Below are positions 1-64,000 of a stretch of 64,000 bases of DNA, in pieces. This DNA is from Streptomyces sp. WM6378 (GTDB lineage: Bacteria > Actinomycetota > Actinomycetes > Streptomycetales > Streptomycetaceae), in assembly GCF_001279695.1 (NCBI RefSeq), contig NZ_LGDD01000001.1, forward strand, positions 162,602 to 226,601. The letters are read 5' to 3'. Numbering within the stretch: position 1 is the first letter of the stretch; each line of letters begins with the position of its first letter. The position numbers and the translations under genes are program-made. Under the pieces are notes generated by a model. It did not search any database, was not told where the DNA came from, and saw nothing but the letters and a program-made list of their open reading frames with translations.

Positions 1-1
1 C

Positions 2-370
2 GCGGACGTGCCCGCCCTCGCCGACATGTTCCGCCCGTACACCGCGCTGTACGTCGGCGGCATGGGCAGCCGCAAGCAGAACTTCTACAACCAGCTCGCA
101 CAGCGCATGGGGTACGAGAAGGAGGCCGCCGAGATCCAGGACAAGTACCTGTCCGGCGACAAGGCGGGCGCGGGCGCCGCGGTGCCGCAGCAGCTCATCG
201 ACTCGACCACGCTGCTCGGCTCGGTCGAGCGGATCGCCGACCGCATGCAGGCCTACGCCGCCGCCGGCGTCACCACGCTGACCCTGGCCCCGGCCGGCTT
301 CACGCTCGACGAGCGGCTCGCCTCGCTGCGCGCGGGCACCGAGGCGCTGGAGCGCGCGCGCCTCGTCTGA
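2..370 (+). CDS. LLM-class F420/flavin-dependent oxidoreductase, C-terminal fragment
   Basis: The frame is open from the first bases of the window and runs to a TGA, so the gene begins outside and only about its last 122 codons are seen. The visible part looks like the C-terminal end of a luciferase-like (LLM) TIM-barrel oxidoreductase. It has a helix around MGYEKEAAEIQDKYLSG, a short linker, then LIDSTTLLGSVERIADRM followed by an AGVTTLTLAPAGF strand, the usual last strand and helix of these F420- or FMN-dependent enzymes. The substrate cannot be told from this part. A hairpin follows the stop codon. Family assignment is fairly safe; cofactor is inferred. Confidence 0.75.
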   Translation, partial: ADVPALADMFRPYTALYVGGMGSRKQNFYNQLAQRMGYEKEAAEIQDKYLSGDKAGAGAAVPQQLIDSTTLLGSVERIADRMQAYAAAGVTTLTLAPAGFTLDERLASLRAGTEALERARLV

Positions 371-384
371 GGGGATCGTCTCCG

Positions 385-425
385 CGGCCGTGGTGGGGGC
401 TCGGGGGTCTTCCCCGCCACGGCCG
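385..425 (+). terminator. Hairpin after the LLM oxidoreductase gene
   Basis: A 14-base arm at 385-398 pairs with 412-425, with one G-U wobble, 15 bases after the stop codon. There is no T tract, as is common for Streptomyces terminators. Confidence 0.5.
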
Positions 426-586
426 TCATGTCTGACAACGCCCCGACACGCCGCCCGGTTACGGCGGTGTGGGCACCGCACATTCCTTCGTTCGGCCCAG
501 TGGTGCCGGACCCCTGTTGCCGCCGGTGGTCTGCCGCATTTGACTCGGTTTCGCATGGTCACTGTGCGCACCCCGGAGGTACGGCG

Positions 587-1375
587 ATGCTCTCGGCCAA
601 GAGCCTGTTCCAGGAGATCCTCGACCACGACGAGTCGTTCCGGCTCTTCTGCTCCATCGCGGCCAGCGGCGAGTCCCAGGGAGGCTGGGAGAACGGCCGG
701 ATCGCCGCCCTCCTGCCCGAAGGCTGCCGTGCGCTCGCCCCCAAGGTGGCCCGGCACGGCGCCGACGAGGACAAGCACGGGCGGATCTTCAACGCGCTGC
801 TGAAGAGGCGCTGCCTGAGCCCCGTCGACGTACCGCCCGACACCGACTACACGATGCTGCTCGAACAGCACGGCATCGGACTCGGCCACGAACAGCTCCG
901 GGGCGAGGCGCCCCTCACCGAACGGGACGTCGTCATCTACCTCGCCCACAGCCGGGTCACCGAGCAGCGCGCCTCCGAACAGATGGAGCTGCTGCGCCGA
1001 CACTTCGGCTTGGACCCCGACATCGGCCGGGCGGTGCGGATGATCTCCGACGACGAGGACAACCATCTGGCGTACTGCCACGAGGAGTTGCTGCGCCTGG
1101 CCCGCGCCGGACACGGCCCCACGATCCAGCGCGTACTGCGCGAGTGCGCGCTCGCCGAGATCCGCGTGTACCGCGACGTCAGCCTCGCCGTGATGGCCCA
1201 CATGGGGCGGATCCTCGCCTGGCCGCGCGCCAAGACGGCGGTCCTCGCGGCAGGCATCCACGCGGTGTACGCCTACGAACGGCTCGGCGGATGGCGGCGG
1301 ATGGTCAGCCTCACCATGCCCGAGCGGCGCGACGCACTGGGCGGGCCCGCCGTGCCCGCGCCCGGATACGCCTGA
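587..1375 (+). CDS. Ferritin-like domain protein
   Basis: A 262-residue, largely helical protein. The ATG at 587 follows a GGAGG (575-579) with good spacing; an upstream in-frame start would add a low-complexity Arg/Pro tail and is not used. Glu/His pairs on helices resemble ferritin-like di-iron sites: HGADEDKHGRIF near residue 65, VTEQRASEQMELLRRHFG near 125 and DDEDNHLAYCHEEL near 155. This fits the ferritin-like proteins annotated in Streptomyces. The reaction is unknown; metal binding is inferred from the pattern. It ends at 1375, directly abutting the stop of the convergent corA gene with no spacer. Confidence 0.7.
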   Translation: MLSAKSLFQEILDHDESFRLFCSIAASGESQGGWENGRIAALLPEGCRALAPKVARHGADEDKHGRIFNALLKRRCLSPVDVPPDTDYTMLLEQHGIGLGHEQLRGEAPLTERDVVIYLAHSRVTEQRASEQMELLRRHFGLDPDIGRAVRMISDDEDNHLAYCHEELLRLARAGHGPTIQRVLRECALAEIRVYRDVSLAVMAHMGRILAWPRAKTAVLAAGIHAVYAYERLGGWRRMVSLTMPERRDALGGPAVPAPGYA

Positions 1376-2371
1376 CTACAGCCAGCCCCGCCGCTTGAAC
1401 AGGCGGTACAGGGAGATTTCGAGAACCACCATCAGCAGGATCACCGCCGGGTAGCCCCACCACCAGTGGAGTTCCGGCATGTGGTCGAAGTTCATGCCGT
1501 AGACGCCGGCCACCATCGTGGGAACCGCCGCCATCGCCGCCCACGCCGAGATCTTCCGCATGTCGTCGTTCTGGCGGACGCTCACCTGGGCGAGATGGGC
1601 CGAGAGGATGTCGGAGAGCAGGCGGTCCAGGCCCTCCACCGCCTCGTTGGTCTTCATCAGGTGGTCGTCCACATCGCGGAAGAACGGCTGCGACTTGGCG
1701 TTCACGAACGGCACGCCCGCGCTCGCGAGGCGCTGCACGGGCTGCGCGAGCGGGCCGGTCGCCCGGCGGAACTCCAGGAGCTGCCGCTTGAAGGTGTAGA
1801 TCCGCGACGCGGTGTTCTTCGTGTCGCCGCCGCCGGTCGGCGAGAAGATCTGCGCCTCCAGCTCCTCCAGGTCGGTCTGGAGCTCCGCCGCCACGTCCGT
1901 GTAGTGGTCGACGACCGCGTCGCTCACCGCGTACAGGACCGTCGTCGGCCCGTGCTTGAGGAGCTCCGGCTCGGCCTCCAGCCTGCGCCGCACCGCCTTG
2001 AGCGGCGCGCCCTCGCCGTGCCGGACGCTCACCACGAAGCAGTCGCCCACGAAGAGCATCAGCTCGCCGGAGGTCACGGTGTCGCTCTGCGGCTCGTACA
2101 CGACCGGCTTCAACACCATGAACAGCGAGTCGTCGTACACCTCAAGCTTCGGCCGCTGATGCGCCTTCAAGGCATCCTCCACGGCCAGCCTGTGCAGCCC
2201 GAACTCGCTGCTGACCAGCTCGAATTCCTCTTCCGTCGGCTCGTAGAGCCCCAGCCAGAGGAAGCTGTCGCCGATGGCGCGCGCCTGGTCGAGGGCGTCC
2301 GAGAAGTCCCTCGGGCCCTCGATGCGGCGCCCCTCGCGATAGATGGCACAGTCGACGATCATTGCGGGCAT
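1376..2371 (-). CDS. corA: CorA-type magnesium/cobalt transporter
   Basis: A 331-residue inner-membrane channel protein for Mg2+ (and Co2+). It has a long acidic, helical cytoplasmic part followed by two C-terminal membrane helices. The first helix ends in VAGVYGMNFDHMPE, carrying the family signature Tyr-Gly-Met-Asn. The second runs through GYPAVILLMVVLEISLYRLF and ends in a basic tail, as in the CorA pentamer. The start is taken at MPAMIVDC; a start nine codons further up also exists. It is transcribed divergently from the histidine phosphatase gene 59 bases away and convergently with the ferritin-like gene, whose stop it touches. Confidence 0.93.
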   Translation of the reverse strand: MPAMIVDCAIYREGRRIEGPRDFSDALDQARAIGDSFLWLGLYEPTEEEFELVSSEFGLHRLAVEDALKAHQRPKLEVYDDSLFMVLKPVVYEPQSDTVTSGELMLFVGDCFVVSVRHGEGAPLKAVRRRLEAEPELLKHGPTTVLYAVSDAVVDHYTDVAAELQTDLEELEAQIFSPTGGGDTKNTASRIYTFKRQLLEFRRATGPLAQPVQRLASAGVPFVNAKSQPFFRDVDDHLMKTNEAVEGLDRLLSDILSAHLAQVSVRQNDDMRKISAWAAMAAVPTMVAGVYGMNFDHMPELHWWWGYPAVILLMVVLEISLYRLFKRRGWL

Positions 2372-2417
2372 TGTCCCTTGATCGGGAGCCGACCGCACCC
2401 GAGGGCGGCCGGGCGCC

Positions 2418-2423
2418 TAGGCT
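2418..2423 (+). promoter_or_regulatory. -10 box TAGGCT, leaderless start of the phosphatase gene
   Basis: TAGGCT lies seven bases before the ATG at 2431, so transcription should begin at or next to the start codon. No ribosome binding site is present. Confidence 0.6.
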
Positions 2424-2430
2424 GGCGCAC

Positions 2431-3117
2431 ATGGCCACGTTGATCCTCGTACGCCACGGACGCTCCACCGCCAACACGGCGGGGGTGCTGGCCGGCTGGA
2501 CGCCGGGTGTCGCCCTCGACGAGCGCGGCCGCGCCCAGGCCGCCGCCCTGCCCGCCCGGCTCGCCTCCCTGCCGCTCGCCGCCGTCGTCACCAGCCCGCT
2601 TCAGCGCTGCCGCGAGACCGTGCAGCCGCTCCTGGACGCCCGCCCCGGCCTGCCGCTGCACCCCGAGGACCTGATCGGCGAGTGTCACTACGGCGACTGG
2701 TCGGGCCGCAAACTCTCCGAGCTCTCCGCCGAACCGCTCATGGAGGTCGTGCAGCAACACCCCTCCAACGCGGCCTTCCCCGGCGGCGAATCGATGCGCG
2801 CCATGCAGGCCCGGGCCGTCGAGGCCGTACGGGACTGGAACACCCGGATCGAGACCGAGCACGGCCCCGACGCGGTGTACGCGATGTGCTCGCACGGCGA
2901 CATCATCAAGTCGATCGTGGCGGACGCCCTCGGTATGCATCTCGACCTCTTCCAGCGGATCTCGGTGGAACCGTGTTCCCTCACCGTCATCCGCTACACC
3001 CGTCTGCGGCCCTTCCTCGTACGCCTCGGGGACACCGGCGACCTCGCCTCGCTCGCCCCGCGCGAGAAAGCCCCCGACGAACAGGCCGAGGTCGGTGGCG
3101 GTGCGGGAGCACCGTGA
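2431..3117 (+). CDS. Histidine phosphatase family protein (MSMEG_4193 type)
   Basis: A 228-residue phosphoglycerate-mutase-like phosphatase. The N-terminus MATLILVRHGRSTAN carries the catalytic Arg-His-Gly of the family, and MCSHGDIIKSIVADALGMH near residue 152 carries the second catalytic histidine. The order phosphatase, DUF3090 protein, SCO1664-family protein, mshC is conserved in actinobacteria, including Mycobacterium tuberculosis (Rv2135c, Rv2134c, Rv2133c, mshC region). This suggests a shared but undefined role. The ATG at 2431 is chosen because it sits at the expected leaderless distance from TAGGCT and starts the beta strand before RHG. The substrate is unknown. Confidence 0.88.
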   Translation: MATLILVRHGRSTANTAGVLAGWTPGVALDERGRAQAAALPARLASLPLAAVVTSPLQRCRETVQPLLDARPGLPLHPEDLIGECHYGDWSGRKLSELSAEPLMEVVQQHPSNAAFPGGESMRAMQARAVEAVRDWNTRIETEHGPDAVYAMCSHGDIIKSIVADALGMHLDLFQRISVEPCSLTVIRYTRLRPFLVRLGDTGDLASLAPREKAPDEQAEVGGGAGAP

Positions 3118-3130
3118 TCGCCGCGCGCAG

Positions 3131-3136
3131 TAGGGT
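3131..3136 (+). promoter_or_regulatory. -10 box TAGGGT before the DUF3090 gene
   Basis: TAGGGT lies about 50 bases upstream of the GTG at 3186, giving a leader of roughly 43 bases with an AGGGAG ribosome binding site. Confidence 0.45.
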
Positions 3137-3185
3137 GGACGCGCCGAAAACCGCTGCTCCAACTCCGAACTAGGGAGACCAGAAC

Positions 3186-3776
3186 GTGTCCCGTCAGGTG
3201 TTCTTCTACGACCCGCCGGACCGTTTCGTGGCCGGCACGGTCGGGCTGCCCGGGCGCCGTACGTTCTTCCTCCAGGCGTCCGCGGGCAGCCGCACCACCA
3301 GCGTCGCCCTGGAGAAGACTCAGGTCGCGGCCCTTGCCGAGCGGATCGACGAGCTGCTGGACGAGGTCGTGCGCAGGACCGGAGGAAACGCTCCTGTGCC
3401 TGCCGTCGCCCCGCCCGACGTCACGGACTCCGCGCCGCTCGACTCGCCCGTCGAGGAGGAGTTCCGGGTCGGCACCATGGCGTTGGCCTGGGACGGCGAC
3501 GAACAGCGCATGATCATCGAGGCGCAGGCCCTCGTCGAGCTCGACGCGGACACCGAGGACGACCTCGCCGAGGCCGAGGAGCGGATGCTCCAGGACGAGG
3601 AGAACGGCCCGCCGATGCTGCGGGTGCGCCTGACCGGAGCCCAGGCCCGGGCGTTCGCCAAGCGCGCGCTGGACGTCGTGAACGCGGGCCGGCCGCCGTG
3701 CCCGCTGTGCAGCCTGCCGCTCGACCCGGAAGGACACGTATGCCCGCGCCAGAACGGATACCGCCGCGGAGCCTGA
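3186..3776 (+). CDS. DUF3090 family protein (TIGR03847)
   Basis: A 196-residue protein starting at GTG after a GGGAG site. It matches the actinobacterial DUF3090 family: MSRQVFFYDPPDRFVAGTVG at the start, a central acidic stretch, and a C-terminal CPLCSLPLDPEGHVC that looks like a four-ligand zinc knuckle (Cys, Cys, His, Cys near residues 174-186). Biochemical function is unknown. Its last 37 bases overlap the next gene in another frame, so translation is probably coupled, and the pair is conserved next to mshC in actinobacteria. Confidence 0.9.
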   Translation: MSRQVFFYDPPDRFVAGTVGLPGRRTFFLQASAGSRTTSVALEKTQVAALAERIDELLDEVVRRTGGNAPVPAVAPPDVTDSAPLDSPVEEEFRVGTMALAWDGDEQRMIIEAQALVELDADTEDDLAEAEERMLQDEENGPPMLRVRLTGAQARAFAKRALDVVNAGRPPCPLCSLPLDPEGHVCPRQNGYRRGA

Positions 3777-4561
3777 CCTCCGCCGAGCTCCTCGCCAAGG
3801 GTGAGCTCACCGTCCTCGGGCGGATCCGCGAGGCGTCCAACGCGGTCCTGTACTGCTCCGTCGCGTACGGGGACGACAGCGCGGAGTGCGTCTACAAGCC
3901 CGTCGCGGGCGAGCGGCCGCTGTGGGACTTCCCCGACGGCACGCTGGCCCAGCGCGAGGTCGCCGCGTACGAGGTGTCGCGGGCGACCGGCTGGGACCTC
4001 GTGCCGCCCACCGTGCTGCGCGACGGGCCCTACGGCGAGGGCATGGTCCAGCTGTGGATCGCGCCCGTCGAGGGGGACCCCGGGCTGCTCGCGCTCGTCG
4101 ACGACGAGGAGCCTGCCGAGGGCTGGAAGGCGGTCGCGCTCGCGGAGGTCGGCGAGGGCCGCACGGCGCTCCTCGTGCACGCGGACGATGCCCGGCTGCG
4201 GCGGCTCGCGGTGCTCGACGCGGTGATCAACAACGGGGATCGCAAGGGCGGGCATCTGCTGCCCGCGCCCGACGGGCGGCTGTACGGGATCGATCACGGG
4301 GTCACGTTCAACGTGGACGACAAGTTGCGGACGCTGCTGTGGGGGTGGGCGGGCGAGCCGCTCACCTCGGAGGCGGTGGGCGCCTTGAAGGGCCTGGCCG
4401 AGGCCCTTCTACCCCTGGAGCCGCTGGCCGTCCGGCTGGGCGGGTTGATCACGGCGGCGGAGCTGGACGCGGTGCGTTCCCGGGTGGAGGCCCTGCTGAC
4501 CACCGGGGTTCACCCCGCCCCCTCCGGGGAGTGGCCGGCCATTCCGTGGCCGCCGGTCTGA
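3740..4561 (+). CDS. SCO1664-family protein (TIGR03843), kinase-like fold
   Basis: A 273-residue conserved actinobacterial protein. The ATG at 3740 follows GGAAGGA and lies inside the end of the DUF3090 gene. Motifs resemble those of the phosphatidylinositol-kinase-like/HipA superfamily: SAECVYKPVAGERPLWDFPD supplies a likely ATP-binding lysine, RLAVLDAVINNGDRKGGHLL resembles the catalytic loop with Asp and Asn, and LYGIDHGVTFNVDDK resembles the metal-binding Asp. Family membership is clear. Kinase activity is inference from fold motifs; no substrate is known. It is co-transcribed with the DUF3090 gene and precedes mshC. Confidence 0.85.
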   Translation: MPAPERIPPRSLTSAELLAKGELTVLGRIREASNAVLYCSVAYGDDSAECVYKPVAGERPLWDFPDGTLAQREVAAYEVSRATGWDLVPPTVLRDGPYGEGMVQLWIAPVEGDPGLLALVDDEEPAEGWKAVALAEVGEGRTALLVHADDARLRRLAVLDAVINNGDRKGGHLLPAPDGRLYGIDHGVTFNVDDKLRTLLWGWAGEPLTSEAVGALKGLAEALLPLEPLAVRLGGLITAAELDAVRSRVEALLTTGVHPAPSGEWPAIPWPPV

Positions 4562-4567
4562 GTTTTC

Positions 4568-4598
4568 CCCCACCCCACCCCTTCCCGAAAGCCTCCGG
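4568..4598. repeat. Left arm of 31-bp inverted repeat
   Basis: This C-rich arm is the reverse complement of 4882-4912 with one mismatch; 283 bases separate the arms. It starts three runs of C and ends in AAGCCTCCGG. Confidence 0.8.
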
Positions 4599-4650
4599 CG
4601 GACGGGAGAGGGTGGGGTGCCGTGTGCCGTCGGTCGGCCGCGGACCGTGC

Positions 4651-4679
4651 GTGGCTGGTCGCGCAGTTCCCCGCGCCCC
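4651..4679 (-). repeat. Dispersed intergenic repeat, part A
   Basis: Read on the minus strand it gives a GGGGCGCGGGG core followed by GCGCGACCAGCCAC. The same words occur on the plus strand at 37215-37266. This family is common between Streptomyces genes. Confidence 0.55.
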
Positions 4680-4790
4680 CAGCAGGATTGGCTCGACCAG
4701 GGTGCATCCCCCGTCCGGCAGCTTGCGCGCCGCCCACCAGGCATCCCCGGCCCGACCGGCTTCGTGAGTGCCGCTCAGCAGGAACACCCA

Positions 4791-4857
4791 GCCCGTCCGG
4801 CGTCTGAGGACGAGCGCCCTTAAGGCGCGATCGGGGGTCTGGGGGCGGGGCCCCAGG
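4791..4857 (+). repeat. Dispersed intergenic repeat, part B
   Basis: Contains TCCGGCGTCTGAGGA followed by a GGGGGTCTGGGGGC stretch and a GGGGCCCC end. It is related to 37299-37345, which reads CTCCGGCGTTCGAGGAGC and then a similar G-rich hairpin. Confidence 0.55.
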
Positions 4858-4881
4858 AGCCACTGTCACCCCACCCCACCC

Positions 4882-4912
4882 CCGGAGGGTTTCGGGAAGG
4901 GGTGGGGTGGGG
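4882..4912. repeat. Right arm of 31-bp inverted repeat
   Basis: Partner of 4568-4598. It reads CCGGAGGGTTTCGGGAAG and continues into runs of GGGG separated by T. Confidence 0.8.
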
Positions 4913-4917
4913 TGGGG
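4899..4917 (+). other. G-quadruplex-forming motif
   Basis: Four runs of GGGG are separated by single T bases, the tightest class of intramolecular G-quadruplex. It lies about 140 bases upstream of mshC on the coding strand. Confidence 0.65.
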
Positions 4918-5042
4918 CTTCCCGGGGTCTGGGGCGGAGCCCCAGCAGGGGGAGGCTGGTTAGCACCTCCCGGCGCTGGGGCGCAAGAGGGTCGATTCGG
5001 CCAAGCGCGGGATCCGGTTCGTATCCGGAAGCCGCGTCCGGT

Positions 5043-5048
5043 TACGCT
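5043..5048 (+). promoter_or_regulatory. -10 box TACGCT for leaderless mshC
   Basis: TACGCT ends six bases before the mshC ATG at 5055. No ribosome binding site precedes the ATG, which fits a leaderless transcript. Confidence 0.5.
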
Positions 5049-5054
5049 CAAGAC

Positions 5055-6284
5055 ATGCATGCCTGGCCCGCTTCTGAGGTCCCCGCCCTGCCCGGCAAGG
5101 GCCGCGACCTCCGGATCCACGACACCGCGACCGGCGGTCGAGTCACCCTCGACCCCGGTCCCGTCGCCCGTATCTACGTCTGCGGGATCACCCCGTACGA
5201 CGCGACCCACATGGGTCACGCGGCGACCTACAACGCGTTCGACCTCGTTCAGCGCGTGTGGCTCGACACCAAGCGGCAGGTTCACTACGTCCAGAACGTG
5301 ACGGACGTGGACGACCCCTTGCTGGAGCGAGCCATCCGCGACGGCAAGGACTGGGTGGAACTCGCCGAGGGCGAGACCGCGCTGTTCCGCGAGGACATGA
5401 CCGCCCTGCGACTGCTCCCCCCGAAGCACTACATCGGCGCGGTCGAGGCGATACCGGGGATCGTCCCGCTCGTCGAACGGCTGCGGGACGCGGGAGCCGC
5501 GTACGAGCTCGAAGGGGACGTCTACTTCTCCGTCGAGAGCGACCCGCACTTCGGCGAGGTGTCGCACTACGACGCCGCCGCCATGAAGGCGCTGTCCGCC
5601 GAGCGCGGCGGCGACCCCGAGCGGCCCGGCAAGAAGAACCCGCTCGACCCGATGCTGTGGATGGCCGCCCGCGAGGGCGAGCCGAGCTGGGACGGCGCCT
5701 CGCTCGGGCGCGGCCGCCCCGGCTGGCACATCGAGTGCGTCGCCATCGCCCTCGACCACCTCGGCATGGGCTTCGACGTGCAGGGCGGCGGCTCCGACCT
5801 GATCTTCCCGCACCACGAGATGGGTGCTTCCCACGCCCAGGCGCTGACCGGCGAGTACCCCTTCGCCAAGGCGTACGTGCACGCCGGCATGGTCGCTCTG
5901 GGCGGCGAGAAGATGTCCAAGTCCAAGGGCAACCTGGTCTTCGTCTCGAAGCTGCGGCGCGACGGCGTCGACCCGGCCGCCATACGCCTCACCCTGCTCG
6001 CCCACCACTACCGGGCCGACTGGGAGTGGACCGACCAGGTGCTCCAGGACGCCGTCGAGCGTCTCGGGCGCTGGCGGGCCGCCGTGTCGCGGCCCGACGG
6101 GCCGTCCGCGGACGCGCTGGTCGAGGAGGTCCGCGAGGCCCTCGCCAACGACCTCGACGCGCCCGCCGCGCTCGCCGCGGTGGACCGCTGGGCCGAGCGC
6201 CAGGACGCCGACGGCGGCACGGACGAGGCCGCCCCCGGTCTCGTCTCCCGTACGGTCGACGCCCTCCTCGGTGTCGCCCTCTAG
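5055..6284 (+). CDS. mshC: Mycothiol ligase MshC (cysteine:GlcN-Ins ligase)
   Basis: A 409-residue enzyme of the cysteinyl-tRNA synthetase family that joins L-cysteine to GlcN-Ins using ATP, the penultimate step of mycothiol biosynthesis. The zinc site is visible as Cys43 ([10 protein letters not shown]), Cys228 ([14 protein letters not shown]) and the [10 protein letters not shown] histidines near 253. The HIGH-like motif is HMGH at 52-55 and the KMSKS loop is at 286-290. The length equals other MshC proteins and is shorter than CysS, and the C-terminal tRNA-binding domain is missing, which separates it from CysS. The ATG at 5055 sits at leaderless distance from TACGCT; a second ATG follows in another frame at 5059. 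Confidence 0.95.
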
Positions 6285-6314
6285 TCACAGGACAGCACCA
6301 ACCGGCTCTGTCCG

Positions 6315-6359
6315 AACCGCCCTTGGACTCCTCGTGAGTCCGGGGGCGGTTTCGTTTTT
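6315..6359 (+). terminator. Rho-independent terminator after mshC
   Basis: AACCGCCC and inner TGGACTC pair with GAGTCC and GGGCGGTT (6315-6352), followed by a T-rich tail ending TTTTT. Confidence 0.85.
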
Positions 6360-6409
6360 CCTGGGCCCACCCCATGGTCCAATGCTCGTTTGTGCGCTAA
6401 ACACGCTCT

Positions 6410-9400
6410 ATGCAATCACCAATATGCACGAGAGTGGCGCTCGCGGGAGCAGCCGTGCTCGGTCTGCTCGCGGTGTTCGCTGGGCCCGGCAGCGCGCAGG
6501 CCGCCGCGCCCGCCGACACCCCCGCCGATACCTCCGTAGGAAACGTGACCGGCTTCGAAGCCGCCGCGGGCTCCGTCTTCAAGCTGCACGCGGGCGCGGC
6601 CGAGGCCCGGGTCGGCTTCGTCACCGCGGACACCTTCCGCATCGAGCTCGCCCCGGACGGCGAGTTCACCGACCCGGCCGGCTCCGACATCGTCCTGCCG
6701 CAGGGCAAGCCGCCCGCCGCCCGCTGGAAGGACAAGGGCGACCGTTACGAGCTGAGCACCGACAAGGTCACCCTGCGCGCCTTCAAGTCCCCGCTCCGCT
6801 TCGCCCTCTACAAGGCGGACGGCACCCAGCTCTGGGCCGAGACCAAGCCGCTGAGCTGGACCAAGGACACCACCACCCAGACCCTGTCGCGCGGCGCCAC
6901 CGAGCAGTTCTACGGCGGCGGCATGCAGAACGGCCGGGGCAACACCTCGCACCGCGACCAGACGGTCCAGGTCGGCGTCGACGACAACTGGAACGACGGC
7001 GGTCACCCCAACTCCGTCCCGTTCTACCTCTCGACGGCCGGCTACGGCGTCTTCCGCAACACGTACGCCCCCAATACGTACGTGTTCGGGCAGCCCGTCA
7101 CCGCGAGCGCCAAGGAACAGCGCTTCGACGCCTACTACTTCGCGGGCGATGCGAAGCAAGTCATCGGCGACTACACCCAGTTGACCGGCAAGCCGTTCCT
7201 GCCGCCGGTCTACGGGCTCGAACCCGGCGACTCCGACTGCTATCTGCACAACGCCAACCGCGGCGAGCGCCACACCCTCGACGCCCTCAAGATCGCGGAC
7301 GCGTACAGGACCAACGACATGCCGAACGGCTGGATGCTGGTCAACGACGGCTACGGCTGCGGCTACGAGAACCTGCCCGAGACCGCCAAGGGCCTGCAGA
7401 ACGACTCCATGCAGATGGGCCTGTGGACCGAGGACGGCCTCGACAAGCTCGCCGACCAGGTCAAGGCGGGCCAGCGCGTCGCCAAGCTCGACGTCGCCTG
7501 GGTCGGCGACGGATACAAGCACGCGCTGGACGGCTGCAAGGCCGCCTATCAGGGCATCGAGGCCAACAGCGACGCGCGCGGCTTCACCTGGGCCCCGGAG
7601 AGCTGGTCCGGCGCGCAGCGCTGCGGCGTCCAGTGGTCCGGTGACCAGTCGGGCGGCTGGGAGAACATCCGCTGGCAGATCCCGACGTACGCGGGCGCGA
7701 CCCTCTCGGGCCTCGCCTACACCAGCGGCGACATCGACGGCATCTTCGGCGGCAGCCCCAAGACGTACACGCGCGACCTCCAGTGGAAGTCGTTCCTGCC
7801 CGCCGTGATGACCATGGACGGCTGGGCCGCGAGCGACAAGCAGCCCTACCAGTACGGCGAGCCCTACACCTCGATCAACCGCGGCTACCTCAAGCTCAAG
7901 GAGTCGCTGCTGCCCTACATGTACTCCTATGCCCACGAGGCGACCAAGACCGGCATCGGGCCCGTCCGGCCACTGGCTCTCGAATACCCGAACGATCCGA
8001 AGGCCGCCACCGACGCCGCCAAGTACGAGTTCCTGTCCGGCGAGGACTTCCTGGTCGCCCCGGTCTACCAGGACACGACCGTACGCAACGGGATCTACCT
8101 GCCCCAGGGCACCTGGATCGACTACTGGAGCGGGCGCACGTACCAGGGCCCGACCACCGTCGACAACTACAGCGCGCCGCTCGACACGCTGCCCCTGTTC
8201 GTGAAGGCGGGCGCCGCCGTCCCGATGTGGCCCGGCATCCGCTCCTACCAGGACCGCACCGCGAACTCGCCGCTCGCCTGGGACATCTACCCGCAGGGCC
8301 GCTCCTCCTTCCAGCTGTACGAGGACGACGGCGTGACCCGCGCCAACCGGACCGGCGCCTATGCGACCCAGCGCGCCGACGTCTCGGCCCCGCAGCGTGG
8401 CTCTGGCGACGTGACCGTCCAAGTGGGCGCCAGCAAGGGCGGGTTCAAGGGCAAGCAGACCGCCCGCCCCTACGAGCTGACGCTGCACACCGGCAGCGCG
8501 CCCGCCAAGGTCGAGGTCCAGGGGAGCCGGCTCGCGCGGCTCGGCTCGAAGGCCGCGTACGACAAGGCCGCCACCGGCTGGTTCTACGACCCGAGCGACC
8601 GGGGCGGCGTGGTTGTGGTGAAGACCGCGACCCTGCGCACGGACAAGGCCTTCGAGGTGAAGCTCAAGGACACCAGCGCCGTGGGCGGCCGCACCCCGGG
8701 CGACCGGGTCGCGCTGGCCGCGCCCGCCGGGCAGGAGCTCGGCGCGGGTGCGCCCGGCAAGGTGGCCGTGGACGTCACCGCCGGAGCCAAGGACGCGACC
8801 GGTGTCCGGGTGTCCGTCGCCGCACCGGCCGGGTGGGCCGTAACCCCGGCCGCCGCGCTCGAACGGATCCCGGCCGGCGCCACCCGGCGCGTCGAGGTGG
8901 GCGTCACTCCCGCCAAGGACGTCAGGCCCGGCGAGGTCACGCTGAACGTCAACTCTGCGTCGAATCGAGGGAGTTCACAGCAGCGGATCGCGGTCTCCGT
9001 GATGCCGGCGCCGCCCGCGGCCGACACCTGGGCCAGCGACATGGTCTGGCTGACGTCGGCCAACGGGTACGGGCCGCCCGAACGCGACCGCTCCAACGGC
9101 GAGTCGGGGGCGGCCGACGGCCACATCCTCACACTCGCCGGGAAGACGTACGCCAAGGGGATCGGCGCCCATGCCGACTCCGACATCGAGGTCTACACCG
9201 GCGGGCGGTGCACCGCCTTCACCGCCGACGTCGGCATCGACGACGAGATCAACGGCTACGGGGAGGTCGCCTTCTCCGTCGAGGCGGACGGCAAGGTCCT
9301 GTGGACCTCGCCGAAGGTGACCGGAGCCTCGGCGACCGTGCCGGTCGACGTGCCGCTCGGCGGCGCCCGGCACGTCCACCTGAAGATCACCGACACCAAC

Positions 9401-9457
9401 AACTCGAAGTCCGGTGACCACGGGGACTGGGCCGCCGCCAAGTTCACCTGCGCCTAG
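6410..9457 (+). CDS. Secreted GH31 glycosidase with NEW3 and NPCBM domains
   Basis: A 1,015-residue exported enzyme. Residues 1-32 form a signal peptide with a hydrophobic core and an SAQAA cleavage region. A galactose-mutarotase-like N-terminal region (about 40-260) precedes a GH31 TIM barrel. The likely nucleophile is Asp361 in AKLDVAWVGDGY and the likely acid/base is Asp412 in WSGDQSGGWEN. A GH31 beta-sandwich follows, then a NEW3 NPCBM-associated domain (about 770-865) and a C-terminal NPCBM/NEW2 carbohydrate-binding domain (about 870-1015). It should cleave alpha-linked sugars outside the cell; the exact specificity cannot be read. No clear ribosome binding site precedes the ATG, and a GTG 24 bases downstream is an alternative start. 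Confidence 0.88.
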   Translation: MQSPICTRVALAGAAVLGLLAVFAGPGSAQAAAPADTPADTSVGNVTGFEAAAGSVFKLHAGAAEARVGFVTADTFRIELAPDGEFTDPAGSDIVLPQGKPPAARWKDKGDRYELSTDKVTLRAFKSPLRFALYKADGTQLWAETKPLSWTKDTTTQTLSRGATEQFYGGGMQNGRGNTSHRDQTVQVGVDDNWNDGGHPNSVPFYLSTAGYGVFRNTYAPNTYVFGQPVTASAKEQRFDAYYFAGDAKQVIGDYTQLTGKPFLPPVYGLEPGDSDCYLHNANRGERHTLDALKIADAYRTNDMPNGWMLVNDGYGCGYENLPETAKGLQNDSMQMGLWTEDGLDKLADQVKAGQRVAKLDVAWVGDGYKHALDGCKAAYQGIEANSDARGFTWAPESWSGAQRCGVQWSGDQSGGWENIRWQIPTYAGATLSGLAYTSGDIDGIFGGSPKTYTRDLQWKSFLPAVMTMDGWAASDKQPYQYGEPYTSINRGYLKLKESLLPYMYSYAHEATKTGIGPVRPLALEYPNDPKAATDAAKYEFLSGEDFLVAPVYQDTTVRNGIYLPQGTWIDYWSGRTYQGPTTVDNYSAPLDTLPLFVKAGAAVPMWPGIRSYQDRTANSPLAWDIYPQGRSSFQLYEDDGVTRANRTGAYATQRADVSAPQRGSGDVTVQVGASKGGFKGKQTARPYELTLHTGSAPAKVEVQGSRLARLGSKAAYDKAATGWFYDPSDRGGVVVVKTATLRTDKAFEVKLKDTSAVGGRTPGDRVALAAPAGQELGAGAPGKVAVDVTAGAKDATGVRVSVAAPAGWAVTPAAALERIPAGATRRVEVGVTPAKDVRPGEVTLNVNSASNRGSSQQRIAVSVMPAPPAADTWASDMVWLTSANGYGPPERDRSNGESGAADGHILTLAGKTYAKGIGAHADSDIEVYTGGRCTAFTADVGIDDEINGYGEVAFSVEADGKVLWTSPKVTGASATVPVDVPLGGARHVHLKITDTNNSKSGDHGDWAAAKFTCA

Positions 9458-9466
9458 GCATACGGC

Positions 9467-9500
9467 GGGCGCCGGGCGGGAACGTGCCCACCCGGCGCCC
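9467..9500. terminator. Bidirectional hairpin between convergent genes
   Basis: Arms 9467-9480 and 9487-9500 pair over 14 positions with one mismatch around a six-base loop. It sits between the GH31 stop and the stop of the Gln-rich gene. Confidence 0.7.
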
Positions 9501-9518
9501 TCTGTGCGGGAGTTGGCT

Positions 9519-10067
9519 CTACTGCTTGTTCACCACGATCGCCTGGATGACGCTGTTGGTGGTGTCGTAGAACCCGATGACCTGCTGCCCGAACGCGAAG
9601 GCCTCCTGGACCTCGTCATGGGTGACGGGGTTGGGGTTCGCGAGCTGGCGCCAGTTGCCGTCGATGAACAAGTACAGGATCGACGGCTGGCCGGGCAGCG
9701 GGGTCACGACGTCCCAGAACTTCGTGGCGATGCCGCTGACCAGGGCGGCGCTGTTGACCGCGGCCGGCAGCACGAGCGGCTGGCCGATGCCCTGCTGCTG
9801 GCCCTGCTGGCCGCCCATCTGCTGGAGCAGCTGCTGGTAGGGCTGCTGCTGGCCGAGCTGCTGGAGCTGCTGCTGGATCTGCGGCGGCAGCTGCTGGCCG
9901 ATGCCCTGCTGGCTGTACTGCGGGGTGAAGCCCTGTTGGCCGAAGCCCTGCTGCTGGCCGAAGCCCTGCGGCGGGGACGTGCTGGGGCCCTGCTGGCCCA
10001 TCTGCTGGCCGTACTGCTGCTGTTGGTGCATCTGGTGCTGCTGGCTCATCTGCGGGGTGGTGCTCAT
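9519..10067 (-). CDS. Gln-rich low-complexity protein sharing a C-terminal module with the adjacent subtilase
   Basis: A 182-residue protein in two parts. Residues 1-96 are prion-like: about 42 are Gln, with Gly, Met, Pro, Tyr and Phe spaced between and almost no charge (for example QGFGQQQGFGQQGF). Residues 97-182 form a compact domain; its last 70 residues align with the C-terminus of the adjacent subtilase (TKFWDVVTPLPG...LYLFIDGNWRQLANPNP here against ERYWDELIPYPH...LRLFVAGAWRNLNDPAP there). There is no signal peptide or membrane helix. It lies 55 bases downstream of the subtilase gene on the same strand with its own GGAAGG site, so an operon is likely. I do not recognise a named family. 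It may be the protease's substrate, adaptor or regulator. Confidence 0.8.
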   Translation of the reverse strand: MSTTPQMSQQHQMHQQQQYGQQMGQQGPSTSPPQGFGQQQGFGQQGFTPQYSQQGIGQQLPPQIQQQLQQLGQQQPYQQLLQQMGGQQGQQQGIGQPLVLPAAVNSAALVSGIATKFWDVVTPLPGQPSILYLFIDGNWRQLANPNPVTHDEVQEAFAFGQQVIGFYDTTNSVIQAIVVNKQ

Positions 10068-10122
10068 GCGGGTGTCACCTTCCCTTTTGTGAGTTCCGCT
10101 AGCTGTCCGGTGTCCGTGACGC

Positions 10123-11859
10123 TCAGCCGGCGACCACCAGGCCGACGACCTCGTCGTCCGAGAACCAGACCCGTATGTCCGGCCGTCCGGCCGCGAAGGC
10201 GGAGTGCACCGCCTGGCGGAGTTCGGGCGCGGGGTCGTTCAGGTTGCGCCATGCGCCGGCCACGAACAGCCGGAGCCTCGGGGGCAGTTCATGGGGGTAC
10301 GGGATCAGTTCGTCCCAGTACCGTTCGGCCTGGCCGGTGCCGACCGTCGAGGGCATCAGACGGGTCACCGCGGCCTTGATGTCGGGCCGGTTGCCGATGC
10401 GCTGGGAGGCGGGCCGCTCCGGCGCGTCCTGCTGCGGGGAACCGGTCGACCGCAGGATCGTACGGGCCCGCTCCGGCGTCATCGGGTCCTGCCCGGTGGC
10501 CTTCAGCATGCCCTGGAGCGAGGCGAGGGCGCCGACCACGATGGGCGAGGCCGACGACGTACCGGAGAACGTGTCCGTGTACCAGGCGATCTCCTCGGCG
10601 CCGCCCTGGAGGTCGCCCGCCCGGTCCCAGAACCCGCCGGTCGTGGTGGTCTCGCGGCCCCAGCCCTGGGCGTCGATGCGGGCGCCGTAGTTGGAGAACG
10701 CGAGCCGCGAGCGGTCCGGGCCGTGGTCGCGGCCGTGCGTGCCGGGCGGCGGGGCGCCCGCGCCCACCAGGACCGCGCCCGAGGACTGGTTGGACGGGTT
10801 GAAGGGGTTGCGCCAGTCCTGAGGGAAGCCCTCGGGGCGCCGCTCGTACAGCGCGTCGTCCAGGCTCTCGCCGCCGTTGCCGCCGGCCGCCACCACCAGG
10901 ACGCCCTTCGCGGTCGCCCAGCGGATCGCCGCGAAGTCGTCCGGCCACCACTCGATCGGGACGTAGCCCTCCTGGTCGTCCCGGGCCTGGAAGTCGAACC
11001 TCGGCCCCGGGCGGTGCAGTTCGATCAGGACGATGTCACCGGGCGAGAGCCGCTCGGCCGCGGCATGGACCGCCGCCGCCGTGCCGATGCCCTGGAACGA
11101 GGCGGCCGCCGTGACCGCCTCCGGGGCGATCCCGGTGATGCCCTTCTCGTCCCGGTCGCCGCCGATGACCCCGAGCACGGCCGTGCCGTGGTTGCGCCAC
11201 GCCAGGTCCTGCACCGGGTTGCCGACCACGATCCCGGCGAGCTTGTCCACCAGGTCCTCGTGGCCCAGCTGCCAGGCGCCCTCGACGTCGATGACGGTGA
11301 CGCCCTCGCCGGAGCCGCCCGGACGCAGCCATGCCCAGTAGGCGTCGACGCCCGCGGGCGCGGGGTTCAAGTAGCCCTGCCGGCCGGTGTAGTCGGGCGT
11401 CGCCGGGGCGCCCTCCTTCAGCCGCTTGATGGTCTCCTCGTCGCGTCCCGTCATCGAGGCGGGCACGGCGCCCGGCTTCACGTAGGCGGTCTCGACCTCG
11501 GGCAGCGCGGCGAGCCGTGCGCTCAGCTCCGTCACCCGCTCGCCGCCACCGCGTACCCGGTAGTAGAGGGACAGGTCCGGGAGCGCCTCGCGGGAGGTGC
11601 CCTGCGGGACCTGGGCCAGCCGCTCCTCGCGGCCGAACAGCGGTTCCAGGGCGATCTGTTCGTCGGTGAGGAACATCGAGAGAGCCGAGGTGTCGGCTCC
11701 GGAAGCCGACCGGACGCCCTCAGCGCCGACACGCAGCCGGGCCTCGGCCCGTGCGACGACGATCAGTTCCGGCTCGGCTCCGTGATAGGTGAATCCAGCT
11801 CCATCGGGTCCTGGCCCCGCCGTTCCGGGGTCCTGACCCGGGTGAATCCGATCGGTCAT
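10123..11859 (-). CDS. Intracellular S8 subtilisin-like serine peptidase with C-terminal shared module
   Basis: A 578-residue subtilase. The catalytic triad is Asp191 (GVTVIDVEGAW), His224 (WRNHGTAVLGVIGG) and Ser435 (FSGTSSASPIVVG), with oxyanion Asn328 (VVAAGGNGG). Residues about 30-150 form an N-terminal region (LTDEQIALEPLFG, LSLYYRV, LPEVETAYV) that resembles an inhibitory prodomain. Residues 508-578 are the module also found at the end of the neighbouring Gln-rich protein. No signal peptide or membrane helix is seen, so it should act in the cytoplasm unless exported by another route, which is unusual for Streptomyces S8 enzymes. It is the first gene of a probable two-gene operon. Confidence 0.88.
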   Translation of the reverse strand: MTDRIHPGQDPGTAGPGPDGAGFTYHGAEPELIVVARAEARLRVGAEGVRSASGADTSALSMFLTDEQIALEPLFGREERLAQVPQGTSREALPDLSLYYRVRGGGERVTELSARLAALPEVETAYVKPGAVPASMTGRDEETIKRLKEGAPATPDYTGRQGYLNPAPAGVDAYWAWLRPGGSGEGVTVIDVEGAWQLGHEDLVDKLAGIVVGNPVQDLAWRNHGTAVLGVIGGDRDEKGITGIAPEAVTAAASFQGIGTAAAVHAAAERLSPGDIVLIELHRPGPRFDFQARDDQEGYVPIEWWPDDFAAIRWATAKGVLVVAAGGNGGESLDDALYERRPEGFPQDWRNPFNPSNQSSGAVLVGAGAPPPGTHGRDHGPDRSRLAFSNYGARIDAQGWGRETTTTGGFWDRAGDLQGGAEEIAWYTDTFSGTSSASPIVVGALASLQGMLKATGQDPMTPERARTILRSTGSPQQDAPERPASQRIGNRPDIKAAVTRLMPSTVGTGQAERYWDELIPYPHELPPRLRLFVAGAWRNLNDPAPELRQAVHSAFAAGRPDIRVWFSDDEVVGLVVAG

Positions 11860-12233
11860 CGCTTCCGCCGCTCCCCTCGGGTGCTGTGCTTGGCGTGCCT
11901 ACGGGGACACACCCTGCTACCTCAGCGCCGGAACGTAAACCCCGCTCGCGCGAGCAAAGTTTGAAATCAAGCTGAATGGGCAACCCGTGCATTTGGACCG
12001 GAAACCGATGTCACGCCGCAATTAGGCCAAACACGGCGGGGGTTGGGGGCGCCCGGTGGGGTGCGAGCGGTCCCTGTGACAGGGAAGTTGACGTGTCTGT
12101 GCGGGGTGGCCGGATACGCATCCGGGCCACCGGCGCGACCGCTCCGGCCCGCTTTCCGGTTTACGACGACGGCGGGACCGGGGCGCGACCCGTTCCAACT
12201 GCCAGCGGGGCGCGGTCTGTTGTGGGGGAGGGG
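11860..12233. other. Intergenic region between the subtilase and aldehyde dehydrogenase genes
   Basis: The left part is the upstream region of the subtilase gene and holds a 12-base palindrome GCTCGCGCGAGC at 11944-11955. The right part holds two hairpins, TCCCTG/CAGGGA at 12071-12085 and a longer one at 12106-12130. No gene is supported. Confidence 0.5.
12106..12130 (-). terminator. Hairpin downstream of the aldehyde dehydrogenase gene
   Basis: GTGGCCGGAT (12106-12115) pairs with 12120-12130 around ACGC with one bulged base, about 100 bases beyond the dehydrogenase stop. Confidence 0.45.
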
Positions 12234-13640
12234 TCAAGAACCCGAAGGCTCTGCCCCGTGCCACACCGTGGTCACGTTGCAGAACTCCCGAATGCCGTGC
12301 CCGGACAACTCGCGCCCATACCCGGACCGCTTGATCCCCCCGAAGGGGAAAGCAGGATGAGACGCGGTCATCCCGTTGAAGAACACCCCGCCCGCCTGGA
12401 GGTCCCGTACGCAGCGCTCGACCTCGGCGCTTTCGCGGGTCCAGACGTTCGAACTGAGCCCGAACGGCGAGTCGTTGGCGACCGACACCGCCTCGTCGAG
12501 GTCCCGCACCCGGTACAGCGTGGCGACCGGACCGAACGTCTCCTCCTGGTGGATCCGCATGTCCGCGGTGATGCCGGCGAGGACCGTGGGCAGGTAGAAC
12601 CAGCCCCGGTCGCTCCCCTCGGGGCGGCTTCCGCCGCACAGGGCCCTCGCTCCCTTGCGTACGGCGTCGTCGACGAGCTCCTCCAGGTCGGTCCGGCCCT
12701 GCTCGCTCGCCAGCGGGCCGACGTCAGTGTCCTCCAGGAGCGGGTCGCCGATCTTCAACTCCCGCATTCCGGCGGCGAATTGCTCGGCGAACGCGTCGTA
12801 GACGTCCGTGTGGACGATGAAGCGCTTCGCGGCGATGCAGGACTGCCCGTTGTTCTGCACCCGGGCGGTCACCGCGGTCCGCGCGGCCCGCTCCACATCG
12901 GCGGAGGGGAGCACGAGATAGGGGTCGCTGCCGCCGAGTTCGAGCACCGTCTTCTTGATCTCGTCGCCGCAGATCGCCGCGACGGAGCGGCCCGCCGGCT
13001 CGCTGCCGGTCAGCGTCGCGGCCGCCACCCGACGGTCCCGCAGCACCTTCTCGACGCCGTCGGAGCCGATGAGCAGGGTCTGGAAGCAGCCGTCGGGGAA
13101 GCCCGCCCGGCGGAACAGGTCCTCCAGGTACAGCGCGGTCTGTGGCACGTTCGACGCGTGCTTGAGCAGGCCGACGTTGCCCGCCATCAGCGCGGGCGCG
13201 GCGAACCGTACGACCTGCCAGAGCGGGAAGTTCCACGGCATCACCGCGAGGACCACGCCGAGCGGCCGGTAGTGGACCCGGGCCCGCTCGGCGCCGGAGT
13301 CGTGGACGTCGTCCTGGGCGGGCTCCTCGTCGGCGAGCAGCGCCGCCGCGTGCTCGGCGTACCAGCGCATCGCCTTCGCGCACTTCGCCGCCTCGGCCCG
13401 CGCCGCCGCGATGGGCTTGCCCATCTCCAGGGTCATGGTGCGGGCGATGTCGTCCCGGTCGCCGTCGAGCAGGTCGGCGGCCCGCAGCACCAGCCGCGTC
13501 CGCTCGTCGAAGCGGGTCGTGCGGTAGCCGGCGAAGGCGGTCTCGGCCGTGGCGAGGCGGCGCTCCACCTCCTCGGGCCCCATGGCGCCGAAGCTCTTGA
13601 GCGTCTCACCGGTAGCCGGATTCACCGTGGCGATGGCCAT
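12234..13640 (-). CDS. NAD(P)-dependent aldehyde dehydrogenase (succinic semialdehyde type)
   Basis: A 468-residue aldehyde dehydrogenase. The cofactor-binding MPWNFPLWQ and GNVGLLKHASNVPQ, the general base Glu in KKTVLELGGSDPYLV, and the catalytic Cys in QNNGQSCIAAKRF are all present, and the C-terminal PFGGIKRSGYGREL closes the fold. Length and motifs fit the NADP-dependent succinate-semialdehyde dehydrogenase group, but substrate assignment within this superfamily is uncertain. The start at MAIATVNP is supported by GGAGGTG eight bases upstream; the GTG four codons earlier overlaps that site. It is transcribed alone, between the subtilase pair and parJ. Confidence 0.85.
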   Translation of the reverse strand: MAIATVNPATGETLKSFGAMGPEEVERRLATAETAFAGYRTTRFDERTRLVLRAADLLDGDRDDIARTMTLEMGKPIAAARAEAAKCAKAMRWYAEHAAALLADEEPAQDDVHDSGAERARVHYRPLGVVLAVMPWNFPLWQVVRFAAPALMAGNVGLLKHASNVPQTALYLEDLFRRAGFPDGCFQTLLIGSDGVEKVLRDRRVAAATLTGSEPAGRSVAAICGDEIKKTVLELGGSDPYLVLPSADVERAARTAVTARVQNNGQSCIAAKRFIVHTDVYDAFAEQFAAGMRELKIGDPLLEDTDVGPLASEQGRTDLEELVDDAVRKGARALCGGSRPEGSDRGWFYLPTVLAGITADMRIHQEETFGPVATLYRVRDLDEAVSVANDSPFGLSSNVWTRESAEVERCVRDLQAGGVFFNGMTASHPAFPFGGIKRSGYGRELSGHGIREFCNVTTVWHGAEPSGS

Positions 13641-13729
13641 GACGTACGACACCTCCCGAAGGCACTGGTCCTTCGACCTTCCCGCGCGAGGGGAGGCGCC
13701 GCAACGCGAACCGGGGCCGGGCCCGGGGG

Positions 13730-14713
13730 CTACTCCTCGGAGGTGTCCTCGCCCGGGTCGTCCGTCTTCGGGGGCTTCGGCGGCCGGGTGCGCCCGCTGG
13801 AGGTGTCCCGCAGGTACGAGCCGTCGCCCTCGGTCGCGTGGCCGCCCGCCGTGGCCTGGCCGGGGCCGGGACCGCCGTCCCGGCGGCGCAGGTACCGCTC
13901 GAATTCGCGGGCGATGGCCTCGCCGGACGCCTCGGGCAGATCCGCGGTGTCCCGCGCCTCCTCAAGGGTCTGGACGTACTCGGCCACCTCGCTGTCCTCG
14001 GCGGCCAGTTGGTCGACGCCGAGCTGCCAGGCCCGGGCGTCCTCCGCGAGCTCGCCGAGCGGAATCCTGAGGTCGATCAGGTCTTCCAGGCGGTTGAGCA
14101 GGGCGAGCGTGGCCTTGGGGTTCGGCGGCTGGGACACGTAGTGCGGCACCGCGGCCCAGAGGCTGACCGCGGGAACTCCCGCGTGGGTACAGGCCTCCTG
14201 GAGGATGCCGACGATGCCCGTGGGGCCCTCGTACCGGGTCTCCTCCAGATCCATGGTCCGCGCCAGGTCCGGGTCGGAGGTCACGCCGCTGACCGGCACC
14301 GGCCGGGTGTGCGGGGTGTCGCCGAGCAGCGCGCCCAGGATCACCACCATCTCGACGCCCAGCTCGTGCGCGAAGCCCAGGATCTCGTTGCAGAACGAGC
14401 GCCAGCGCATCGACGGCTCGATGCCGCGCACGAGCACCAGGTCGCGCGGCTTGTCGCCGCCGACCCGCACCACGGAGAGCCGGGTCGTCGGCCATGTGAT
14501 CTTGCGGACTCCGCCGTCCAGCCACACGGTGGGCCGGTTGACCTGGAAGTCGTAGTAGTCCTCCGCGTCCAGCGCCGCGAAGACCTCGCCCTTCCATGCC
14601 CCGTCCAGGTGCGCGACAGCGGAGGAGGCGGCGTCGCCCGCGTCGTTCCAGCCCTCGAACGCGGCGATCATGACCGGGTCGACCAGCTCGGGAACGCCCT
14701 CCAGCTCGATCAC
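13730..14713 (-). CDS. parJ: PAC2-family protein, ParJ ortholog
   Basis: A 327-residue protein of the PAC2 (proteasome assembly chaperone 2-like) family. It begins MIELEGVPELVDPVMIAAFE from GTG after GGGAGG; GWNDAGDAASSAV, VILGALLGDTPHTRPVPVSG and GVPAVSLWAAVPHYV are family landmarks. The last 70 residues are polar, low-complexity and probably disordered. Its position by mshC and the glycerol genes matches SCO1662 of S. coelicolor, described as ParJ, an actinobacterial signature protein that interacts with ParA and affects chromosome segregation during sporulation. Orthology is inferred from position and family. The chromosome here also carries a 20S proteasome locus, but no direct link to it is shown. 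Confidence 0.82.
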   Translation of the reverse strand: MIELEGVPELVDPVMIAAFEGWNDAGDAASSAVAHLDGAWKGEVFAALDAEDYYDFQVNRPTVWLDGGVRKITWPTTRLSVVRVGGDKPRDLVLVRGIEPSMRWRSFCNEILGFAHELGVEMVVILGALLGDTPHTRPVPVSGVTSDPDLARTMDLEETRYEGPTGIVGILQEACTHAGVPAVSLWAAVPHYVSQPPNPKATLALLNRLEDLIDLRIPLGELAEDARAWQLGVDQLAAEDSEVAEYVQTLEEARDTADLPEASGEAIAREFERYLRRRDGGPGPGQATAGGHATEGDGSYLRDTSSGRTRPPKPPKTDDPGEDTSEE

Positions 14714-14751
14714 CCAGTGCCTCCCTCAGAAGTTCCCTTGCGTACGTCCCA

Positions 14752-14757
14752 ACCTTA
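14752..14757 (-). promoter_or_regulatory. -10 box TAAGGT for parJ
   Basis: On the minus strand TAAGGT stands about 38 bases before the parJ GTG, leaving room for a short leader with GGGAGG. Confidence 0.45.
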
Positions 14758-14928
14758 CGGCTTCAGACCTACCCAGCCGCAGCCCCCGTGCACGGCCCTC
14801 CGGCGTCGGGAGTGGCAGAGGAATGAAGGGGTCCCGGGTGGGGCAGCAGCACATTCGGACGTCGATTCATCCGAGCTGTGTGGCGTGAATTCCTGCAAGA
14901 CCCTGGACGGTTCCGATCGGACGGGGAT

Positions 14929-14960
14929 ATACATCGGATGACCGGAGAGATCCGATGTTC
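14929..14960. promoter_or_regulatory. Candidate operator pair upstream of the fuconate operon
   Basis: Two 15-base stretches (14929-14943 and 14946-14960) each match 11 of 15 bases of the perfect palindrome at 22478-22492 and lie 120-150 bases upstream of the dehydratase start. Similar partial matches occur nearby, so this is suggestive only. Confidence 0.35.
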
Positions 14961-15080
14961 ACCCGGACATTCCCGCAAAGGTTCCTGCGGACGTTCGTTC
15001 AGCGATTCATCGGTTCATTGCGGCGCAGATCCACGGGTAGTGCCACCGATAGATCCACGTGTTCATCCAGGGGGGCGTGC

Positions 15081-16400
15081 ATGAGGCCGAGCGTCACGGG
15101 GTTCGAGGTACACGACATCCGCTTTCCCACCTCGGAACAGCTCGACGGCTCGGACGCCATGAATCCGGATCCCGACTACTCGGCCGCCTATGTGGTGCTG
15201 CGCACCGGCGACGGCCACGAGGGCCACGGCTTCGTCTTCACCATCGGCCGCGGCAACGAAGTGACCGCCGCCGCCATCGAGGCGCTGCGGCCCCACGTCG
15301 TCGGCCGCCCGGCACCGGCCGCCGCGGCCGACCTCGCCGCCCTGCACCACGACCTGACCCACGACTCCCAACTCCGCTGGCTGGGCCCCGAGAAGGGGGT
15401 CACGCACATGGCGGCGGGCGCCGTCGTCAACGCCGCCTGGGACCTGGCGGCCACCACGGCGGGCCTGCCCGTGTGGGAGTTCCTCGCCTCGATGTCGCCC
15501 GAGGACCTCGTCTCGCTCGTCGACTTCCGCTACCTCACGGACGTACTGACCCGGGGCGAGGCGCTCGCCCTCCTGCGCGCCGCCGAACCCGGCCGCGCCG
15601 AGCGGGCCCGGCTCCTGCGCGCCGAGGGCTACCCCGCCTACACCACCTCGCCCGGCTGGCTCGGCTACGACGACGCCAAGCTGGTCCGGCTCGCCAAGGA
15701 GGCCGTCGCCGACGGCTTCGTCCAGATCAAGCTGAAGGTCGGCGCCGACCTCGACGACGACGTCCGCAGACTGGGCCTGGCCCGCGCCGCCGTCGGCCCC
15801 GGCATCCGCATCGCCGTCGACGCCAACCAGCGCTGGGACGTCCCCGAAGCGATCCGCTGGATGGCCGCGCTCGCCCCGTACGAGCCGTACTGGATCGAGG
15901 AGCCGACCAGCCCCGACGACATCCTCGGCCACGCCGCCGTGCGGGCCGGGCAGCCGGTGAAGGTCGCCACCGGCGAACACGTCGCCAACCGGGTCGTGTT
16001 CAAACAGCTCCTCCAGGCGGGCGCGGTCGACTTCGTGCAGATCGACGCGGCCCGGGTGGCCGGGGTGAACGAGAACCTGGCGATCCTGCTGCTCGCCGCC
16101 AAGTACGGCGTGCCCGTCTGCCCGCACGCGGGCGGGGTCGGCCTGTGCGAACTCGTCCAGCACCTCGCCATGTTCGACTTCGTCGCCGTCTCCGGCAGCC
16201 GCGAGGACCGGGTCATCGAGTACGTCGACCACCTCCACGAGCACTTCGCCGCGCCCGCCGTCGTCGAGGCCGGCCGCTACCGCGCCCCGACCGCCCCGGG
16301 CTTCTCCGCCCGCATGAACCCCGCCACCATCGCCGCCTACCGCTACCCGGACGGCCCGCAGTGGCTGGCCCGCCGACCGGCCCAGGAGGTCAACTCATGA
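15081..16400 (+). CDS. L-fuconate dehydratase (enolase superfamily)
   Basis: A 439-residue enolase-superfamily enzyme expected to convert L-fuconate to 2-keto-3-deoxy-L-fuconate. Catalytic landmarks occur in order: Lys-x-Lys in [11 protein letters not shown], metal ligands in [23 protein letters not shown] and [12 protein letters not shown], and the C-terminal [18 protein letters not shown] with its histidine. The N-terminus [20 protein letters not shown] and the [13 protein letters not shown] motif are typical of fuconate dehydratases rather than mandelate racemases. The ATG at 15081 is preceded by a GGGGGG run. The stop overlaps the ATG of the next gene, so it leads an operon with the SDR and probably the ABC transporter. 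Confidence 0.87.
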
Positions 16401-17173
16401 GCAGCGCAAGGGACTTCGAGGACATGGCGGCCCTTGTCACGGGCGGCGCCTCGGGCATCGGCGCCGCCGTCGCCGAGCTCCTGATGGAGCGCGGCGCCCG
16501 CGTCGCCGTGCTCGACCGGGACGTGAAGGGCGCCCCGCCCGGCACCCTCGTCCTGGAGGCCGACGTCACCGACGACGCGGGCGTACGCGACGCGGTCGCC
16601 CGGGCCGTGGGCGAACTCGGCGCCCTGCACACCGTGGTCTCCAACGCGGGCATCGGCGCCGTCGGCACCGTCGAGGACAACGACGACGCCGAATGGCACC
16701 GGGTCCTCGACGTCAACGTCCTCGGCATGGTCAGGGTCGCCCGGCACGCGCTGCCCCATCTGCGACGCGCGGCCGGGGAGCGGCCCGGCCGCGCGTCCCT
16801 CACCCAGACCTGCTCGATCGCCGCCACCGCGGGCCTGCCGCAGCGCGCCCTCTACAGCGCGGCCAAGGGCGCCGTCCTCTCCCTCACCCTCGCGATGGCC
16901 GCCGACCACGTCCGCGAGGGGGTGCGGGTCAACTGCGTCAACCCCGGCACGGCGGACACCCCCTGGGTCGCCCGGCTGCTCGACCGGGCGGACGACCCGG
17001 AGGCCGAGCGGGCCGCCCTCCGGGCCCGCCAGCCGATGGGACGCCTCGTCTCGGCGGCCGAGGTCGCCGCCGCCATCGCCTACCTCGCAAGCCCGGCGGC
17101 GGCCGCCGTCACCGGCACGGCCCTCGCGGTCGACGGCGGAATGCAGGGCCTGCGCCTGCGACCGAGCAGCTAG
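16397..17173 (+). CDS. SDR-family dehydrogenase, probable 2-keto-3-deoxy-L-fuconate or L-fucose dehydrogenase
   Basis: A 258-residue short-chain dehydrogenase. The Rossmann motif is [15 protein letters not shown], the cofactor loop [10 protein letters not shown], and the catalytic Ser/Tyr/Lys are in [21 protein letters not shown]. The ATG overlaps the dehydratase stop (ATGA), indicating translational coupling. In the non-phosphorylating fucose pathway an SDR oxidises either L-fucose or 2-keto-3-deoxy-L-fuconate. Coupling to the dehydratase favours the second, but the sequence alone does not decide it. No lactonase or final hydrolase/aldolase gene is seen nearby. Confidence 0.83.
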
Positions 17174-17195
17174 AGCCACTACGAAGGACGGGATC

Positions 17196-18233
17196 ATGAG
17201 AGTGCGTACGACAACCGCCGCCGCCTGCACCGCACTTGTCGCGGTCGCGTTGCTCACCGGCTGCAACCGAGAGTCCGCCGGCGGCACCGGATCCCAGAAG
17301 GTCGGCATCGACCTGCCGCGCAGCGACAGCGACTTCTGGAACTCCTACCAGCAGTACATCGAGAAGGGCGTCAAGTCCGGCGAGGTCTCCGCGCTGCCGC
17401 TCACCAACTCCCAGAACGACGTGGGCAAGCTGGTCGCCGACGTCACCGCCTTCACCGACCAGGGTGCCAAGGCGGTCGTCATGGCCCCGCAGGACACCGG
17501 CGCGATCGCCTCCACCCTGCAGAGCCTGAACCAGCGGGGGATCCCGGTCATCAGCGTCGACACCCGCCCCGACAAGGGCGACGTCTACATGGTCGTGCGG
17601 GCCGACAACAAGGCGTACGGCGAGAAGGCCTGCAAATACCTGGGCGAGCAGCTCAAGGGCAAGGGTGAAGTCGCCGAATTCCAGGGCGACTTGAGCTCCA
17701 TCAACGGACGCGACCGCTCCGAGGCGTTCAAGTCCTGCATGGCCAGGAGCTACCCCGGGATCAAGGTCTACGAGCTCGCCACCGACTGGAAGGGCGACGT
17801 GGCCTCCGCCAAGCTCCAGTCCACGCTCGCCGCCCACCCCGGTCTGAACGGCATCTACATGCAGGCCGGCGGCGTCTTCCTCCAGCCGACGCTGGCCCTG
17901 CTCCAGCAGAAAGGCCGGCTCGTGCCGCCGGGCGCCGCGGGCCACATCACGATCGTCTCCAACGACGGCATCCCCGAGGAGTTCGACGCGATCAAGGCAG
18001 GAAAGATCGACGCGACCATCTCCCAGCCCGCCGACCTCTACGCCAAGTACGCGCTGTACTACGCGAAGGCGGCCCTGGACGGCAAGACGTTCAAGGTGGG
18101 CCCGACCGACCACGGCTCGAACATCATCAAGATCCCGAACGGGTACGAGGACCAGCTGCCGGCGCCCCTGGTGACCCGGGCCAACGTCGACGACGCCTCG
18201 CTGTGGGCGAACCAGCTGCAGAAGAAGAGCTAG
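17196..18233 (+). CDS. Sugar ABC transporter substrate-binding lipoprotein
   Basis: A 345-residue periplasmic-binding-protein type I lipoprotein. The signal peptide ends in the lipobox LLTGC, with Cys about residue 27, so the protein is lipid-anchored outside the membrane. The body has the sugar-binding fold of the RbsB/ChvE class (KVGIDLPRSDSDFWNSYQQY, GAKAVVMAPQDTGAIA, RGIPVISVDTRPD, NGIYMQAGG, HITIVSNDGIPEEF). Its operon position between the fuconate catabolic genes and matching ATPase and permease genes suggests it captures L-fucose, L-fuconate or a related sugar; this is inference. A GAAGGACGGG site precedes the ATG. Confidence 0.87.
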   Translation: MRVRTTTAAACTALVAVALLTGCNRESAGGTGSQKVGIDLPRSDSDFWNSYQQYIEKGVKSGEVSALPLTNSQNDVGKLVADVTAFTDQGAKAVVMAPQDTGAIASTLQSLNQRGIPVISVDTRPDKGDVYMVVRADNKAYGEKACKYLGEQLKGKGEVAEFQGDLSSINGRDRSEAFKSCMARSYPGIKVYELATDWKGDVASAKLQSTLAAHPGLNGIYMQAGGVFLQPTLALLQQKGRLVPPGAAGHITIVSNDGIPEEFDAIKAGKIDATISQPADLYAKYALYYAKAALDGKTFKVGPTDHGSNIIKIPNGYEDQLPAPLVTRANVDDASLWANQLQKKS

Positions 18234-18235
18234 CC

Positions 18236-19800
<1,565 letters not shown>

Positions 19801-19804
<4 letters not shown>

Positions 19805-20832
19805 CCGGTACGGCGACCGAGGCACCGGCGGGTGTACGGGACACGAGCCCTCTGGGACGCCTTTCCCACATCCGCTGGAGCGACTTCTCCCTCGTGCCCG
19901 TGATCCTCGTCCTGATGGTCATCGGCTTCATCGTCTCGCCGGTGTTCCTCACCTCGGGCAACCTGATCAGCGTCATCCAGCAGTCCTCCGAGCTGAGCCT
20001 GCTGGTCCTCGGCCAGGCGCTGATCCTGATCTGCGGACGCATGGACCTCTCCCTGGAGTCGACGATCGGCATCGCGCCGGTCGTCGCGATGTGGCTGGTC
20101 CTGCCGTCCTCGGCCCCGGCCGGCCGGTTCACGGGCGTCGGCCTGCTGCCCGGCTGGACGGCGATCCCCGTGTGCCTCCTGGTCGGCCTGGCGATCGGCG
20201 CGTTCAACGGCTTCCTGATGCTGAAGCTCAACGTCAACGGGTTCATCGCGACGCTCGGGATGCTGACGATGCTGCGGGGTCTGCACGTCGGCATCACCGG
20301 CGGCCGCTCGATCATCGACATGCCGCAGTCCTTCCGCTACCTCGGCATGACGGACTGGCTCGGCGTACCCGCCGCCGTCTGGATCTGCCTCGCGCTCTTC
20401 GCGATCGGCGGGGCGGCCCTTGCGTGGCTGCGGCACGGGCGGGCGCTGTACGCGATCGGAGGGAACGCGGAGGCCGCGCGGGCGGCGGGGATCCGGGTGG
20501 ACCGGGTGACGTGGATCGTGCTGGCGGTGGGCGGCCTGCTCGCCGCGTTCGCGGGGATCCTCTACACGGGGCACTACGGTTCGGTCGCGGCGAACCAAGG
20601 CAACGGGTGGATCTTCCAGGTGTTCGCGGCGGCGGTGATCGGAGGGATCTCCCTGAAGGGCGGCCGGGGGACGTTGTTCGGTGCGCTGACCGGTGTGCTG
20701 ACCCTCCAACTGGTGGTGAACGTCATGACGTTGGGCGGAGTGCCGGCGCTCTGGAACCAGTTCCTGAACGGGGCGATCATCATCGTGGCGCTGGTGATCA
20801 GCCGATTCGCGAGCGGCGAAAAACAGGACTAG
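19801..20832 (+). CDS. Sugar ABC transporter permease (RbsC type)
   Basis: A 343-residue membrane protein with eight to ten hydrophobic segments. It carries the BPD_transp_2 pattern of ribose-type permeases: LGQALILICGRMDLSLESTIG, LNVNGFIATLGMLTMLRG and FAAAVIGGISLKGGRGTLFGA. The ATG overlaps the ATPase TGA, so the two are translationally coupled. With the binding protein and ATPase it forms a complete importer assigned by context to a fucose-like sugar or its acid. It is the last intact gene of the operon. Confidence 0.9.
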
Positions 20833-20861
20833 GGCCCACCCCGACCCGGGGCCGACCGAGC

Positions 20862-21750
<889 letters not shown>

Positions 21751-21794
21751 GGAGGGCGCGGGACGGCCGCGTTCGGCCCCACGGGCGGGGAGAT

Positions 21795-22466
21795 CTACAG
21801 GGTTGACCTCAACCACTGCTCCACGCTGGCGATGTGCACGGTCGCCCAGGACCGCGCCGCCTCCGCGTCCCGGTCCCGCAGGGCCGAGAGGATCGCCCGG
21901 TGCTCGTGCAGGGTGCGGCTCACCGCGTCCTCCTGGGTGAGGCCCCGCCAGATACGGGCCCGGGTCGTGGGCCCGGACAACCCGTCGAGGAGCGAGCACA
22001 GCACCGAGTTCCCCGACCCCGCCACGATCCCCCGATGGAATTCGAGGTCGGCCGCGACCAGCTCCTCCACCGAGGGCGAGGCTCCAAGGGCGTCCAACTG
22101 GGCCGACAGCGCGTCGAGTTCGGCATCGCCGATCCGGGTCACCGCCATCGCCGTCGCGGCCGGCTCCAGGATGCGCCGTACCGCGAGGAACTCCAGGACC
22201 GTGTCGTCCCGGTGGAAGTCGACGACGAAGCTCATCGCCTCAAGCAGCAACTGGGGGTCCAGGCTGGTGACGTACGTGCCGTCGCCCTGGCGGACGTCCA
22301 GGATGCGGATCAGGGACAGCGCCCGCACCGCCTCGCGCAGGGAGTTGCGGGACAGGCCGAGCTCCGCCGCCAGTTCGCTCTCCTTGGGGAGCCGGTCGCC
22401 CGGCCGCAGCGCACCGGAGACGATCATTTCCTTGATCTTCTCGATGGCCTCGTCGGTGACAGCCAT
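21795..22466 (-). CDS. FadR/GntR-family transcriptional regulator (FCD domain)
   Basis: A 223-residue repressor-type protein. The N-terminal winged helix is GALRPGDRLPKESELAAELG with recognition helix LSRNSLREAVRAL. The C-terminal FCD domain has helical metal/ligand-binding histidines around LEFHRGIVAGSGN and LHEHRAILSAL. The start at MAVTDEAIEKIK is set by GGAGG just upstream; a 12-codon longer version would begin beyond the operator. A perfect 15-base palindrome lies directly before the ribosome binding site, so autoregulation is likely. FCD regulators often respond to sugar acids, and this gene closes the fuconate block, so it is the probable regulator of that operon. Confidence 0.86.
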   Translation of the reverse strand: MAVTDEAIEKIKEMIVSGALRPGDRLPKESELAAELGLSRNSLREAVRALSLIRILDVRQGDGTYVTSLDPQLLLEAMSFVVDFHRDDTVLEFLAVRRILEPAATAMAVTRIGDAELDALSAQLDALGASPSVEELVAADLEFHRGIVAGSGNSVLCSLLDGLSGPTTRARIWRGLTQEDAVSRTLHEHRAILSALRDRDAEAARSWATVHIASVEQWLRSTL

Positions 22467-22477
22467 GGGCGACCTCC

Positions 22478-22492
22478 ATACATCCGATGTAT
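22478..22492. promoter_or_regulatory. Palindromic operator before the FadR-type regulator gene
   Basis: ATACATCCGATGTAT is a perfect inverted repeat of seven bases around a central C, next to the ribosome binding site of the regulator gene. Confidence 0.6.
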
Positions 22493-22530
22493 CGGCCCCC
22501 ATTATGCGCGTTCCGCACTCCCCGCGGTCC

Positions 22531-23607
22531 TCACTCCCCGAGAGAGCCGGACTCCCACAGAGTGCTCGGCGCCTCTTTCCGTACGACCGGAGCGATCTCC
22601 TCGGCGAACCGTGCCAGCGTCTCGACCTGCTCGGCCGTGGAGAGCCCGAACCCGTCGACGGTGACCGACTGGAGGTCGTGCCGGTATGCCTCGTGGAAGC
22701 CGAGGATCTTGTCGATGATCTGCTGCGGGGAGCCGATGAGCTGGGGCCCGTCGGCGATGGCGTCCTCGATGGTGCGGAACGGGGTGTTGTAGCCCGCCCT
22801 GCCCTCCAGATGCGGCTTGAAGGTCTGCCGTACCTTCGCCTCGTACACCTCCCGGTAGCGCGAGACCGCCTGCTCGGCCGTGTCGGCGATCAGCAGCCCG
22901 CCCGAGCCCGCCGCGACATGTGCCCGCGCCGGGTCGTGCCCGTACTCCTCGAACTTCTCCCGGTAGTGCGCGATGAGCTTCGCGTATGCCGCGCGCGGCT
23001 GGATCGCGTTGGCCGTGAACAGCGGATCGCCGTGCCGGGCCGCGAGTTCGGGGGAGTTGAGGGAGGTCGCCGAGCCGTGCCAGATCCGCGGCACCCCGTC
23101 GTACGGCCTCGGTACGGTCGTGACCTTGGTCAGGGGTGGACGGAATTCGCCCTGCCAGTCCACGCCCTCCTCGCTCCACAGGCGCCGCAGCAGTTCGTAC
23201 TTCTCCCGCTGGAGGTCCCACTGGCGGGACTCGTCGAGCCCGAACAGGTCGAAGTGGCCTGCCTCCGCGCCCTTTCCGATCACCAGCTCGACGCGGCCGC
23301 GCGAGATCTGGTCGAGCGTCGCGTAGTCCTCGGCCACCCGCACCGGGTCGAGGATCGCGACGACGGTCACCCCGGTGAGGAGCCGGATGCGGGTGGTGCG
23401 CGCGGCGAGTGCGCCGAGCAGCACGGTCGGGCTGGAGGAGAGGAAGGCTCCGGCGCGCCGCTCGCCGATGGCGTACGCGTCGTAGCCGAGCCGCTCGGCT
23501 TCCTCGCCGACTTCGAGGACTTGCGCCAACCGGTCGGCGGGCGAGGGGAGTTCACCGGTCAGCGGGTGCGGGGCGTGGCCGACGATGGAGAGTACTTGAA
23601 ACTTCAT
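22531..23607 (-). CDS. LLM-class flavin-dependent oxidoreductase
   Basis: A 358-residue bacterial-luciferase-like TIM-barrel enzyme. Landmarks are MKFQVLSIVGHAPHP, EEAERLGYDAYAIGERR, TTRIRLLTGVTVVAILDPVRVAEDYATLDQ (read in two parts) and GRVELVIGKGAEAG. It should use reduced flavin for oxygenation of an unknown substrate. The start at MKFQVLS is chosen because the 37 upstream codons are Pro/Ala/Arg-rich, overlap the glpD terminator side, and lack family resemblance. It lies downstream of glpD on the same strand but is separated by a strong terminator, so it is probably an independent unit. Confidence 0.85.
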   Translation of the reverse strand: MKFQVLSIVGHAPHPLTGELPSPADRLAQVLEVGEEAERLGYDAYAIGERRAGAFLSSSPTVLLGALAARTTRIRLLTGVTVVAILDPVRVAEDYATLDQISRGRVELVIGKGAEAGHFDLFGLDESRQWDLQREKYELLRRLWSEEGVDWQGEFRPPLTKVTTVPRPYDGVPRIWHGSATSLNSPELAARHGDPLFTANAIQPRAAYAKLIAHYREKFEEYGHDPARAHVAAGSGGLLIADTAEQAVSRYREVYEAKVRQTFKPHLEGRAGYNTPFRTIEDAIADGPQLIGSPQQIIDKILGFHEAYRHDLQSVTVDGFGLSTAEQVETLARFAEEIAPVVRKEAPSTLWESGSLGE

Positions 23608-23678
23608 GTCCCAACTCTCGCCCCGCCCTGTTGCAGCCGCGTGTACGGGATGTGGCAGCGGGCCCGGCGCGCACGCCG

Positions 23679-23712
23679 AAGGGGCGGCTCCCGTGCGGGG
23701 GAGCCGCCCCTT
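23679..23712 (-). terminator. Strong hairpin terminator downstream of glpD
   Basis: AAGGGGCGGCTCCC (23679-23692) pairs perfectly with 23699-23712 around a six-base loop, about 20 bases beyond the glpD stop. Confidence 0.8.
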
Positions 23713-23733
23713 CGTCACATCACTGACGCCTCG

Positions 23734-25344
23734 TCAGTTCTTCTTCTGCAGCAGGACGTCGACCTTGTCGCGGATCTCGTCCGTCGCCAGACCCCGGATC
23801 GTCAGGGTCGTGCGGCGACGCAGCACGTCGTCCGCCGTCTCGGCCCACTCGTGGTCGCGGGCGTACACGACCTGCGCCCAGATCTCCGGCGCGTCCGGGT
23901 GGATGCGCTCGGCCAGCGCCGCGTCGTCGTTGGCCAGGCGCGCGATGTCGAAGGACAGCGAACCGTAGTGCGTGGCCAGGTGCTTGGCGGTGTCGGCCGC
24001 CATGCGCGGGCCGGGCGCCGGGCCGTCCACCATCAGGCGGTGGGCGACGGCGCGCGGGTTGGCGATGCCGGGCAGCGGCATCTTGCCGGGGAGCTCGGAG
24101 ATGGGCTCGAAGTCGTCACCGAGCGGGTGGCCCGGCAGCTGCTCCAGCTTCTTCATCACCGTACGGCCGATGTGGCGGAAGGTCGTCCACTTGCCGCCGG
24201 CCACCGACAGCATGCCGCCGCGGCCCTCGGTGACGACCGTCTCGCGCTTGGCCTTGGAGGTGTCGCCCGGACCGCCGGGCAGCACCCGCAGACCGGCGAA
24301 GGAGTACGTGATCAGGTCGCGCGACAGCTGCTGGTCGCGGATCGAGAAGGCGGCCTCGTCGAGGATCTGCGCGGTGTCGGCCTCGGTGACGCGGACGTCC
24401 GCCGGGTCGCCCTCGAACTCCTCGTCGGTGGTGCCGAGCAGGAGCATGTCCTCCCAGGGCAGGGCGAACGTGATGCGGTACTTGTCGATCGGGGTCGCCA
24501 GCGCGGCCTTCCAGGGGGCGGTGCGCTTGAGGACCAGGTGCGCGCCCTTCGAAAGACGTATGGAGGGGGCCGAGTTGGGGTCCTCCATCTTGCGCAGGTG
24601 GTCGACCCAGGGGCCGGTCGCGTTGAGGACGAGGCGGGCGTTGACGCCGAACTCCTCGCCGTCCATGCGGTCCTTGAGGTCGGCGCCCGTGACCCGGCCC
24701 TTGGTGAAGCGCAGGCCGGTGACCTCGGCGTGGTTGAGGACCACCGCGCCGGCCTCGACGGCCGCGCGGACCGTCATCAGCGCCATGCGGGCGTCGTTCA
24801 TCTGGTCGTCGCCGTACACGGCCACGGCCTTCAGGTTGTCCGTACGCAGCTCCGGCACGTCCGCCGCGGCCTTCGCGGGCGAGAGCAGGTGGCCGACGCC
24901 GTCGCCGAAGGCGGAAAGGGCCGAGTAGGCGAAGACGCCGGCACCCAGCTTGGCGGCGCCGTGCGGGCCGCCCTTGTACACGGGCAGGTAGAACGTGAGC
25001 GGGTTGGCGAGGTGCGGGGCCACCTGACGGGACACCGCACGCCGCTCGAAGTGGTTCTCCGCGACCAGCTTCACCGCGCCGGTCTGCAGGTAGCGCAGAC
25101 CGCCGTGGAGCAGCTTGGAGGAGGCGGAGGAGGTGGCGCCGGCGAAGTCACCGGCGTCCACCAGGGCCACCCGCAGACCGGACTGCGCGGCGTGCCAGGC
25201 GGTGGAGATGCCCAGGATGCCGCCGCCGATGACCAGGAGGTCGTACGTCGCCTTGGACAGTTGCTCCCGAGTCTCGGCGCGGCTCGGGTGAGAGCCGGAG
25301 GCCGGGTGCGTCCCGAGGGCAGGGACGCTCTGCAGGGTGGTCAT
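23734..25344 (-). CDS. glpD: Aerobic glycerol-3-phosphate dehydrogenase GlpD
   Basis: A 536-residue FAD enzyme that oxidises sn-glycerol-3-phosphate to dihydroxyacetone phosphate and passes electrons to the quinone pool at the membrane. The FAD-binding motif is LLVIGGGILGISTAWHAAQ near residue 36, followed by ATSSASSKLLHGGLRYLQ typical of GlpD and the C-terminal VAGGKWTTFRHIGRTV. The ATG follows GAGGAG. Only five bases separate it from glpK upstream, so it is the third gene of a glpF-glpK-glpD operon (the gyl operon of Streptomyces) controlled by GylR. Confidence 0.95.
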   Translation of the reverse strand: MTTLQSVPALGTHPASGSHPSRAETREQLSKATYDLLVIGGGILGISTAWHAAQSGLRVALVDAGDFAGATSSASSKLLHGGLRYLQTGAVKLVAENHFERRAVSRQVAPHLANPLTFYLPVYKGGPHGAAKLGAGVFAYSALSAFGDGVGHLLSPAKAAADVPELRTDNLKAVAVYGDDQMNDARMALMTVRAAVEAGAVVLNHAEVTGLRFTKGRVTGADLKDRMDGEEFGVNARLVLNATGPWVDHLRKMEDPNSAPSIRLSKGAHLVLKRTAPWKAALATPIDKYRITFALPWEDMLLLGTTDEEFEGDPADVRVTEADTAQILDEAAFSIRDQQLSRDLITYSFAGLRVLPGGPGDTSKAKRETVVTEGRGGMLSVAGGKWTTFRHIGRTVMKKLEQLPGHPLGDDFEPISELPGKMPLPGIANPRAVAHRLMVDGPAPGPRMAADTAKHLATHYGSLSFDIARLANDDAALAERIHPDAPEIWAQVVYARDHEWAETADDVLRRRTTLTIRGLATDEIRDKVDVLLQKKN

Positions 25345-25349
25345 GTCGA

Positions 25350-26876
25350 TTACTCCTCGTCCTCGATCCAGCCCATGGTCCGCTCGACGGCCTTGAGCCA
25401 GTTCTTGTACTCGCTGTCACGCCTGTCGGCGTCCATGCGAGGGGTCCATTCCGCCGCCCGGCGCCAGTTGGCGCGCAGCGCGTCGGTGTCCGGCCAGAAG
25501 CCGACGGCCAGACCGGCGGCGTAGGCGGCGCCGAGGCAGGTCGTCTCGGCGACCATCGGACGCACGACCGGCGCGTCCAGGAAGTCCGAGAGGGTCTGCA
25601 TCAGCAGGTTGTTGGAGGTCATGCCGCCGTCGACCTTCAGCGCGGTCAGCTCGACGCCCGAGTCCTTCGTCATGGCGTCGGTGATCTCGCGGGTCTGCCA
25701 GGCGGTGGCCTCGAGCACGGCGCGCGCGATGTGCGCCTTGGTGACGTACCGGGTGAGGCCGGCGATCACACCGCGGGCGTCGGAGCGCCAGTACGGGGCG
25801 AACAGGCCGGAGAAGGCCGGCACGAAGTAGGCGCCGCCGTTGTCCTCGACCGAGGAGGCCAGGGTCTCGATCTCCGCGGCGGTCTTGATCATGCCCATCT
25901 GGTCGCGCATCCACTGGACGAGCGAGCCGGTGACGGCGATGGAGCCTTCGAGGGCATAGACCGGCTTCTGGTCGCCGATCTGGTAACCGACCGTCGTCAG
26001 CAGGCCGTTGTAGGAGTTGACGGGCTTGTCACCGGTGTTCATCAGCATGAAGGTGCCGGTGCCGTAGGTCGACTTGGCCTCGCCCTCGGAGAAGCAGGTC
26101 TGGCCGAACAGGGCCGCCTGCTGGTCGCCGAGCGCGGACGCGACCGGGATGCCGTCCAGGACGCCGCCCTTGGCGTGTCCGTACACCTCGGCGGAGGAGC
26201 GGATCTCGGGCAGCACGGCCGCCGGGATGCCGATGGAGGAGAGGATCTTCTCGTCCCACGCCATGTCGTGCAGGTTCATCAGGAGGGTGCGCGAGGCGTT
26301 GGTGACGTCCGTGACGTGCACGCCGCCGTCGGTGCCGCCGGTCAGGTTCCAGATGACCCAGGAGTCCATGGTGCCGAAGAGGATGTCGCCGCGCTCGGCG
26401 CGCTCGCGCAGGCCCTCGACGTTGTCGAGCAGCCAGCGCACCTTCGGGCCCGCGAAGTACGAGGCGAGCGGCAGGCCGGTCTCGCGGCGGAAGCGGTCCT
26501 GGCCGACGTTGCGGCCGAGCTCCTTGCAGAGCGCGTCGGTGCGGGTGTCCTGCCAGACCAGCGCGTTGTGCACGGGCTCGCCGGTGTTCTTGTCCCACAT
26601 CAGCGTGGTCTCACGCTGGTTGGTGATGCCGATCGCCTTGACGTCGGCGGCGGTGATGCCCGCCTTCTCGACCGCGCCGGCCACGACTTCCTGGACGTTG
26701 GTCCAGATCTCGGCGGCGTCGTGCTCCACCCAGCCCGGCTTCGGGAAGATCTGCTCGTGCTCCTTCTGGTCGACCGAGACGATCCGGCCGTCCTTGTCGA
26801 AGACGATGCAGCGGCTGGAGGTGGTGCCCTGGTCGATGGCCGCGATGAACGGGCCGGTGCTGTGCGTGTCGCTCAT
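25350..26876 (-). CDS. glpK: Glycerol kinase GlpK
   Basis: A 508-residue FGGY-family kinase that phosphorylates glycerol at C3 with ATP in the cytoplasm. The N-terminus [18 protein letters not shown] is the phosphate-binding loop, followed by [39 protein letters not shown] and the C-terminal signature [19 protein letters not shown]. The start at MSDTHSTG is preceded by GGGAGC; an extension of 23 codons is open but lacks resemblance. It lies between glpF and glpD in one operon. Confidence 0.96.
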
Positions 26877-26916
26877 GGGGTGCTCCCGGTAGGTCCGAAG
26901 GGGGTCGCGTCGTGTC

Positions 26917-27693
26917 TCAGGCGAAGGCGATGTTGTAGATGCCACCGGCGATCGCGCCGCCGATCAGCGGGCCGACGACCGGGATCCACGCGTAGCTCCA
27001 GTCCGAACCGCCCTTGTTGGGCAGCGGCAGCAGGGAGTGCACGATGCGCGGGCCGAGGTCACGGACCGGGTTGATGGCGTAGCCGGTCGGACCGCCGATC
27101 GAGAGACCGATGCCCACCACGACGAGCGAGGTGATCAGGACACCGATGACGCCGAGCCCCTTGCCGTCGCCGTTGAGGCCCTGGGTCAGGATCGCAAGGA
27201 CCAGAATGATGGTGGCGATGACCTCCGTGACCACGTTCTGGACCACGTTGCGGATCTCCGGGCCGGTCGAGAAGATGCCGAGCACCGGCCCCGCCGCGCC
27301 CTCGCGGGCCTCGATCGACTTGCCGTCGCCCACGATCTCGGGGTCGGTGAGGTGCGCGTGGAACTGGCCGTAGTAGGCGAGCCACACGAGGACCGCGCCG
27401 AGCATGGCGCCGAGGATCTGTCCGCCGAGGTACACGGGGACGTCGCTCCACTTGGTGCCGCCCTCGATCGCGAGACCCAGGGTCACCGCGGGGTTGAGGT
27501 GGGCGCCCGAGAGGGGGGCCGAGATGTAGGCGGCGGTCAGCACGGCGAAGCCCCACCCGAAGGTGATCGCGAGCCAGCCGGCGTTTCGCGCCTTGGAGCG
27601 CTTCAACGTGACGGCGGCGCACACGCCACCGCCCAGCAGGGTGAGAACGGCGGTACCAATGATCTCGCCGGTGAAGATGTCGTGGCTGGACAC
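26917..27693 (-). CDS. glpF: Glycerol uptake facilitator GlpF
   Basis: A 258-residue aquaglyceroporin with six membrane helices. The first half-helix motif is [18 protein letters not shown]. The second is [13 protein letters not shown], where Asn-Pro-Val replaces the usual Asn-Pro-Ala, while the following Arg-Asp typical of glycerol facilitators is kept. It passes glycerol across the membrane by diffusion. Translation is taken from the GTG at 27693 preceded by AAAGGAG. The open frame extends 38 codons further but crosses the promoter region. It is the first gene of the glycerol operon. Confidence 0.94.
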
Positions 27694-28045
27694 CCGCGAC
27701 TCCTTTGTCCTTCGTCCAGGGGGAAATCCCAACAAGCAGAGCACCGGGTCCCTCCGGTGGTCCGCACCCTCAATGGCTGAGGGCTGTCCGGCCCATGGCG
27801 TTGTCACACTCTAACTCGTATTGCCGGTAGGTGTTCGACAATGCCGACCGCTGAACGGCAGTTTTGCCCTCGGGTTAACTGGACGTCAATACTTCTGTGG
27901 CCGGAATCCCTGATCGTTACCAGGTGGTACGAACCACCAAACATGGACCCGGTGCCGGGATCAAGATCATGTACTGGTATGGCGCGGGCCGCTCGGCCGG
28001 CGTTCTGCCCTGCGAAGGGGCCCCTGGAGCGCCCGGCGCGGCGCC
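27694..28045. promoter_or_regulatory. Glycerol operon promoter region between glpF and gylR
   Basis: These 352 bases hold the promoter for glpFKD and the end of gylR; no gene is supported. A 12-base word GTTCGACAATGC at 27833-27844 recurs before gylR (28883-28894), and both copies are followed by CTGAAC at slightly different spacing. This fits a shared GylR site. The stretch is noticeably richer in A and T than the genes. Confidence 0.6.
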
Positions 28046-28810
28046 CTAGAAGCGGCCGGCGCCCAGGTCCCGCGAGACCGCGCGGGCGCAGTCGCGTACG
28101 GCGGCCACCAGCTCGGGCCGCACCTCGCCGTCCTTGCAGACCCGCTCCACGGCGCCCGTGACGCCCACCGCGCCGACCGGCATCCGGCGCCGGTCGTGGA
28201 TGGGGGCGGCCACCGAGGCGACGCCCTCCCAGGTCTCCTCGATGTCCGAGCCCCAGCCGCGCGCCCGGGTCACGTCCAGCACCCCCTCGAAGCTCTCGGG
28301 CGCGGTGACCGTGTGGGGCGTGAACGCCTCGTGCATGTTGTCCACGGCCTCGGTGTGCGCCACCGGGTCGTACGCGGAGAGCACCTTGCCCAGGGCCGTG
28401 GAGTGCAGCGGCTGCATGGCGCCCACTTCGAGCACCTGGCGGCTGTCGTCCGGCCGGAAGACGTGGTGCATGATCAGCACGCCCTGCTGGTGGAGCACCC
28501 CCACGTACACGCTCTCGCCGCTGGACCGCGCCAGGTCGTCCGTCCACACCAGGGCGCGCGCCCGCAGCTCGTGGACGTCCAGGTAACTGTTGCCCAGGCG
28601 CAGCAGCTCGGCGCCCAGCTGGTAGCGGCCGGAAGCCGGGTCCTGCTCCACGAAGCCCTCGGCCTGCAGGGTGCGCAGGATGCCGTGCGCGGTGCCCTTG
28701 GCAAGGCCCAGTGCGGAGGCCACCTCGGACAGACCGAGCCGCCGCTCGCCCCCCGCGAGCAGCCGCAGCATGGCGGCCGCCCGTTCGAGCGACTGGATGT
28801 TGCGCGCCAT
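28046..28810 (-). CDS. gylR: IclR-family glycerol operon regulator GylR
   Basis: A 254-residue IclR-type regulator. The winged helix is LGLSEVASALGLAKGTAHGILRTL and the effector-binding IclR domain spans the C-terminal two thirds (GESVYVGVLHQQGVLIMHHV, LHSTALGKVLSAYDP, RRMPVGAVGVTGAVERV). Its position next to glpFKD is that of S. coelicolor gylR, which represses the glycerol operon and itself and is relieved by glycerol or glycerol-3-phosphate. The start at MARNIQSLERAA follows GGGAGG. Its upstream region carries the GTTCGACAATGC word shared with the glpF promoter. Confidence 0.93.
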   Translation of the reverse strand: MARNIQSLERAAAMLRLLAGGERRLGLSEVASALGLAKGTAHGILRTLQAEGFVEQDPASGRYQLGAELLRLGNSYLDVHELRARALVWTDDLARSSGESVYVGVLHQQGVLIMHHVFRPDDSRQVLEVGAMQPLHSTALGKVLSAYDPVAHTEAVDNMHEAFTPHTVTAPESFEGVLDVTRARGWGSDIEETWEGVASVAAPIHDRRRMPVGAVGVTGAVERVCKDGEVRPELVAAVRDCARAVSRDLGAGRF

Positions 28811-28882
28811 CGCGCTCCCTCCCTCATCGGGCACTGCTGAACCGGCTTTCGCAGCTGAAGCGGCCGGCTCTGAAATCGACTG

Positions 28883-28894
28883 GTTCGACAATGC
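28883..28894. promoter_or_regulatory. Candidate GylR site before gylR
   Basis: GTTCGACAATGC, followed by TGAACAG, gives a GTTC...GAAC dyad. The same 12 bases occur in the glpF promoter region. Confidence 0.45.
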
Positions 28895-29029
28895 TGAACA
28901 GTATCGGCCGTTGTCGACCTCGTGTCACCGTGAGTGCGACCCCTCCCGACACTTCCGGACACCGGCATTCGGCCCCGCCTCCGCCGTCCGCCCCCTGATA
29001 CACCCGCGCGCCGCCCGGGGCCGCCCGGT

Positions 29030-29035
29030 TAGGCT
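29030..29035 (+). promoter_or_regulatory. -10 box TAGGCT for metH
   Basis: TAGGCT places the transcript start near 29041, giving about 60 bases of leader before the ATG at 29102, or a leaderless GTG at 29042. Confidence 0.5.
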
Positions 29036-29101
29036 GGCCGCGTGCGCTCTCCTGCCGGAAGGCGCAAAGCCGACAGCCGTCGCACTCCAGGGAGCACATC
29101 C

Positions 29102-32100
29102 ATGGCCTCGTTGCCGACCCCTTCCGCTGACAGCCGGACCCGTATCGACGCCCTCCGTGAGGCGTTGGCCACCCGGGTGGTGGTGGCCGACGGTGCGATG
29201 GGCACGATGCTGCAGGCGCAGGATCCCACCCTGGAGGACTTCCAGGACCTTGAGGGCTGCAACGAGGTTCTGAACGTGACCCGGCCCGACATCGTGCGCT
29301 CCGTCCACGAGGCGTACTTCGCGGTCGGCGTGGACTGCGTGGAGACCAACACCTTCGGCGCGAACCACACGGCGATGAGCGAGTACGACATCCCGGAGCG
29401 GGTGTTCGAGCTGTCGGAGTCCGGGGCCCGTATCGCGCGTGAGGTGGCGGACGAGTTCACCGCCTCGACCGGGCAGCAGCGGTGGGTGCTCGGCTCGATC
29501 GGTCCGGGGACGAAGCTGCCGACGCTGGGCCACATCGGCTACGCCACGCTGCGCGACGGCTTCCAGGCGAACGCCGAGGGCCTGATCGCGGGCGGCGCGG
29601 ACGCGCTGATCGTGGAGACCACCCAGGACCTGCTGCAGACCAAGTCCGCGATCCTGGGGGCGCGCCGGGCGATGGAGGCGGCCGGCGCCGACCTGCCGCT
29701 GGTGGTGTCGCTGGCCTTCGAGACGACCGGCACGATGCTCCTCGGCTCCGAGATCGGGGCGGCGCTGACCGCCCTTGAGCCGCTCGGCGTCGACATGATC
29801 GGCCTGAACTGCTCGACCGGCCCGGCCGAGATGAGCGAGCACCTGCGCTATCTGGCCCGGCATTCGCGGATCCCGCTGCTGTGCATGCCCAACGCCGGCC
29901 TGCCGGTCCTGACCAGGGACGGCGCGCACTTCCCGCTCGGTCCCGAGGGCCTCGCGGACGCGCAGGAGAACTTCGTGCGCGACTACGGCCTGTCCCTGGT
30001 GGGCGGCTGCTGCGGTACGACGCCCGAGCACCTGCGCCAGGTCGTCGAGCGGGTGCGCGGGAGCGTGCCCGGTGAGCGCCACCCGCGCCCGGAGCCGGGC
30101 GCCGCCTCGCTGTATCAGACGGTGCCGTTCCGGCAGGACACCTCCTATCTGGCGATCGGTGAGCGGACGAACGCGAACGGGTCGAAGAAGTTCCGCGAGG
30201 CCATGCTGGAGGGCCGGTGGGACGACTGTGTGGAGATGGCCCGCGACCAGATCCGCGAGGGCGCCCACATGCTCGACCTGTGTGTCGACTACGTGGGCCG
30301 CGACGGGGTGGCCGACATGGCCGAGCTGGCCGGCCGCTTCGCGACCGCCTCCACCCTGCCGATCGTCCTGGACTCGACCGAACTCCCGGTCATCCAGGCC
30401 GGGTTGGAGAAGCTGGGCGGGCGTGCGGTCATCAACTCGGTCAACTACGAGGACGGCGACGGGCCCGAGTCGCGGTTCGCGAAGGTCACCCAGCTCGCGG
30501 TCGAGCACGGCGCGGCGCTGATCGCGCTGACCATCGACGAGGAGGGCCAGGCCCGCACCGTCGAGACGAAGGTCGCGATCGCCGAGCGGCTCATCGCGGA
30601 CCTGACCGGCACCTGGGGGGTGCACGAGTCGGACATCCTCATCGACGCGCTGACCTTCACCATCTGCACCGGCCAGGAGGAATCCCGGGGCGACGGCATC
30701 GCCACCATCGAGGCGATCCGCGAGCTCAAGCGGCGCCACCCGGACGTGCAGACCACGCTGGGCCTGTCCAACATCTCCTTCGGCCTGAACCCGGCCGCCC
30801 GCGTCGTGCTGAACTCCGTCTTCCTGGACGAGTGCGTCAAGGCCGGCCTGGACTCGGCGATCGTGCACGCCTCCAAGATCCTGCCGATCGCCCGCCTGGA
30901 GGAGGAGCAGGTCAAGGTCGCCCTCGACCTGATCTACGACCGGCGCTCCGAGGGCTACGACCCCCTCCAGAAGCTCATGGAGCTGTTCGAGGGCGCCACG
31001 ATGAAGTCGATGAAGGCCGGCAAGGCCGAGGAACTCCTTGCGCTGCCGCTGGAGGAGCGTCTGCAGCGGCGCATCATCGACGGCGAGAAGAACGGCCTGG
31101 AGGCCGACCTCGACGAGGCCCTCCAGACCGCACCCGCGCTCGACATCGTCAACAACACCCTGCTCGAAGGCATGAAGGTGGTCGGCGAGCTGTTCGGCTC
31201 CGGCCAGATGCAGCTGCCGTTCGTGCTCCAGTCCGCCGAGGTCATGAAGACCGCCGTCGCGCACCTGGAACCGCACATGGAGAAGTCCGACGCCGAGGGC
31301 AAGGGCACCATCGTGCTGGCCACGGTGCGCGGCGACGTCCACGACATCGGCAAGAACCTCGTCGACATCATCCTGTCCAACAACGGCTACAACGTCGTCA
31401 ACCTCGGCATCAAGCAGCCGGTCTCCGCGATCCTGGAGGCCGCCCAGGAACACCGTGCCGACGTCATCGGCATGTCCGGCCTCCTGGTCAAGTCCACCGT
31501 GATCATGAAGGAGAACCTGGAGGAGCTCAACCAGCGCAAGCTGGCCGCCGAATACCCCGTCATCCTCGGCGGCGCCGCCCTCACCCGCGCCTACGTCGAA
31601 CAGGACCTCCACGAGATCTACGAAGGCGAAGTCCGCTACGCCCGCGACGCGTTCGAAGGCCTGCGCCTCATGGACGCCCTGATCGGCGTCAAGCGCGGCG
31701 TGCCCGGAGCCGTGCTCCCGGAGCTGAAGCAGCGCCGCGTCCCCAAGCGCGACACCCCCCTCCTGGAGGTCAAGGAGCCCGAGGGCTCGGTCCGCTCCGA
31801 CGTGGCCACCGACAACCCCGTACCGGAACCGCCGTTCTGGGGCACCCGCGTCATCAAGGGCATCCCGCTCAAGGAGTACGCCTCCTGGCTCGACGAGGGC
31901 GCCCTGTTCAAGGGCCAGTGGGGCTTGAAGGAAGCCCGCAAGGGCGGACCGACCTACGAGGAGCTGGTGGAGACCGAGGGCCGCCCGCACCTGCGCGGCT
32001 GGCTCGACAAGCTGCACACCGAGGGCCTGCTCGAAGCGGCCGTCGTGCACGGCTACTTCCCGTGCGTGTCCAAGGGCGACGACCTGGTCCTGCTGAACGA

Positions 32101-32611
32101 GGACGGCTCCGAGCGCACCCGGTTCACCTTCCCGCGCCAGCGCCGGGGACGGCGGCTGTGCCTGGCGGACTTCTTCCGCCCCGAGGACTCCGGCGAGACC
32201 GACGTCGTCGGCCTCCAGGTCGTCACCGTCGGCTCCCGCATCGGCGAGGAGACCGCCAAGCTCTTCGAGGCCAACTCCTACCGCGACTACCTCGAACTGC
32301 ACGGCCTGTCCGTCCAGTTGGCGGAAGCCCTCGCCGAGTACTGGCACGCGCGGGTCCGCTCCGAGCTCGGCTTCGCCGGCGAGGACCCCTCGGATGTCGA
32401 GGACATGTTCGCCCTGAAGTACCGCGGCGCGCGCTTCTCGCTCGGCTACGGGGCCTGCCCCGACCTGGAGGACCGGGCGAAGATCGCCGAGCTGCTGCAA
32501 CCGGAGCGGATCGGCGTGCACCTCTCCGAGGAGTTCCAGCTCCACCCCGAGCAGTCCACCGACGCCATCGTCATCCACCACCCCGAAGCCAAGTACTTCA
32601 ACGCCCGCTGA
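29102..32611 (+). CDS. metH: Cobalamin-dependent methionine synthase MetH
   Basis: A 1,169-residue four-module enzyme that transfers a methyl group from methyltetrahydrofolate to homocysteine through cobalamin. The homocysteine module has zinc cysteines in IGLNCSTGP and LVGGCCGTTPEH. The pterin module is marked by GERTNANGSKKFREA and GLSNISFGLNPAAR. The cobalamin module has the axial histidine motif DVHDIGKNLVDII. The reactivation module ends with RGARFSLGYGACPDLED. The ATG at 29102 has a GGGAG site; an in-frame GTG at 29042 sits at leaderless distance from TAGGCT but would add a basic, unrelated 20-residue tail. No cobalamin riboswitch is visible upstream. A strong terminator follows. Confidence 0.96.
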   Translation: MASLPTPSADSRTRIDALREALATRVVVADGAMGTMLQAQDPTLEDFQDLEGCNEVLNVTRPDIVRSVHEAYFAVGVDCVETNTFGANHTAMSEYDIPERVFELSESGARIAREVADEFTASTGQQRWVLGSIGPGTKLPTLGHIGYATLRDGFQANAEGLIAGGADALIVETTQDLLQTKSAILGARRAMEAAGADLPLVVSLAFETTGTMLLGSEIGAALTALEPLGVDMIGLNCSTGPAEMSEHLRYLARHSRIPLLCMPNAGLPVLTRDGAHFPLGPEGLADAQENFVRDYGLSLVGGCCGTTPEHLRQVVERVRGSVPGERHPRPEPGAASLYQTVPFRQDTSYLAIGERTNANGSKKFREAMLEGRWDDCVEMARDQIREGAHMLDLCVDYVGRDGVADMAELAGRFATASTLPIVLDSTELPVIQAGLEKLGGRAVINSVNYEDGDGPESRFAKVTQLAVEHGAALIALTIDEEGQARTVETKVAIAERLIADLTGTWGVHESDILIDALTFTICTGQEESRGDGIATIEAIRELKRRHPDVQTTLGLSNISFGLNPAARVVLNSVFLDECVKAGLDSAIVHASKILPIARLEEEQVKVALDLIYDRRSEGYDPLQKLMELFEGATMKSMKAGKAEELLALPLEERLQRRIIDGEKNGLEADLDEALQTAPALDIVNNTLLEGMKVVGELFGSGQMQLPFVLQSAEVMKTAVAHLEPHMEKSDAEGKGTIVLATVRGDVHDIGKNLVDIILSNNGYNVVNLGIKQPVSAILEAAQEHRADVIGMSGLLVKSTVIMKENLEELNQRKLAAEYPVILGGAALTRAYVEQDLHEIYEGEVRYARDAFEGLRLMDALIGVKRGVPGAVLPELKQRRVPKRDTPLLEVKEPEGSVRSDVATDNPVPEPPFWGTRVIKGIPLKEYASWLDEGALFKGQWGLKEARKGGPTYEELVETEGRPHLRGWLDKLHTEGLLEAAVVHGYFPCVSKGDDLVLLNEDGSERTRFTFPRQRRGRRLCLADFFRPEDSGETDVVGLQVVTVGSRIGEETAKLFEANSYRDYLELHGLSVQLAEALAEYWHARVRSELGFAGEDPSDVEDMFALKYRGARFSLGYGACPDLEDRAKIAELLQPERIGVHLSEEFQLHPEQSTDAIVIHHPEAKYFNAR

Positions 32612-32674
32612 CCGGACGCGGCCCATAATTCAGCGCATGTTCAGCCGGCCGGACGTACACTGGTCGGCCCAGTA

Positions 32675-32717
32675 AAGGCCGGTCGCTTTTCCCGTCTCGG
32701 GGAAGGCGACCGGCCTT
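32675..32717 (+). terminator. Terminator after metH
   Basis: AAGGCCGGTCGC (32675-32686) pairs perfectly with 32706-32717, with a further inner TTTTCCC/GGGGAA pairing; a short pyrimidine run follows. Confidence 0.8.
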
Positions 32718-32741
32718 CTCGTCCCTCCAGGAGGTGTGCCG

Positions 32742-33443
32742 ATGACCAGTACGGTCCCCGCAGCCATGACCCGTACGGCCGAAGGCTCCGCGCTCCAGGC
32801 CGTCTTCCTCGACATGGACGGCACCCTGGTCGACACCGAGGGCTTCTGGTGGGACGCCGAGCGCGAGGCCTTCGCGGCCCTCGGGCACGAGCTCGACGAG
32901 TCCTGGCGGGACGTGGTGGTGGGCGGCCCGATGACGCGCAGCGCGGGCTTCCTCATCGAGGCCACCGGCGCCGACATCACCCTGGCCGAGCTGACCGTAC
33001 TGCTCAACGAACGCTTCGAGGCGCGGATCGCCCGCGGGGTGCCGCTGATGCCGGGCGCCGCCCGGCTGCTGAGCGAGCTCGCCGCCCACAACATCCCCAC
33101 GGCCCTCGTCTCGGCCTCGCACCGCCGCATCATCGACAAGATCGTCCACTCGCTCGGCCCGTCCAACTTCGCCCTGACCGTCGCGGGCGACGAGGTCACC
33201 CGCACCAAGCCGCACCCCGACCCGTACCTGATCGCTGCCAGCGGACTCGGCGCCGATCCGGCCAGGTGCGCCGTCGTGGAGGACACCGCGACCGGAGTGG
33301 CCGCCGCGGAGGCGGCCGGCTGCCGGGTCGTCGCGGTGCCGTCGGTCGCCCCGATCGCGGCCGCCGCGGGCCGGGTCGTGGTCGGTTCCCTCGAAGAGGT
33401 CGACCTGGCATTTCTGCGGACCCTGATCACCAGGATGAACTGA
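32742..33443 (+). CDS. HAD-superfamily phosphatase/phosphomutase-like hydrolase
   Basis: A 233-residue HAD hydrolase of the beta-phosphoglucomutase/GPH subgroup. Motif I is VFLDMDGTLVDTEGFWW with nucleophile Asp and acid/base Asp, motif II is ALVSASHRRII, motif III is the Lys in VTRTKPHPDPYLIAA, and motif IV is CAVVEDTATGVAAAEAAG. It acts on a small phosphorylated metabolite that cannot be identified. The ATG at 32742 has AGGAGG at optimal spacing. It follows metH, but a terminator separates the two. Confidence 0.88.
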   Translation: MTSTVPAAMTRTAEGSALQAVFLDMDGTLVDTEGFWWDAEREAFAALGHELDESWRDVVVGGPMTRSAGFLIEATGADITLAELTVLLNERFEARIARGVPLMPGAARLLSELAAHNIPTALVSASHRRIIDKIVHSLGPSNFALTVAGDEVTRTKPHPDPYLIAASGLGADPARCAVVEDTATGVAAAEAAGCRVVAVPSVAPIAAAAGRVVVGSLEEVDLAFLRTLITRMN

Positions 33444-33933
33444 CCCGGGCACCGAGCGTGCGCCGCTGAATGCAGCGGAAACTCATCGCAGCCGCGCGTT
33501 CATTTTCCGTGACCTCCGTGGGGACGAATTCACACCCTGTCAAAGGGACCCGAGTGGTGACGTTCGTCACCCAACAGGGGGTCGACAGGAGCTCGATCCA
33601 GGCACTCCGGGCCCCTTGGGCGCACCCTTGTGTCCCGTTTGGTGATCTCGTGTACGAATCATTCCGCCGCCCCGATATCGGTGGGCCGGTATTGCGGCGG
33701 ACCGATTGATTCCCCGTGCACCAGAGCCAGTTCCAGCTTTTCGTACGGCGCGCACTAATCTCGTCCGAGAACTTCGCCGCACCCTCATCTGCCCCGCCGC
33801 ACACCAAGCGACCGGGAACGCAGGTCCGATCGCACAAACCCGGCCCGATCGCCCCGCCCCGAACGGGCGGACGCGGCGGAGTGTCCCGTACACAGCTGTA
33901 CCCCAAAGTGCCGGACAAGGGAGATCGTCCAGG
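33444..33933. other. Long upstream region of the first peptide-binding protein gene
   Basis: These 490 bases hold no convincing gene; the short open frames in it lack ribosome sites and family resemblance. It contains a perfect 16-base palindrome (33556-33571) and stretches richer in A and T than its surroundings, fitting an upstream regulatory region or a long leader. Confidence 0.5.
33556..33571. promoter_or_regulatory. Perfect 16-bp palindrome, candidate operator
   Basis: GGTGACGTTCGTCACC is an inverted repeat of seven bases around TT, about 360 bases upstream of the binding-protein gene. Confidence 0.35.
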
Positions 33934-35535
33934 ATGAACCGCAAGACTTTGGTGCTGCCGGCCGTAGTGGCCTTGCTCGCTCCCGTACTGGCCGCCTGTG
34001 GCGGATCGGAGAGCGGGGGAGACGGCGGCAAGACCATCGTCGTGGGCACCACGGACCAGTTCGTGGCAACCAAGGACGCCCTTGCCCCCCTCGATCCGGC
34101 GCACGCCTATGAGACGGGCATCTGGAACGTGATGCGCCAGACCACGCAGTCGCTGGTCCACGTTCCGCGCGGCGGTGGCCTGCCCGTCCCCGACGCGGCC
34201 TCCTCGTGCAACTTCACCGACAAGGAGAACGAGAGCTACCGCTGCACCCTGCGCAGCGGCCTCGAATTCGCCGACGGCACCAAGGTGACCGCCGACGACG
34301 TGAAGTACTCCATCCAGCGCGTCGTCGACATCAAGGACGACAACGGCCCCTCCGGTCTCCTCGACAACATCGACACCATGGAGACCAAGGGCGACGCCGA
34401 GATCATCTTCCACCTCAAGACGCCGGACGCCACCTTCCCGTACAAGCTCGCGACGCCCGCCGCGGGCATCGTGCAGAAGGACAAGTACGGGGCGAAGAAG
34501 CTCCGCGACGGCTTCGAGTTGGACGGCTCCGGGCCGTACAAGATGAAGGCCGAGGTCAAGGGCGACCAAGCGGTGACCTTCACCTTCACCAAGAACTCGA
34601 ACTACAAGGGTGACGTCAAACTCGCCAACGACAAGGTCGAGCTGCGCTCCTTCCCGACCGCCGAGGCCATGGGCACCGCGCTCGCCAAGGGCGAGATCGA
34701 CATGATGACCCGCGCGATGACGCCGGCGCAGATCCAGCAGATGCAGGTCAGCCCCAGCAAGGACATCAACCTGGTCGAGATGCCCGGTCTGGAGATCCGC
34801 TACCTGGGCTTCAACACCGAGGACCCGTCGGTGAAGAACAAGGCCGTGCGCCAGGCCCTGGCCCAGGCCATCGACCGCAGCCAGCTCGTGAGCAAGGTGT
34901 ACGGGCAGACCGCCGAGCCGCTGTACTCGCTGATCCCCACCTCGATCGCCGGGCACACCAACTCGTTCTTCAACAAGTACGGCGAGGCCAGCAAGGCCAA
35001 GGCCCAGGCCATCCTGAAGAACGCCAACATCCAGACGCCCGTCAAGCTCACCCTCAACTACACCAAGGACCACTACGGTTCGATCACCGAGGACGAATTC
35101 AAGAATCTCTCCTCGCAGCTGAACGCGACTGGGCTTTTCAGCACTACGATCCAGGGAACCGAGTGGTCGAAGTTCCGTCCGGCGCAGAAGAAGGGTGAGT
35201 ACGCGGTCTACGGCCTCGGCTGGTTCCCCGACTTCCCGGACCCGGACAACTTCGTCGCGCCGTTCTTCGGCAAGGACAACTTCCTCAACACCCCGTACGT
35301 CAGCAACGACATCCGCAACACGCTGATCCCGGAGTCGCGGGTGGCCGCCGACCGCAACCAGGCGTCCAAGCCGTTCGAGTCCATCCAGGACATCGTCGCG
35401 GGCGACGTCCCGGTCATCCCGCTGTGGCAGGGCAAGCAGTACGTCGCTGCCCGCAGCGACATCACCGGCACCGAATGGGCCATCAACTCCTCGTCGGACC
35501 TGCAGCTGTGGGAGCTGGCGCGGGGCAAGAAGTAA
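33934..35535 (+). CDS. Family 5 (oligopeptide-type) ABC substrate-binding lipoprotein, copy 1
   Basis: A 533-residue lipoprotein. The signal peptide MNRKTLVLPAVVALLAPVL ends at the lipobox LAAC, followed by a Gly/Ser linker. The body is the SBP_bac_5 fold of OppA/DppA proteins: CTLRSGLEFADGTKVTADDV near residue 105, FNTEDPSVKNKAVRQALAQA in the middle, and YGLGWFPDFPDPDNFVAPFF near the end, a hallmark of peptide-binding proteins. No permease or ATPase genes follow. The next gene is a paralog with the same motif order. The ATG follows GGGAGATC with an imperfect but usable spacing. The ligand is unknown. Confidence 0.9.
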   Translation: MNRKTLVLPAVVALLAPVLAACGGSESGGDGGKTIVVGTTDQFVATKDALAPLDPAHAYETGIWNVMRQTTQSLVHVPRGGGLPVPDAASSCNFTDKENESYRCTLRSGLEFADGTKVTADDVKYSIQRVVDIKDDNGPSGLLDNIDTMETKGDAEIIFHLKTPDATFPYKLATPAAGIVQKDKYGAKKLRDGFELDGSGPYKMKAEVKGDQAVTFTFTKNSNYKGDVKLANDKVELRSFPTAEAMGTALAKGEIDMMTRAMTPAQIQQMQVSPSKDINLVEMPGLEIRYLGFNTEDPSVKNKAVRQALAQAIDRSQLVSKVYGQTAEPLYSLIPTSIAGHTNSFFNKYGEASKAKAQAILKNANIQTPVKLTLNYTKDHYGSITEDEFKNLSSQLNATGLFSTTIQGTEWSKFRPAQKKGEYAVYGLGWFPDFPDPDNFVAPFFGKDNFLNTPYVSNDIRNTLIPESRVAADRNQASKPFESIQDIVAGDVPVIPLWQGKQYVAARSDITGTEWAINSSSDLQLWELARGKK

Positions 35536-35591
35536 CGCACGACCCGGCCGCGATCTCTCCGTGCCGGCCAGCAATTTCCGTGAGCAGGACT

Positions 35592-37196
35592 GTGAGGCAC
35601 GTGCACGTGAAGATCCGGAACCGATGGCTGACCACCCCGCTGGCCGCGGGTGTGGCGGCCGGGCTCCTGAGCGGTTGTGGTACCCAGCAGGGCGGCGAAG
35701 CCGCGTCCGGCGGTGGTTCGGTGGTCATGGGGATGTCCGACGACATCCTGGCCACCGACCCCGCCTCCGGTTACGACCCGGGTTCCTGGCTGCTGTTCAA
35801 CAACGTCTTCCAGTCGCTGCTCAGCTTCCCCAAGGGCAGCTCGACGCCGCAGCCCGAGGCCGCCCAGGCGTGCAGCTTCGACAAGGGCGGCTCTACGGTC
35901 TACCGCTGCACCCTGCGTCCCGGCCTCACCTTCAGCAACGGCGACAAGCTGACCTCCGAGGACGTCAAGTACTCCTTCGCGCGCGTGCTGAAGATCAACG
36001 ACCCGAACGGCCCGGCGCCGATGCTCGCCACCCTGGGCAAGGTCGACACCCCGGACGAGAAGACGGTCGTCTTCCACCTCAAGGTTCCGGACGCCACCTT
36101 CCCCAGCAAGATTGCCTCCGGTGCCGGCTCGATCGTCGACCACAAGGAGTACCCGGCCGACAAGCTCCGCACCGACGGCAAGGCGGTCGGCTCCGGCGTC
36201 TACAAGCTGGACTCCTTCGGCGACAAGCAGGCCGTCTTCTCGGTCAACTCCTCCTACGAGGGCACGGTCAAGGCCAAGAACTCGGGCCTCACCCTGAAGC
36301 TCTTCCACGGCGACCAGAAGGCCCTGGCCGACGCCCTGAACAAGGGCGACGTCGACGTCGCCTACCGAGGCCTCACCGCCAAGGACACCGCGGCCCTGCA
36401 GGCTTCGCCGACGGCGGACAAGAAGGGCATCGACGTCATAGAGGGCTCCAGCGCCGAGGTCCAGGACCTGGTCTTCAACATGAAGGACCCGGTCGTCGGC
36501 AAGGTCGGGGTGCGCAAGGCGATCGCCTACCTCGTGGACCGCGAGGCCCTGGTGCGCGACGTGTACTCGTCCACCGCGAGCCCCCTGTACTCGGTCATAC
36601 CGAGCGGCATCACGGCGCACAACACCGCCCTGTTCGACATGTACGGCGCCAGCCCCCAGCCCGCCAAGGCGAAGGCGGCCCTGCACTCGGCGGGCATCAC
36701 CGGCAAGGTGAAGCTGACCCTGTGGTCCACGCCGAGCCGCTACGGCCCGTCCACCGACGACGAGTTGAAGGCGATAGCCGGGCAGCTCAACGCGAGCGGG
36801 CTGTTCGACGCGGATGTGCAGTCGGTCGAGTTCAAGCAGTACGAGAAGGACATCGAGGCCGGGAAGTACGGCGTCTACGTGAAGGGCTGGGTCCCCGACT
36901 ACCCGGACCCGGACAACTTCACCCTGCCGTTCTTCGGCAAGGGCAACGTGCTGTCCAACAACTACACGAACAAGCAGATCACCGACGAGATCCTCCCGGC
37001 GACCGCCGCCACCGCCGACCGTTCGGCCACCGAGAGCGACTTCGGCAAGCTCCAGGACATCGTCGCCGACGAACTCCCGGTCCTCCCGCTGTGGCAGGGC
37101 AAGCAGTACGCGGTGGCCCGAACCGGCATCACGGGCCTGGAGTGGACCCTGGACGCGTCAACGGTGTTCCGCTTCTGGGAAATCAAGAAGGGCTGA
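35592..37196 (+). CDS. Family 5 (oligopeptide-type) ABC substrate-binding lipoprotein, copy 2
   Basis: A lipoprotein of about 534 residues, paralogous to the gene 56 bases upstream (CTLRPGLTFSNGDKLTSEDV, VGKVGVRKAIAYLVDREAL, YVKGWVPDYPDPDNFTLPFF). The signal peptide ends in the lipobox LLSGC. Three in-frame GTG codons at 35592, 35601 and 35607 are possible starts; GAGG upstream of 35607 gives the best spacing, so the true protein may be five codons shorter. It probably shares a transcript with copy 1. Having two solute-binding proteins without transport components suggests they serve a permease encoded elsewhere, or act as sensors. Confidence 0.88.
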   Translation: MRHVHVKIRNRWLTTPLAAGVAAGLLSGCGTQQGGEAASGGGSVVMGMSDDILATDPASGYDPGSWLLFNNVFQSLLSFPKGSSTPQPEAAQACSFDKGGSTVYRCTLRPGLTFSNGDKLTSEDVKYSFARVLKINDPNGPAPMLATLGKVDTPDEKTVVFHLKVPDATFPSKIASGAGSIVDHKEYPADKLRTDGKAVGSGVYKLDSFGDKQAVFSVNSSYEGTVKAKNSGLTLKLFHGDQKALADALNKGDVDVAYRGLTAKDTAALQASPTADKKGIDVIEGSSAEVQDLVFNMKDPVVGKVGVRKAIAYLVDREALVRDVYSSTASPLYSVIPSGITAHNTALFDMYGASPQPAKAKAALHSAGITGKVKLTLWSTPSRYGPSTDDELKAIAGQLNASGLFDADVQSVEFKQYEKDIEAGKYGVYVKGWVPDYPDPDNFTLPFFGKGNVLSNNYTNKQITDEILPATAATADRSATESDFGKLQDIVADELPVLPLWQGKQYAVARTGITGLEWTLDASTVFRFWEIKKG

Positions 37197-37212
37197 GGGG
37201 CGCCAACCCGCC

Positions 37213-37345
37213 AGGGGCGCGGGGCTGCGACATGTGCAGCCCCGCCGCGCAGGCGCGACCAGCCACGACGGTCCGCAGGCGAAAGCCGACCATGCCAGGC
37301 CCCTCCGGCGTTCGAGGAGCGGGGGCCCGGGGGGCAGCGCCCCCG
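37213..37345 (+). repeat. Dispersed Streptomyces intergenic repeat
   Basis: Fills the gap between convergent genes. It holds GGGGCGCGGGGCTGCG, the hairpin GGGGCTGC/GCAGCCCC, GCGCGACCAGCCACGACGG, and a CTCCGGCGTTCGAGGAGC plus G-rich hairpin. Related blocks occur at 4651-4679 and 4791-4857. Confidence 0.6.
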
Positions 37346-37369
37346 GAAGGCTCAGGGAGCCACCCCGCC

Positions 37370-38041
37370 CTACTGCGCACCGGGCCGCACAAGCCCACTC
37401 TCGTACGCGTAGACGGCCGCCTGCACCCGGTCCCGGAGCCCGAGCTTCGTCAGCACATGCCCCACATGCGTCTTCACCGTCGTCTCGCTGACGAACAGAT
37501 CCGCCGCGATCTCCGCGTTGGAAAGCCCGCGGGCGACCAGCTTCAGGACCTCGACCTCGCGGTCGGTCAGCGTGTGCAGCGTGTCCGGCACCGGCTCCTC
37601 GCCGGACGGCAGGTGGTCGGCGTACTTGTCGAGCAGCCGGCGCGTGATCGACGGCGCCAGCATCGCCTCGCCGGCCGCGACCACCCGGATCGCCTGCACC
37701 AGCTCGTTGGCGGGCGCGTCCTTCAGGAGGAAGCCGCTGGCCCCCGCCTTGAGCGCCTCCACCACGTACTCGTCGAGGTCGAAGGTGGTCAGGACGAGCA
37801 CCTTCGCGGGGCCGTCCTTGCCGGGCCCGCTGATCTGCCGGGTCGCCTCGACCCCGTCCATCCGGGGCATCCGGATGTCCATGAGGACCACATCGGGCTG
37901 CAGCGCCCGGACCTGATCGAGGGCCTGCAAACCGTCACCGGCCTCGCCGACCACCGCGATGTCCTGCTCGGCCTCCAGGATCATCCGGAAGCCGGTGCGC
38001 AGCAGCGGCTGGTCGTCGACCAGTAGGACGCGGATCGCCAC
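37370..38041 (-). CDS. Orphan NarL/FixJ-family response regulator
   Basis: A 223-residue two-component regulator. The receiver domain has the acidic pair in VLLVDDQPLL, the phospho-acceptor Asp55 in VVLMDIRMPRMDG, Thr in LVLTTFDLDEYV, and Lys in GFLLKDAPANEL. The C-terminal LuxR-type helix-turn-helix is LTDREVEVLKLVARGLSNAEI followed by ETTVKTHVGHVLTKLGLRDR. No histidine kinase gene is adjacent, so the partner is unknown. A TTG/CTC-poor 128-base gap separates it from the upstream nuclease gene on the same strand. Confidence 0.92.
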   Translation of the reverse strand: MAIRVLLVDDQPLLRTGFRMILEAEQDIAVVGEAGDGLQALDQVRALQPDVVLMDIRMPRMDGVEATRQISGPGKDGPAKVLVLTTFDLDEYVVEALKAGASGFLLKDAPANELVQAIRVVAAGEAMLAPSITRRLLDKYADHLPSGEEPVPDTLHTLTDREVEVLKLVARGLSNAEIAADLFVSETTVKTHVGHVLTKLGLRDRVQAAVYAYESGLVRPGAQ

Positions 38042-38169
38042 GGGTACTCCTCATCAGGATTGCTGGACCGGGCCCATTCTGCCCTGCTCACCAGCGGTGG
38101 GTGCGGCCGGGCGAGGGGCCGGGCGACCGGCACCCCGGGACGTCCCGGGCCGACGACCGCCGCTGGGAC

Positions 38170-39027
38170 TCAGCCTGCCGACTCCGGCGCCGGGGTGATG
38201 GACAACGGGTATACCGGGGGAGTCCCACCGAATTCCGGACAGACCGCCTGGTGGTCGCACCAGCCGCACAGCTTGGTGGGCCGGGGCCTCCAGTCGCCCG
38301 TCTCGGTGGCGAGCCGGATCGCTTCCCACAGCGCGTGCAGCTTCCGCTCCACCTGGACGAGATCGGCCTCGACCGGGTCGTACGTCAGCATGTCGCCGCT
38401 GCCCAGGTAGACCAGCTGGAGCCGGCGCGGCACGACCTGCTTCAGCCGCCACACCACCAGGGCGTAGAACTTCATCTGGAAGAGCGCGCCCTCCGCGTAC
38501 TCCGGCCGCGGGGCCTTGCCCGTCTTGTAGTCGACGATCCGCACCTCGCCGGTGGGCGCCACGTCCACCCGGTCGATGACCCCGCGCAGGCGCAGCCCCG
38601 AATCCAGCTCGGTCTCGACGAAGAACTCCCGCTCCACCGGCTCCAGGCGCGTCGGATCCTCCAGCGAGAACCACCGCTCCACCAGGCGCTCGGCCTCGCC
38701 CAGCCACTTGGTGAGCCGCTCGCCCCCGGTGTCCTCGGCGAACAGCTCGGTCAGCTCCGGCTTCGATTCGAGCAGCCGGTCCCACTGCCCCGGGATCATC
38801 GACTTGGCGCGCGGCGCGGTGCGCTCGGCAGCCGGGTCGTCGAAGAGCCGCTCCAGAACGGCGTGCACCAGCGTGCCGCGCGTGGCCGCCTCGCTCGGCT
38901 TCTCGGGCAGCCGGTCGATCACCCGGAACCGGTACAGCAAGGGGCACTGCATGAAGTCGTTCGCCCGCGACGGCGACAGCGACGTTGGCTGCTGTGCGGC
39001 CGCGGCCCCACCGGTGCTCGTACTCAT
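38170..39027 (-). CDS. Stand-alone RecB-family PD-(D/E)XK nuclease with likely Fe-S staple
   Basis: A 285-residue nuclease. The catalytic core is LRGVIDRVDVAPTGEVRIVDYKTGKAP, shown here as two strands: GVIDRVDV supplies Asp and VRIVDYKTGKA supplies Asp-x-Lys. An N-terminal cysteine (NDFMQCPLLYRFRV) and three C-terminal cysteines (LCGWCDHQAVCPEF) match the 4Fe-4S staple of AddB/Cas4-type nucleases. No helicase domain is attached. The neighbour trmI and the downstream proteasome genes match M. tuberculosis Rv2119-Rv2118c order, so this is conserved actinobacterial core. The start at MSTSTGG is preferred over one 15 codons upstream. Confidence 0.88.
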   Translation of the reverse strand: MSTSTGGAAAAQQPTSLSPSRANDFMQCPLLYRFRVIDRLPEKPSEAATRGTLVHAVLERLFDDPAAERTAPRAKSMIPGQWDRLLESKPELTELFAEDTGGERLTKWLGEAERLVERWFSLEDPTRLEPVEREFFVETELDSGLRLRGVIDRVDVAPTGEVRIVDYKTGKAPRPEYAEGALFQMKFYALVVWRLKQVVPRRLQLVYLGSGDMLTYDPVEADLVQVERKLHALWEAIRLATETGDWRPRPTKLCGWCDHQAVCPEFGGTPPVYPLSITPAPESAG

Positions 39028-39205
39028 GACACAGACCCTACGACCCGCCACTGACAGCGAGCGGAATACCATCGACGACAGGCGCCCTCACCCTGCATGA
39101 TCGTGGCATCGCACCATGCAGCGAACATTCGGCGGACGAGGCGAGTCCGGCCGGGGCTCCGGGGCAGTTTCCCCGGAGCAGGCATCGTACCGACGAAGGG
39201 AACCC

Positions 39206-40462
39206 GTGGAAGACAGCGGCGAGAGCGGCGAGCGCGGACGGCCGCAGTCCGGCGTGGACGGCAACACCCCGGGACCGGGCCCAGGCAACGGCAAGCAGCC
39301 CCGCTCCGGACCCGGCGGCGGAATCCTGATGGGCCGCCCCTTCGGAGTGCCCGTCTACGTCGCCCCCAGCTGGTTCCTGGTCGCAGCTCTGATCACCTGG
39401 GTCTTCGGCGGCCAGCTCGACCGGGTCCTGCCCGAACTCGGCGCCGCCCGCTACCTCGTGTCGCTCTTCTTCGCCGTGGCCTTCTACGCCTCCGTACTGG
39501 TTCACGAACTCGCCCACACCGTCGCCGCGCTCCGCTTCAAACTGCCGGTGCGCCGCATCCAGCTCCAGTTCTTCGGCGGAGTCTCCGAGATCGAGAAGGA
39601 GACCGAGACCCCGGGCCGCGAGTTCGTCCTCGCCTTCGTCGGCCCGCTGCTCTCGCTGGTCCTGTCCGGCGTCTTCTACCTCGGCATGAAGGCCGTCGAG
39701 CCCGGCACCGTGCCCGGCGTGCTCCTGGCCGGCCTGATGATCTCCAACCTGATCGTGGCCGGCTTCAACCTGCTGCCCGGCCTGCCCCTGGACGGCGGCC
39801 GCATGCTCCGCGCCGTCGTCTGGAAGATCACCGGCAAGCCCATGAGCGGCACCATCGCCGCCGCCTGGGTTGGCCGCGCGCTCGCCGTCACCGTCCTCAT
39901 CGGCCTGCCGCTGCTCACCCAGACCGGGGTGCTCGGCAACTCCCCCGACGAGGTCAGCGGCATGGACACCGTCACCGACGCGCTGCTCGCCGCCATCCTC
40001 GCCGCGATCATCTGGACCGGCGCCGGCAACAGCCTGCGCATGGCCCGGCTGCGCGAACACCTCCCCGAGCTGCGCGCCCGCACCCTCACCCGGCGCGCCG
40101 TGCCTGTCGAGTCCACCACCCCGCTCTCCGAGGCGCTGCGCCGCGCCAACGAGGCGGGCGCCCGCGCCCTGGTCGTCGTCGACGGGCACGGCGACCCGAC
40201 CGGCCTCGTCCGCGAGGCGGCCATCGTCGGCGTCCCCGAACACCGCCGTCCCTGGGTCGCCGTCAGCGGCCTCGCCCAGGACCTCACCGACGGCATGCGC
40301 GTCCCGGCCGAACTCGCCGGAGAGCCACTGCTCGACCTGCTCCGGGCCACCCCCGCCACCGAGTACCTCGTCGTCGAGGAGACCGGCGAGATCTACGGAG
40401 TGCTGTCCGCGGCCGACGTGGAGAAGGCCTTCGTCGCCGCCATGGCGCGGCCCGGCTCCTGA
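39206..40462 (+). CDS. Site-2-protease-family M50 metallopeptidase with CBS domains
   Basis: A 418-residue membrane peptidase. After about 40 disordered residues come membrane helices with the zinc motif VLVHELAHTVAAL (His100, Glu101, His104) and the third ligand in NLLPGLPLDGGRML. The C-terminal part (about 300-415) carries a pair of CBS-like repeats (AVPVESTTPLSEALRRA, ATEYLVVEETGEIYGVLSAAD). Such SpoIVFB-type S2P enzymes cleave proteins within the membrane; CBS pairs usually sense adenine nucleotides. The substrate is unknown. The GTG at 39206 has GAAGGGAA upstream; a longer frame to 39116 lacks a ribosome site. Confidence 0.9.
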   Translation: MEDSGESGERGRPQSGVDGNTPGPGPGNGKQPRSGPGGGILMGRPFGVPVYVAPSWFLVAALITWVFGGQLDRVLPELGAARYLVSLFFAVAFYASVLVHELAHTVAALRFKLPVRRIQLQFFGGVSEIEKETETPGREFVLAFVGPLLSLVLSGVFYLGMKAVEPGTVPGVLLAGLMISNLIVAGFNLLPGLPLDGGRMLRAVVWKITGKPMSGTIAAAWVGRALAVTVLIGLPLLTQTGVLGNSPDEVSGMDTVTDALLAAILAAIIWTGAGNSLRMARLREHLPELRARTLTRRAVPVESTTPLSEALRRANEAGARALVVVDGHGDPTGLVREAAIVGVPEHRRPWVAVSGLAQDLTDGMRVPAELAGEPLLDLLRATPATEYLVVEETGEIYGVLSAADVEKAFVAAMARPGS

Positions 40463-40506
40463 CACCGGGCGCCGTCGGCGTGGCGTTCGCGGCCCCGTAC
40501 GGCCGG

Positions 40507-40512
40507 TACTCT
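40507..40512 (+). promoter_or_regulatory. -10 box TACTCT for leaderless trmI
   Basis: TACTCT ends six bases before the trmI ATG, and no ribosome binding site is present. Confidence 0.55.
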
Positions 40513-40518
40513 GGTCGT

Positions 40519-41406
40519 ATGTCCGAACCGACCGGTGCCGCCCGCCGTCGCGGGCCCTTCAAGGTCGGGGACCAGGTCCAGCTCACCGACCCCAAGGGAC
40601 GCCACTACACGTTCACGCTCGAAGCCGGGAAGAATTTCCACACCCACAAGGGTTCCTTCCCGCACGACGAGCTGATCGGTGCTCCCGAGGGCAGTGTTGT
40701 CCGAACCACGGGAAACGTCGCCTACCTCGCGCTGCGCCCCCTGCTCCCCGACTTCGTCCTGTCCATGCCCCGCGGCGCCGCCGTGGTCTACCCCAAGGAC
40801 GCGGGGCAGATCCTGGCCTTCGCCGACATCTTCGCCGGCGCCCGCGTCGTCGAGGCCGGGGTCGGCTCGGGCTCGCTGAGCGCCTTCCTGCTGCGCGCCA
40901 TCGGCGACCACGGAATGCTGCACTCCTACGAGCGCCGCGAGGACTTCGCCGAGATCGCCACGCAGAACGTGGAGCGCTACTTCGGCGGACCGCACCCCGC
41001 CTGGCAGCTCACCGTCGGCGACCTCCAGGACAACCTGTCGGACACCGACGTCGACCGCGTGATCCTGGACATGCTCGCCCCCTGGGAGTGCCTGGACGCC
41101 GTCTCCAAGGCGCTCGTCCCCGGCGGCATCCTGTGCTGCTACGTGGCCACCACCACCCAGCTCTCGCGCACCGTCGAGTCCATCCGCGAGATCGGCTGCT
41201 TCGCCGAGCCGCAGCCCTGGGAATCGATGATCCGCAACTGGCACGTCGAGGGCCTGGCCGTCCGCCCGGACCACCGGATGATCGGCCACACCGGCTTCCT
41301 GGTGACCGCCCGCCGCCTCGCGGACGGCGTGGAACCGCCGATGCGCCGCCGCCGCCCCGCCAAGGGCGCGTACGGCGACGACTACGAGGGCCCCAACAAG
41401 GACTGA
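40519..41406 (+). CDS. trmI: tRNA (adenine58-N1)-methyltransferase TrmI
   Basis: A 295-residue SAM-dependent methyltransferase that makes m1A58 in the T-loop of tRNA. The N-terminal small domain begins GPFKVGDQVQLTDPKGRHY. The SAM site is ARVVEAGVGSGSLSAFLLRA, followed by LHSYERREDFAEIATQNVE and the catalytic-loop region VDRVILDMLAPWECLDAV. Length and order fit bacterial TrmI; the M. tuberculosis ortholog Rv2118c also lies near RecB-like and proteasome genes. The ATG sits at leaderless distance from TACTCT. A very strong terminator follows. Confidence 0.94.
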   Translation: MSEPTGAARRRGPFKVGDQVQLTDPKGRHYTFTLEAGKNFHTHKGSFPHDELIGAPEGSVVRTTGNVAYLALRPLLPDFVLSMPRGAAVVYPKDAGQILAFADIFAGARVVEAGVGSGSLSAFLLRAIGDHGMLHSYERREDFAEIATQNVERYFGGPHPAWQLTVGDLQDNLSDTDVDRVILDMLAPWECLDAVSKALVPGGILCCYVATTTQLSRTVESIREIGCFAEPQPWESMIRNWHVEGLAVRPDHRMIGHTGFLVTARRLADGVEPPMRRRRPAKGAYGDDYEGPNKD

Positions 41407-41442
41407 CTTCCAGTTCAGGGGCTGAGCCTCGTACAACGAACC

Positions 41443-41492
41443 GGCGCCGCCGCCGAGTTCCCGGACCGACACGGGAACTCGGCGGCGGCGCC
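41443..41492 (+). terminator. 21-bp perfect hairpin terminator after trmI
   Basis: The arm 41443-41463 pairs perfectly with 41472-41492 and is followed by TTT. Confidence 0.9.
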
Positions 41493-41595
41493 TTTACGTT
41501 GAGCCTGTTGCCCCGGTATTCCGCCCACCTGTGACGTGTGGCACGATGCTGGCCACCCCCACCACTCGCACCGCCCTTCACAGGAGACCTCCCGC

Positions 41596-42177
41596 GTGCA
41601 GACTGCCGCCGTCCCTGAGCTCGCGCACACCCACGCCCGCCCCGTGCACTGGATCGCCACCGCGACCGCGATGGCCGCCGTGGTCGCGATCGCGGGCTTC
41701 CTGCAGCCGGACGCCGCCAAGGCCTCCCAGGCACCCGGCGAGCGAAGCACCACCCCCCTCACGACTGCGGCCGCCCCCGACGCGGGCGCGGTCACCTTCC
41801 CGCTCGACTGCGGGAGCATCGGCACAGTGGTGGAGAAGAAGGCCTCGGGCGACCTCGACGGCGACGGCGTCCCCGAGACCGTCGCGGTCGTGCACTGCAA
41901 CGCCGGCGGAGGCACCCCGCCCAGCGGCATCTACGTCCTGACGAAGCCGGTCGTGAAGGGGGCTCCGCCGCGCGTGGTGGCGACGCTGCTGGACCCCAAG
42001 GGGAAGCAGACCGTCGCCGACTTCGACGTACGGGACGGGGCGGTGGCGGCGACCCTGCTCGGCTACTCCTCCGACGACGTGCCCCGCTTCGAGCCGGATG
42101 TACGCCAGGAGGTCAAGTGGCGCTGGCAGGGCGGCAAGTTCGTCCGCTCGACCGGCGCCGCCGCGACGGGCGTCTGA
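41596..42177 (+). CDS. Small membrane-anchored or exported protein of unknown function
   Basis: A 193-residue protein from GTG after AGGAG. Residues about 18-38 (HWIATATAMAAVVAIAGF) form one membrane segment that could anchor the protein or act as a signal. A Ser/Thr/Pro/Ala linker follows, then a globular part. That part contains SGDLDGDGVPETVAVVHCN, a calcium-binding FG-GAP-like or dockerin-like loop, and two cysteines (FPLDCGSIG, VVHCNAGG) that could form a disulfide outside the cell. I do not recognise a named family. It is convergent with the ferredoxin gene 33 bases downstream. Confidence 0.75.
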   Translation: MQTAAVPELAHTHARPVHWIATATAMAAVVAIAGFLQPDAAKASQAPGERSTTPLTTAAAPDAGAVTFPLDCGSIGTVVEKKASGDLDGDGVPETVAVVHCNAGGGTPPSGIYVLTKPVVKGAPPRVVATLLDPKGKQTVADFDVRDGAVAATLLGYSSDDVPRFEPDVRQEVKWRWQGGKFVRSTGAAATGV

Positions 42178-42209
42178 GCGACCCCGTGTAGCACCGGGTC
42201 ACCCTCCGA

Positions 42210-42488
42210 TCACTCCGCGTCGGGACCGTACACCTCGACGCTGTCCGAAACCCGGCGTACGTGAATGCAGTCGCCCGGGCACTCCTTGGCGGAGTCCACG
42301 ACGTCCTGGAGCAGCGGCAGCGGTACGGGTGTTGTGGCCCCGGGCGCCTGCAGCAACTCGTCCTCGGAACTCTTCACATACGCAAGCCCGTCGATGTCCA
42401 GCTCGAAGACCTCGGGGGCGTACTGGACGCAGATGCCGTCGCCGGTGCACAGGTCCTGGTCGATCCAGACTTCGAGCGCCTCGTTCAT
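42210..42488 (-). CDS. Small ferredoxin, probably [3Fe-4S]
   Basis: A 92-residue ferredoxin. Cluster ligands are in IDQDLCTGDGICVQYAP, spaced Cys-x5-Cys, and SAKECPGDCIHV, giving the three-cysteine pattern of actinobacterial [3Fe-4S] ferredoxins plus one extra cysteine. Acidic residues around the centre would suit docking to an electron acceptor such as a cytochrome P450. No oxygenase or reductase gene is adjacent; the only P450 in the window is 20 kb away. The start at MNEALEVWIDQD follows AGGAACGGCAGG. It is transcribed divergently from arc. Confidence 0.88.
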   Translation of the reverse strand: MNEALEVWIDQDLCTGDGICVQYAPEVFELDIDGLAYVKSSEDELLQAPGATTPVPLPLLQDVVDSAKECPGDCIHVRRVSDSVEVYGPDAE

Positions 42489-42684
42489 GTGCCTGCCGTT
42501 CCTGCGCGAGTGAATCAATCGGTGCCAGCCCTGACGGGTGTTGACGCCATCGACGATAACAACCGCCCGCTTTCCGATGTTGATGGGTGGGTATTCCCCT
42601 GGCGTGAGGGAGAGCGCAAGGGTGAAGATCAGACACACCTCAGAGTCTTTGTGATCTAGGGGTTTCAATCACCACCAGCCCAGG

Positions 42685-42690
42685 TAGGGT
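42685..42690 (+). promoter_or_regulatory. -10 box TAGGGT for arc
   Basis: TAGGGT lies 38 bases before the arc GTG, with a strong GGAGGAGG site between. Confidence 0.5.
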
Positions 42691-42728
42691 CAGGAAGCGT
42701 CCAGCTCCCCTTGGAGGAGGTGAGGACC

Positions 42729-44495
42729 GTGGCAGCCCACGACGACGACATCAACCGCGGCATCCGGCCCGGGCGGGGGTCTGAGGACCCAGCCGGCCAG
42801 GTTGCCTATCTAGAGCAGGAAATCGCCGTCCTGCGACGTAAGCTCGCCGACTCGCCGCGTCATACGAGGATTCTCGAAGAGCGGATCGTCGAGCTGCAGA
42901 CCAGTCTGGCGGGCGTGTCCGCGCAGAACGAGCGGCTCGCCAACACGCTCCGCGAGGCCCGCGACCAGATCGTGGCCCTCAAGGAGGAGGTCGACCGGCT
43001 CGCGCAGCCGCCGGCCGGCTTCGGAGTCTTCCTGCAGTCCAACGAGGACGGCACCGCCGACATCTTCACCGGGGGCCGCAAGCTCCGGGTGAACGTCAGC
43101 CCCAGCGTCGAGCTCGACGACCTGAGGCGCGGCCAGGAAGTCATGCTCAACGAAGCACTCAACGTGGTCGAGGCCATGGAGTTCGAGCGCGCCGGGGACA
43201 TCGTCACCCTCAAGGAGATCCTCGAGGACGGCGAGCGCGCCCTGGTGGTCGGGCACACCGACGAGGAACGGGTGGTGAGGCTCGCCGAGCCGCTCCTGGA
43301 CATCACCATCCGCCCTGGCGATGCGCTCCTGCTGGAACCCAGGTCCGGCTACGTCTACGAAGTGGTGCCGAAGAGCGAGGTCGAGGAACTCGTCCTCGAA
43401 GAGGTCCCGGACGTCGACTACGACAAGATCGGCGGACTGGGCAACCAGATCGAGCTGATCCGCGACGCGGTCGAACTCCCCTACCTCTATCCCGACCTCT
43501 TCAAGGAGCACGAACTGCGGCCGCCGAAGGGCATCCTGCTCTACGGCCCGCCGGGATGCGGCAAGACGCTGATCGCCAAGGCGGTCGCCAACTCCCTTGC
43601 CAAGAAGGTCGCCGAGGTGACCGGCCAGCCCGCGGGGAAGAGCTACTTCCTCAACATCAAGGGCCCCGAGCTCCTCAACAAGTACGTCGGCGAGACCGAG
43701 CGGCACATCCGCCTCGTCTTCCAGCGTGCGCGGGAGAAGGCGAGCGAGGGCACCCCCGTCATCGTCTTCTTCGACGAGATGGAATCCCTCTTCCGCACCC
43801 GCGGATCCGGCGTCAGCTCGGACGTGGAGAACACCATCGTCCCGCAGCTGCTCGCCGAGATCGACGGTGTGGAGGGCCTGGAGAACGTCATCGTCATCGG
43901 CGCCTCCAACCGCGAGGACATGATCGACCCCGCGATCCTGCGGCCCGGCCGGCTCGACGTGAAGATCAAGATCGAGCGTCCGGACGCGGAGGCGGCCAAG
44001 GACATCTTCGCCAAGTACCTCCGCTCCTCGCTGCCGCTGCACGCCGACGACCTCGCCGAACACGGCGGGGACGCGGACGGCACCACCCACGCGATGATCC
44101 AGTCCGTGGTGGAGCAGATGTACGCGGAGACCGAGGAGAACCGCTTCCTCGAAGTCACCTACGCCAACGGTGACAAGGAAGTCCTGTACTTCAAGGACTT
44201 CAACTCCGGCGCCATGATCCAGAACATCGTGGACCGGGCCAAGAAGATGGCCATCAAGGCCTTCCTCGACCAGAACCAGAAGGGCCTTCGGATCTCCCAC
44301 CTCCTCCAGGCTTGCGTGGACGAGTTCAAGGAGAACGAGGACCTGCCGAACACCACCAACCCGGACGACTGGGCCAGGATTTCCGGAAAGAAGGGCGAGC
44401 GGATCGTATTCATCCGCACCCTCGTCACCGGAAAGCAGGGCGCGGACACCGGACGCTCCATCGACACGGTGGCCAACACCGGTCAGTACCTGTAA
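42729..44495 (+). CDS. arc: Proteasome-associated ATPase ARC (Mpa)
   Basis: A 588-residue AAA+ ring ATPase that binds pupylated proteins, unfolds them and feeds them to the 20S proteasome. Residues about 25-93 form the coiled coil that binds Pup. Two OB-like interdomains follow (about 95-235). The AAA module has Walker A GPPGCGKT near 273, Walker [13 protein letters not shown], and arginine-finger region [10 protein letters not shown]. The C-terminus NTGQYL carries the penultimate tyrosine that docks into the proteasome alpha ring. The GTG at 42729 has GGAGG at good spacing; GTG at 42720 is possible. A terminator follows, so dop has its own promoter. Confidence 0.97.
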
Positions 44496-44498
44496 AAG

Positions 44499-44548
44499 GC
44501 AGGCCGGCTGCGGGTGCCCGGGCGGGCATCCGCAGCCGACTGCTTTTC
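44499..44548 (+). terminator. Terminator after arc
   Basis: CGGCTGCGGGTGCCC pairs with GGGCATCCGCAGCCG (about 44505-44538) with one wobble and is followed by CTTTT. Confidence 0.8.
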
Positions 44549-44609
44549 AGGCCACAAGCAGGGCAACAGCAATGACGGAATTGATCTCCCCACCAGCGCA
44601 AAGGCGTTC

Positions 44610-44615
44610 TAGGCT
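44610..44615 (+). promoter_or_regulatory. -10 box TAGGCT for dop
   Basis: TAGGCT gives a leader of about 108 bases before the dop ATG, which has AAGGAGG. Confidence 0.45.
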
Positions 44616-44729
44616 CTTCGGTACCGCCGAGTCGCGCAGTGCGGGGACGGGCACCGCACACGCACCGGAGAACCAGCGGTACTTGAGCGCCGCTCCCGCG
44701 GGGGAGCGCCGCCGGGCAAGGAGGGCCGC

Positions 44730-46241
44730 ATGACCGTACGGCGAGTAATGGGCATCGAGACGGAGTACGGGATCTCCGTCCCCGGCCACCCCAACGCCAA
44801 TGCCATGCTCACCTCGTCCCAGATCGTCAACGCCTACGCGGCGGCGATGCACCGGGCGCGCCGCGCCCGCTGGGACTTCGAGGAGGAGAACCCGCTGCGG
44901 GACGCCCGCGGCTTCGACCTCGCCCGCGAGGCCGCAGACTCAAGCCAGTTGACCGACGAGGACATCGGCCTCGCCAACGTCATCCTCACCAACGGGGCGC
45001 GGCTTTACGTCGACCACGCGCACCCCGAGTACAGCTCACCCGAGGTCACCAACCCGCGCGACGCCGTCCTGTGGGACAAGGCCGGCGAGCGCATCATGGC
45101 CGAGGCGGCCGAGCGCGCGGCCCAACTCCCCGGCGCCCAGCCGATCCACCTGTACAAGAACAACACCGACAACAAGGGCGCCTCGTACGGCACGCACGAG
45201 AACTACCTGATGAAGCGGGAGACCGCCTTCTCGGACATCGTGCGCCACCTGACCCCGTTCTTCGTCTCGCGCCAGGTCATCACCGGCGCCGGACGGGTGG
45301 GCATCGGCCAGGACGGCCACGAGCACGGCTTCCAGATCAGCCAGCGTGCCGACTACTTCGAGGTCGAGGTCGGCCTGGAGACGACCCTCAAGCGCCCGAT
45401 CATCAACACCCGCGACGAGCCCCACGCGGACGCCGAGAAGTACCGCCGCCTGCACGTCATCATCGGCGACGCGAACCTCTCGGAGATCTCGACGTACCTC
45501 AAGCTGGGCACGACCTCGCTGGTCCTGTCCATGATCGAGGAAGGGTTCATCAACGTCGACCTGGCCGTGGACCAGCCGGTCCGCACCCTCCACCAGGTCT
45601 CGCACGACCCCACCCTGCAACACCTGGTCACGCTCCGCAGCGGCCGCACGCTGACGGCCGTCCAGCTGCAGATGGAGTACTTCGAGCTGGCGCGCAAGTA
45701 CGTCGAGGAGCGGTTCGGGGCGGACGCCGACGAGCAGACCAAGGACGTCCTGGTCCGCTGGGAGGACGTCCTGAACCGGCTGGAGAACGACCCGATGAGC
45801 CTGTCGGGCGAGCTCGACTGGATCGCCAAGCGCGAGCTGATGGAGGGCTACCGGCGCCGCGACGGCCTCGACTGGGACGCGGCCCGGCTGCACCTGGTGG
45901 ACCTCCAGTACGCGGACGTCCGGCCCGAGAAGGGGCTCTACAACCGTCTGGTGGCCCGCGGCAAGATGAAGCGCCTCCTGGACGATCCCGGCGTCCTGCG
46001 GGCGCAGACCAAGCCCCCGGAGGACACCAGGGCGTATTTCCGCGGCCGCTGTCTGGAGCAGTACGCGGACGACGTCGCGGCGGCCTCCTGGGACTCGGTG
46101 ATCTTCGACCTGCCGGGCCGTGACTCGCTGCAGCGGGTGCCAACCCTGGAACCCCTACGCGGAACGCGTAATCACGTGAAGGCGCTGCTCGACCGGTGCC
46201 GCACGGCCGAAGATCTGGTGCGGGTGCTCTCAGGCGGCTGA
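44730..46241 (+). CDS. dop: Pup deamidase/depupylase Dop
   Basis: A 503-residue carboxylate-amine ligase-like enzyme that converts the C-terminal Gln of Pup to Glu and also removes Pup from substrates. Metal-binding glutamates are in [11 protein letters not shown], and the catalytic Asp95 is in [15 protein letters not shown]. Residues about 42-75 form the Dop loop, absent from PafA, which separates the two paralogs in this window. [19 protein letters not shown] and [19 protein letters not shown] are shared family motifs. It starts at ATG after AAGGAGG and is the first gene of the dop-pup-prcBA region. Confidence 0.97.
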
Positions 46242-46271
46242 AAGGCCGCAGGTGTGGGAAACACAGAGGTA

Positions 46272-46301
46272 GGCCCCGCACGTTCCACGAAGTGCGGGGC
46301 C
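46272..46301 (+). terminator. Hairpin between dop and pup
   Basis: GGCCCCGCAC and GTGCGGGGCC pair perfectly around ten bases. No T run follows. It may end or attenuate the dop transcript before the pup promoter. Confidence 0.6.
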
Positions 46302-46319
46302 GATGACAGACCCTGCTTG

Positions 46320-46325
46320 TAGGGT
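46320..46325 (+). promoter_or_regulatory. -10 box TAGGGT for pup
   Basis: TAGGGT stands 36 bases before the pup ATG, which has GGTGAGG upstream. Confidence 0.45.
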
Positions 46326-46361
46326 CTGATCAAGGACATCGAACCGAGCGGGGTGAGGTAG

Positions 46362-46580
46362 ATGGCGACCAAGGACACCGGCGGCGGCCAGCAGAAGGCG
46401 ACGCGCTCCACCGAGGAGGTCGAGGAGCAGGTGCAGGACGCGCAGGCTTCGGAGGACCTCAAGGAGCGGCAGGAGAAGTTGTCGGACGACGTCGACTCTG
46501 TGCTGGATGAAATCGACGACGTGCTCGAGGAAAACGCCGAGGACTTCGTGCGCTCATTCGTGCAAAAAGGTGGACAGTAA
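46362..46580 (+). CDS. pup: Prokaryotic ubiquitin-like protein Pup
   Basis: A 72-residue intrinsically disordered modifier ending in Gly-Gly-Gln. The C-terminal Gln72 must be deamidated by Dop before PafA links it to substrate lysines. The N-terminal half is polar (MATKDTGGGQQKATRS), and the C-terminal half is acidic and helix-prone (DDVDSVLDEIDDVLEENAEDF), the part that binds the ARC coiled coil. The neighbours dop, prcB, prcA and pafA confirm identity. Confidence 0.98.
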   Translation: MATKDTGGGQQKATRSTEEVEEQVQDAQASEDLKERQEKLSDDVDSVLDEIDDVLEENAEDFVRSFVQKGGQ

Positions 46581-46624
46581 AGGCTATCGGGCCACTTTGC
46601 CCTTCGAATCGAAGATGGCGGGGG

Positions 46625-47236
46625 ATGAGGGTGGCTGGCGAATCGAACGCAAAGCAATGCAGGAAATGCACGCGAGATCGGCCTCTTGCTGCATTCACGA
46701 GGGACAAGAATCGGCGTGACGGCCTGCAGGTGCACTGCCGGGAGTGCGTGGCGGAGTACAGCGCCACGCACTACCGGCGTCGCCGGGAGGCCATGGGCAA
46801 GCCGGTTCGGGAACAGGTGGATGTCCCGGCCGGGCACAAGCTCTGTCGGACGTGTGGCGAGGTCAAACCTCACAGTGAATGGCATCGCAATGCGACCGCA
46901 TCGGATGGTCTGTCGACCCGCTGCAAAGCGTGCAGGGCCGAGCGCGGGCGGCAGGACCACCTCAAGCGCCAGTACGGCATCACGGAAGCCGAACGCGACG
47001 GGTTGATTGCCTCTCAAGGGGGCGTCTGCTGCATATGTCTGTCTGCTCCGGCCGCACATGTGGATCACTGCCACAAGACGGGTAAGGTCCGAGGCGTACT
47101 CTGCTTCAACTGCAATTCGGCCATCGGCAAGTTGGGAGACGATCCCGACACCGTCCGTCGCGCTGCCGCCTACTTGGAAGGAAACTCGTGGAAGCCAACA
47201 CTCGTGGCACCGGGCGTCTACCAGCTGCCTTCCTGA
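46625..47236 (+). CDS. Zinc-ribbon/endonuclease VII-like (HNH-type) nuclease within the proteasome locus
   Basis: A 203-residue protein. Two tandem zinc-ribbon-like repeats (Cys12/15 with Cys38/41, and Cys74/77 with Cys100/103) precede a recombination endonuclease VII domain. That domain has [20 protein letters not shown] with Asp147-His148, then [20 protein letters not shown], the His-Me finger and second zinc pair. T4 endonuclease VII resolves branched DNA; related genes are often free-standing homing or phage enzymes. It lies between pup (44 bases) and prcB, whose start it overlaps by 49 bases. The ribosome site is weak, and the first 40 codons are visibly richer in A and T than the neighbours, suggesting an acquired origin. 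Function is unknown. Confidence 0.83.
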
Positions 47237-48033
47237 CGCCTGGCTCCTCCTCATTCATGGACTTCCTGTCCGAGCACTCGCCGGAGATGCTGCCCGGCAA
47301 GCGCGCCCTGCCGCCCGTGCAGGGTCACATCGAAGCGCCGCACGGCACGACGATCGTCGCGGCGACGTTCCCCGGCGGGGTCGTCCTGGCCGGCGACCGG
47401 CGGGCCACGATGGGCAACATGATCGCCCAGCGCGACATCGAGAAGGTCTTCCCGGCTGACGAGTACTCGGCGGTCGGCATCGCCGGCACCGCCGGCCTCG
47501 CGGTCGAGATGGTCAAGCTCTTCCAGCTGGAGCTGGAGCACTTCGAGAAGGTCGAAGGCGCCACGCTCTCCCTGGAGGGCAAGGCCAACCGGCTCTCCAC
47601 GATGATCCGCAGCAACCTGGGCATGGCCATGCAGGGCCTCGCCGTGGTCCCGCTCTTCGCGGGCTACGACGTGGACCGCGAGAAGGGCCGGATCTTCTCC
47701 TACGACGTCACCGGCGGCCGGTCCGAGGAGCACGGCTTCGCCGCCACCGGCTCCGGCTCGATCTTCGCCCGGGGCTCCATGAAGAAGCTCTACCGCGACG
47801 ATCTGACGGAGCAGGAGACGACCACGCTCGTCATCCAGGCGCTCTACGACGCCGCCGACGACGACTCGGCGACCGGCGGCCCGGACATGGCGCGCCGGAT
47901 CTTCCCGATCGTCACCGTCATCACCGAGGACGGCTTCCGCAGGCTCACCGAGGCGGAGTCCTCCGAGCTCGCCCGCACCATCCTGGAACGGCGGCTGGAG
48001 CAGCCCGACGGCCCGCGGGCCTCCCTCCTCTGA
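47188..48033 (+). CDS. prcB: 20S proteasome beta subunit PrcB
   Basis: A 281-residue precursor of the catalytic beta subunit. The propeptide covers residues 1-53 and is cut after Gly53 to expose Thr54 (EAPHG followed by [20 protein letters not shown]), the N-terminal nucleophile; the GDRRA region carries the conserved Asp and Arg before the catalytic Lys-equivalent positions. The GTG at 47188 follows GGAAGGAAA and lies inside the end of the nuclease gene, so translation may be coupled to it. It assembles with PrcA into the 20S core that degrades pupylated proteins delivered by ARC. Confidence 0.96.
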
Positions 48034-48088
48034 GGCCCGAGCGGGCCCCGAGATGACTTCGCCACTGACAGAAAGGGACGGTTAGCCG

Positions 48089-48847
48089 GTGTCGACCCCG
48101 TTCTATGTCTCACCCCAGCAGGCCATGGCCGACCGTGCGGAGTACGCCCGCAAGGGCATCGCCCGCGGCCGCAGCCTGGTCGTGATCCAGTACGCCGACG
48201 GCATCGTGTTCGTCGGTGAGAACCCGTCCCGCGCGCTGCACAAGTTCAGCGAGATCTACGACCGGATCGGCTTCGCGGCCGCCGGCAAGTACAACGAGTA
48301 CGAGAACCTCCGCATCGGCGGCGTCCGTTACGCGGATCTGCGCGGATACACCTACGACCGCGACGACGTGACGGCCCGTGGGCTCGCCAACGTCTACGCG
48401 CAGACCCTGGGCACCATCTTCTCCAGTGTCGGCGAGAAGCCGTACGAGGTGGAGCTGGTCGTCGCCGAGGTCGGCAGCACGCCCGAAGAGGACCAGATCT
48501 ACCGGCTGCCGCACGACGGTTCGATCGTGGACGAGCACGGCTCGGTCGCGGTCGGCGGCAACGCCGAACAGATCAGCACGTTCCTGGACCAGCGCCACCA
48601 GGACGGCATGTCGCTCGCCGAGGCGCTGAAGCTGGCCGTGCAGGCCTTGTCGAACCAGACGAACGGCGCCGACCGGGAGATCCCCGCCGAGCGACTTGAG
48701 GTCGCGGTCCTCGACCGGACGCGGCCGCAGCAGCGGAAGTTCAAGCGCATCGTCGGCCGTCAGCTCTCCCGGCTGCTCCAGGCGGATGTGGCCAAGACGG
48801 AGCCCACCGAGGCCCCTTCGGACCTGGAGGAGGCGGAGGACGAGTAG
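48089..48847 (+). CDS. prcA: 20S proteasome alpha subunit PrcA
   Basis: A 252-residue alpha subunit forming the outer rings and gate of the 20S core. It starts [23 protein letters not shown] (given in part), the N-terminal gate and H0 helix; the body has [20 protein letters not shown] and [21 protein letters not shown]. An acidic tail ([10 protein letters not shown]) ends the protein, as in other actinobacterial PrcA. The GTG follows AAAGGGACGG 55 bases after prcB, in the same operon. The gene ends at a strong bidirectional hairpin shared with the convergent LacI gene. Confidence 0.96.
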
Positions 48848-48863
48848 TCCCCCCGCTGCCTCA

Positions 48864-48899
48864 CGCGCCCCGGTTCCGCCTCAGGCGGGCCGGGGCGCG
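48864..48899. terminator. Bidirectional terminator between prcA and the LacI-type gene
   Basis: CGCGCCCCGG and CCGCC (48864-48880) pair with 48884-48899 around a three-base turn. It overlaps the stop codon of the LacI-type gene. Confidence 0.75.
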
Positions 48900-49975
48900 G
48901 CCGTTGAGCCCCGTACCACCAGTGAGACGGGCAGGTCCCCGGTCTCGGGCGGGCGCCCCTCCAGGACGGCGAGCAGCGCGGCCATGCCGCGGGCGCCGAC
49001 CTGCTCGGCGGGCAGCGCGAGCGTGGTGAGCTCCGGCTCAAGGGCGGTGGCGAGGGTGAGGCCGTCGAACCCGGTGACCGACACGTCGTCGGGGATGCGA
49101 AGGCCGAGCCGGTGGGACGCCTTGCAGGCGCCCGCGGCCAGGAAGTCGTCGTCGCAGACCAGCGCCGTCGGGCGTGGGCCGGCGGCGCGCAGGGCCTGCT
49201 CGGCGGCCTCCCGCCCGGAGTCCACGCCGAGCGCTGCTCGGACCGTACGCAGTTCGGAGCCCGGCACCCCGGCGAGCGAGTCCGCCAGCGCGCGGGCGCG
49301 GACGACGAACGTCCAGGAGTCCACGTCGGCCGCGACGTGGACGAATCGGCGGTGGCCGAGCCCGAGCAGATGCTCCGTCAGGCGCCGTACGCCGTCGGCG
49401 ATGTCGAGGTTGACGTGGGCCGCGGGCCCGGGCTCGTCGGGGTCGCTGTCGAGCATGACCAGCGGCAGGTCGCTGCCGCGGATCGAGGCGAGCGCGCCCG
49501 CCGCCATCGAGGAGGCGATGACCCCGTCGAGCGCGGTGCGCGCGGAGTCGAAGGGGTCGCGGGCTGGCCCGATGCCCTCGGGGGAGGGGTAGAGCACCAC
49601 GCCGAAGCCGTGCTCGGCGGCGACCTTGGCCGCGCCCGCGTAGACCTGGGCGAAGAACTCGCTGGTCATGGCGGGCACGACGAGCAGCGCCGTCCTGGTG
49701 CGGCCGAGCCGCAGGCTGCGGGCGGCCAGGTTGGGGCGGTAGCCGAGCTCCCGCGCGGCCTCCCTGACCAGGCCCGCGGTCCGCTCCGAGACGCGGCCCC
49801 GCCACTTGTCGCCCAGGACCAGCGAGACGGTGGCCTGCGAGACGCCCGCCGCGCTCGCCACGTCCCGGCTGGTGGGCCGGGACCCGGCCGGCCGGCCGGA
49901 CATCGCGGCGCGGGCGGCGCGCACCCCCGCGCGGGCCGCCACCGGCGTGGGTTGCGGGATGTCCGGGCTGGTCAC
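48881..49975 (-). CDS. LacI-family transcriptional regulator
   Basis: A 364-residue repressor. The helix-turn-helix is TSRDVASAAGVSQATVSLVLG near residue 35, followed by the hinge helix RPNLAARSLRLG. The periplasmic-binding-protein-like effector domain follows (TALLVVPAMTSEFFAQVYAG, PLVMLDSDPDEPG, DDVSVTGFDGLTLATALEP). The GTG start has GGAGG at seven bases. It is divergent from an MFS transporter gene 103 bases away, and the gap carries an imperfect dyad, so it probably controls itself and that transporter. The effector is likely a small sugar-like molecule but unknown. Confidence 0.9.
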   Translation of the reverse strand: MTSPDIPQPTPVAARAGVRAARAAMSGRPAGSRPTSRDVASAAGVSQATVSLVLGDKWRGRVSERTAGLVREAARELGYRPNLAARSLRLGRTRTALLVVPAMTSEFFAQVYAGAAKVAAEHGFGVVLYPSPEGIGPARDPFDSARTALDGVIASSMAAGALASIRGSDLPLVMLDSDPDEPGPAAHVNLDIADGVRRLTEHLLGLGHRRFVHVAADVDSWTFVVRARALADSLAGVPGSELRTVRAALGVDSGREAAEQALRAAGPRPTALVCDDDFLAAGACKASHRLGLRIPDDVSVTGFDGLTLATALEPELTTLALPAEQVGARGMAALLAVLEGRPPETGDLPVSLVVRGSTAAPRPA

Positions 49976-50032
49976 GGGTCCTCCAGGGCGGCTGGTCGGC
50001 GGGCACGGGGTAGACCCGCGGGCTTGCCACAT

Positions 50033-50063
50033 GGTACGTATGACCTCGGAAGTTATACGTAAC
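50033..50063. promoter_or_regulatory. Imperfect dyad between the LacI-type and MFS genes
   Basis: GGTACGTATGACC and the reverse complement of GTTATACGTAAC face each other across 31 bases between the divergent genes; both arms share TACGTAT or TACGTATA. It is a likely LacI-type operator region. Confidence 0.5.
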
Positions 50064-50078
50064 ACGTGAGGAGTGGCC

Positions 50079-51338
50079 ATGGCGGCGGGATACGCGGAGA
50101 TCCTTCGGACCCGGCACGCCGCGCGGCTGCTCGCGGGCACGCTCACCGGCCGGCTGCCGAACGCGACCGCCGCGATCGCGGTCGTCTTCTTCGTACGGGC
50201 CGAGGGCGGCAGCTACTCCCTCGCGGGCGCGCTGACCGCCGTCTACGGCCTGGCCACGGCCGTCGGCCAGCCGCTGCTCGGGCGCGCCGTCGACCTGTAC
50301 GGACAGCCGCGCGTGATGCTCCCCGCCTCCGTCCTCGCGGCCCTCGGCATGGTCCTGCTCGCCGTCGTCGGCATCGAGCCGGTGGCCGTCGCGTATGCGG
50401 CCGTCCTCGTCGCCGGGCTCGCCACTCCGCCCCTGGAGGGCGGTCTGCGCGCCCTGTGGCCCAGCGTCCTCAAGCGCGAGGACCAGGTGCACACCGCGTA
50501 CGCCATGGACGCGATAGCCCAGGAGGTGATGTTCACGGTCGGCCCGCTGCTCGTCACCGTGTCCATCGCGCTCTGGTCGCCCGCCACCGCGCTGCTGCTC
50601 ATCAACGCGCTCGGGGTGCTCGGCGCGCTCAGCGTCGTACTCTCCGAGCCGTCCAGGACCTGGCGTTCGGCGCCCCGCGAGGCGCACTGGCTCGGCGCGC
50701 TGCGCTCGCCCGGACTCCTCGCGCTGCTCGGCTCGTTCTTCTTCGTCGGCCTCGCGCTCGGCGCCATCATCGTCGCCGCGTCCGCCTACGCCGACGACCA
50801 CGGCAGCGACACGATCTACGGCTGGCTGATGGCCGCCAACGGACTCGGCGCGCTGCTCGGCGGGCTCGTCTACGGGGCCCGGCAGTGGAGCGGCGCCCCC
50901 GAGAAGCGGCTGCGGATTCTGGTCGCGCTGCTCGCGGTCGGCTACCTGCCATTGACGCTGGTCCCCGGCGTGCCCGCGATGGCCGCGCTCACCGTCGTCT
51001 CCGGCCTCTTCCTCGCGCCGTCCATCGCCTGCGCGTTCATCGTCGTCGACCGGCACGCCCCGCGCGGCACGGTCACCGAGGCCTTCTCCTGGCTGGTGAC
51101 GGCGTTCGGCGTCGGCACCGCGCTCGGCACGGCGGCCGCGGGCCCGGCGGTCGAACTCGGCGGAACGGGCGCCAGTTTCGCGGTCGCGGGCGGCGGCGGC
51201 CTCGCGGCCCTCGTCGTACTCCTCGCCACCCAGCGCGTCCTGGCAGCTCCCGGGCGTCGGCCGGATGTCGCCGGAGTTGACGAAAATGATCGAAACCGTG
51301 CCGTCGAACCCGGTTTCAGCTCAGGCCATCAGGCGTAA
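50079..51338 (+). CDS. Major facilitator superfamily transporter
   Basis: A 419-residue membrane protein with about twelve hydrophobic segments and an MFS domain 1 loop (LLGRAVDLYGQPRVML, Asp-x5-Arg-like). Segments such as FFFVGLALGAIIVAASAYAD and VSGLFLAPSIACAFIVVDRHAP resemble drug or sugar efflux carriers. The ATG at 50079 follows GAGGAG. It is divergent from the LacI-type regulator and ends 9 bases before the pafA start. The pafA -10 box lies inside its last codons, so the two genes are arranged very tightly. The substrate is unknown. Confidence 0.88.
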   Translation: MAAGYAEILRTRHAARLLAGTLTGRLPNATAAIAVVFFVRAEGGSYSLAGALTAVYGLATAVGQPLLGRAVDLYGQPRVMLPASVLAALGMVLLAVVGIEPVAVAYAAVLVAGLATPPLEGGLRALWPSVLKREDQVHTAYAMDAIAQEVMFTVGPLLVTVSIALWSPATALLLINALGVLGALSVVLSEPSRTWRSAPREAHWLGALRSPGLLALLGSFFFVGLALGAIIVAASAYADDHGSDTIYGWLMAANGLGALLGGLVYGARQWSGAPEKRLRILVALLAVGYLPLTLVPGVPAMAALTVVSGLFLAPSIACAFIVVDRHAPRGTVTEAFSWLVTAFGVGTALGTAAAGPAVELGGTGASFAVAGGGGLAALVVLLATQRVLAAPGRRPDVAGVDENDRNRAVEPGFSSGHQA

Positions 51339-51341
51339 TGT
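51336..51341 (+). promoter_or_regulatory. -10 box TAATGT for leaderless pafA
   Basis: TAATGT spans the stop codon of the MFS gene and ends six bases before the pafA ATG, with no ribosome site between. Confidence 0.5.
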
Positions 51342-51347
51342 TCACTC

Positions 51348-52709
51348 ATGGACCGCCGCATTTTCGGGCTGGAGAACGAGTACGGCGTCACGTGCACGTT
51401 CAGGGGACAGCGCCGACTGTCTCCTGACGAAGTGGCGCGCTACCTCTTCCGCCGTGTTGTGTCATGGGGCCGCAGCAGCAACGTCTTTCTGCGGAACGGC
51501 GCCCGCCTCTACCTGGACGTGGGATCGCATCCGGAATACGCAACTCCCGAATGCGACAACGTGACCGAACTGGTCACCCACGACAAAGCCGGCGAGCGCA
51601 TTCTCGAAGGCCTGCTCGTCGACGCCGAACGCCGCCTGCACGAGGAGGGAATCGCGGGCGACGTCTATCTCTTCAAGAACAACACCGACTCGGCGGGAAA
51701 CTCCTACGGATGCCACGAGAACTATCTCGTCGCCCGGCACGGAGAGTTCTCCCGGCTCGCGGACATCCTCATTCCGTTCCTCGTCACCCGCCAGTTGATC
51801 TGCGGCGCCGGCAAGGTGCTGCAGACCCCGCGCGGCGCGGTCTACTGCGTCAGCCAGCGCGCCGAACACATCTGGGAGGGCGTCAGCTCCGCCACCACCC
51901 GCTCGCGTCCCATCATCAACACCCGGGACGAGCCGCACGCGGACGCCGAGCGCTACCGGCGCCTGCACGTCATCGTCGGCGACTCCAACATGTCCGAGAC
52001 GACCATGCTGTTGAAGGTCGGCGCCACCGACCTCGTCCTGCGCATGATCGAAGCCGGTACGGTGATGCGCGACCTCACGCTGGAGAACCCGATCCGGGCC
52101 ATCCGCGAGGTCTCGCACGACATCACGGGCCAGCGCAAGGTGCGCCTGGCCAGCGGGCGCGAGGCCTCCGCCCTCGAAGTGCAGCGCGAGTACTACGAGA
52201 AGGCCGTGGACTTCGTGGAGCGCCGCGGCATCCGCACCGGCACCGTCGACCAGGTCCTCGAACTGTGGGGCCGCACCCTGGACGCGATCGAGGCCGAGGA
52301 CCTCGACCGGATCGGCACCGAGATCGACTGGGTCATGAAGTACAAGCTCATCGAGCGGTACCGGGCCAAGAACAACATGACCATGTCGCACCCGCGCGTC
52401 GCGCAGATAGACCTCGCCTACCACGACATCCACCGCCGGCGGGGCCTGTACTACCTCCTGGAGCGCAAGGGCCAGGCGGCCAGGATCTGCAACGACCTGA
52501 AGATCTTCGAGGGCAAGTCGGTGCCCCCGCAGACCACCAGGGCCCGCCTGCGCGGCGACTTCATCCGCCGTGCCCAGGAGCAGCGCCGGGACTTCACCGT
52601 CGACTGGGTGCACCTGAAGCTCAACGACCAGGCGCAGCGCACCGTGTTGTGCAAGGACCCGTTCCGGTCGGTGGACGACCGGGTGGAGAAGCTGATCGCC
52701 GGTATGTGA
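51348..52709 (+). CDS. pafA: Pup-protein ligase PafA
   Basis: A 453-residue ligase that phosphorylates the C-terminal Glu of deamidated Pup and joins it to substrate lysines. The metal-binding Glu9 is in [11 protein letters not shown] and the catalytic Asp57 in [16 protein letters not shown], the positions known for the family. [19 protein letters not shown] and [19 protein letters not shown] are shared with Dop, but the Dop loop is missing. The ATG is leaderless relative to TAATGT. A hairpin follows. In M. tuberculosis the same order pafA-pafB-pafC-tatA-tatC-helY occurs; here two FKBP genes are inserted after pafA. Confidence 0.97.
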
Positions 52710-52730
52710 GACGGCATCAGTGGTCGTGAC

Positions 52731-52764
52731 CGGGGCCCCGTGCGCTGTTGCGTGCGGGGCCCCC
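52731..52764 (+). terminator. Hairpin after pafA
   Basis: A 15-base arm from 52731 pairs with 52750-52764 with two mismatches around a TGTT loop. Confidence 0.6.
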
Positions 52765-52801
52765 GGGCATGCCGGACCCTTGTGGTACGGGAGTGGGGCC
52801 G

Positions 52802-52807
52802 TAGAGT
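52802..52807 (+). promoter_or_regulatory. -10 box TAGAGT for the FKBP lipoprotein gene
   Basis: TAGAGT gives a leader of about 30 bases carrying GAGGA before the GTG at 52845. Confidence 0.45.
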
Positions 52808-52844
52808 GGCGGCTCCGACCGTTCCAGCTACCCCGAGGACCACT

Positions 52845-53855
52845 GTGCGACGCCGACTTGCTGCCGCGCTCATCGTGCCGGCCCTGATGCTCACCGCGGC
52901 CTGCGGAGGAGGTGACGACTCGGCGAAGAAGAAGGACGCGTCCGCCTCCCCCTCCGACCAGGCGTCCCAGCCCGCCGCTCCCAAGCCGGTGTCCGACGCC
53001 TCGCCGATGCCCACCGTCGCGGGCGACCTGGGCAAGAAGCCCACGATCACCATCCCCAAGGGCGACCCGAGCGGGAAGTTCGTCGTCAAGACGCTGACCG
53101 CGGGCACCGGCCCCGAGGTCAAGAAGGACGACCTCGCGGTGACGAAGTACACCGGGAAGATCTGGAAGAGCGGCAAGGACCTCGCCGGTTCCTACGACAA
53201 GGACGGCGTGCCCCAGGTCATCCCGGCCGGCTCGCAGACCTACATCCCCGCGTTCAGCGAGGCGGTGCTCGGCCAGAAGGTCGGCGCCCGCGTCCTGGTC
53301 GTCGCCCCGCCGTCCGCCGCGTTCGGCGCCGCGGGCAAGCAGGAGCTCGGCGTCTCCGGCACCGACAACCTGGTCTTCGTCCTCGACGTCGACAGCGTGA
53401 TGCCGAAGAAGGTCGAGGGCACCCAGGCCGCCATCCCGTCCGACCTGCCGCAGATCAAGGCGGACAAGGACGAGGCGGCCACGATCACGGTCCCGAAGAA
53501 CGACCCGCCGAAGAAGCTCGTCGACCAGGTCCTCATCGAGGGCAAGGGCGCCGAGGTCAAGAGCGGCCAGACCGTCTACATGCAGTACAGCGGGGCCACC
53601 TGGAAGCCCAACGAGGGACTGCCGCAGGCGAAGCTGTTCGACACGTCCTGGAAGACCGGCGCCCCGTTCTCGACCACGATCGGTCAGGGCCAGGTCATCG
53701 AGGGCTGGGACAAGGGTCTCGTCGGCAAGAAGGTCGGCAGCCGTGTCCTGCTGGTCATCCCGCCGGAGCAGGGCTACAAGGACAAGGCCCAGGGTGCGGA
53801 CATCCCGGCCAACTCGACCCTGGTCTTCGTCGTGGACATCCTCGGAGCAGTGTAA
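52845..53855 (+). CDS. FKBP-type peptidyl-prolyl isomerase lipoprotein with two FKBP domains
   Basis: A 336-residue lipoprotein. The signal peptide has Arg-Arg-Arg followed by a hydrophobic core and ends at the lipobox LTAAC. A Lys/Ser/Pro linker precedes two FKBP folds, about 90-205 and 225-336. The second keeps more canonical features (GQVIEGWDKGLVGKKVGSRV, LVIPPEQGYKD). In the first, the strand IPAFSEAVLGQKVGARVLVV lacks the usual Trp, so catalysis there may be weak. It should assist folding of exported proteins near Pro residues. The GTG at 52845 is preferred over an upstream frame with no signal peptide. A second FKBP gene follows 40 bases downstream. Confidence 0.9.
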   Translation: MRRRLAAALIVPALMLTAACGGGDDSAKKKDASASPSDQASQPAAPKPVSDASPMPTVAGDLGKKPTITIPKGDPSGKFVVKTLTAGTGPEVKKDDLAVTKYTGKIWKSGKDLAGSYDKDGVPQVIPAGSQTYIPAFSEAVLGQKVGARVLVVAPPSAAFGAAGKQELGVSGTDNLVFVLDVDSVMPKKVEGTQAAIPSDLPQIKADKDEAATITVPKNDPPKKLVDQVLIEGKGAEVKSGQTVYMQYSGATWKPNEGLPQAKLFDTSWKTGAPFSTTIGQGQVIEGWDKGLVGKKVGSRVLLVIPPEQGYKDKAQGADIPANSTLVFVVDILGAV

Positions 53856-53895
53856 GACTGTCCGGGTTGCCCATAGCGATAAGTAGGAGCATTAC

Positions 53896-54267
53896 GTGAG
53901 CATCGACAAGCCCGAGATCGACTTCCCCGAGGGTCAGCCGCCGGCGGACCTGGAGATCAAGGAGATCTGGGAGGGCGACGGCGCCGTCGCCAAGGCCGGC
54001 GACTTCGTCAAGGTCCACTACGTCGGCGTGGCCTTCTCCACCGGCGAGGAGTTCGACGCCTCCTGGAACCGCGGCAACCCGCTGGAGTTCAAGCTGGGTG
54101 CCGGCCAGGTCATCTCCGGCTGGGACCAGGGCATCCAGGGCATGAAGGTCGGCGGTCGCCGCCGGCTGACCATCCCGGCCCACCTCGCCTACGGCGACCG
54201 CGGCGCCGGCAGCGCCATCGCCCCGGGCGAGACGCTGATCTTCGTCTGCGACCTGGTCTCCGTCTGA
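53896..54267 (+). CDS. Small cytoplasmic FKBP-type peptidyl-prolyl isomerase
   Basis: A 123-residue single-domain FKBP. Active-site residues typical of the fold are visible: VKVHYVGVAFSTGEEFDASW, GAGQVISGWDQGIQGMKVGG with Val-Ile and Trp, and LTIPAHLAYGDRGAGSAIAPG with Tyr and the hydrophobic 80s loop. There is no signal peptide, so it acts in the cytoplasm, unlike the preceding lipoprotein. It starts at GTG after AGGAGC. A strong terminator follows, separating it from pafB. Confidence 0.95.
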   Translation: MSIDKPEIDFPEGQPPADLEIKEIWEGDGAVAKAGDFVKVHYVGVAFSTGEEFDASWNRGNPLEFKLGAGQVISGWDQGIQGMKVGGRRRLTIPAHLAYGDRGAGSAIAPGETLIFVCDLVSV

Positions 54268-54308
54268 GACGCACCTCGATCAGTCCCGAGTGATCGGAGC
54301 TGATCAGA

Positions 54309-54347
54309 CCGAGGGCCCGTGCCTGCTGGCATGGGCCCTCGGCTTTT
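54309..54347 (+). terminator. Rho-independent terminator after the FKBP genes
   Basis: CCGAGGGCCCGTGCC pairs with GGCATGGGCCCTCGG (54309-54342) around TGCT, followed by CTTTT. Confidence 0.92.
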
Positions 54348-54414
54348 GCCCGGACAGCCGGGGGCGGTACGGTCAACGGTCGTAGCGCACAACGAGAGAG
54401 GGCGTAGGGCATCG

Positions 54415-55365
54415 ATGGCGATTGCCAAGGCCGAGCGGCTGATGAACCTGGCGCTGTGTCTGCTCGGGACACGGCGCGCACTCAGCAAGCGGGAGCTGCG
54501 CGAGTCCATCGAGGCCTATCTCGAAGCCGGGTCCGACGACTCCTTCAACCGGATGTTCGAGCGGGACAAGGACGATCTGCGGGAACTCGGCCTCGTCATC
54601 GAGACCGTCGAGAACCTCGACGGCGAGACCGGCTACCTCGCCCGCCGCGACAGCAACCGCCTGCCGCCGGTCCAGCTCGACGCCGAGGAGGCCGCGGCCC
54701 TCGGGCTCGCCGCCCGCGTCTGGCAGCAGGCCCGGCTCGCGGGCGCGGCCAGCGGAGCGCTCCAGAAGCTGCGCGCCGCCGGCATGCCGGAAGCCGACAA
54801 TCCGTATGAGCACAGCGCCATCGAGCCGCGCATCCCGGTCCATGAGACGGCCTTCGAGCCGTTGATGCTGGCCTGCCGTGACCGGCGCCCGGTCGTCTTC
54901 GACTACCGCAAGGTCACCGCCGTACGCCCCGAGGCCCGGCACGTCGAGCCCTGGGGCCTAGAGTGCTGGCGCGGCCACTGGTACCTGGCCGGCTGGGACC
55001 GCGACCGGGGTGCCGAGCGGGTGTTCCGGCTCAGCCGCATCTCCGGCCGGGTCCGCTCCCGCGCGGCCGCCTTCACCGCGCCGGTGCCCGACGTCGTCAC
55101 CGTGCGCGAGACGGTCGAGAGCTGGGCGGGGGAGACCGCGACCCGCTCGGCCAGGATCCGGCTGCGCGCCGGAGCCGGCTACCCGCTGCGCTCACGGGCC
55201 ACCTCGACGCGGGAACTCGGCGACGGGTGGGACGAGTTGGAGATTCCGTACGGGCACGGGCTGGACGCCCACCTCGTGGAATTCGGCCCCGACGTGGTCG
55301 TGCTGGAGCCCGCCGATCTGCGGGCCGACGTGATGGAACGGCTGCGCGCCGTGGCCAAGGGCTGA
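54415..55365 (+). CDS. pafB: WYL-domain transcription factor PafB
   Basis: A 316-residue regulator. The N-terminal helix-turn-helix covers MAIAKAERLMNLALCLLG through RALSKRELRESIEAYL. The WYL domain is about residues 135-225 (RDRRPVVFDYRKVTAVRPEA, WGLECWRGHWYLAGWDRD), and a C-terminal WCX extension follows. With PafC it forms the PafBC activator, which in mycobacteria turns on LexA-independent DNA-damage genes. The start at MAIAKAERL has GAGAGAGGGCG upstream. pafC begins 16 bases after its stop. In Streptomyces the two proteins remain separate genes, as here. Confidence 0.92.
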   Translation: MAIAKAERLMNLALCLLGTRRALSKRELRESIEAYLEAGSDDSFNRMFERDKDDLRELGLVIETVENLDGETGYLARRDSNRLPPVQLDAEEAAALGLAARVWQQARLAGAASGALQKLRAAGMPEADNPYEHSAIEPRIPVHETAFEPLMLACRDRRPVVFDYRKVTAVRPEARHVEPWGLECWRGHWYLAGWDRDRGAERVFRLSRISGRVRSRAAAFTAPVPDVVTVRETVESWAGETATRSARIRLRAGAGYPLRSRATSTRELGDGWDELEIPYGHGLDAHLVEFGPDVVVLEPADLRADVMERLRAVAKG

Positions 55366-55381
55366 GGGGGACCGTACGACC

Positions 55382-56356
55382 ATGGCTGCGAACGCCATCG
55401 ACCAGACGCGGCGGATGCTGTCGCTGGTGACCTATCTGCGTGAGCGCCCCGGTGCCCACGTCGCGGACGTCGCCCGCGCCTTCGGCATCACCGAGGACGA
55501 ACTGATCTCCGACCTCGACGTGCTGCCCATGTGCGGCACGAGCTTCCGAGGCGGCGACCTCCTGGACATCGACACCGACGGCGACCGCATCTGGTGGCAC
55601 AACCCGGACGACGTCGCGGCCCCGCTCCGGCTCGCCGCCGACGAGGCGACCGCGCTGCTCGTGGCCGCGCGGGCCGTCTCCACGCTGCCCGGCCTGCGCG
55701 AGGGCGACCGGCAGGCGCTGCTGCGCGCCACCGCCAAGCTGGAGGCCGCGGCCGGCGAAGCCGCCGGCGCCAGCTCCCGGCTCTCGGTCACCTTCGAGTC
55801 CGAGGGCGGCGTCTTCGCCGAGGTCGACCGGGCGATCTCCGAGCGCCGCCGGCTGTGGGTGAAGTACTACTCACCGGCCCGCGACGAGCTCACCGAGCGC
55901 GAGGTCGACCCGATCCGGCTCTTCGCCGTCGGCCACACCTACATGGAGGCGTGGTGCCGGCTCTCCGAGGCCCGGCGCACCTTCCGCCTCGACCGGGTCG
56001 CCGAGATCCGCCTGCTCGACGAGGCCTCCGCGCCGCCCGAGCTGGAGCTGCGCGACCTGTCGGAGGGGCTCGTCCAGCCGTCCGCCGAGGACCCCGAGGT
56101 CGTCGTCGAGGTCGGCCCCGGCGGCCGCTGGGTCGCGGAGTACTACCCGCACGACAGCGCCGAGGAGCTCCCCGACGGCGGCCTGCGGATCACGCTGCGC
56201 ACGCCCGACCCCGCATCGCTGCGGCGCCTGGCGCTGCGCCTCGGTCAGGACGGCCGGATCGTCTCGCCGGACGACCTCGCCGAGAGCGCCCGGCGCGCGG
56301 CCCGCGAGGCGCTGGCCGGCTATGAGGAACCGCCCGCGCTCGACCACCAGAGCTGA
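55382..56356 (+). CDS. pafC: WYL-domain transcription factor PafC
   Basis: A 324-residue partner of PafB with the same architecture: helix-turn-helix (TRRMLSLVTYLRERPGAHV and DVARAFGITEDELISDLDVL), WYL domain (ERRRLWVKYYSPARDELTER, GHTYMEAWCRLSEARRTFRL) and WCX domain (VVEVGPGGRWVAEYYPHD). It is co-transcribed with pafB and followed after 15 bases by a small zinc-ribbon gene, probably in the same operon. WYL domains are thought to sense single-stranded DNA or nucleotides, fitting a DNA-damage role. Confidence 0.93.
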   Translation: MAANAIDQTRRMLSLVTYLRERPGAHVADVARAFGITEDELISDLDVLPMCGTSFRGGDLLDIDTDGDRIWWHNPDDVAAPLRLAADEATALLVAARAVSTLPGLREGDRQALLRATAKLEAAAGEAAGASSRLSVTFESEGGVFAEVDRAISERRRLWVKYYSPARDELTEREVDPIRLFAVGHTYMEAWCRLSEARRTFRLDRVAEIRLLDEASAPPELELRDLSEGLVQPSAEDPEVVVEVGPGGRWVAEYYPHDSAEELPDGGLRITLRTPDPASLRRLALRLGQDGRIVSPDDLAESARRAAREALAGYEEPPALDHQS

Positions 56357-56371
56357 GGAGAATTGCGGAAC

Positions 56372-56626
56372 ATGTCGGTATTGCCCGGTATTTCCCGTCC
56401 CGTGATCCCGGTCCTCTTCAAGGCGGCCTGCCCGGAGTGCCGCGCCCGCTTCGAACTCGGCGCGGCCGCGCTCCGCCTCGCCATCGGAGCCAGCCGCCGC
56501 ACCACGTTCTACTCCTTCACCTGTCCCGAGTGCGGCTCGGCCGTCCGCAAGCCGGCCGGGGAGCGCATCATCGAACTCCTCACTGGCGGCGGCGTCCGCA
56601 CCCTCCGCCTCCACTCCACCGTCTAG
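56372..56626 (+). CDS. Small zinc-ribbon protein
   Basis: An 84-residue protein with two Cys-Pro-Glu-Cys knuckles (FKAACPECRARFELG and YSFTCPECGSAVRKP), which together form one zinc ribbon. A basic, amphipathic tail follows (GERIIELLTGGGVRTLRL). It starts at ATG 16 bases after the pafC stop, with GAGGAG upstream, and is probably translated from the pafBC transcript. No named family is recognised. A nucleic-acid or protein-binding role is possible but not shown. The -10 box for the next gene overlaps its stop. Confidence 0.8.
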   Translation: MSVLPGISRPVIPVLFKAACPECRARFELGAAALRLAIGASRRTTFYSFTCPECGSAVRKPAGERIIELLTGGGVRTLRLHSTV

Positions 56627-56629
56627 GGT
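56624..56629 (+). promoter_or_regulatory. -10 box TAGGGT overlapping the zinc-ribbon stop codon
   Basis: TAGGGT contains the TAG stop of the zinc-ribbon gene and ends eight bases before the ATG at 56638, which has no ribosome site. Confidence 0.5.
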
Positions 56630-56637
56630 CCGCATCC

Positions 56638-56835
56638 ATGTTCTGGCCGATGACCGCCATCGCCCTCGGGTTCCTCGGGATCGCCGTGCTCGGCGTCCTC
56701 GCCGTCAACGTTTTCGTCGAGGCGCAGCGGCTCGGCCGCCAAGTGGCCGACACCACAAGGAAGATCAACCGTGCGGCCGAGGACCTGGAGCGCGCCGCCG
56801 TCGACCTCGCGGGCGCCGGGGAAACGCTGAGGTGA
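56638..56835 (+). CDS. Small single-pass membrane protein with coiled-coil tail
   Basis: A 65-residue protein. Residues 3-27 (WPMTAIALGFLGIAVLGVLA and on) form one membrane helix. Residues 28-65 form an amphipathic helix with heptad-like spacing (EAQRLGRQVADTTRKINRAA then EDLERAAVDLAGAG), probably cytoplasmic and oligomerising. The overall pattern resembles small actinobacterial membrane proteins and DUF948-like proteins, but identity is not established. It starts leaderless after TAGGGT, suggesting expression independent of pafBC. It lies about 210 bases before tatA in the same direction. Confidence 0.72.
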   Translation: MFWPMTAIALGFLGIAVLGVLAVNVFVEAQRLGRQVADTTRKINRAAEDLERAAVDLAGAGETLR

Positions 56836-56956
56836 CCGGTCCGCTCTGATGTCGCCCGTTTCGGGGCGGTACGCTGCACAACGCGGCCCAGGTAGCGAGG
56901 CCCGGTCCGCAAACGGGCGTACGCACGGGGATTGCCCAGCGTTTACCCCTGCGCGT

Positions 56957-56962
56957 TACGAT
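56957..56962 (+). promoter_or_regulatory. Candidate tatA promoter
   Basis: TTGCCC at 56932-56937 and TACGAT at 56957-56962 are 19 bases apart, giving a leader of about 80 bases before tatA. Confidence 0.35.
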
Positions 56963-57047
56963 CGCTGCACGTAAGGCGGTCGGACACCAGTCCGGCTGCC
57001 CTCCAGCAGCCCCCTACCCTGCAGCCTCGGTGAGAAGGTAAACGCTT

Positions 57048-57326
57048 ATGTTCGGAAGGCTCGGCGCCCCCGAGATCATTCTCATCCTCATCGTCGTCGT
57101 CCTGCTGTTCGGCGCGAAGAAGCTCCCGGACATGGCGCGGTCGCTCGGCAAGTCGGCCCGCATCCTCAAGAGCGAGGCCAAGGCCATGAAGTCCGAAGGG
57201 CAGCAGCCCGCTCCGGCCGACCCGCCGGCCGAGCAGCCGCCGGCCCAGCGCACGATCCAGTCCGCGCCCGGCGACGTGAGCAGCGCCCGTCCGGTGACCG
57301 AGCCGACGGACACCACGCAGCGCTGA
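57048..57326 (+). CDS. tatA: Twin-arginine translocase subunit TatA
   Basis: A 92-residue subunit that lines the Tat export pore for folded proteins. One N-terminal membrane helix ([20 protein letters not shown]) contains the Phe-Gly hinge, followed by the amphipathic helix [19 protein letters not shown] and a Pro/Glu/Gln-rich cytoplasmic tail. It is 70 bases upstream of tatC on the same strand. AGAAGG precedes the ATG. No tatB is adjacent, which is normal in Streptomyces where it lies elsewhere. Confidence 0.96.
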
Positions 57327-57396
57327 CACCGGGCCGAAGCAGGCGCTGTTCACCTCTGTGACCAAAGTGACCTGCCGCACGAGATGAGGACGTGGG

Positions 57397-58350
57397 TTGC
57401 TCAAGTCTGCCCGCAAACAACAGAGGGACCCCGAGGGGCGGATGCCGCTCTCGGACCACCTTCGCGAGCTGCGCAACCGGCTCGCGAAGTCGGTGTTGGC
57501 GATCCTGGTCTGCGCCATAGTGGCGGCGTTCTACTACAAGGACATCGCTGAGCTGATCACGCGGCCGATCAAGGAAGCCGTGGACTGCACGGTGCCGTTC
57601 ACCGAGCTCACCAAGAAGGACGGTGGCACCTGCGGCAACATCACCATGTCCGGCCTCATGGGGCCGTTCACGCTGATGATCAAGGTGTCGATGGTCGCGG
57701 GCGTCGTCGCAGCCAGCCCGGTCTGGCTCTACCAGCTGTGGGCGTTCGTCTCGCCCGGCCTGCACAAACACGAGAAGCGATACTCGCTGAGCTTCGTAGC
57801 GGCGGGCTTCCCGCTATTCGTGGCCGGCGGCTGGTTCTCGTACAACGTGCTGCCCGCAGCGGCCAGGGTGCTCCTGGACTTTACCCCGGCAGGGGTAGCC
57901 AACCTCTTGCCGCTGAACGAGCTCATCGACCTCGTCACCCGCATGATCATCGTCTTCGGCCTCTCCTTCGAGCTGCCGCTGTTCCTGGTCATGCTCAACT
58001 TCAGCGGCATTCTCACCGGCCGCCGCATGCTGGGCTGGTGGCGCGGCATGATCATGGGTGTGACGGTCTTCGCGGCCTTCGCGACGCCGACCGTCGACCC
58101 GGTCTCCATGCTCTCGCTCGCCACTCCGATCGTCGGCCTCTACTTCGTCGCCGTCGGCATCTCGCTGATGAACGACAAGCGCCGCAGGGAGCGCGCCGAC
58201 GCCGAACCCGACGACGACGAGGCCTCCGAACTCGACCTCACCCCCGAGGACGTCGGCACGGTCGAACCCGTGAGCGCGGCCCCGGCCGTGCCCGAGCAGG
58301 CCGACGGCGGTCGCTCCAGCAAGCTCAACGGGTACGACGACATCACCTGA
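57397..58350 (+). CDS. tatC: Twin-arginine translocase subunit TatC
   Basis: A 317-residue receptor for twin-arginine signal peptides with six membrane helices. It begins with the conserved MPLSDHLRELRNRLAKS, whose acidic and basic residues bind the signal peptide. ASPVWLYQLWAFVSPGLH and FGLSFELPLFLVMLNFSG are family landmarks. The C-terminal 60 residues are acidic and disordered (DAEPDDDEASELDLTPEDV). Translation starts at TTG after GAGGA; the family motif begins 16 residues later. It is co-transcribed with tatA. Confidence 0.96.
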   Translation: MLKSARKQQRDPEGRMPLSDHLRELRNRLAKSVLAILVCAIVAAFYYKDIAELITRPIKEAVDCTVPFTELTKKDGGTCGNITMSGLMGPFTLMIKVSMVAGVVAASPVWLYQLWAFVSPGLHKHEKRYSLSFVAAGFPLFVAGGWFSYNVLPAAARVLLDFTPAGVANLLPLNELIDLVTRMIIVFGLSFELPLFLVMLNFSGILTGRRMLGWWRGMIMGVTVFAAFATPTVDPVSMLSLATPIVGLYFVAVGISLMNDKRRRERADAEPDDDEASELDLTPEDVGTVEPVSAAPAVPEQADGGRSSKLNGYDDIT

Positions 58351-58374
58351 CCTTGACGGGAACGCCGGACCTTG

Positions 58375-58380
58375 TAGGGT
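58375..58380 (+). promoter_or_regulatory. -10 box TAGGGT for the leaderless lipid kinase gene
   Basis: TAGGGT ends seven bases before the GTG at 58388, with no ribosome site. Confidence 0.55.
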
Positions 58381-58387
58381 CCGGCGG

Positions 58388-59320
58388 GTGACCAGCGAGA
58401 TCACCCTCTTCGTCAATCCCACCGCCGGACGCGGCCGGGGCGCGCACGCCGCGCAACCGGCCGCTTCCGCGTTGCGAGCCGCCGGATTCTCCGTACGCAC
58501 CGTGCTCGGCGAGGACGCCGACGACGCGCTGCGCCGGGCCCGCGAGGCCGTCGATGGCGGCACCGGAGCGCTCATCACCGTCGGCGGCGACGGCATGGTC
58601 AACCTCGCCCTCCAGGCCGTCGCCGGGACCAGGACACCGCTCGGCGTCGTCGCAGCGGGCACCGGCAACGACTTCGCCCGCGCCCTCGGCCTGCCCATAC
58701 GTGACCCGGCCCGAGCGGGAGAACTCGCGGCTCGGGCCCTCAAAGGCGCGCACATCCGGGACATCGACCTCGGCCGCACGGGCGACCGCTGGTTCGCCAC
58801 CGTCCTCGCCTCCGGCTTCGACTCCAAGGTCAACGACCGGGGCAACCGGATGCGGTGGCCCAGCGGCCGCTTCAAGTACGACCTCGCGATGCTCGCCGAA
58901 CTGGCCGCCTTCAAGCCGATCCCATACAAGATCACGCTCGACGACGGCGAGACCCGCGAGATCGAGGCGACCCTCGTCGCCGTCGGAAACGCGTCCTCCT
59001 ACGGAGGAGGCATGCGCATCTGCGCCGGCGCCGATCCGACCGACGGGCTCTTCGACGTCACCGTCGTCGGCGACTGCTCACGGGCGACCCTCCTCAAGGT
59101 CTTCCCGCGGGTCTACAAGGGCACCCACCTCGGCCATCCCAAGGTCACCACGCACCGCGTCTCCTCGATCACGCTCGCCGCGGACGGCATCACCGGCTAC
59201 GCCGACGGGGAACGGCTCGGTCCGCTCCCGCTCACCGCGGAGTGTGTACGCGCCGCCGTACGGGTATTGGCACCCGTACCGGCGCCCGGCCGGAAGGCCG
59301 TCAGTACCGGCCTCCAATAA
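58388..59320 (+). CDS. Diacylglycerol kinase-family lipid kinase
   Basis: A 310-residue DAGK-catalytic-domain protein (DgkB/YegS type). The N-terminal FVNPTAGRGRGAH is the nucleotide loop, ALITVGGDGMVNLALQAVAG holds the Gly-Gly-Asp-Gly signature with Met where Thr is usual, and PLGVVAAGTGNDFARALGLP is the second family motif. The C-terminal lobe includes VAVGNASSYGGGMRICAGAD and DGERLGPLPL. It should phosphorylate diacylglycerol or a related lipid at the membrane. It starts at GTG, leaderless after TAGGGT, and is followed by helY 45 bases downstream. Confidence 0.88.
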   Translation: MTSEITLFVNPTAGRGRGAHAAQPAASALRAAGFSVRTVLGEDADDALRRAREAVDGGTGALITVGGDGMVNLALQAVAGTRTPLGVVAAGTGNDFARALGLPIRDPARAGELAARALKGAHIRDIDLGRTGDRWFATVLASGFDSKVNDRGNRMRWPSGRFKYDLAMLAELAAFKPIPYKITLDDGETREIEATLVAVGNASSYGGGMRICAGADPTDGLFDVTVVGDCSRATLLKVFPRVYKGTHLGHPKVTTHRVSSITLAADGITGYADGERLGPLPLTAECVRAAVRVLAPVPAPGRKAVSTGLQ

Positions 59321-59349
59321 AGATCGCGACCTCTGTCAGAGGCGGCGGG

Positions 59350-59355
59350 TAGGCT
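59350..59355 (+). promoter_or_regulatory. -10 box TAGGCT for helY
   Basis: TAGGCT ends ten bases before the helY ATG, leaving at most a few untranslated bases. Confidence 0.5.
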
Positions 59356-59365
59356 CGAAGACAAG

Positions 59366-62194
59366 ATGACAGAGGACCTCTCACCAGCCGAAGCGTACGC
59401 AGCTGCCCGGCTCCGCGCCGTCGAGCAGGCCACCGCGCTCGCACCCTTCCGCGACCTGTACGACTTCGATCTGGACCCCTTCCAGATCGAGGCCTGCCAG
59501 GCCCTCGAAGCCGGAAAGGGCGTGCTCGTCGCGGCCCCCACCGGCTCCGGCAAGACCATCGTCGGCGAGTTCGCCGTGCACCTGGCCCTGCAGCAGGGCC
59601 GCAAATGCTTCTACACCACGCCCATCAAGGCGCTGTCCAACCAGAAGTACGCCGACCTCGCGCGCCGCTACGGCGCCGACAAGGTCGGCCTGCTGACCGG
59701 CGACAACAGCGTCAACGCCGACGCGCCCGTGATCGTCATGACCACCGAAGTGCTCCGCAACATGCTGTACGCGGGCTCCCAGGCGCTGCTCGGGCTCGGA
59801 TACGTGGTGATGGACGAGGTGCACTACCTCTCCGACCGCTTCCGCGGCGCCGTATGGGAAGAGGTGATCATCCACCTCCCGGAGTCCGTCACCCTGGTCT
59901 CGCTGTCGGCGACCGTCTCCAACGCGGAGGAGTTCGGCGACTGGCTGGACACCGTGCGCGGCGACACCGAAGTGATCGTCTCCGAGCACCGCCCCGTGCC
60001 GCTGTGGCAGCACGTCATGGCCGGCCGGCGCATGTACGACCTCTTCGAGGAGGAGTCCGACCACGGCGGGCGCGGCGTCGCCCGGCGCGAGGTCAACCCC
60101 GACCTGCTGCGCATGGCGCGGATGGAGAACCAGAAGACGTACAACCCGCGCGACCGGCGCCGCGGCAAGATGGTCCGCGAGGCCGACCGCGAGCGGGAGC
60201 GCCGCTCGCGCTCCCGGATCTGGACGCCCGGCCGCCCCGAAGTCATCGAACGGCTCGACGCCGAAGGCCTGTTGCCGGCCATCACCTTCATCTTCAGCCG
60301 CGCCGCCTGCGAGGCCGCCGTACAGCAGTGCATGTACGCGGGCCTCAGGCTCAACGACGAGGAAGCGCGCCAGCAGGTCCGTGAAATCGTCGAGGAGCGC
60401 ACCGCCTCCATCCCCGGCGAGGACCTGCACGTCCTCGGCTACTACGAATGGCTCGAAGGCCTGGAGCGCGGCATCGCCGCCCACCACGCGGGCATGCTGC
60501 CCACCTTCAAGGAGGTCGTGGAAGAGCTGTTCGTACGCGGCCTGGTGAAGGCCGTCTTCGCCACCGAGACCCTCGCGCTCGGCATCAACATGCCCGCGCG
60601 CTCAGTGGTGTTGGAAAAGCTCGTCAAGTGGAACGGCGAACAGCACGCCGACATCACACCCGGCGAGTACACGCAGCTCACCGGCCGGGCCGGGCGGCGC
60701 GGCATCGACGTCGAAGGCCACGCCGTGGTCCTGTGGCAGCGCGGCATGGACCCGGGCGCGCTCGCGGGCCTGGCCGGCACGCGCACCTACCCGCTGCGCT
60801 CCAGCTTCAAGCCCTCGTACAACATGGCCGTCAACCTGGTCCAGCAGTTCGGCAGGCACCGCTCGCGCGAGCTCCTGGAAACCTCCTTCGCGCAGTTCCA
60901 GGCCGACAAGTCCGTCGTCGGCATCTCGCGCCAGGTCCAGCGCAACGAAGAGGGCCTGGAGGGCTACCGGGAGGGCATGCACTGCCACCTCGGGGACTTC
61001 GAGGAGTACGCGCGGATGCGGCGCGACCTCAAGGACCGCGAGACCGAACTCGCCAAGCACGGCGCCGCCCAGCGCCGGGCGGCCGCAGCGGCCTCCCTGG
61101 AGAAGCTCAAGCCGGGCGACATCATCCACGTGCCGACCGGCAAGTTCGCCGGCCTCGCCCTGGTCCTCGACCCGGGGATCCCCGCCGGGCGCACCAACGG
61201 CCACCGCGGCTTCGAGCAGCACGACGGGCCCCGCCCGCTCGTGCTGACCGCCGAACGGCAGGTCAAGAGGCTCGCCTCGATGGACTTCCCGGTGCCCGTG
61301 GAGGCCCTGGAGCGGATGCGCGTGCCGAAGTCGTTCAACGCGCGCTCGCCCCAGTCCCGCCGCGACCTGGCGTCCGCGCTGCGCACCAAAGCCGGGCACA
61401 TCGTCCCCGAGCGGCACCGCAAGGCCCGCTCCGAAGCGGCCGACGACCGAGAGATCACCCGACTGCGGGCAGCCCTGCGCGCCCACCCCTGCCACGGCTG
61501 CGACGAGCGCGAGGACCACGCCCGCTGGGCCGAGCGCTACCACCGCCTCCAGCGCGACACCAAGCAGTTGGAGAAGCGCATCGAGGGGCGCACCAACACC
61601 ATCGCGCGCACCTTCGACCGCATCGTGGCCCTGCTCACCGAGCTCGACTACCTGCGCGACGACGAGGTCACCGAGCACGGCAAGCGCCTGGCCCGCCTGT
61701 ACGGCGAACTCGACCTGCTGGCCAGCGAATGCCTGCGCGCGGGCGTCTGGGAAGGGCTCAGCCCCGCCGAACTCGCCGCCTGCGTATCGGCGTTGGTGTA
61801 CGAGGCCCGTCAGTCCGACGACGCCGTGGCACCCAAGACGCCCTCCGGCAAGGCGAAGGCCGCGCTCGGCGAGATGGTGCGGATCTGGGGCCGGCTCGAC
61901 GCCCTCGAAGAGGACCACAAGATCAACCAGGCGGAGGGCGTGGGCCAGCGCGAGCCCGACCTCGGCTTCGCCTGGGCCGCCTACCAGTGGGCCTCCGACA
62001 AGGGCCTGGACGAGGTGCTCCGCGAGGCCGACATGCCCGCGGGCGACTTCGTCCGCTGGTGCAAGCAGGTCATCGACGTCCTCGGCCAGATCGCGGCCGC
62101 CGCGCCGCGCGAGAACAGCACGGTCGCCAAGAACGCCCGCAAGGCGGTCGACGCGCTGCTGCGAGGAGTCGTGGCGTACAGCTCGGTCGGCTGA
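59366..62194 (+). CDS. helY: SKI2-type DEAD/DEAH-box helicase HelY
   Basis: A 942-residue superfamily 2 helicase. Motif I is AAPTGSGKTIVGE, motif Ia YTTPIKALSNQKY, motif II VVMDEVHYLSD (Asp-Glu-Val-His), motif III LVSLSATVSNAEEF, motif V TETLALGINMPARSVV and motif VI YTQLTGRAGRRGID. A long C-terminal region with a Cys pair (HPCHGCDERED) and helical bundles resembles Ski2/Mtr4 RNA helicases. It is the ortholog by order of M. tuberculosis helY (Rv2092c), next to tatC. Two tandem hairpins follow the stop. Confidence 0.93.
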   Translation: MTEDLSPAEAYAAARLRAVEQATALAPFRDLYDFDLDPFQIEACQALEAGKGVLVAAPTGSGKTIVGEFAVHLALQQGRKCFYTTPIKALSNQKYADLARRYGADKVGLLTGDNSVNADAPVIVMTTEVLRNMLYAGSQALLGLGYVVMDEVHYLSDRFRGAVWEEVIIHLPESVTLVSLSATVSNAEEFGDWLDTVRGDTEVIVSEHRPVPLWQHVMAGRRMYDLFEEESDHGGRGVARREVNPDLLRMARMENQKTYNPRDRRRGKMVREADRERERRSRSRIWTPGRPEVIERLDAEGLLPAITFIFSRAACEAAVQQCMYAGLRLNDEEARQQVREIVEERTASIPGEDLHVLGYYEWLEGLERGIAAHHAGMLPTFKEVVEELFVRGLVKAVFATETLALGINMPARSVVLEKLVKWNGEQHADITPGEYTQLTGRAGRRGIDVEGHAVVLWQRGMDPGALAGLAGTRTYPLRSSFKPSYNMAVNLVQQFGRHRSRELLETSFAQFQADKSVVGISRQVQRNEEGLEGYREGMHCHLGDFEEYARMRRDLKDRETELAKHGAAQRRAAAAASLEKLKPGDIIHVPTGKFAGLALVLDPGIPAGRTNGHRGFEQHDGPRPLVLTAERQVKRLASMDFPVPVEALERMRVPKSFNARSPQSRRDLASALRTKAGHIVPERHRKARSEAADDREITRLRAALRAHPCHGCDEREDHARWAERYHRLQRDTKQLEKRIEGRTNTIARTFDRIVALLTELDYLRDDEVTEHGKRLARLYGELDLLASECLRAGVWEGLSPAELAACVSALVYEARQSDDAVAPKTPSGKAKAALGEMVRIWGRLDALEEDHKINQAEGVGQREPDLGFAWAAYQWASDKGLDEVLREADMPAGDFVRWCKQVIDVLGQIAAAAPRENSTVAKNARKAVDALLRGVVAYSSVG

Positions 62195-62200
62195 GAGGTG

Positions 62201-62224
62201 GGCGGTACGGGATTCCGTACCGCC
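62201..62224 (+). terminator. First hairpin after helY
   Basis: GGCGGTACGG and CCGTACCGCC pair perfectly around GATT, seven bases after the helY stop. Confidence 0.75.
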
Positions 62225-62230
62225 GGTTCG

Positions 62231-62268
62231 GGAGTGGCCCCCGCCGGGTTTCCAGCGGGGGCCACTCC
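62231..62268 (+). terminator. Second hairpin after helY
   Basis: GGAGTGGCCCCCGC pairs perfectly with GCGGGGGCCACTCC around ten bases; ATTG follows. Confidence 0.85.
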
Positions 62269-62629
62269 ATTGGGCCGCTCCATTTCCGGTTCGTTCCGTG
62301 AGGGAAGGGGCTGCGGCGAACTTCCGCCCGGCTGCCTCGGATGGCTCAACTATCGGGCGGGCGGAATAGGCGAGTTGAGATCACGTCAGCCGATTTCACC
62401 GGGCTTGTGGCGTGCGGCGCGAGAGGCGGCCGCCCGGCGCTGTGGAAAACGGCGTGCCCCTCCCGGGGGACGAGCCGTGGGGGAGATATCCACAGGGGTG
62501 GCGGGGTGTCGGTGCTGTCGGATTGCATGTACTCACACGTTGCGCGGTCCACATCGCGCAGGGTTCACATGCCGGACGCAGGCACGCGGCGCACGAACTG
62601 ACGGGCGCCGCCGGGGAGGGGAGTCACTC

Positions 62630-64000
62630 TTGACCACAGAAGCGGCCGCGACCGCCCGGGAACGCACCGGGCCACGACGGGTGATGGCGGGCCCGCGCGG
62701 CCTGCCGTACCTGGGCAACCTGCCCCAGTTCGGCAAGGACCCGCTCGCCTTCCTCGAACAGCTGCGGAACCGGGGCGACTTGGTGCACTGGCGATTCGGC
62801 CGCACGACCTCCCTGTTCGTCGCCGACCCGGAATGCATCGGCGAACTCCTCGCCGAGGTCGAGCACACCTTCGACCAGCCCGACCTCGGAGTCTCCTTCC
62901 GCACCCTGCTCGGCAACGGAGTCGTGGTCGCCAAGGGCAAGGACTGGCGCCGCAAGAGATCCCTCGTCCAGCCCTCGGTCCGGCCCAAGCAAGTCCGGTC
63001 GTACGCCGCGACCATGGCCGCATGCGCGACGGACCTCGCGGACAGCTGGGCAGACGGGCAGCGCATCGACGTGAAGCGGGAGATGTCCGCGCTCACACAG
63101 CGGATAGCCGTGCGCACCATCTTCGGCGTCGACACCGCCGCGGACGCTGACGCCATCGGGCGGGCCATGGAGATAGCCCAGCACGAGATCGGCGTCGAAT
63201 TCAGCGGGATCGGCGCGCTGCTGCCGGACTGGGTGCCGACGCCGGGCCGGGCCCGCATCAAGAAGGCGACCGCCGTCATCGACGCCGAGGTCGGCCGGGT
63301 CGTCGCCCGCCACCGCAAGGGCGACACCGACCGCCCCGACCTGCTCAGCCGGCTGCTCGCCGCCCAGGACGAGACAGGCGCTCACCTCTCCGACCGAGAG
63401 ATACGCGACGAGACCGTCACCCTCTACATAGGCGGCCACGAAACCACGAGCAGCACGCTGGTCTGGGCGTGGCACCTCCTGGCCCGCAACCCGCGAGTCC
63501 GAAAGGCGCTGCGCGAGGAGCTCGACCGGGTCCTCGGCGACCGCGAACCCGGCTACGACGACTACGCGCCGCTCACCTACACCCAGGCCGTGGTGAAGGA
63601 GACGCTGAGGCTCTACCCGACGATCTGGCTGCTCACCGCAGTCGCGAAGGAAGGCGCGACGCTGGGCGGCCGTCACATCCCGCCGGGCACCCGGATCTGG
63701 ACCAGCCAATGGGCCACGCACCGGGACGCCCGCTGGTTCCGCGACCCGGAGGAGTTCCGCCCCGAGCGCTGGGCGGAAGGCGCCGAGGAGATACCCGAAT
63801 ACGCCTGGTTCCCCTTCGGCGGCGGCCCCCGAGCCTGCCTGGGCACCCGCTTCGCGCTGGTGGAAGCGGTACTGATCCTGGCGGTGCTGTCCCGCCGCTT
63901 CGACATCGAGGTGGCCCAGGGCGAGCTCAAGCCGGTGCCGGGGCTGACCTTGCAGGTGGAGGGAGAGGTATCGGCTTTCGTGAGGGGGCGGGGGGAGTAG
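62630..64000 (+). CDS. Cytochrome P450
   Basis: A 456-residue soluble P450, complete, with its TAG stop on the last base of the window. Translation starts at TTG after GGAGGGGAG. The I-helix oxygen-binding motif is LYIGGHETTSS (268-272 core), the Glu-x-x-Arg is KETLRLYP (323-327), and the heme loop FPFGGGPRACLG has ligand Cys403. The Gly-rich heme loop and Gly-His-Glu-Thr-Thr pattern resemble terpenoid and fatty-acid hydroxylating P450s such as the pentalenene oxygenase type, more than CYP105/107 types; the subfamily and substrate are not assigned. In S. coelicolor a conservon lies next to helY, so this gene may mark a lineage-specific change. Confidence 0.92.
   Translation: MTTEAAATARERTGPRRVMAGPRGLPYLGNLPQFGKDPLAFLEQLRNRGDLVHWRFGRTTSLFVADPECIGELLAEVEHTFDQPDLGVSFRTLLGNGVVVAKGKDWRRKRSLVQPSVRPKQVRSYAATMAACATDLADSWADGQRIDVKREMSALTQRIAVRTIFGVDTAADADAIGRAMEIAQHEIGVEFSGIGALLPDWVPTPGRARIKKATAVIDAEVGRVVARHRKGDTDRPDLLSRLLAAQDETGAHLSDREIRDETVTLYIGGHETTSSTLVWAWHLLARNPRVRKALREELDRVLGDREPGYDDYAPLTYTQAVVKETLRLYPTIWLLTAVAKEGATLGGRHIPPGTRIWTSQWATHRDARWFRDPEEFRPERWAEGAEEIPEYAWFPFGGGPRACLGTRFALVEAVLILAVLSRRFDIEVAQGELKPVPGLTLQVEGEVSAFVRGRGE

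Follow-up and report, generated by a model that had tools for sequence, protein, structure and literature searches.

A Streptomyces gene pair encoding a subtilase and a glutamine-rich protein with a shared C-terminal module

Why should a subtilase that appears to remain inside the cell share its C-terminal domain with the Gln-rich protein encoded next to it? Outside Bacillus, little is understood of how a broad protease such as a subtilisin is kept safe and aimed in the cytosol, and the question is raised here by a stretch of 64,000 nucleotides from Streptomyces sp. WM6378 (the window). Both open reading frames lie on the minus strand and are 55 bases apart, in agreement with a first-pass annotation made from the sequence alone, and the locus is organized as follows.

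10123..11859, minus strand: subtilase (P0001, 578 aa), an S8 protease with the C-terminal module, presumed intracellular
11410..11769, minus strand: predicted propeptide region of the subtilase, approximate (residues 31-150)
10351..11400, minus strand: catalytic domain of the subtilase (residues 154-503)
11287-11289, minus strand: Asp191 codon
11188-11190, minus strand: His224 codon
10876-10878, minus strand: Asn328 codon
10555-10557, minus strand: Ser435 codon
10126..10338, minus strand: C-terminal module of the subtilase (residues 508-578), from the alignment with the Gln-rich C-terminus (E 7e-11) and the module alignment
10068..10122, minus strand: 55-nt spacer with a ribosome-binding-like site ahead of the Gln-rich gene, from sequence
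9519..10067, minus strand: Gln-rich protein with the C-terminal module (P0002, ORF of 182 aa)
9756..10067, minus strand: Gln-rich, charge-free N-terminal part (residues 1-104), from composition
9810..9872, minus strand: conserved motif QQLQQLGQQQPYQQLLQQMGG within the Gln-rich part (residues 66-86)
9522..9737, minus strand: C-terminal module of the Gln-rich protein (residues 111-182), from alignments and AlphaFold2
11860..12060, minus strand: region upstream of the subtilase with a partly conserved block (GCGTGACATC...CAGCTTGATTTCAAAC), from an alignment of 74 regions
13730..14713, minus strand: flanking PAC2-family gene (ParJ/SCO1662-like; PF09754, E 2.9e-64), a marker of the site outside the system
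4902..6284, plus strand: flanking mshC (TIGR03447, 679 bits, cut-off 485), marker of the other side of the site, outside the system

The shared C-terminal module

The two C-termini had been proposed to align, and they do. Residues 508-578 of the subtilase and 111-180 of the Gln-rich protein are identical at 24 of 71 positions (34%; E 7e-11 in a two-sequence BLASTP), and the BLOSUM62 local score is 107, against an average of 24.3 and a top value of 53 over 2000 shuffles (z 18). A 12-row module alignment contains the shared columns described earlier (W-D, P-x-P, L, W-R, P, V, A-F and G). The subtilase consensus keeps them across 77 loci, while in 36 of the 77, a second branch split off by pattern, the Gln-rich consensus has I-D in place of W-D and F-R in place of W-R. 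When the Gln-rich protein was compared with the genome to which the window belongs, it matched at a single further site, the C-terminus of the subtilase (E 2.8e-7); the genome holds two module copies, both within the pair, and no third beyond one weak match (E 0.89).

In single-chain AlphaFold2 predictions the module of the Gln-rich protein reached pLDDT block means of 87-97, with the order strand-strand-strand-helix-strand-strand, and inside the full subtilase model the module was of low confidence (block means 30-46). A small OB-like barrel is the predicted fold of the module, and OB-fold proteins (toxin B subunits, SilF, SSB, eIF5A) are counted among the nearest known systems. Membership of a known family was ruled out: Pfam supplied no name, the sole line for the window protein being DUF3201 (14.2 bits, cut-off 25) and 95 module members yielding 76 scattered weak names with a best E of 0.0026 among the 25 matches listed; NCBIfam and PHROG had no match to the Gln-rich protein; and the best match in a PDB sequence search had an E of 0.32.

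A propeptide-bearing protease and its charge-poor partner

The subtilase matches PF00082 (Peptidase_S8) with 46.9 bits (cut-off 21.8) and belongs to the subtilisin fold. D191, H224, N328 and S435 are kept in 198, 200, 201 and 201 of 201 aligned subtilases, the exceptions being gaps in two fragments and one D191V; a full catalytic triad had been read earlier from the window. By hydropathy only, none of 119 subtilases with a Met start and at least 500 residues has a signal-peptide-like stretch in its first 28 residues. This bears out the earlier reading that the subtilase lacks an export signal, and an exported protease was rejected on this basis. The structural model aligned to pro-Tk-subtilisin from residue 30, and the enzyme is predicted to be a zymogen-type S8 protease with a propeptide, a conserved triad and no signal. 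Like the Bacillus ISPs it is an S8 protease without a signal peptide by hydropathy that would need restraint, for which a separate regulator has been proposed in Bacillus (IPI; PMC3901451). However, a Bacillus-type ISP typically has a propeptide of 16-20 residues in place of a prodomain (passages of PMC6220982), whereas here a full propeptide domain is predicted, together with a C-terminal module that recurs on the partner, and this assignment was likewise rejected. Exported relatives of the S8 subfamily (family f91, G1023 and G593) are 37-41% identical over the propeptide and catalytic regions. Their N-termini, unlike that of the window subtilase, are signal-peptide-like by eye (two f91 sequences were tested by hydropathy); a C-terminal extension, Ig-like by eye, occurs in f91 and G1023 and is absent from G593, and all lack the module.

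Residues 1-104 of the window's Gln-rich protein are 40% Gln with no D, E, K or R, and the part before the module in 81 Gln-rich proteins has medians of 43% Gln and 1.9% charged residues. This stretch is probably disordered. The motif pattern of QQLQQLGQQQPYQQLLQQMGG was matched in 80 of the 81 proteins and is present in the Gln-rich protein of a second locus described below. There are 137 Gln-rich homologues at E <= 0.01, and every organism named among the 120 listed is a Streptomyces. The protein is rich in Gln and low in charge, as prion-like and condensate-forming proteins are; with Gln-rich prion-like proteins it also has scattered aromatics in common. It differs from them in being tied to a protease through the shared module.

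Conservation, loss and recurrence of the pair

The subtilase gene is directly followed by the Gln-rich gene in 80/80 named Streptomyces loci (of 111 confirmed), a count conditional on at least one module since loci were chosen by a match to the module pattern. The spacer is 29-161 nt in all 80; in each, a Shine–Dalgarno-like pentamer (by a permissive pattern) precedes the Gln-rich gene, whose reading frame is intact with its start motif. PAC2 and mshC were the conserved neighbours among the subset of neighbouring ORFs that was profiled: the pair lies between them in 77 of the 80 loci, PAC2 adjoins it in 79 and mshC is convergent with it in 78. The site between PAC2 and mshC is empty in six of eight genomes without the pair. 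Upstream of the subtilase, conservation is partial in an alignment of 74 regions, the window included, and GTGACATC occurs in 37 of the 74 as opposed to 0.4 in shuffles, the loci being related.

In a survey of 392 genomes, 64 bear the module, 59 of these have the complete pair, and none of the 64 has the Gln-rich gene without the subtilase; a limited number of candidates was scored per genome, which may have inflated the tally of genomes lacking a match. The expectation that both genes would co-occur in other genomes was therefore confirmed, and the three outcomes named beforehand as refuting the proposal (no similarity between the C-termini, no co-occurrence, an export signal) did not arise. 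The only match outside the genus was weak (G686, 34 positions, E 0.001); with the full low-complexity Gln-rich protein as query, weak matches were seen in another genus (G045 and G049, E 7e-4), and the genome counts were not drawn from that search. The genus of the G-labelled genomes counted as Streptomyces is deduced from named relatives.

No module relative was found in viral contigs, where scans with the protease as query gave 2 and 4 distant loci. One phage record has a protease relative, 35% identical and matched only up to residue 501, and among the eight plasmid matches listed of nine records none extends past residue 509. On these grounds the idea of a phage or plasmid cargo was rejected. 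Surveys around two relatives, G420 and G607, returned one of 3 and one of 81 genomes, in each case the relative itself; that of G420 adjoins a TPR-like protein and another subtilase, both named by eye.

Genome G1103 carries at another site a second, diverged pair, with modules on both genes and 35 nt between them, which was recovered by profile and missed by plain BLASTP; three more Gln-rich proteins of this second type were found. A module tree of 56 rows includes 24 subtilase modules of both types, all of which fall on one side of a branch (100/100), and the OB-like modules cluster by protein and not by locus. This agrees with a parallel divergence of the two genes, as opposed to their repeated formation locus by locus, although the tree program flagged long branches and a small number of columns, and the branch leading to the second-type Gln-rich modules is very long. 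The pooled dN/dS was 0.58 (bootstrap 0.47-0.70) for the Gln-rich module and 0.16 for the subtilase module, a ratio of about 3.6 with both values below 1; these values come from Nei-Gojobori counting over 39 disjoint close pairs, not from a codon-model test, and the more saturated all-pairs values (0.86 vs 0.17) were set aside. In G250, which has lost the Gln-rich gene, the subtilase differs at 17 of the 262 columns that are near-invariant in paired loci, compared with at most 3 among 79 complete paired sequences (L043, truncated at a contig end, being excluded). The subtilase of G160, which also lacks the partner, is near-normal with 5 departures, and two of 118 hold-out subtilases have 12 and 14. 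For the diverged subtilases of the second type in G166 and G1062, the filtered ORF lists contained no Gln-rich gene.

The same layout was seen with an unrelated module. An S8 relative in Haloferax carries a different C-terminal module and has a lone 84-aa copy just downstream, 79% identical; in Streptomyces, the S8 protease of G142 and an astacin of G1291 are each followed by a copy of this same module (59% and 67% identical). The partner in these units is the module alone (84-86 aa), the copies within a locus are mutually closest in two of the three loci, and the proteases have no evident export signal. Judged from sequence, the layout thus occurs repeatedly, on two protease folds and with two modules that are unrelated to each other. 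By plain BLASTP, 13 relatives outside the family extend at the C-terminus by 30 residues or more, and a nearby copy of the extension was seen in Haloferax only. The second module was not found in viral contigs, and of 18 plasmid astacin records matched, three were examined, one of which has a C-terminal extension without a copy.

Coupling and its alternatives

The earlier statement that no described system has this layout went too far. In the effector-associated-domain (EAD) principle, as given in passages of PMC7159879 and PMC8195603, a small non-enzymatic domain on a protease or other enzyme is repeated on the product of an adjacent gene, and homotypic coupling is proposed. This is the closest known principle to our pair, which shares with it the same small domain on neighbouring gene products. 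The EADs are, however, mostly helical, belong to multi-component NTPase conflict systems (with cores such as vWA-MoxR, VMAP, GAP1 or STAND) and occur in several copies per genome with varied partners, whereas here a predicted OB-like C-terminal module is found on a subtilase (and the other module on an astacin), in two genes with a Gln-rich partner at a fixed site and with two copies in the window genome. Adjacent EAD copies are closest to each other, which holds for two of the three second-type loci and not for the OB-like modules. No description of the layout itself was found in open-licence PMC literature.

The interpretation in the first-pass annotation is partly supported; its homotypic contact and its candidate roles, regulated proteolysis of a condensate-forming protein, a stress switch or a defence module, are conjectural. 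We favour, at about an even chance, an intracellular protease unit of two genes whose shared C-terminal module would act as a coupling adaptor. The module would bring the protease and the Gln-rich protein together, either by module-module assembly or by binding of a common target, and the Gln-rich protein would thereby scaffold and concentrate the protease, or restrain it. The shared module, the pair being kept together, the second pair, dN/dS values below 1, the recurrence and the departures of the subtilase in G250, where the Gln-rich gene is lost, all point this way. An unrelated module in the same arrangement on both an S8 protease and an astacin reads as a general control arrangement and not as an accident of one locus, and makes coupling likelier than from the window alone. 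Counting against it are the near-normal G160 subtilase, the two divergent hold-outs, the second-type subtilases seen without a Gln-rich gene, the single copy near 13 extended relatives and the low confidence with which the full subtilase model shows the module. Simple 3′-end duplications could also have produced the module and the partner. A strictly homotypic version is further weakened by the fast evolution of the Gln-rich module, by the loss from its consensus, in one branch, of aromatics that the subtilase keeps and by the weak co-variation of the two modules after control (partial r 0.12-0.14).

Alternatively, the module might bind a target (a ligand, a surface or the protease itself), and the protease-free partner might compete for it or cap the protease, limiting cytosolic proteolysis. 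The second-type partner, a bare module, is all that competition would require, a subtilase left unchecked in the cytosol would do harm, an inhibitor has been reported for the Bacillus ISP (IPI; PMC3901451), and other relatives carry binding-type domains at their C-termini (DUF346, CBM5/12 and a sub-threshold FG-GAP match). Yet subtilases persist without partner in G160, G250, G166 and G1062, the protease already has a predicted propeptide of inhibitory type, and the long Gln-rich extension is left unexplained; we consider this reading rather unlikely. In another reading the Gln-rich protein would be a dedicated substrate, docked by the module, cut most likely at the conserved L/F motif, and released or dissolved. 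A single hydrophobic motif in otherwise variable Gln-rich parts, kept at the second locus, a fast-evolving partner never found without the subtilase, and a precedent of a kind, a metallopeptidase gene beside a small, rapidly diverging, cleaved protein (passages of PMC7159879), speak for such cleavage, which is nonetheless unlikely given that the second-type partner has no extension to cut.

It is quite improbable that the partner is merely a leftover of partial tandem duplications, a copied 3′ end without a lasting role. The copies do lie directly downstream in each case, those of the second type are mostly closest within a locus, the dN/dS of the Gln-rich module is raised and the full pair is absent from 5 of 64 genomes; against this stand the intact frame, start motif and ribosome-binding-like site in all 80 loci, the bootstrap range of the pooled dN/dS, the maintenance of both genes at two loci and the recurrence on two protease folds. 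A defence or programmed-death device, with the protease as effector and the partner as sensor or antidote, would fit the published EAD principle (passages of PMC7159879 and PMC8195603), the fast-evolving partner and the neighbours of the G420 relative. We hold it to be very improbable in view of the fixed chromosomal site, empty in six of eight genomes without the pair, the two module copies in the window genome and the PADLOC result, a weak generic 'subtilase' match (22 bits, E 2.3e-5) and none for the Gln-rich protein.

Extended beyond Streptomyces, the coupling reading suggests, as a possible if doubtful generalization, a widespread bacterial and archaeal class in which a cytosolic protease has a swappable C-terminal module and the next gene encodes the module free of protease. 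The module would set where the protease acts and the free copy how much, and in Streptomyces the free copy may have gained a Gln-rich tail by which protease and target are gathered into a condensate, a membraneless proteolytic compartment. The pair offers a compact and genetically simple Streptomyces unit for studying how cytosolic proteolysis is made safe and aimed, and with it comes a naturally occurring bacterial protein, rich in Gln and poor in charge, whose genetic partner is known. That the layout recurs in Haloferax and other Streptomyces genomes, with modules and proteases that are unrelated, suggests that the solution is general and that layout alone can serve to search for it.

The gene pair and its common module

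Both genes lie where the first-pass annotation had placed them, adjacent on one strand with the subtilase gene first:

11859 to 10123, − strand: subtilase gene, first of the pair
10067 to 9519, − strand: Gln-rich protein gene, second of the pair, 55 nt after the subtilase gene

The homology it had proposed between their C-termini is borne out by a BLASTP of just the two sequences (E 7e-11, identity 24/71), and their local score of 107 exceeds anything seen in 2000 shuffles (mean 24, maximum 53). With the Gln-rich protein as query against the 9.5-Mb genome, the sole other match was the subtilase C-terminus (E 2.8e-7), and a profile of 95 family members found no convincing third copy of the module there (next match E 0.89). 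The subtilase module retains an E-L-x-P-Y-P stretch, LIPY in the window (residues 518-521, window 10297-10308). Bacillus-type ISPs are inhibited by a LIPY/F motif of the N-terminal propeptide, as described in passages of PMC6220982; the likeness is possibly a coincidence.

Distribution and chromosomal site

The module is present in 64 of 392 genomes of the genus, which include all 36 positives of a smaller 246-genome survey. Two matches were found in 58 of them, at listed places no more than about 1 kb apart when checked by eye, three in one (G1103), and a single match in five, namely G160, G250, G166, G1062 and G309. Matches in a sample of the phylum were confined to 4 of 396 genomes, three of the same genus and one, weak and partial, outside it; all 80 loci retained from a species-representative collection are titled Streptomyces. 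The anticipated co-occurrence in other Streptomyces genomes was seen in 80/80 of these loci, themselves selected by module match, the Gln-rich gene directly following the subtilase frame on the same strand after a spacer of 29-161 nt (median 55). No Gln-rich gene without a subtilase was seen among the 392 genomes.

The pair has PAC2 beside it in 79 of the 80 loci and mshC in 78 (assignments from PF09754 and TIGR03447); in 77 both are present, and some loci also carry inserts. The S. coelicolor names are parJ for SCO1662 and mshC for SCO1663, according to passages of PMC4255298. PAC2 and mshC face each other in six of eight pair-less genomes, their aligned ends 0.05-0.73 kb apart; in the other two no mshC appeared in the stretch retrieved. 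We infer that the pair is an insertion at a fixed site, vertically kept or lost, rather than a mobile island. Three further features surround it in the window:

6410-9457, + strand: glycosidase of family GH31 carrying an NPCBM domain, located between mshC and the pair
11860-12060: region upstream of the subtilase with a block partly conserved across 74 aligned regions
12234-13652, − strand: aldehyde dehydrogenase, near the subtilase

The glycosidase occupies this place in 15/80 loci as well and the dehydrogenase in 3/80, and both probably entered the same site later. In 79 loci PAC2 and the subtilase are 218 nt or more apart, which makes a promoter of the pair's own probable. The pattern TGGCSNGWWY, which we take to be of the AdpA type, occurs upstream of the subtilase in 38 of the 74 regions versus 2.3 in shuffles, the loci being related and the counts not independent. 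It is absent from the window's own upstream region, which carries TTGANNTCAA instead, as found in 9/74 regions (again related loci with non-independent counts).

Divergence and loss of the partner

Departures were counted as differences at 262 near-invariant subtilase columns. Complete paired subtilases show at most three, and a hold-out set (n=118) has a median of 0 and a maximum of 14. Two genomes with a subtilase and no Gln-rich gene, G160 and G250, show 5 and 17; the diverged subtilases of G166 and G1062, for which no Gln-rich gene was seen in filtered ORF lists, show 37 (including D191A) and 47, and the second copy of G1103 shows 34 though its partner is present. Decay after loss of the partner fits G250 and hardly fits G160, while the G166, G1062 and G1103 second-copy subtilases are an older subfamily, so that dependence of the subtilase on the Gln-rich gene is only hinted at. 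In G309 a short remnant at the usual site (L128:7197-7598) joins the first subtilase residues to the subtilase module, without the protease domain or the Gln-rich gene. Subtilases with the catalytic Asp replaced and His and Ser kept (D191A in G166, L127:5743-7632; D191V in locus L114) are possible inactive forms.

The second pair of G1103, at 4.57 Mb, consists of the diverged subtilase and, 35 nt on, a gene for a 158-aa Gln-rich protein with a motif of the same kind (LQQLHQLGQQQPFQSLLQQFG); the module of this protein has diverged strongly, scoring 16.1 bits against the module profile. Three more Gln-rich proteins of this second type were found. In a module tree of 56 rows, all 24 subtilase modules, both types included, fall to the same side of a branch supported at 100/100. 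The tree, in which the second-type Gln-rich modules are unplaced, is consistent with the two genes having diverged together.

The 39 disjoint close pairs give a dN/dS of 0.58 (0.47-0.70) for the Gln-rich module, compared with 0.16 (0.14-0.19) for that of the subtilase and 0.19 (0.17-0.20) for the catalytic domain. Over 77 loci, once the background of PAC2, mshC and the catalytic domain is removed, the correlation between the distances of the two modules is 0.12, a value matched in 2/500 permutations; that of the Gln-rich module with the catalytic domain, controlled for the subtilase module, is 0.005. This is weak evidence for coupling of the two modules and is compatible with relaxed constraint on the Gln-rich partner.

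A similar layout with an unrelated module

Members of the subtilase's S8 subfamily occur sporadically in archaea, cyanobacteria, Bacillota and Pseudomonadota, and their C-termini vary: DUF346 repeats in G420, CBM5/12 in Serratia, a sub-threshold FG-GAP match in Nostoc and none in several. Inspection by eye suggests that the neighbours of the G420 relative (L122:5322-12000) are a TPR-like protein and another S8-like one. A different module (GVQF...RWFT.WP...) is followed by a stand-alone copy in three loci:

L177:4956-7003: Haloferax mediterranei, plasmid pHME505
L200:4722-6887: G142
L201:5410-7083: G1291

The Haloferax S8 protein, 55% identical to the window subtilase over 31-509, carries this unrelated module, about 80 residues long, at its C-terminus; a gene 62 nt downstream codes for 84 residues 79% identical to it. 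A search of 80 genomes of the window's order found the module in two, each with two neighbouring copies. In G142 it ends an S8 relative (start provisional; identity 52% with the catalytic part of the window subtilase and 59% with Haloferax) and stands by itself 84 nt further; in G1291 it ends an astacin (Pfam E 4e-49) and recurs by itself 321 nt on. An NCBIfam model that takes its name from a Legionella protein matches this astacin above the model's cut-off, which gives a family name and not the gene's function; the astacin's location is less certain, since its N-terminal hydropathy of 1.37 is below that of the exported yardsticks, though not far below. The Haloferax-type module had no Pfam match, no significant PDB match and no sequence similarity to the predicted OB-like module of the window pair. 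Thirteen relatives from outside the OB-module family have extensions of at least 30 residues, and among them Haloferax is the only one with a nearby copy of its extension, two of the loci reaching just ~1.2 kb downstream.

The known principle closest in kind is that of effector-associated domains (EADs), as set out in passages of PMC7159879 and PMC8195603. These domains, however, have many copies per genome and are most alike between adjacent copies; as the unit has neither feature, we do not class it among EAD systems, although by analogy it would work like one. The word 'subtilisin' occurs once in the main text of PMC7159879 and not in that of PMC8195603, and 'OB fold' and 'glutamine' are absent from the former.

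The partner might instead be a decoy or brake, the best rival because the partner in the second module type is a bare module; an enzyme-substrate relation ranks next. Divergence of the Gln-rich module advises caution about strict homotypic pairing. Judged from sequence, the shared module probably serves as an adaptor for coupling or targeting, through contact either between modules or with a common target; the strongest argument for this is that the layout recurs on two protease folds.
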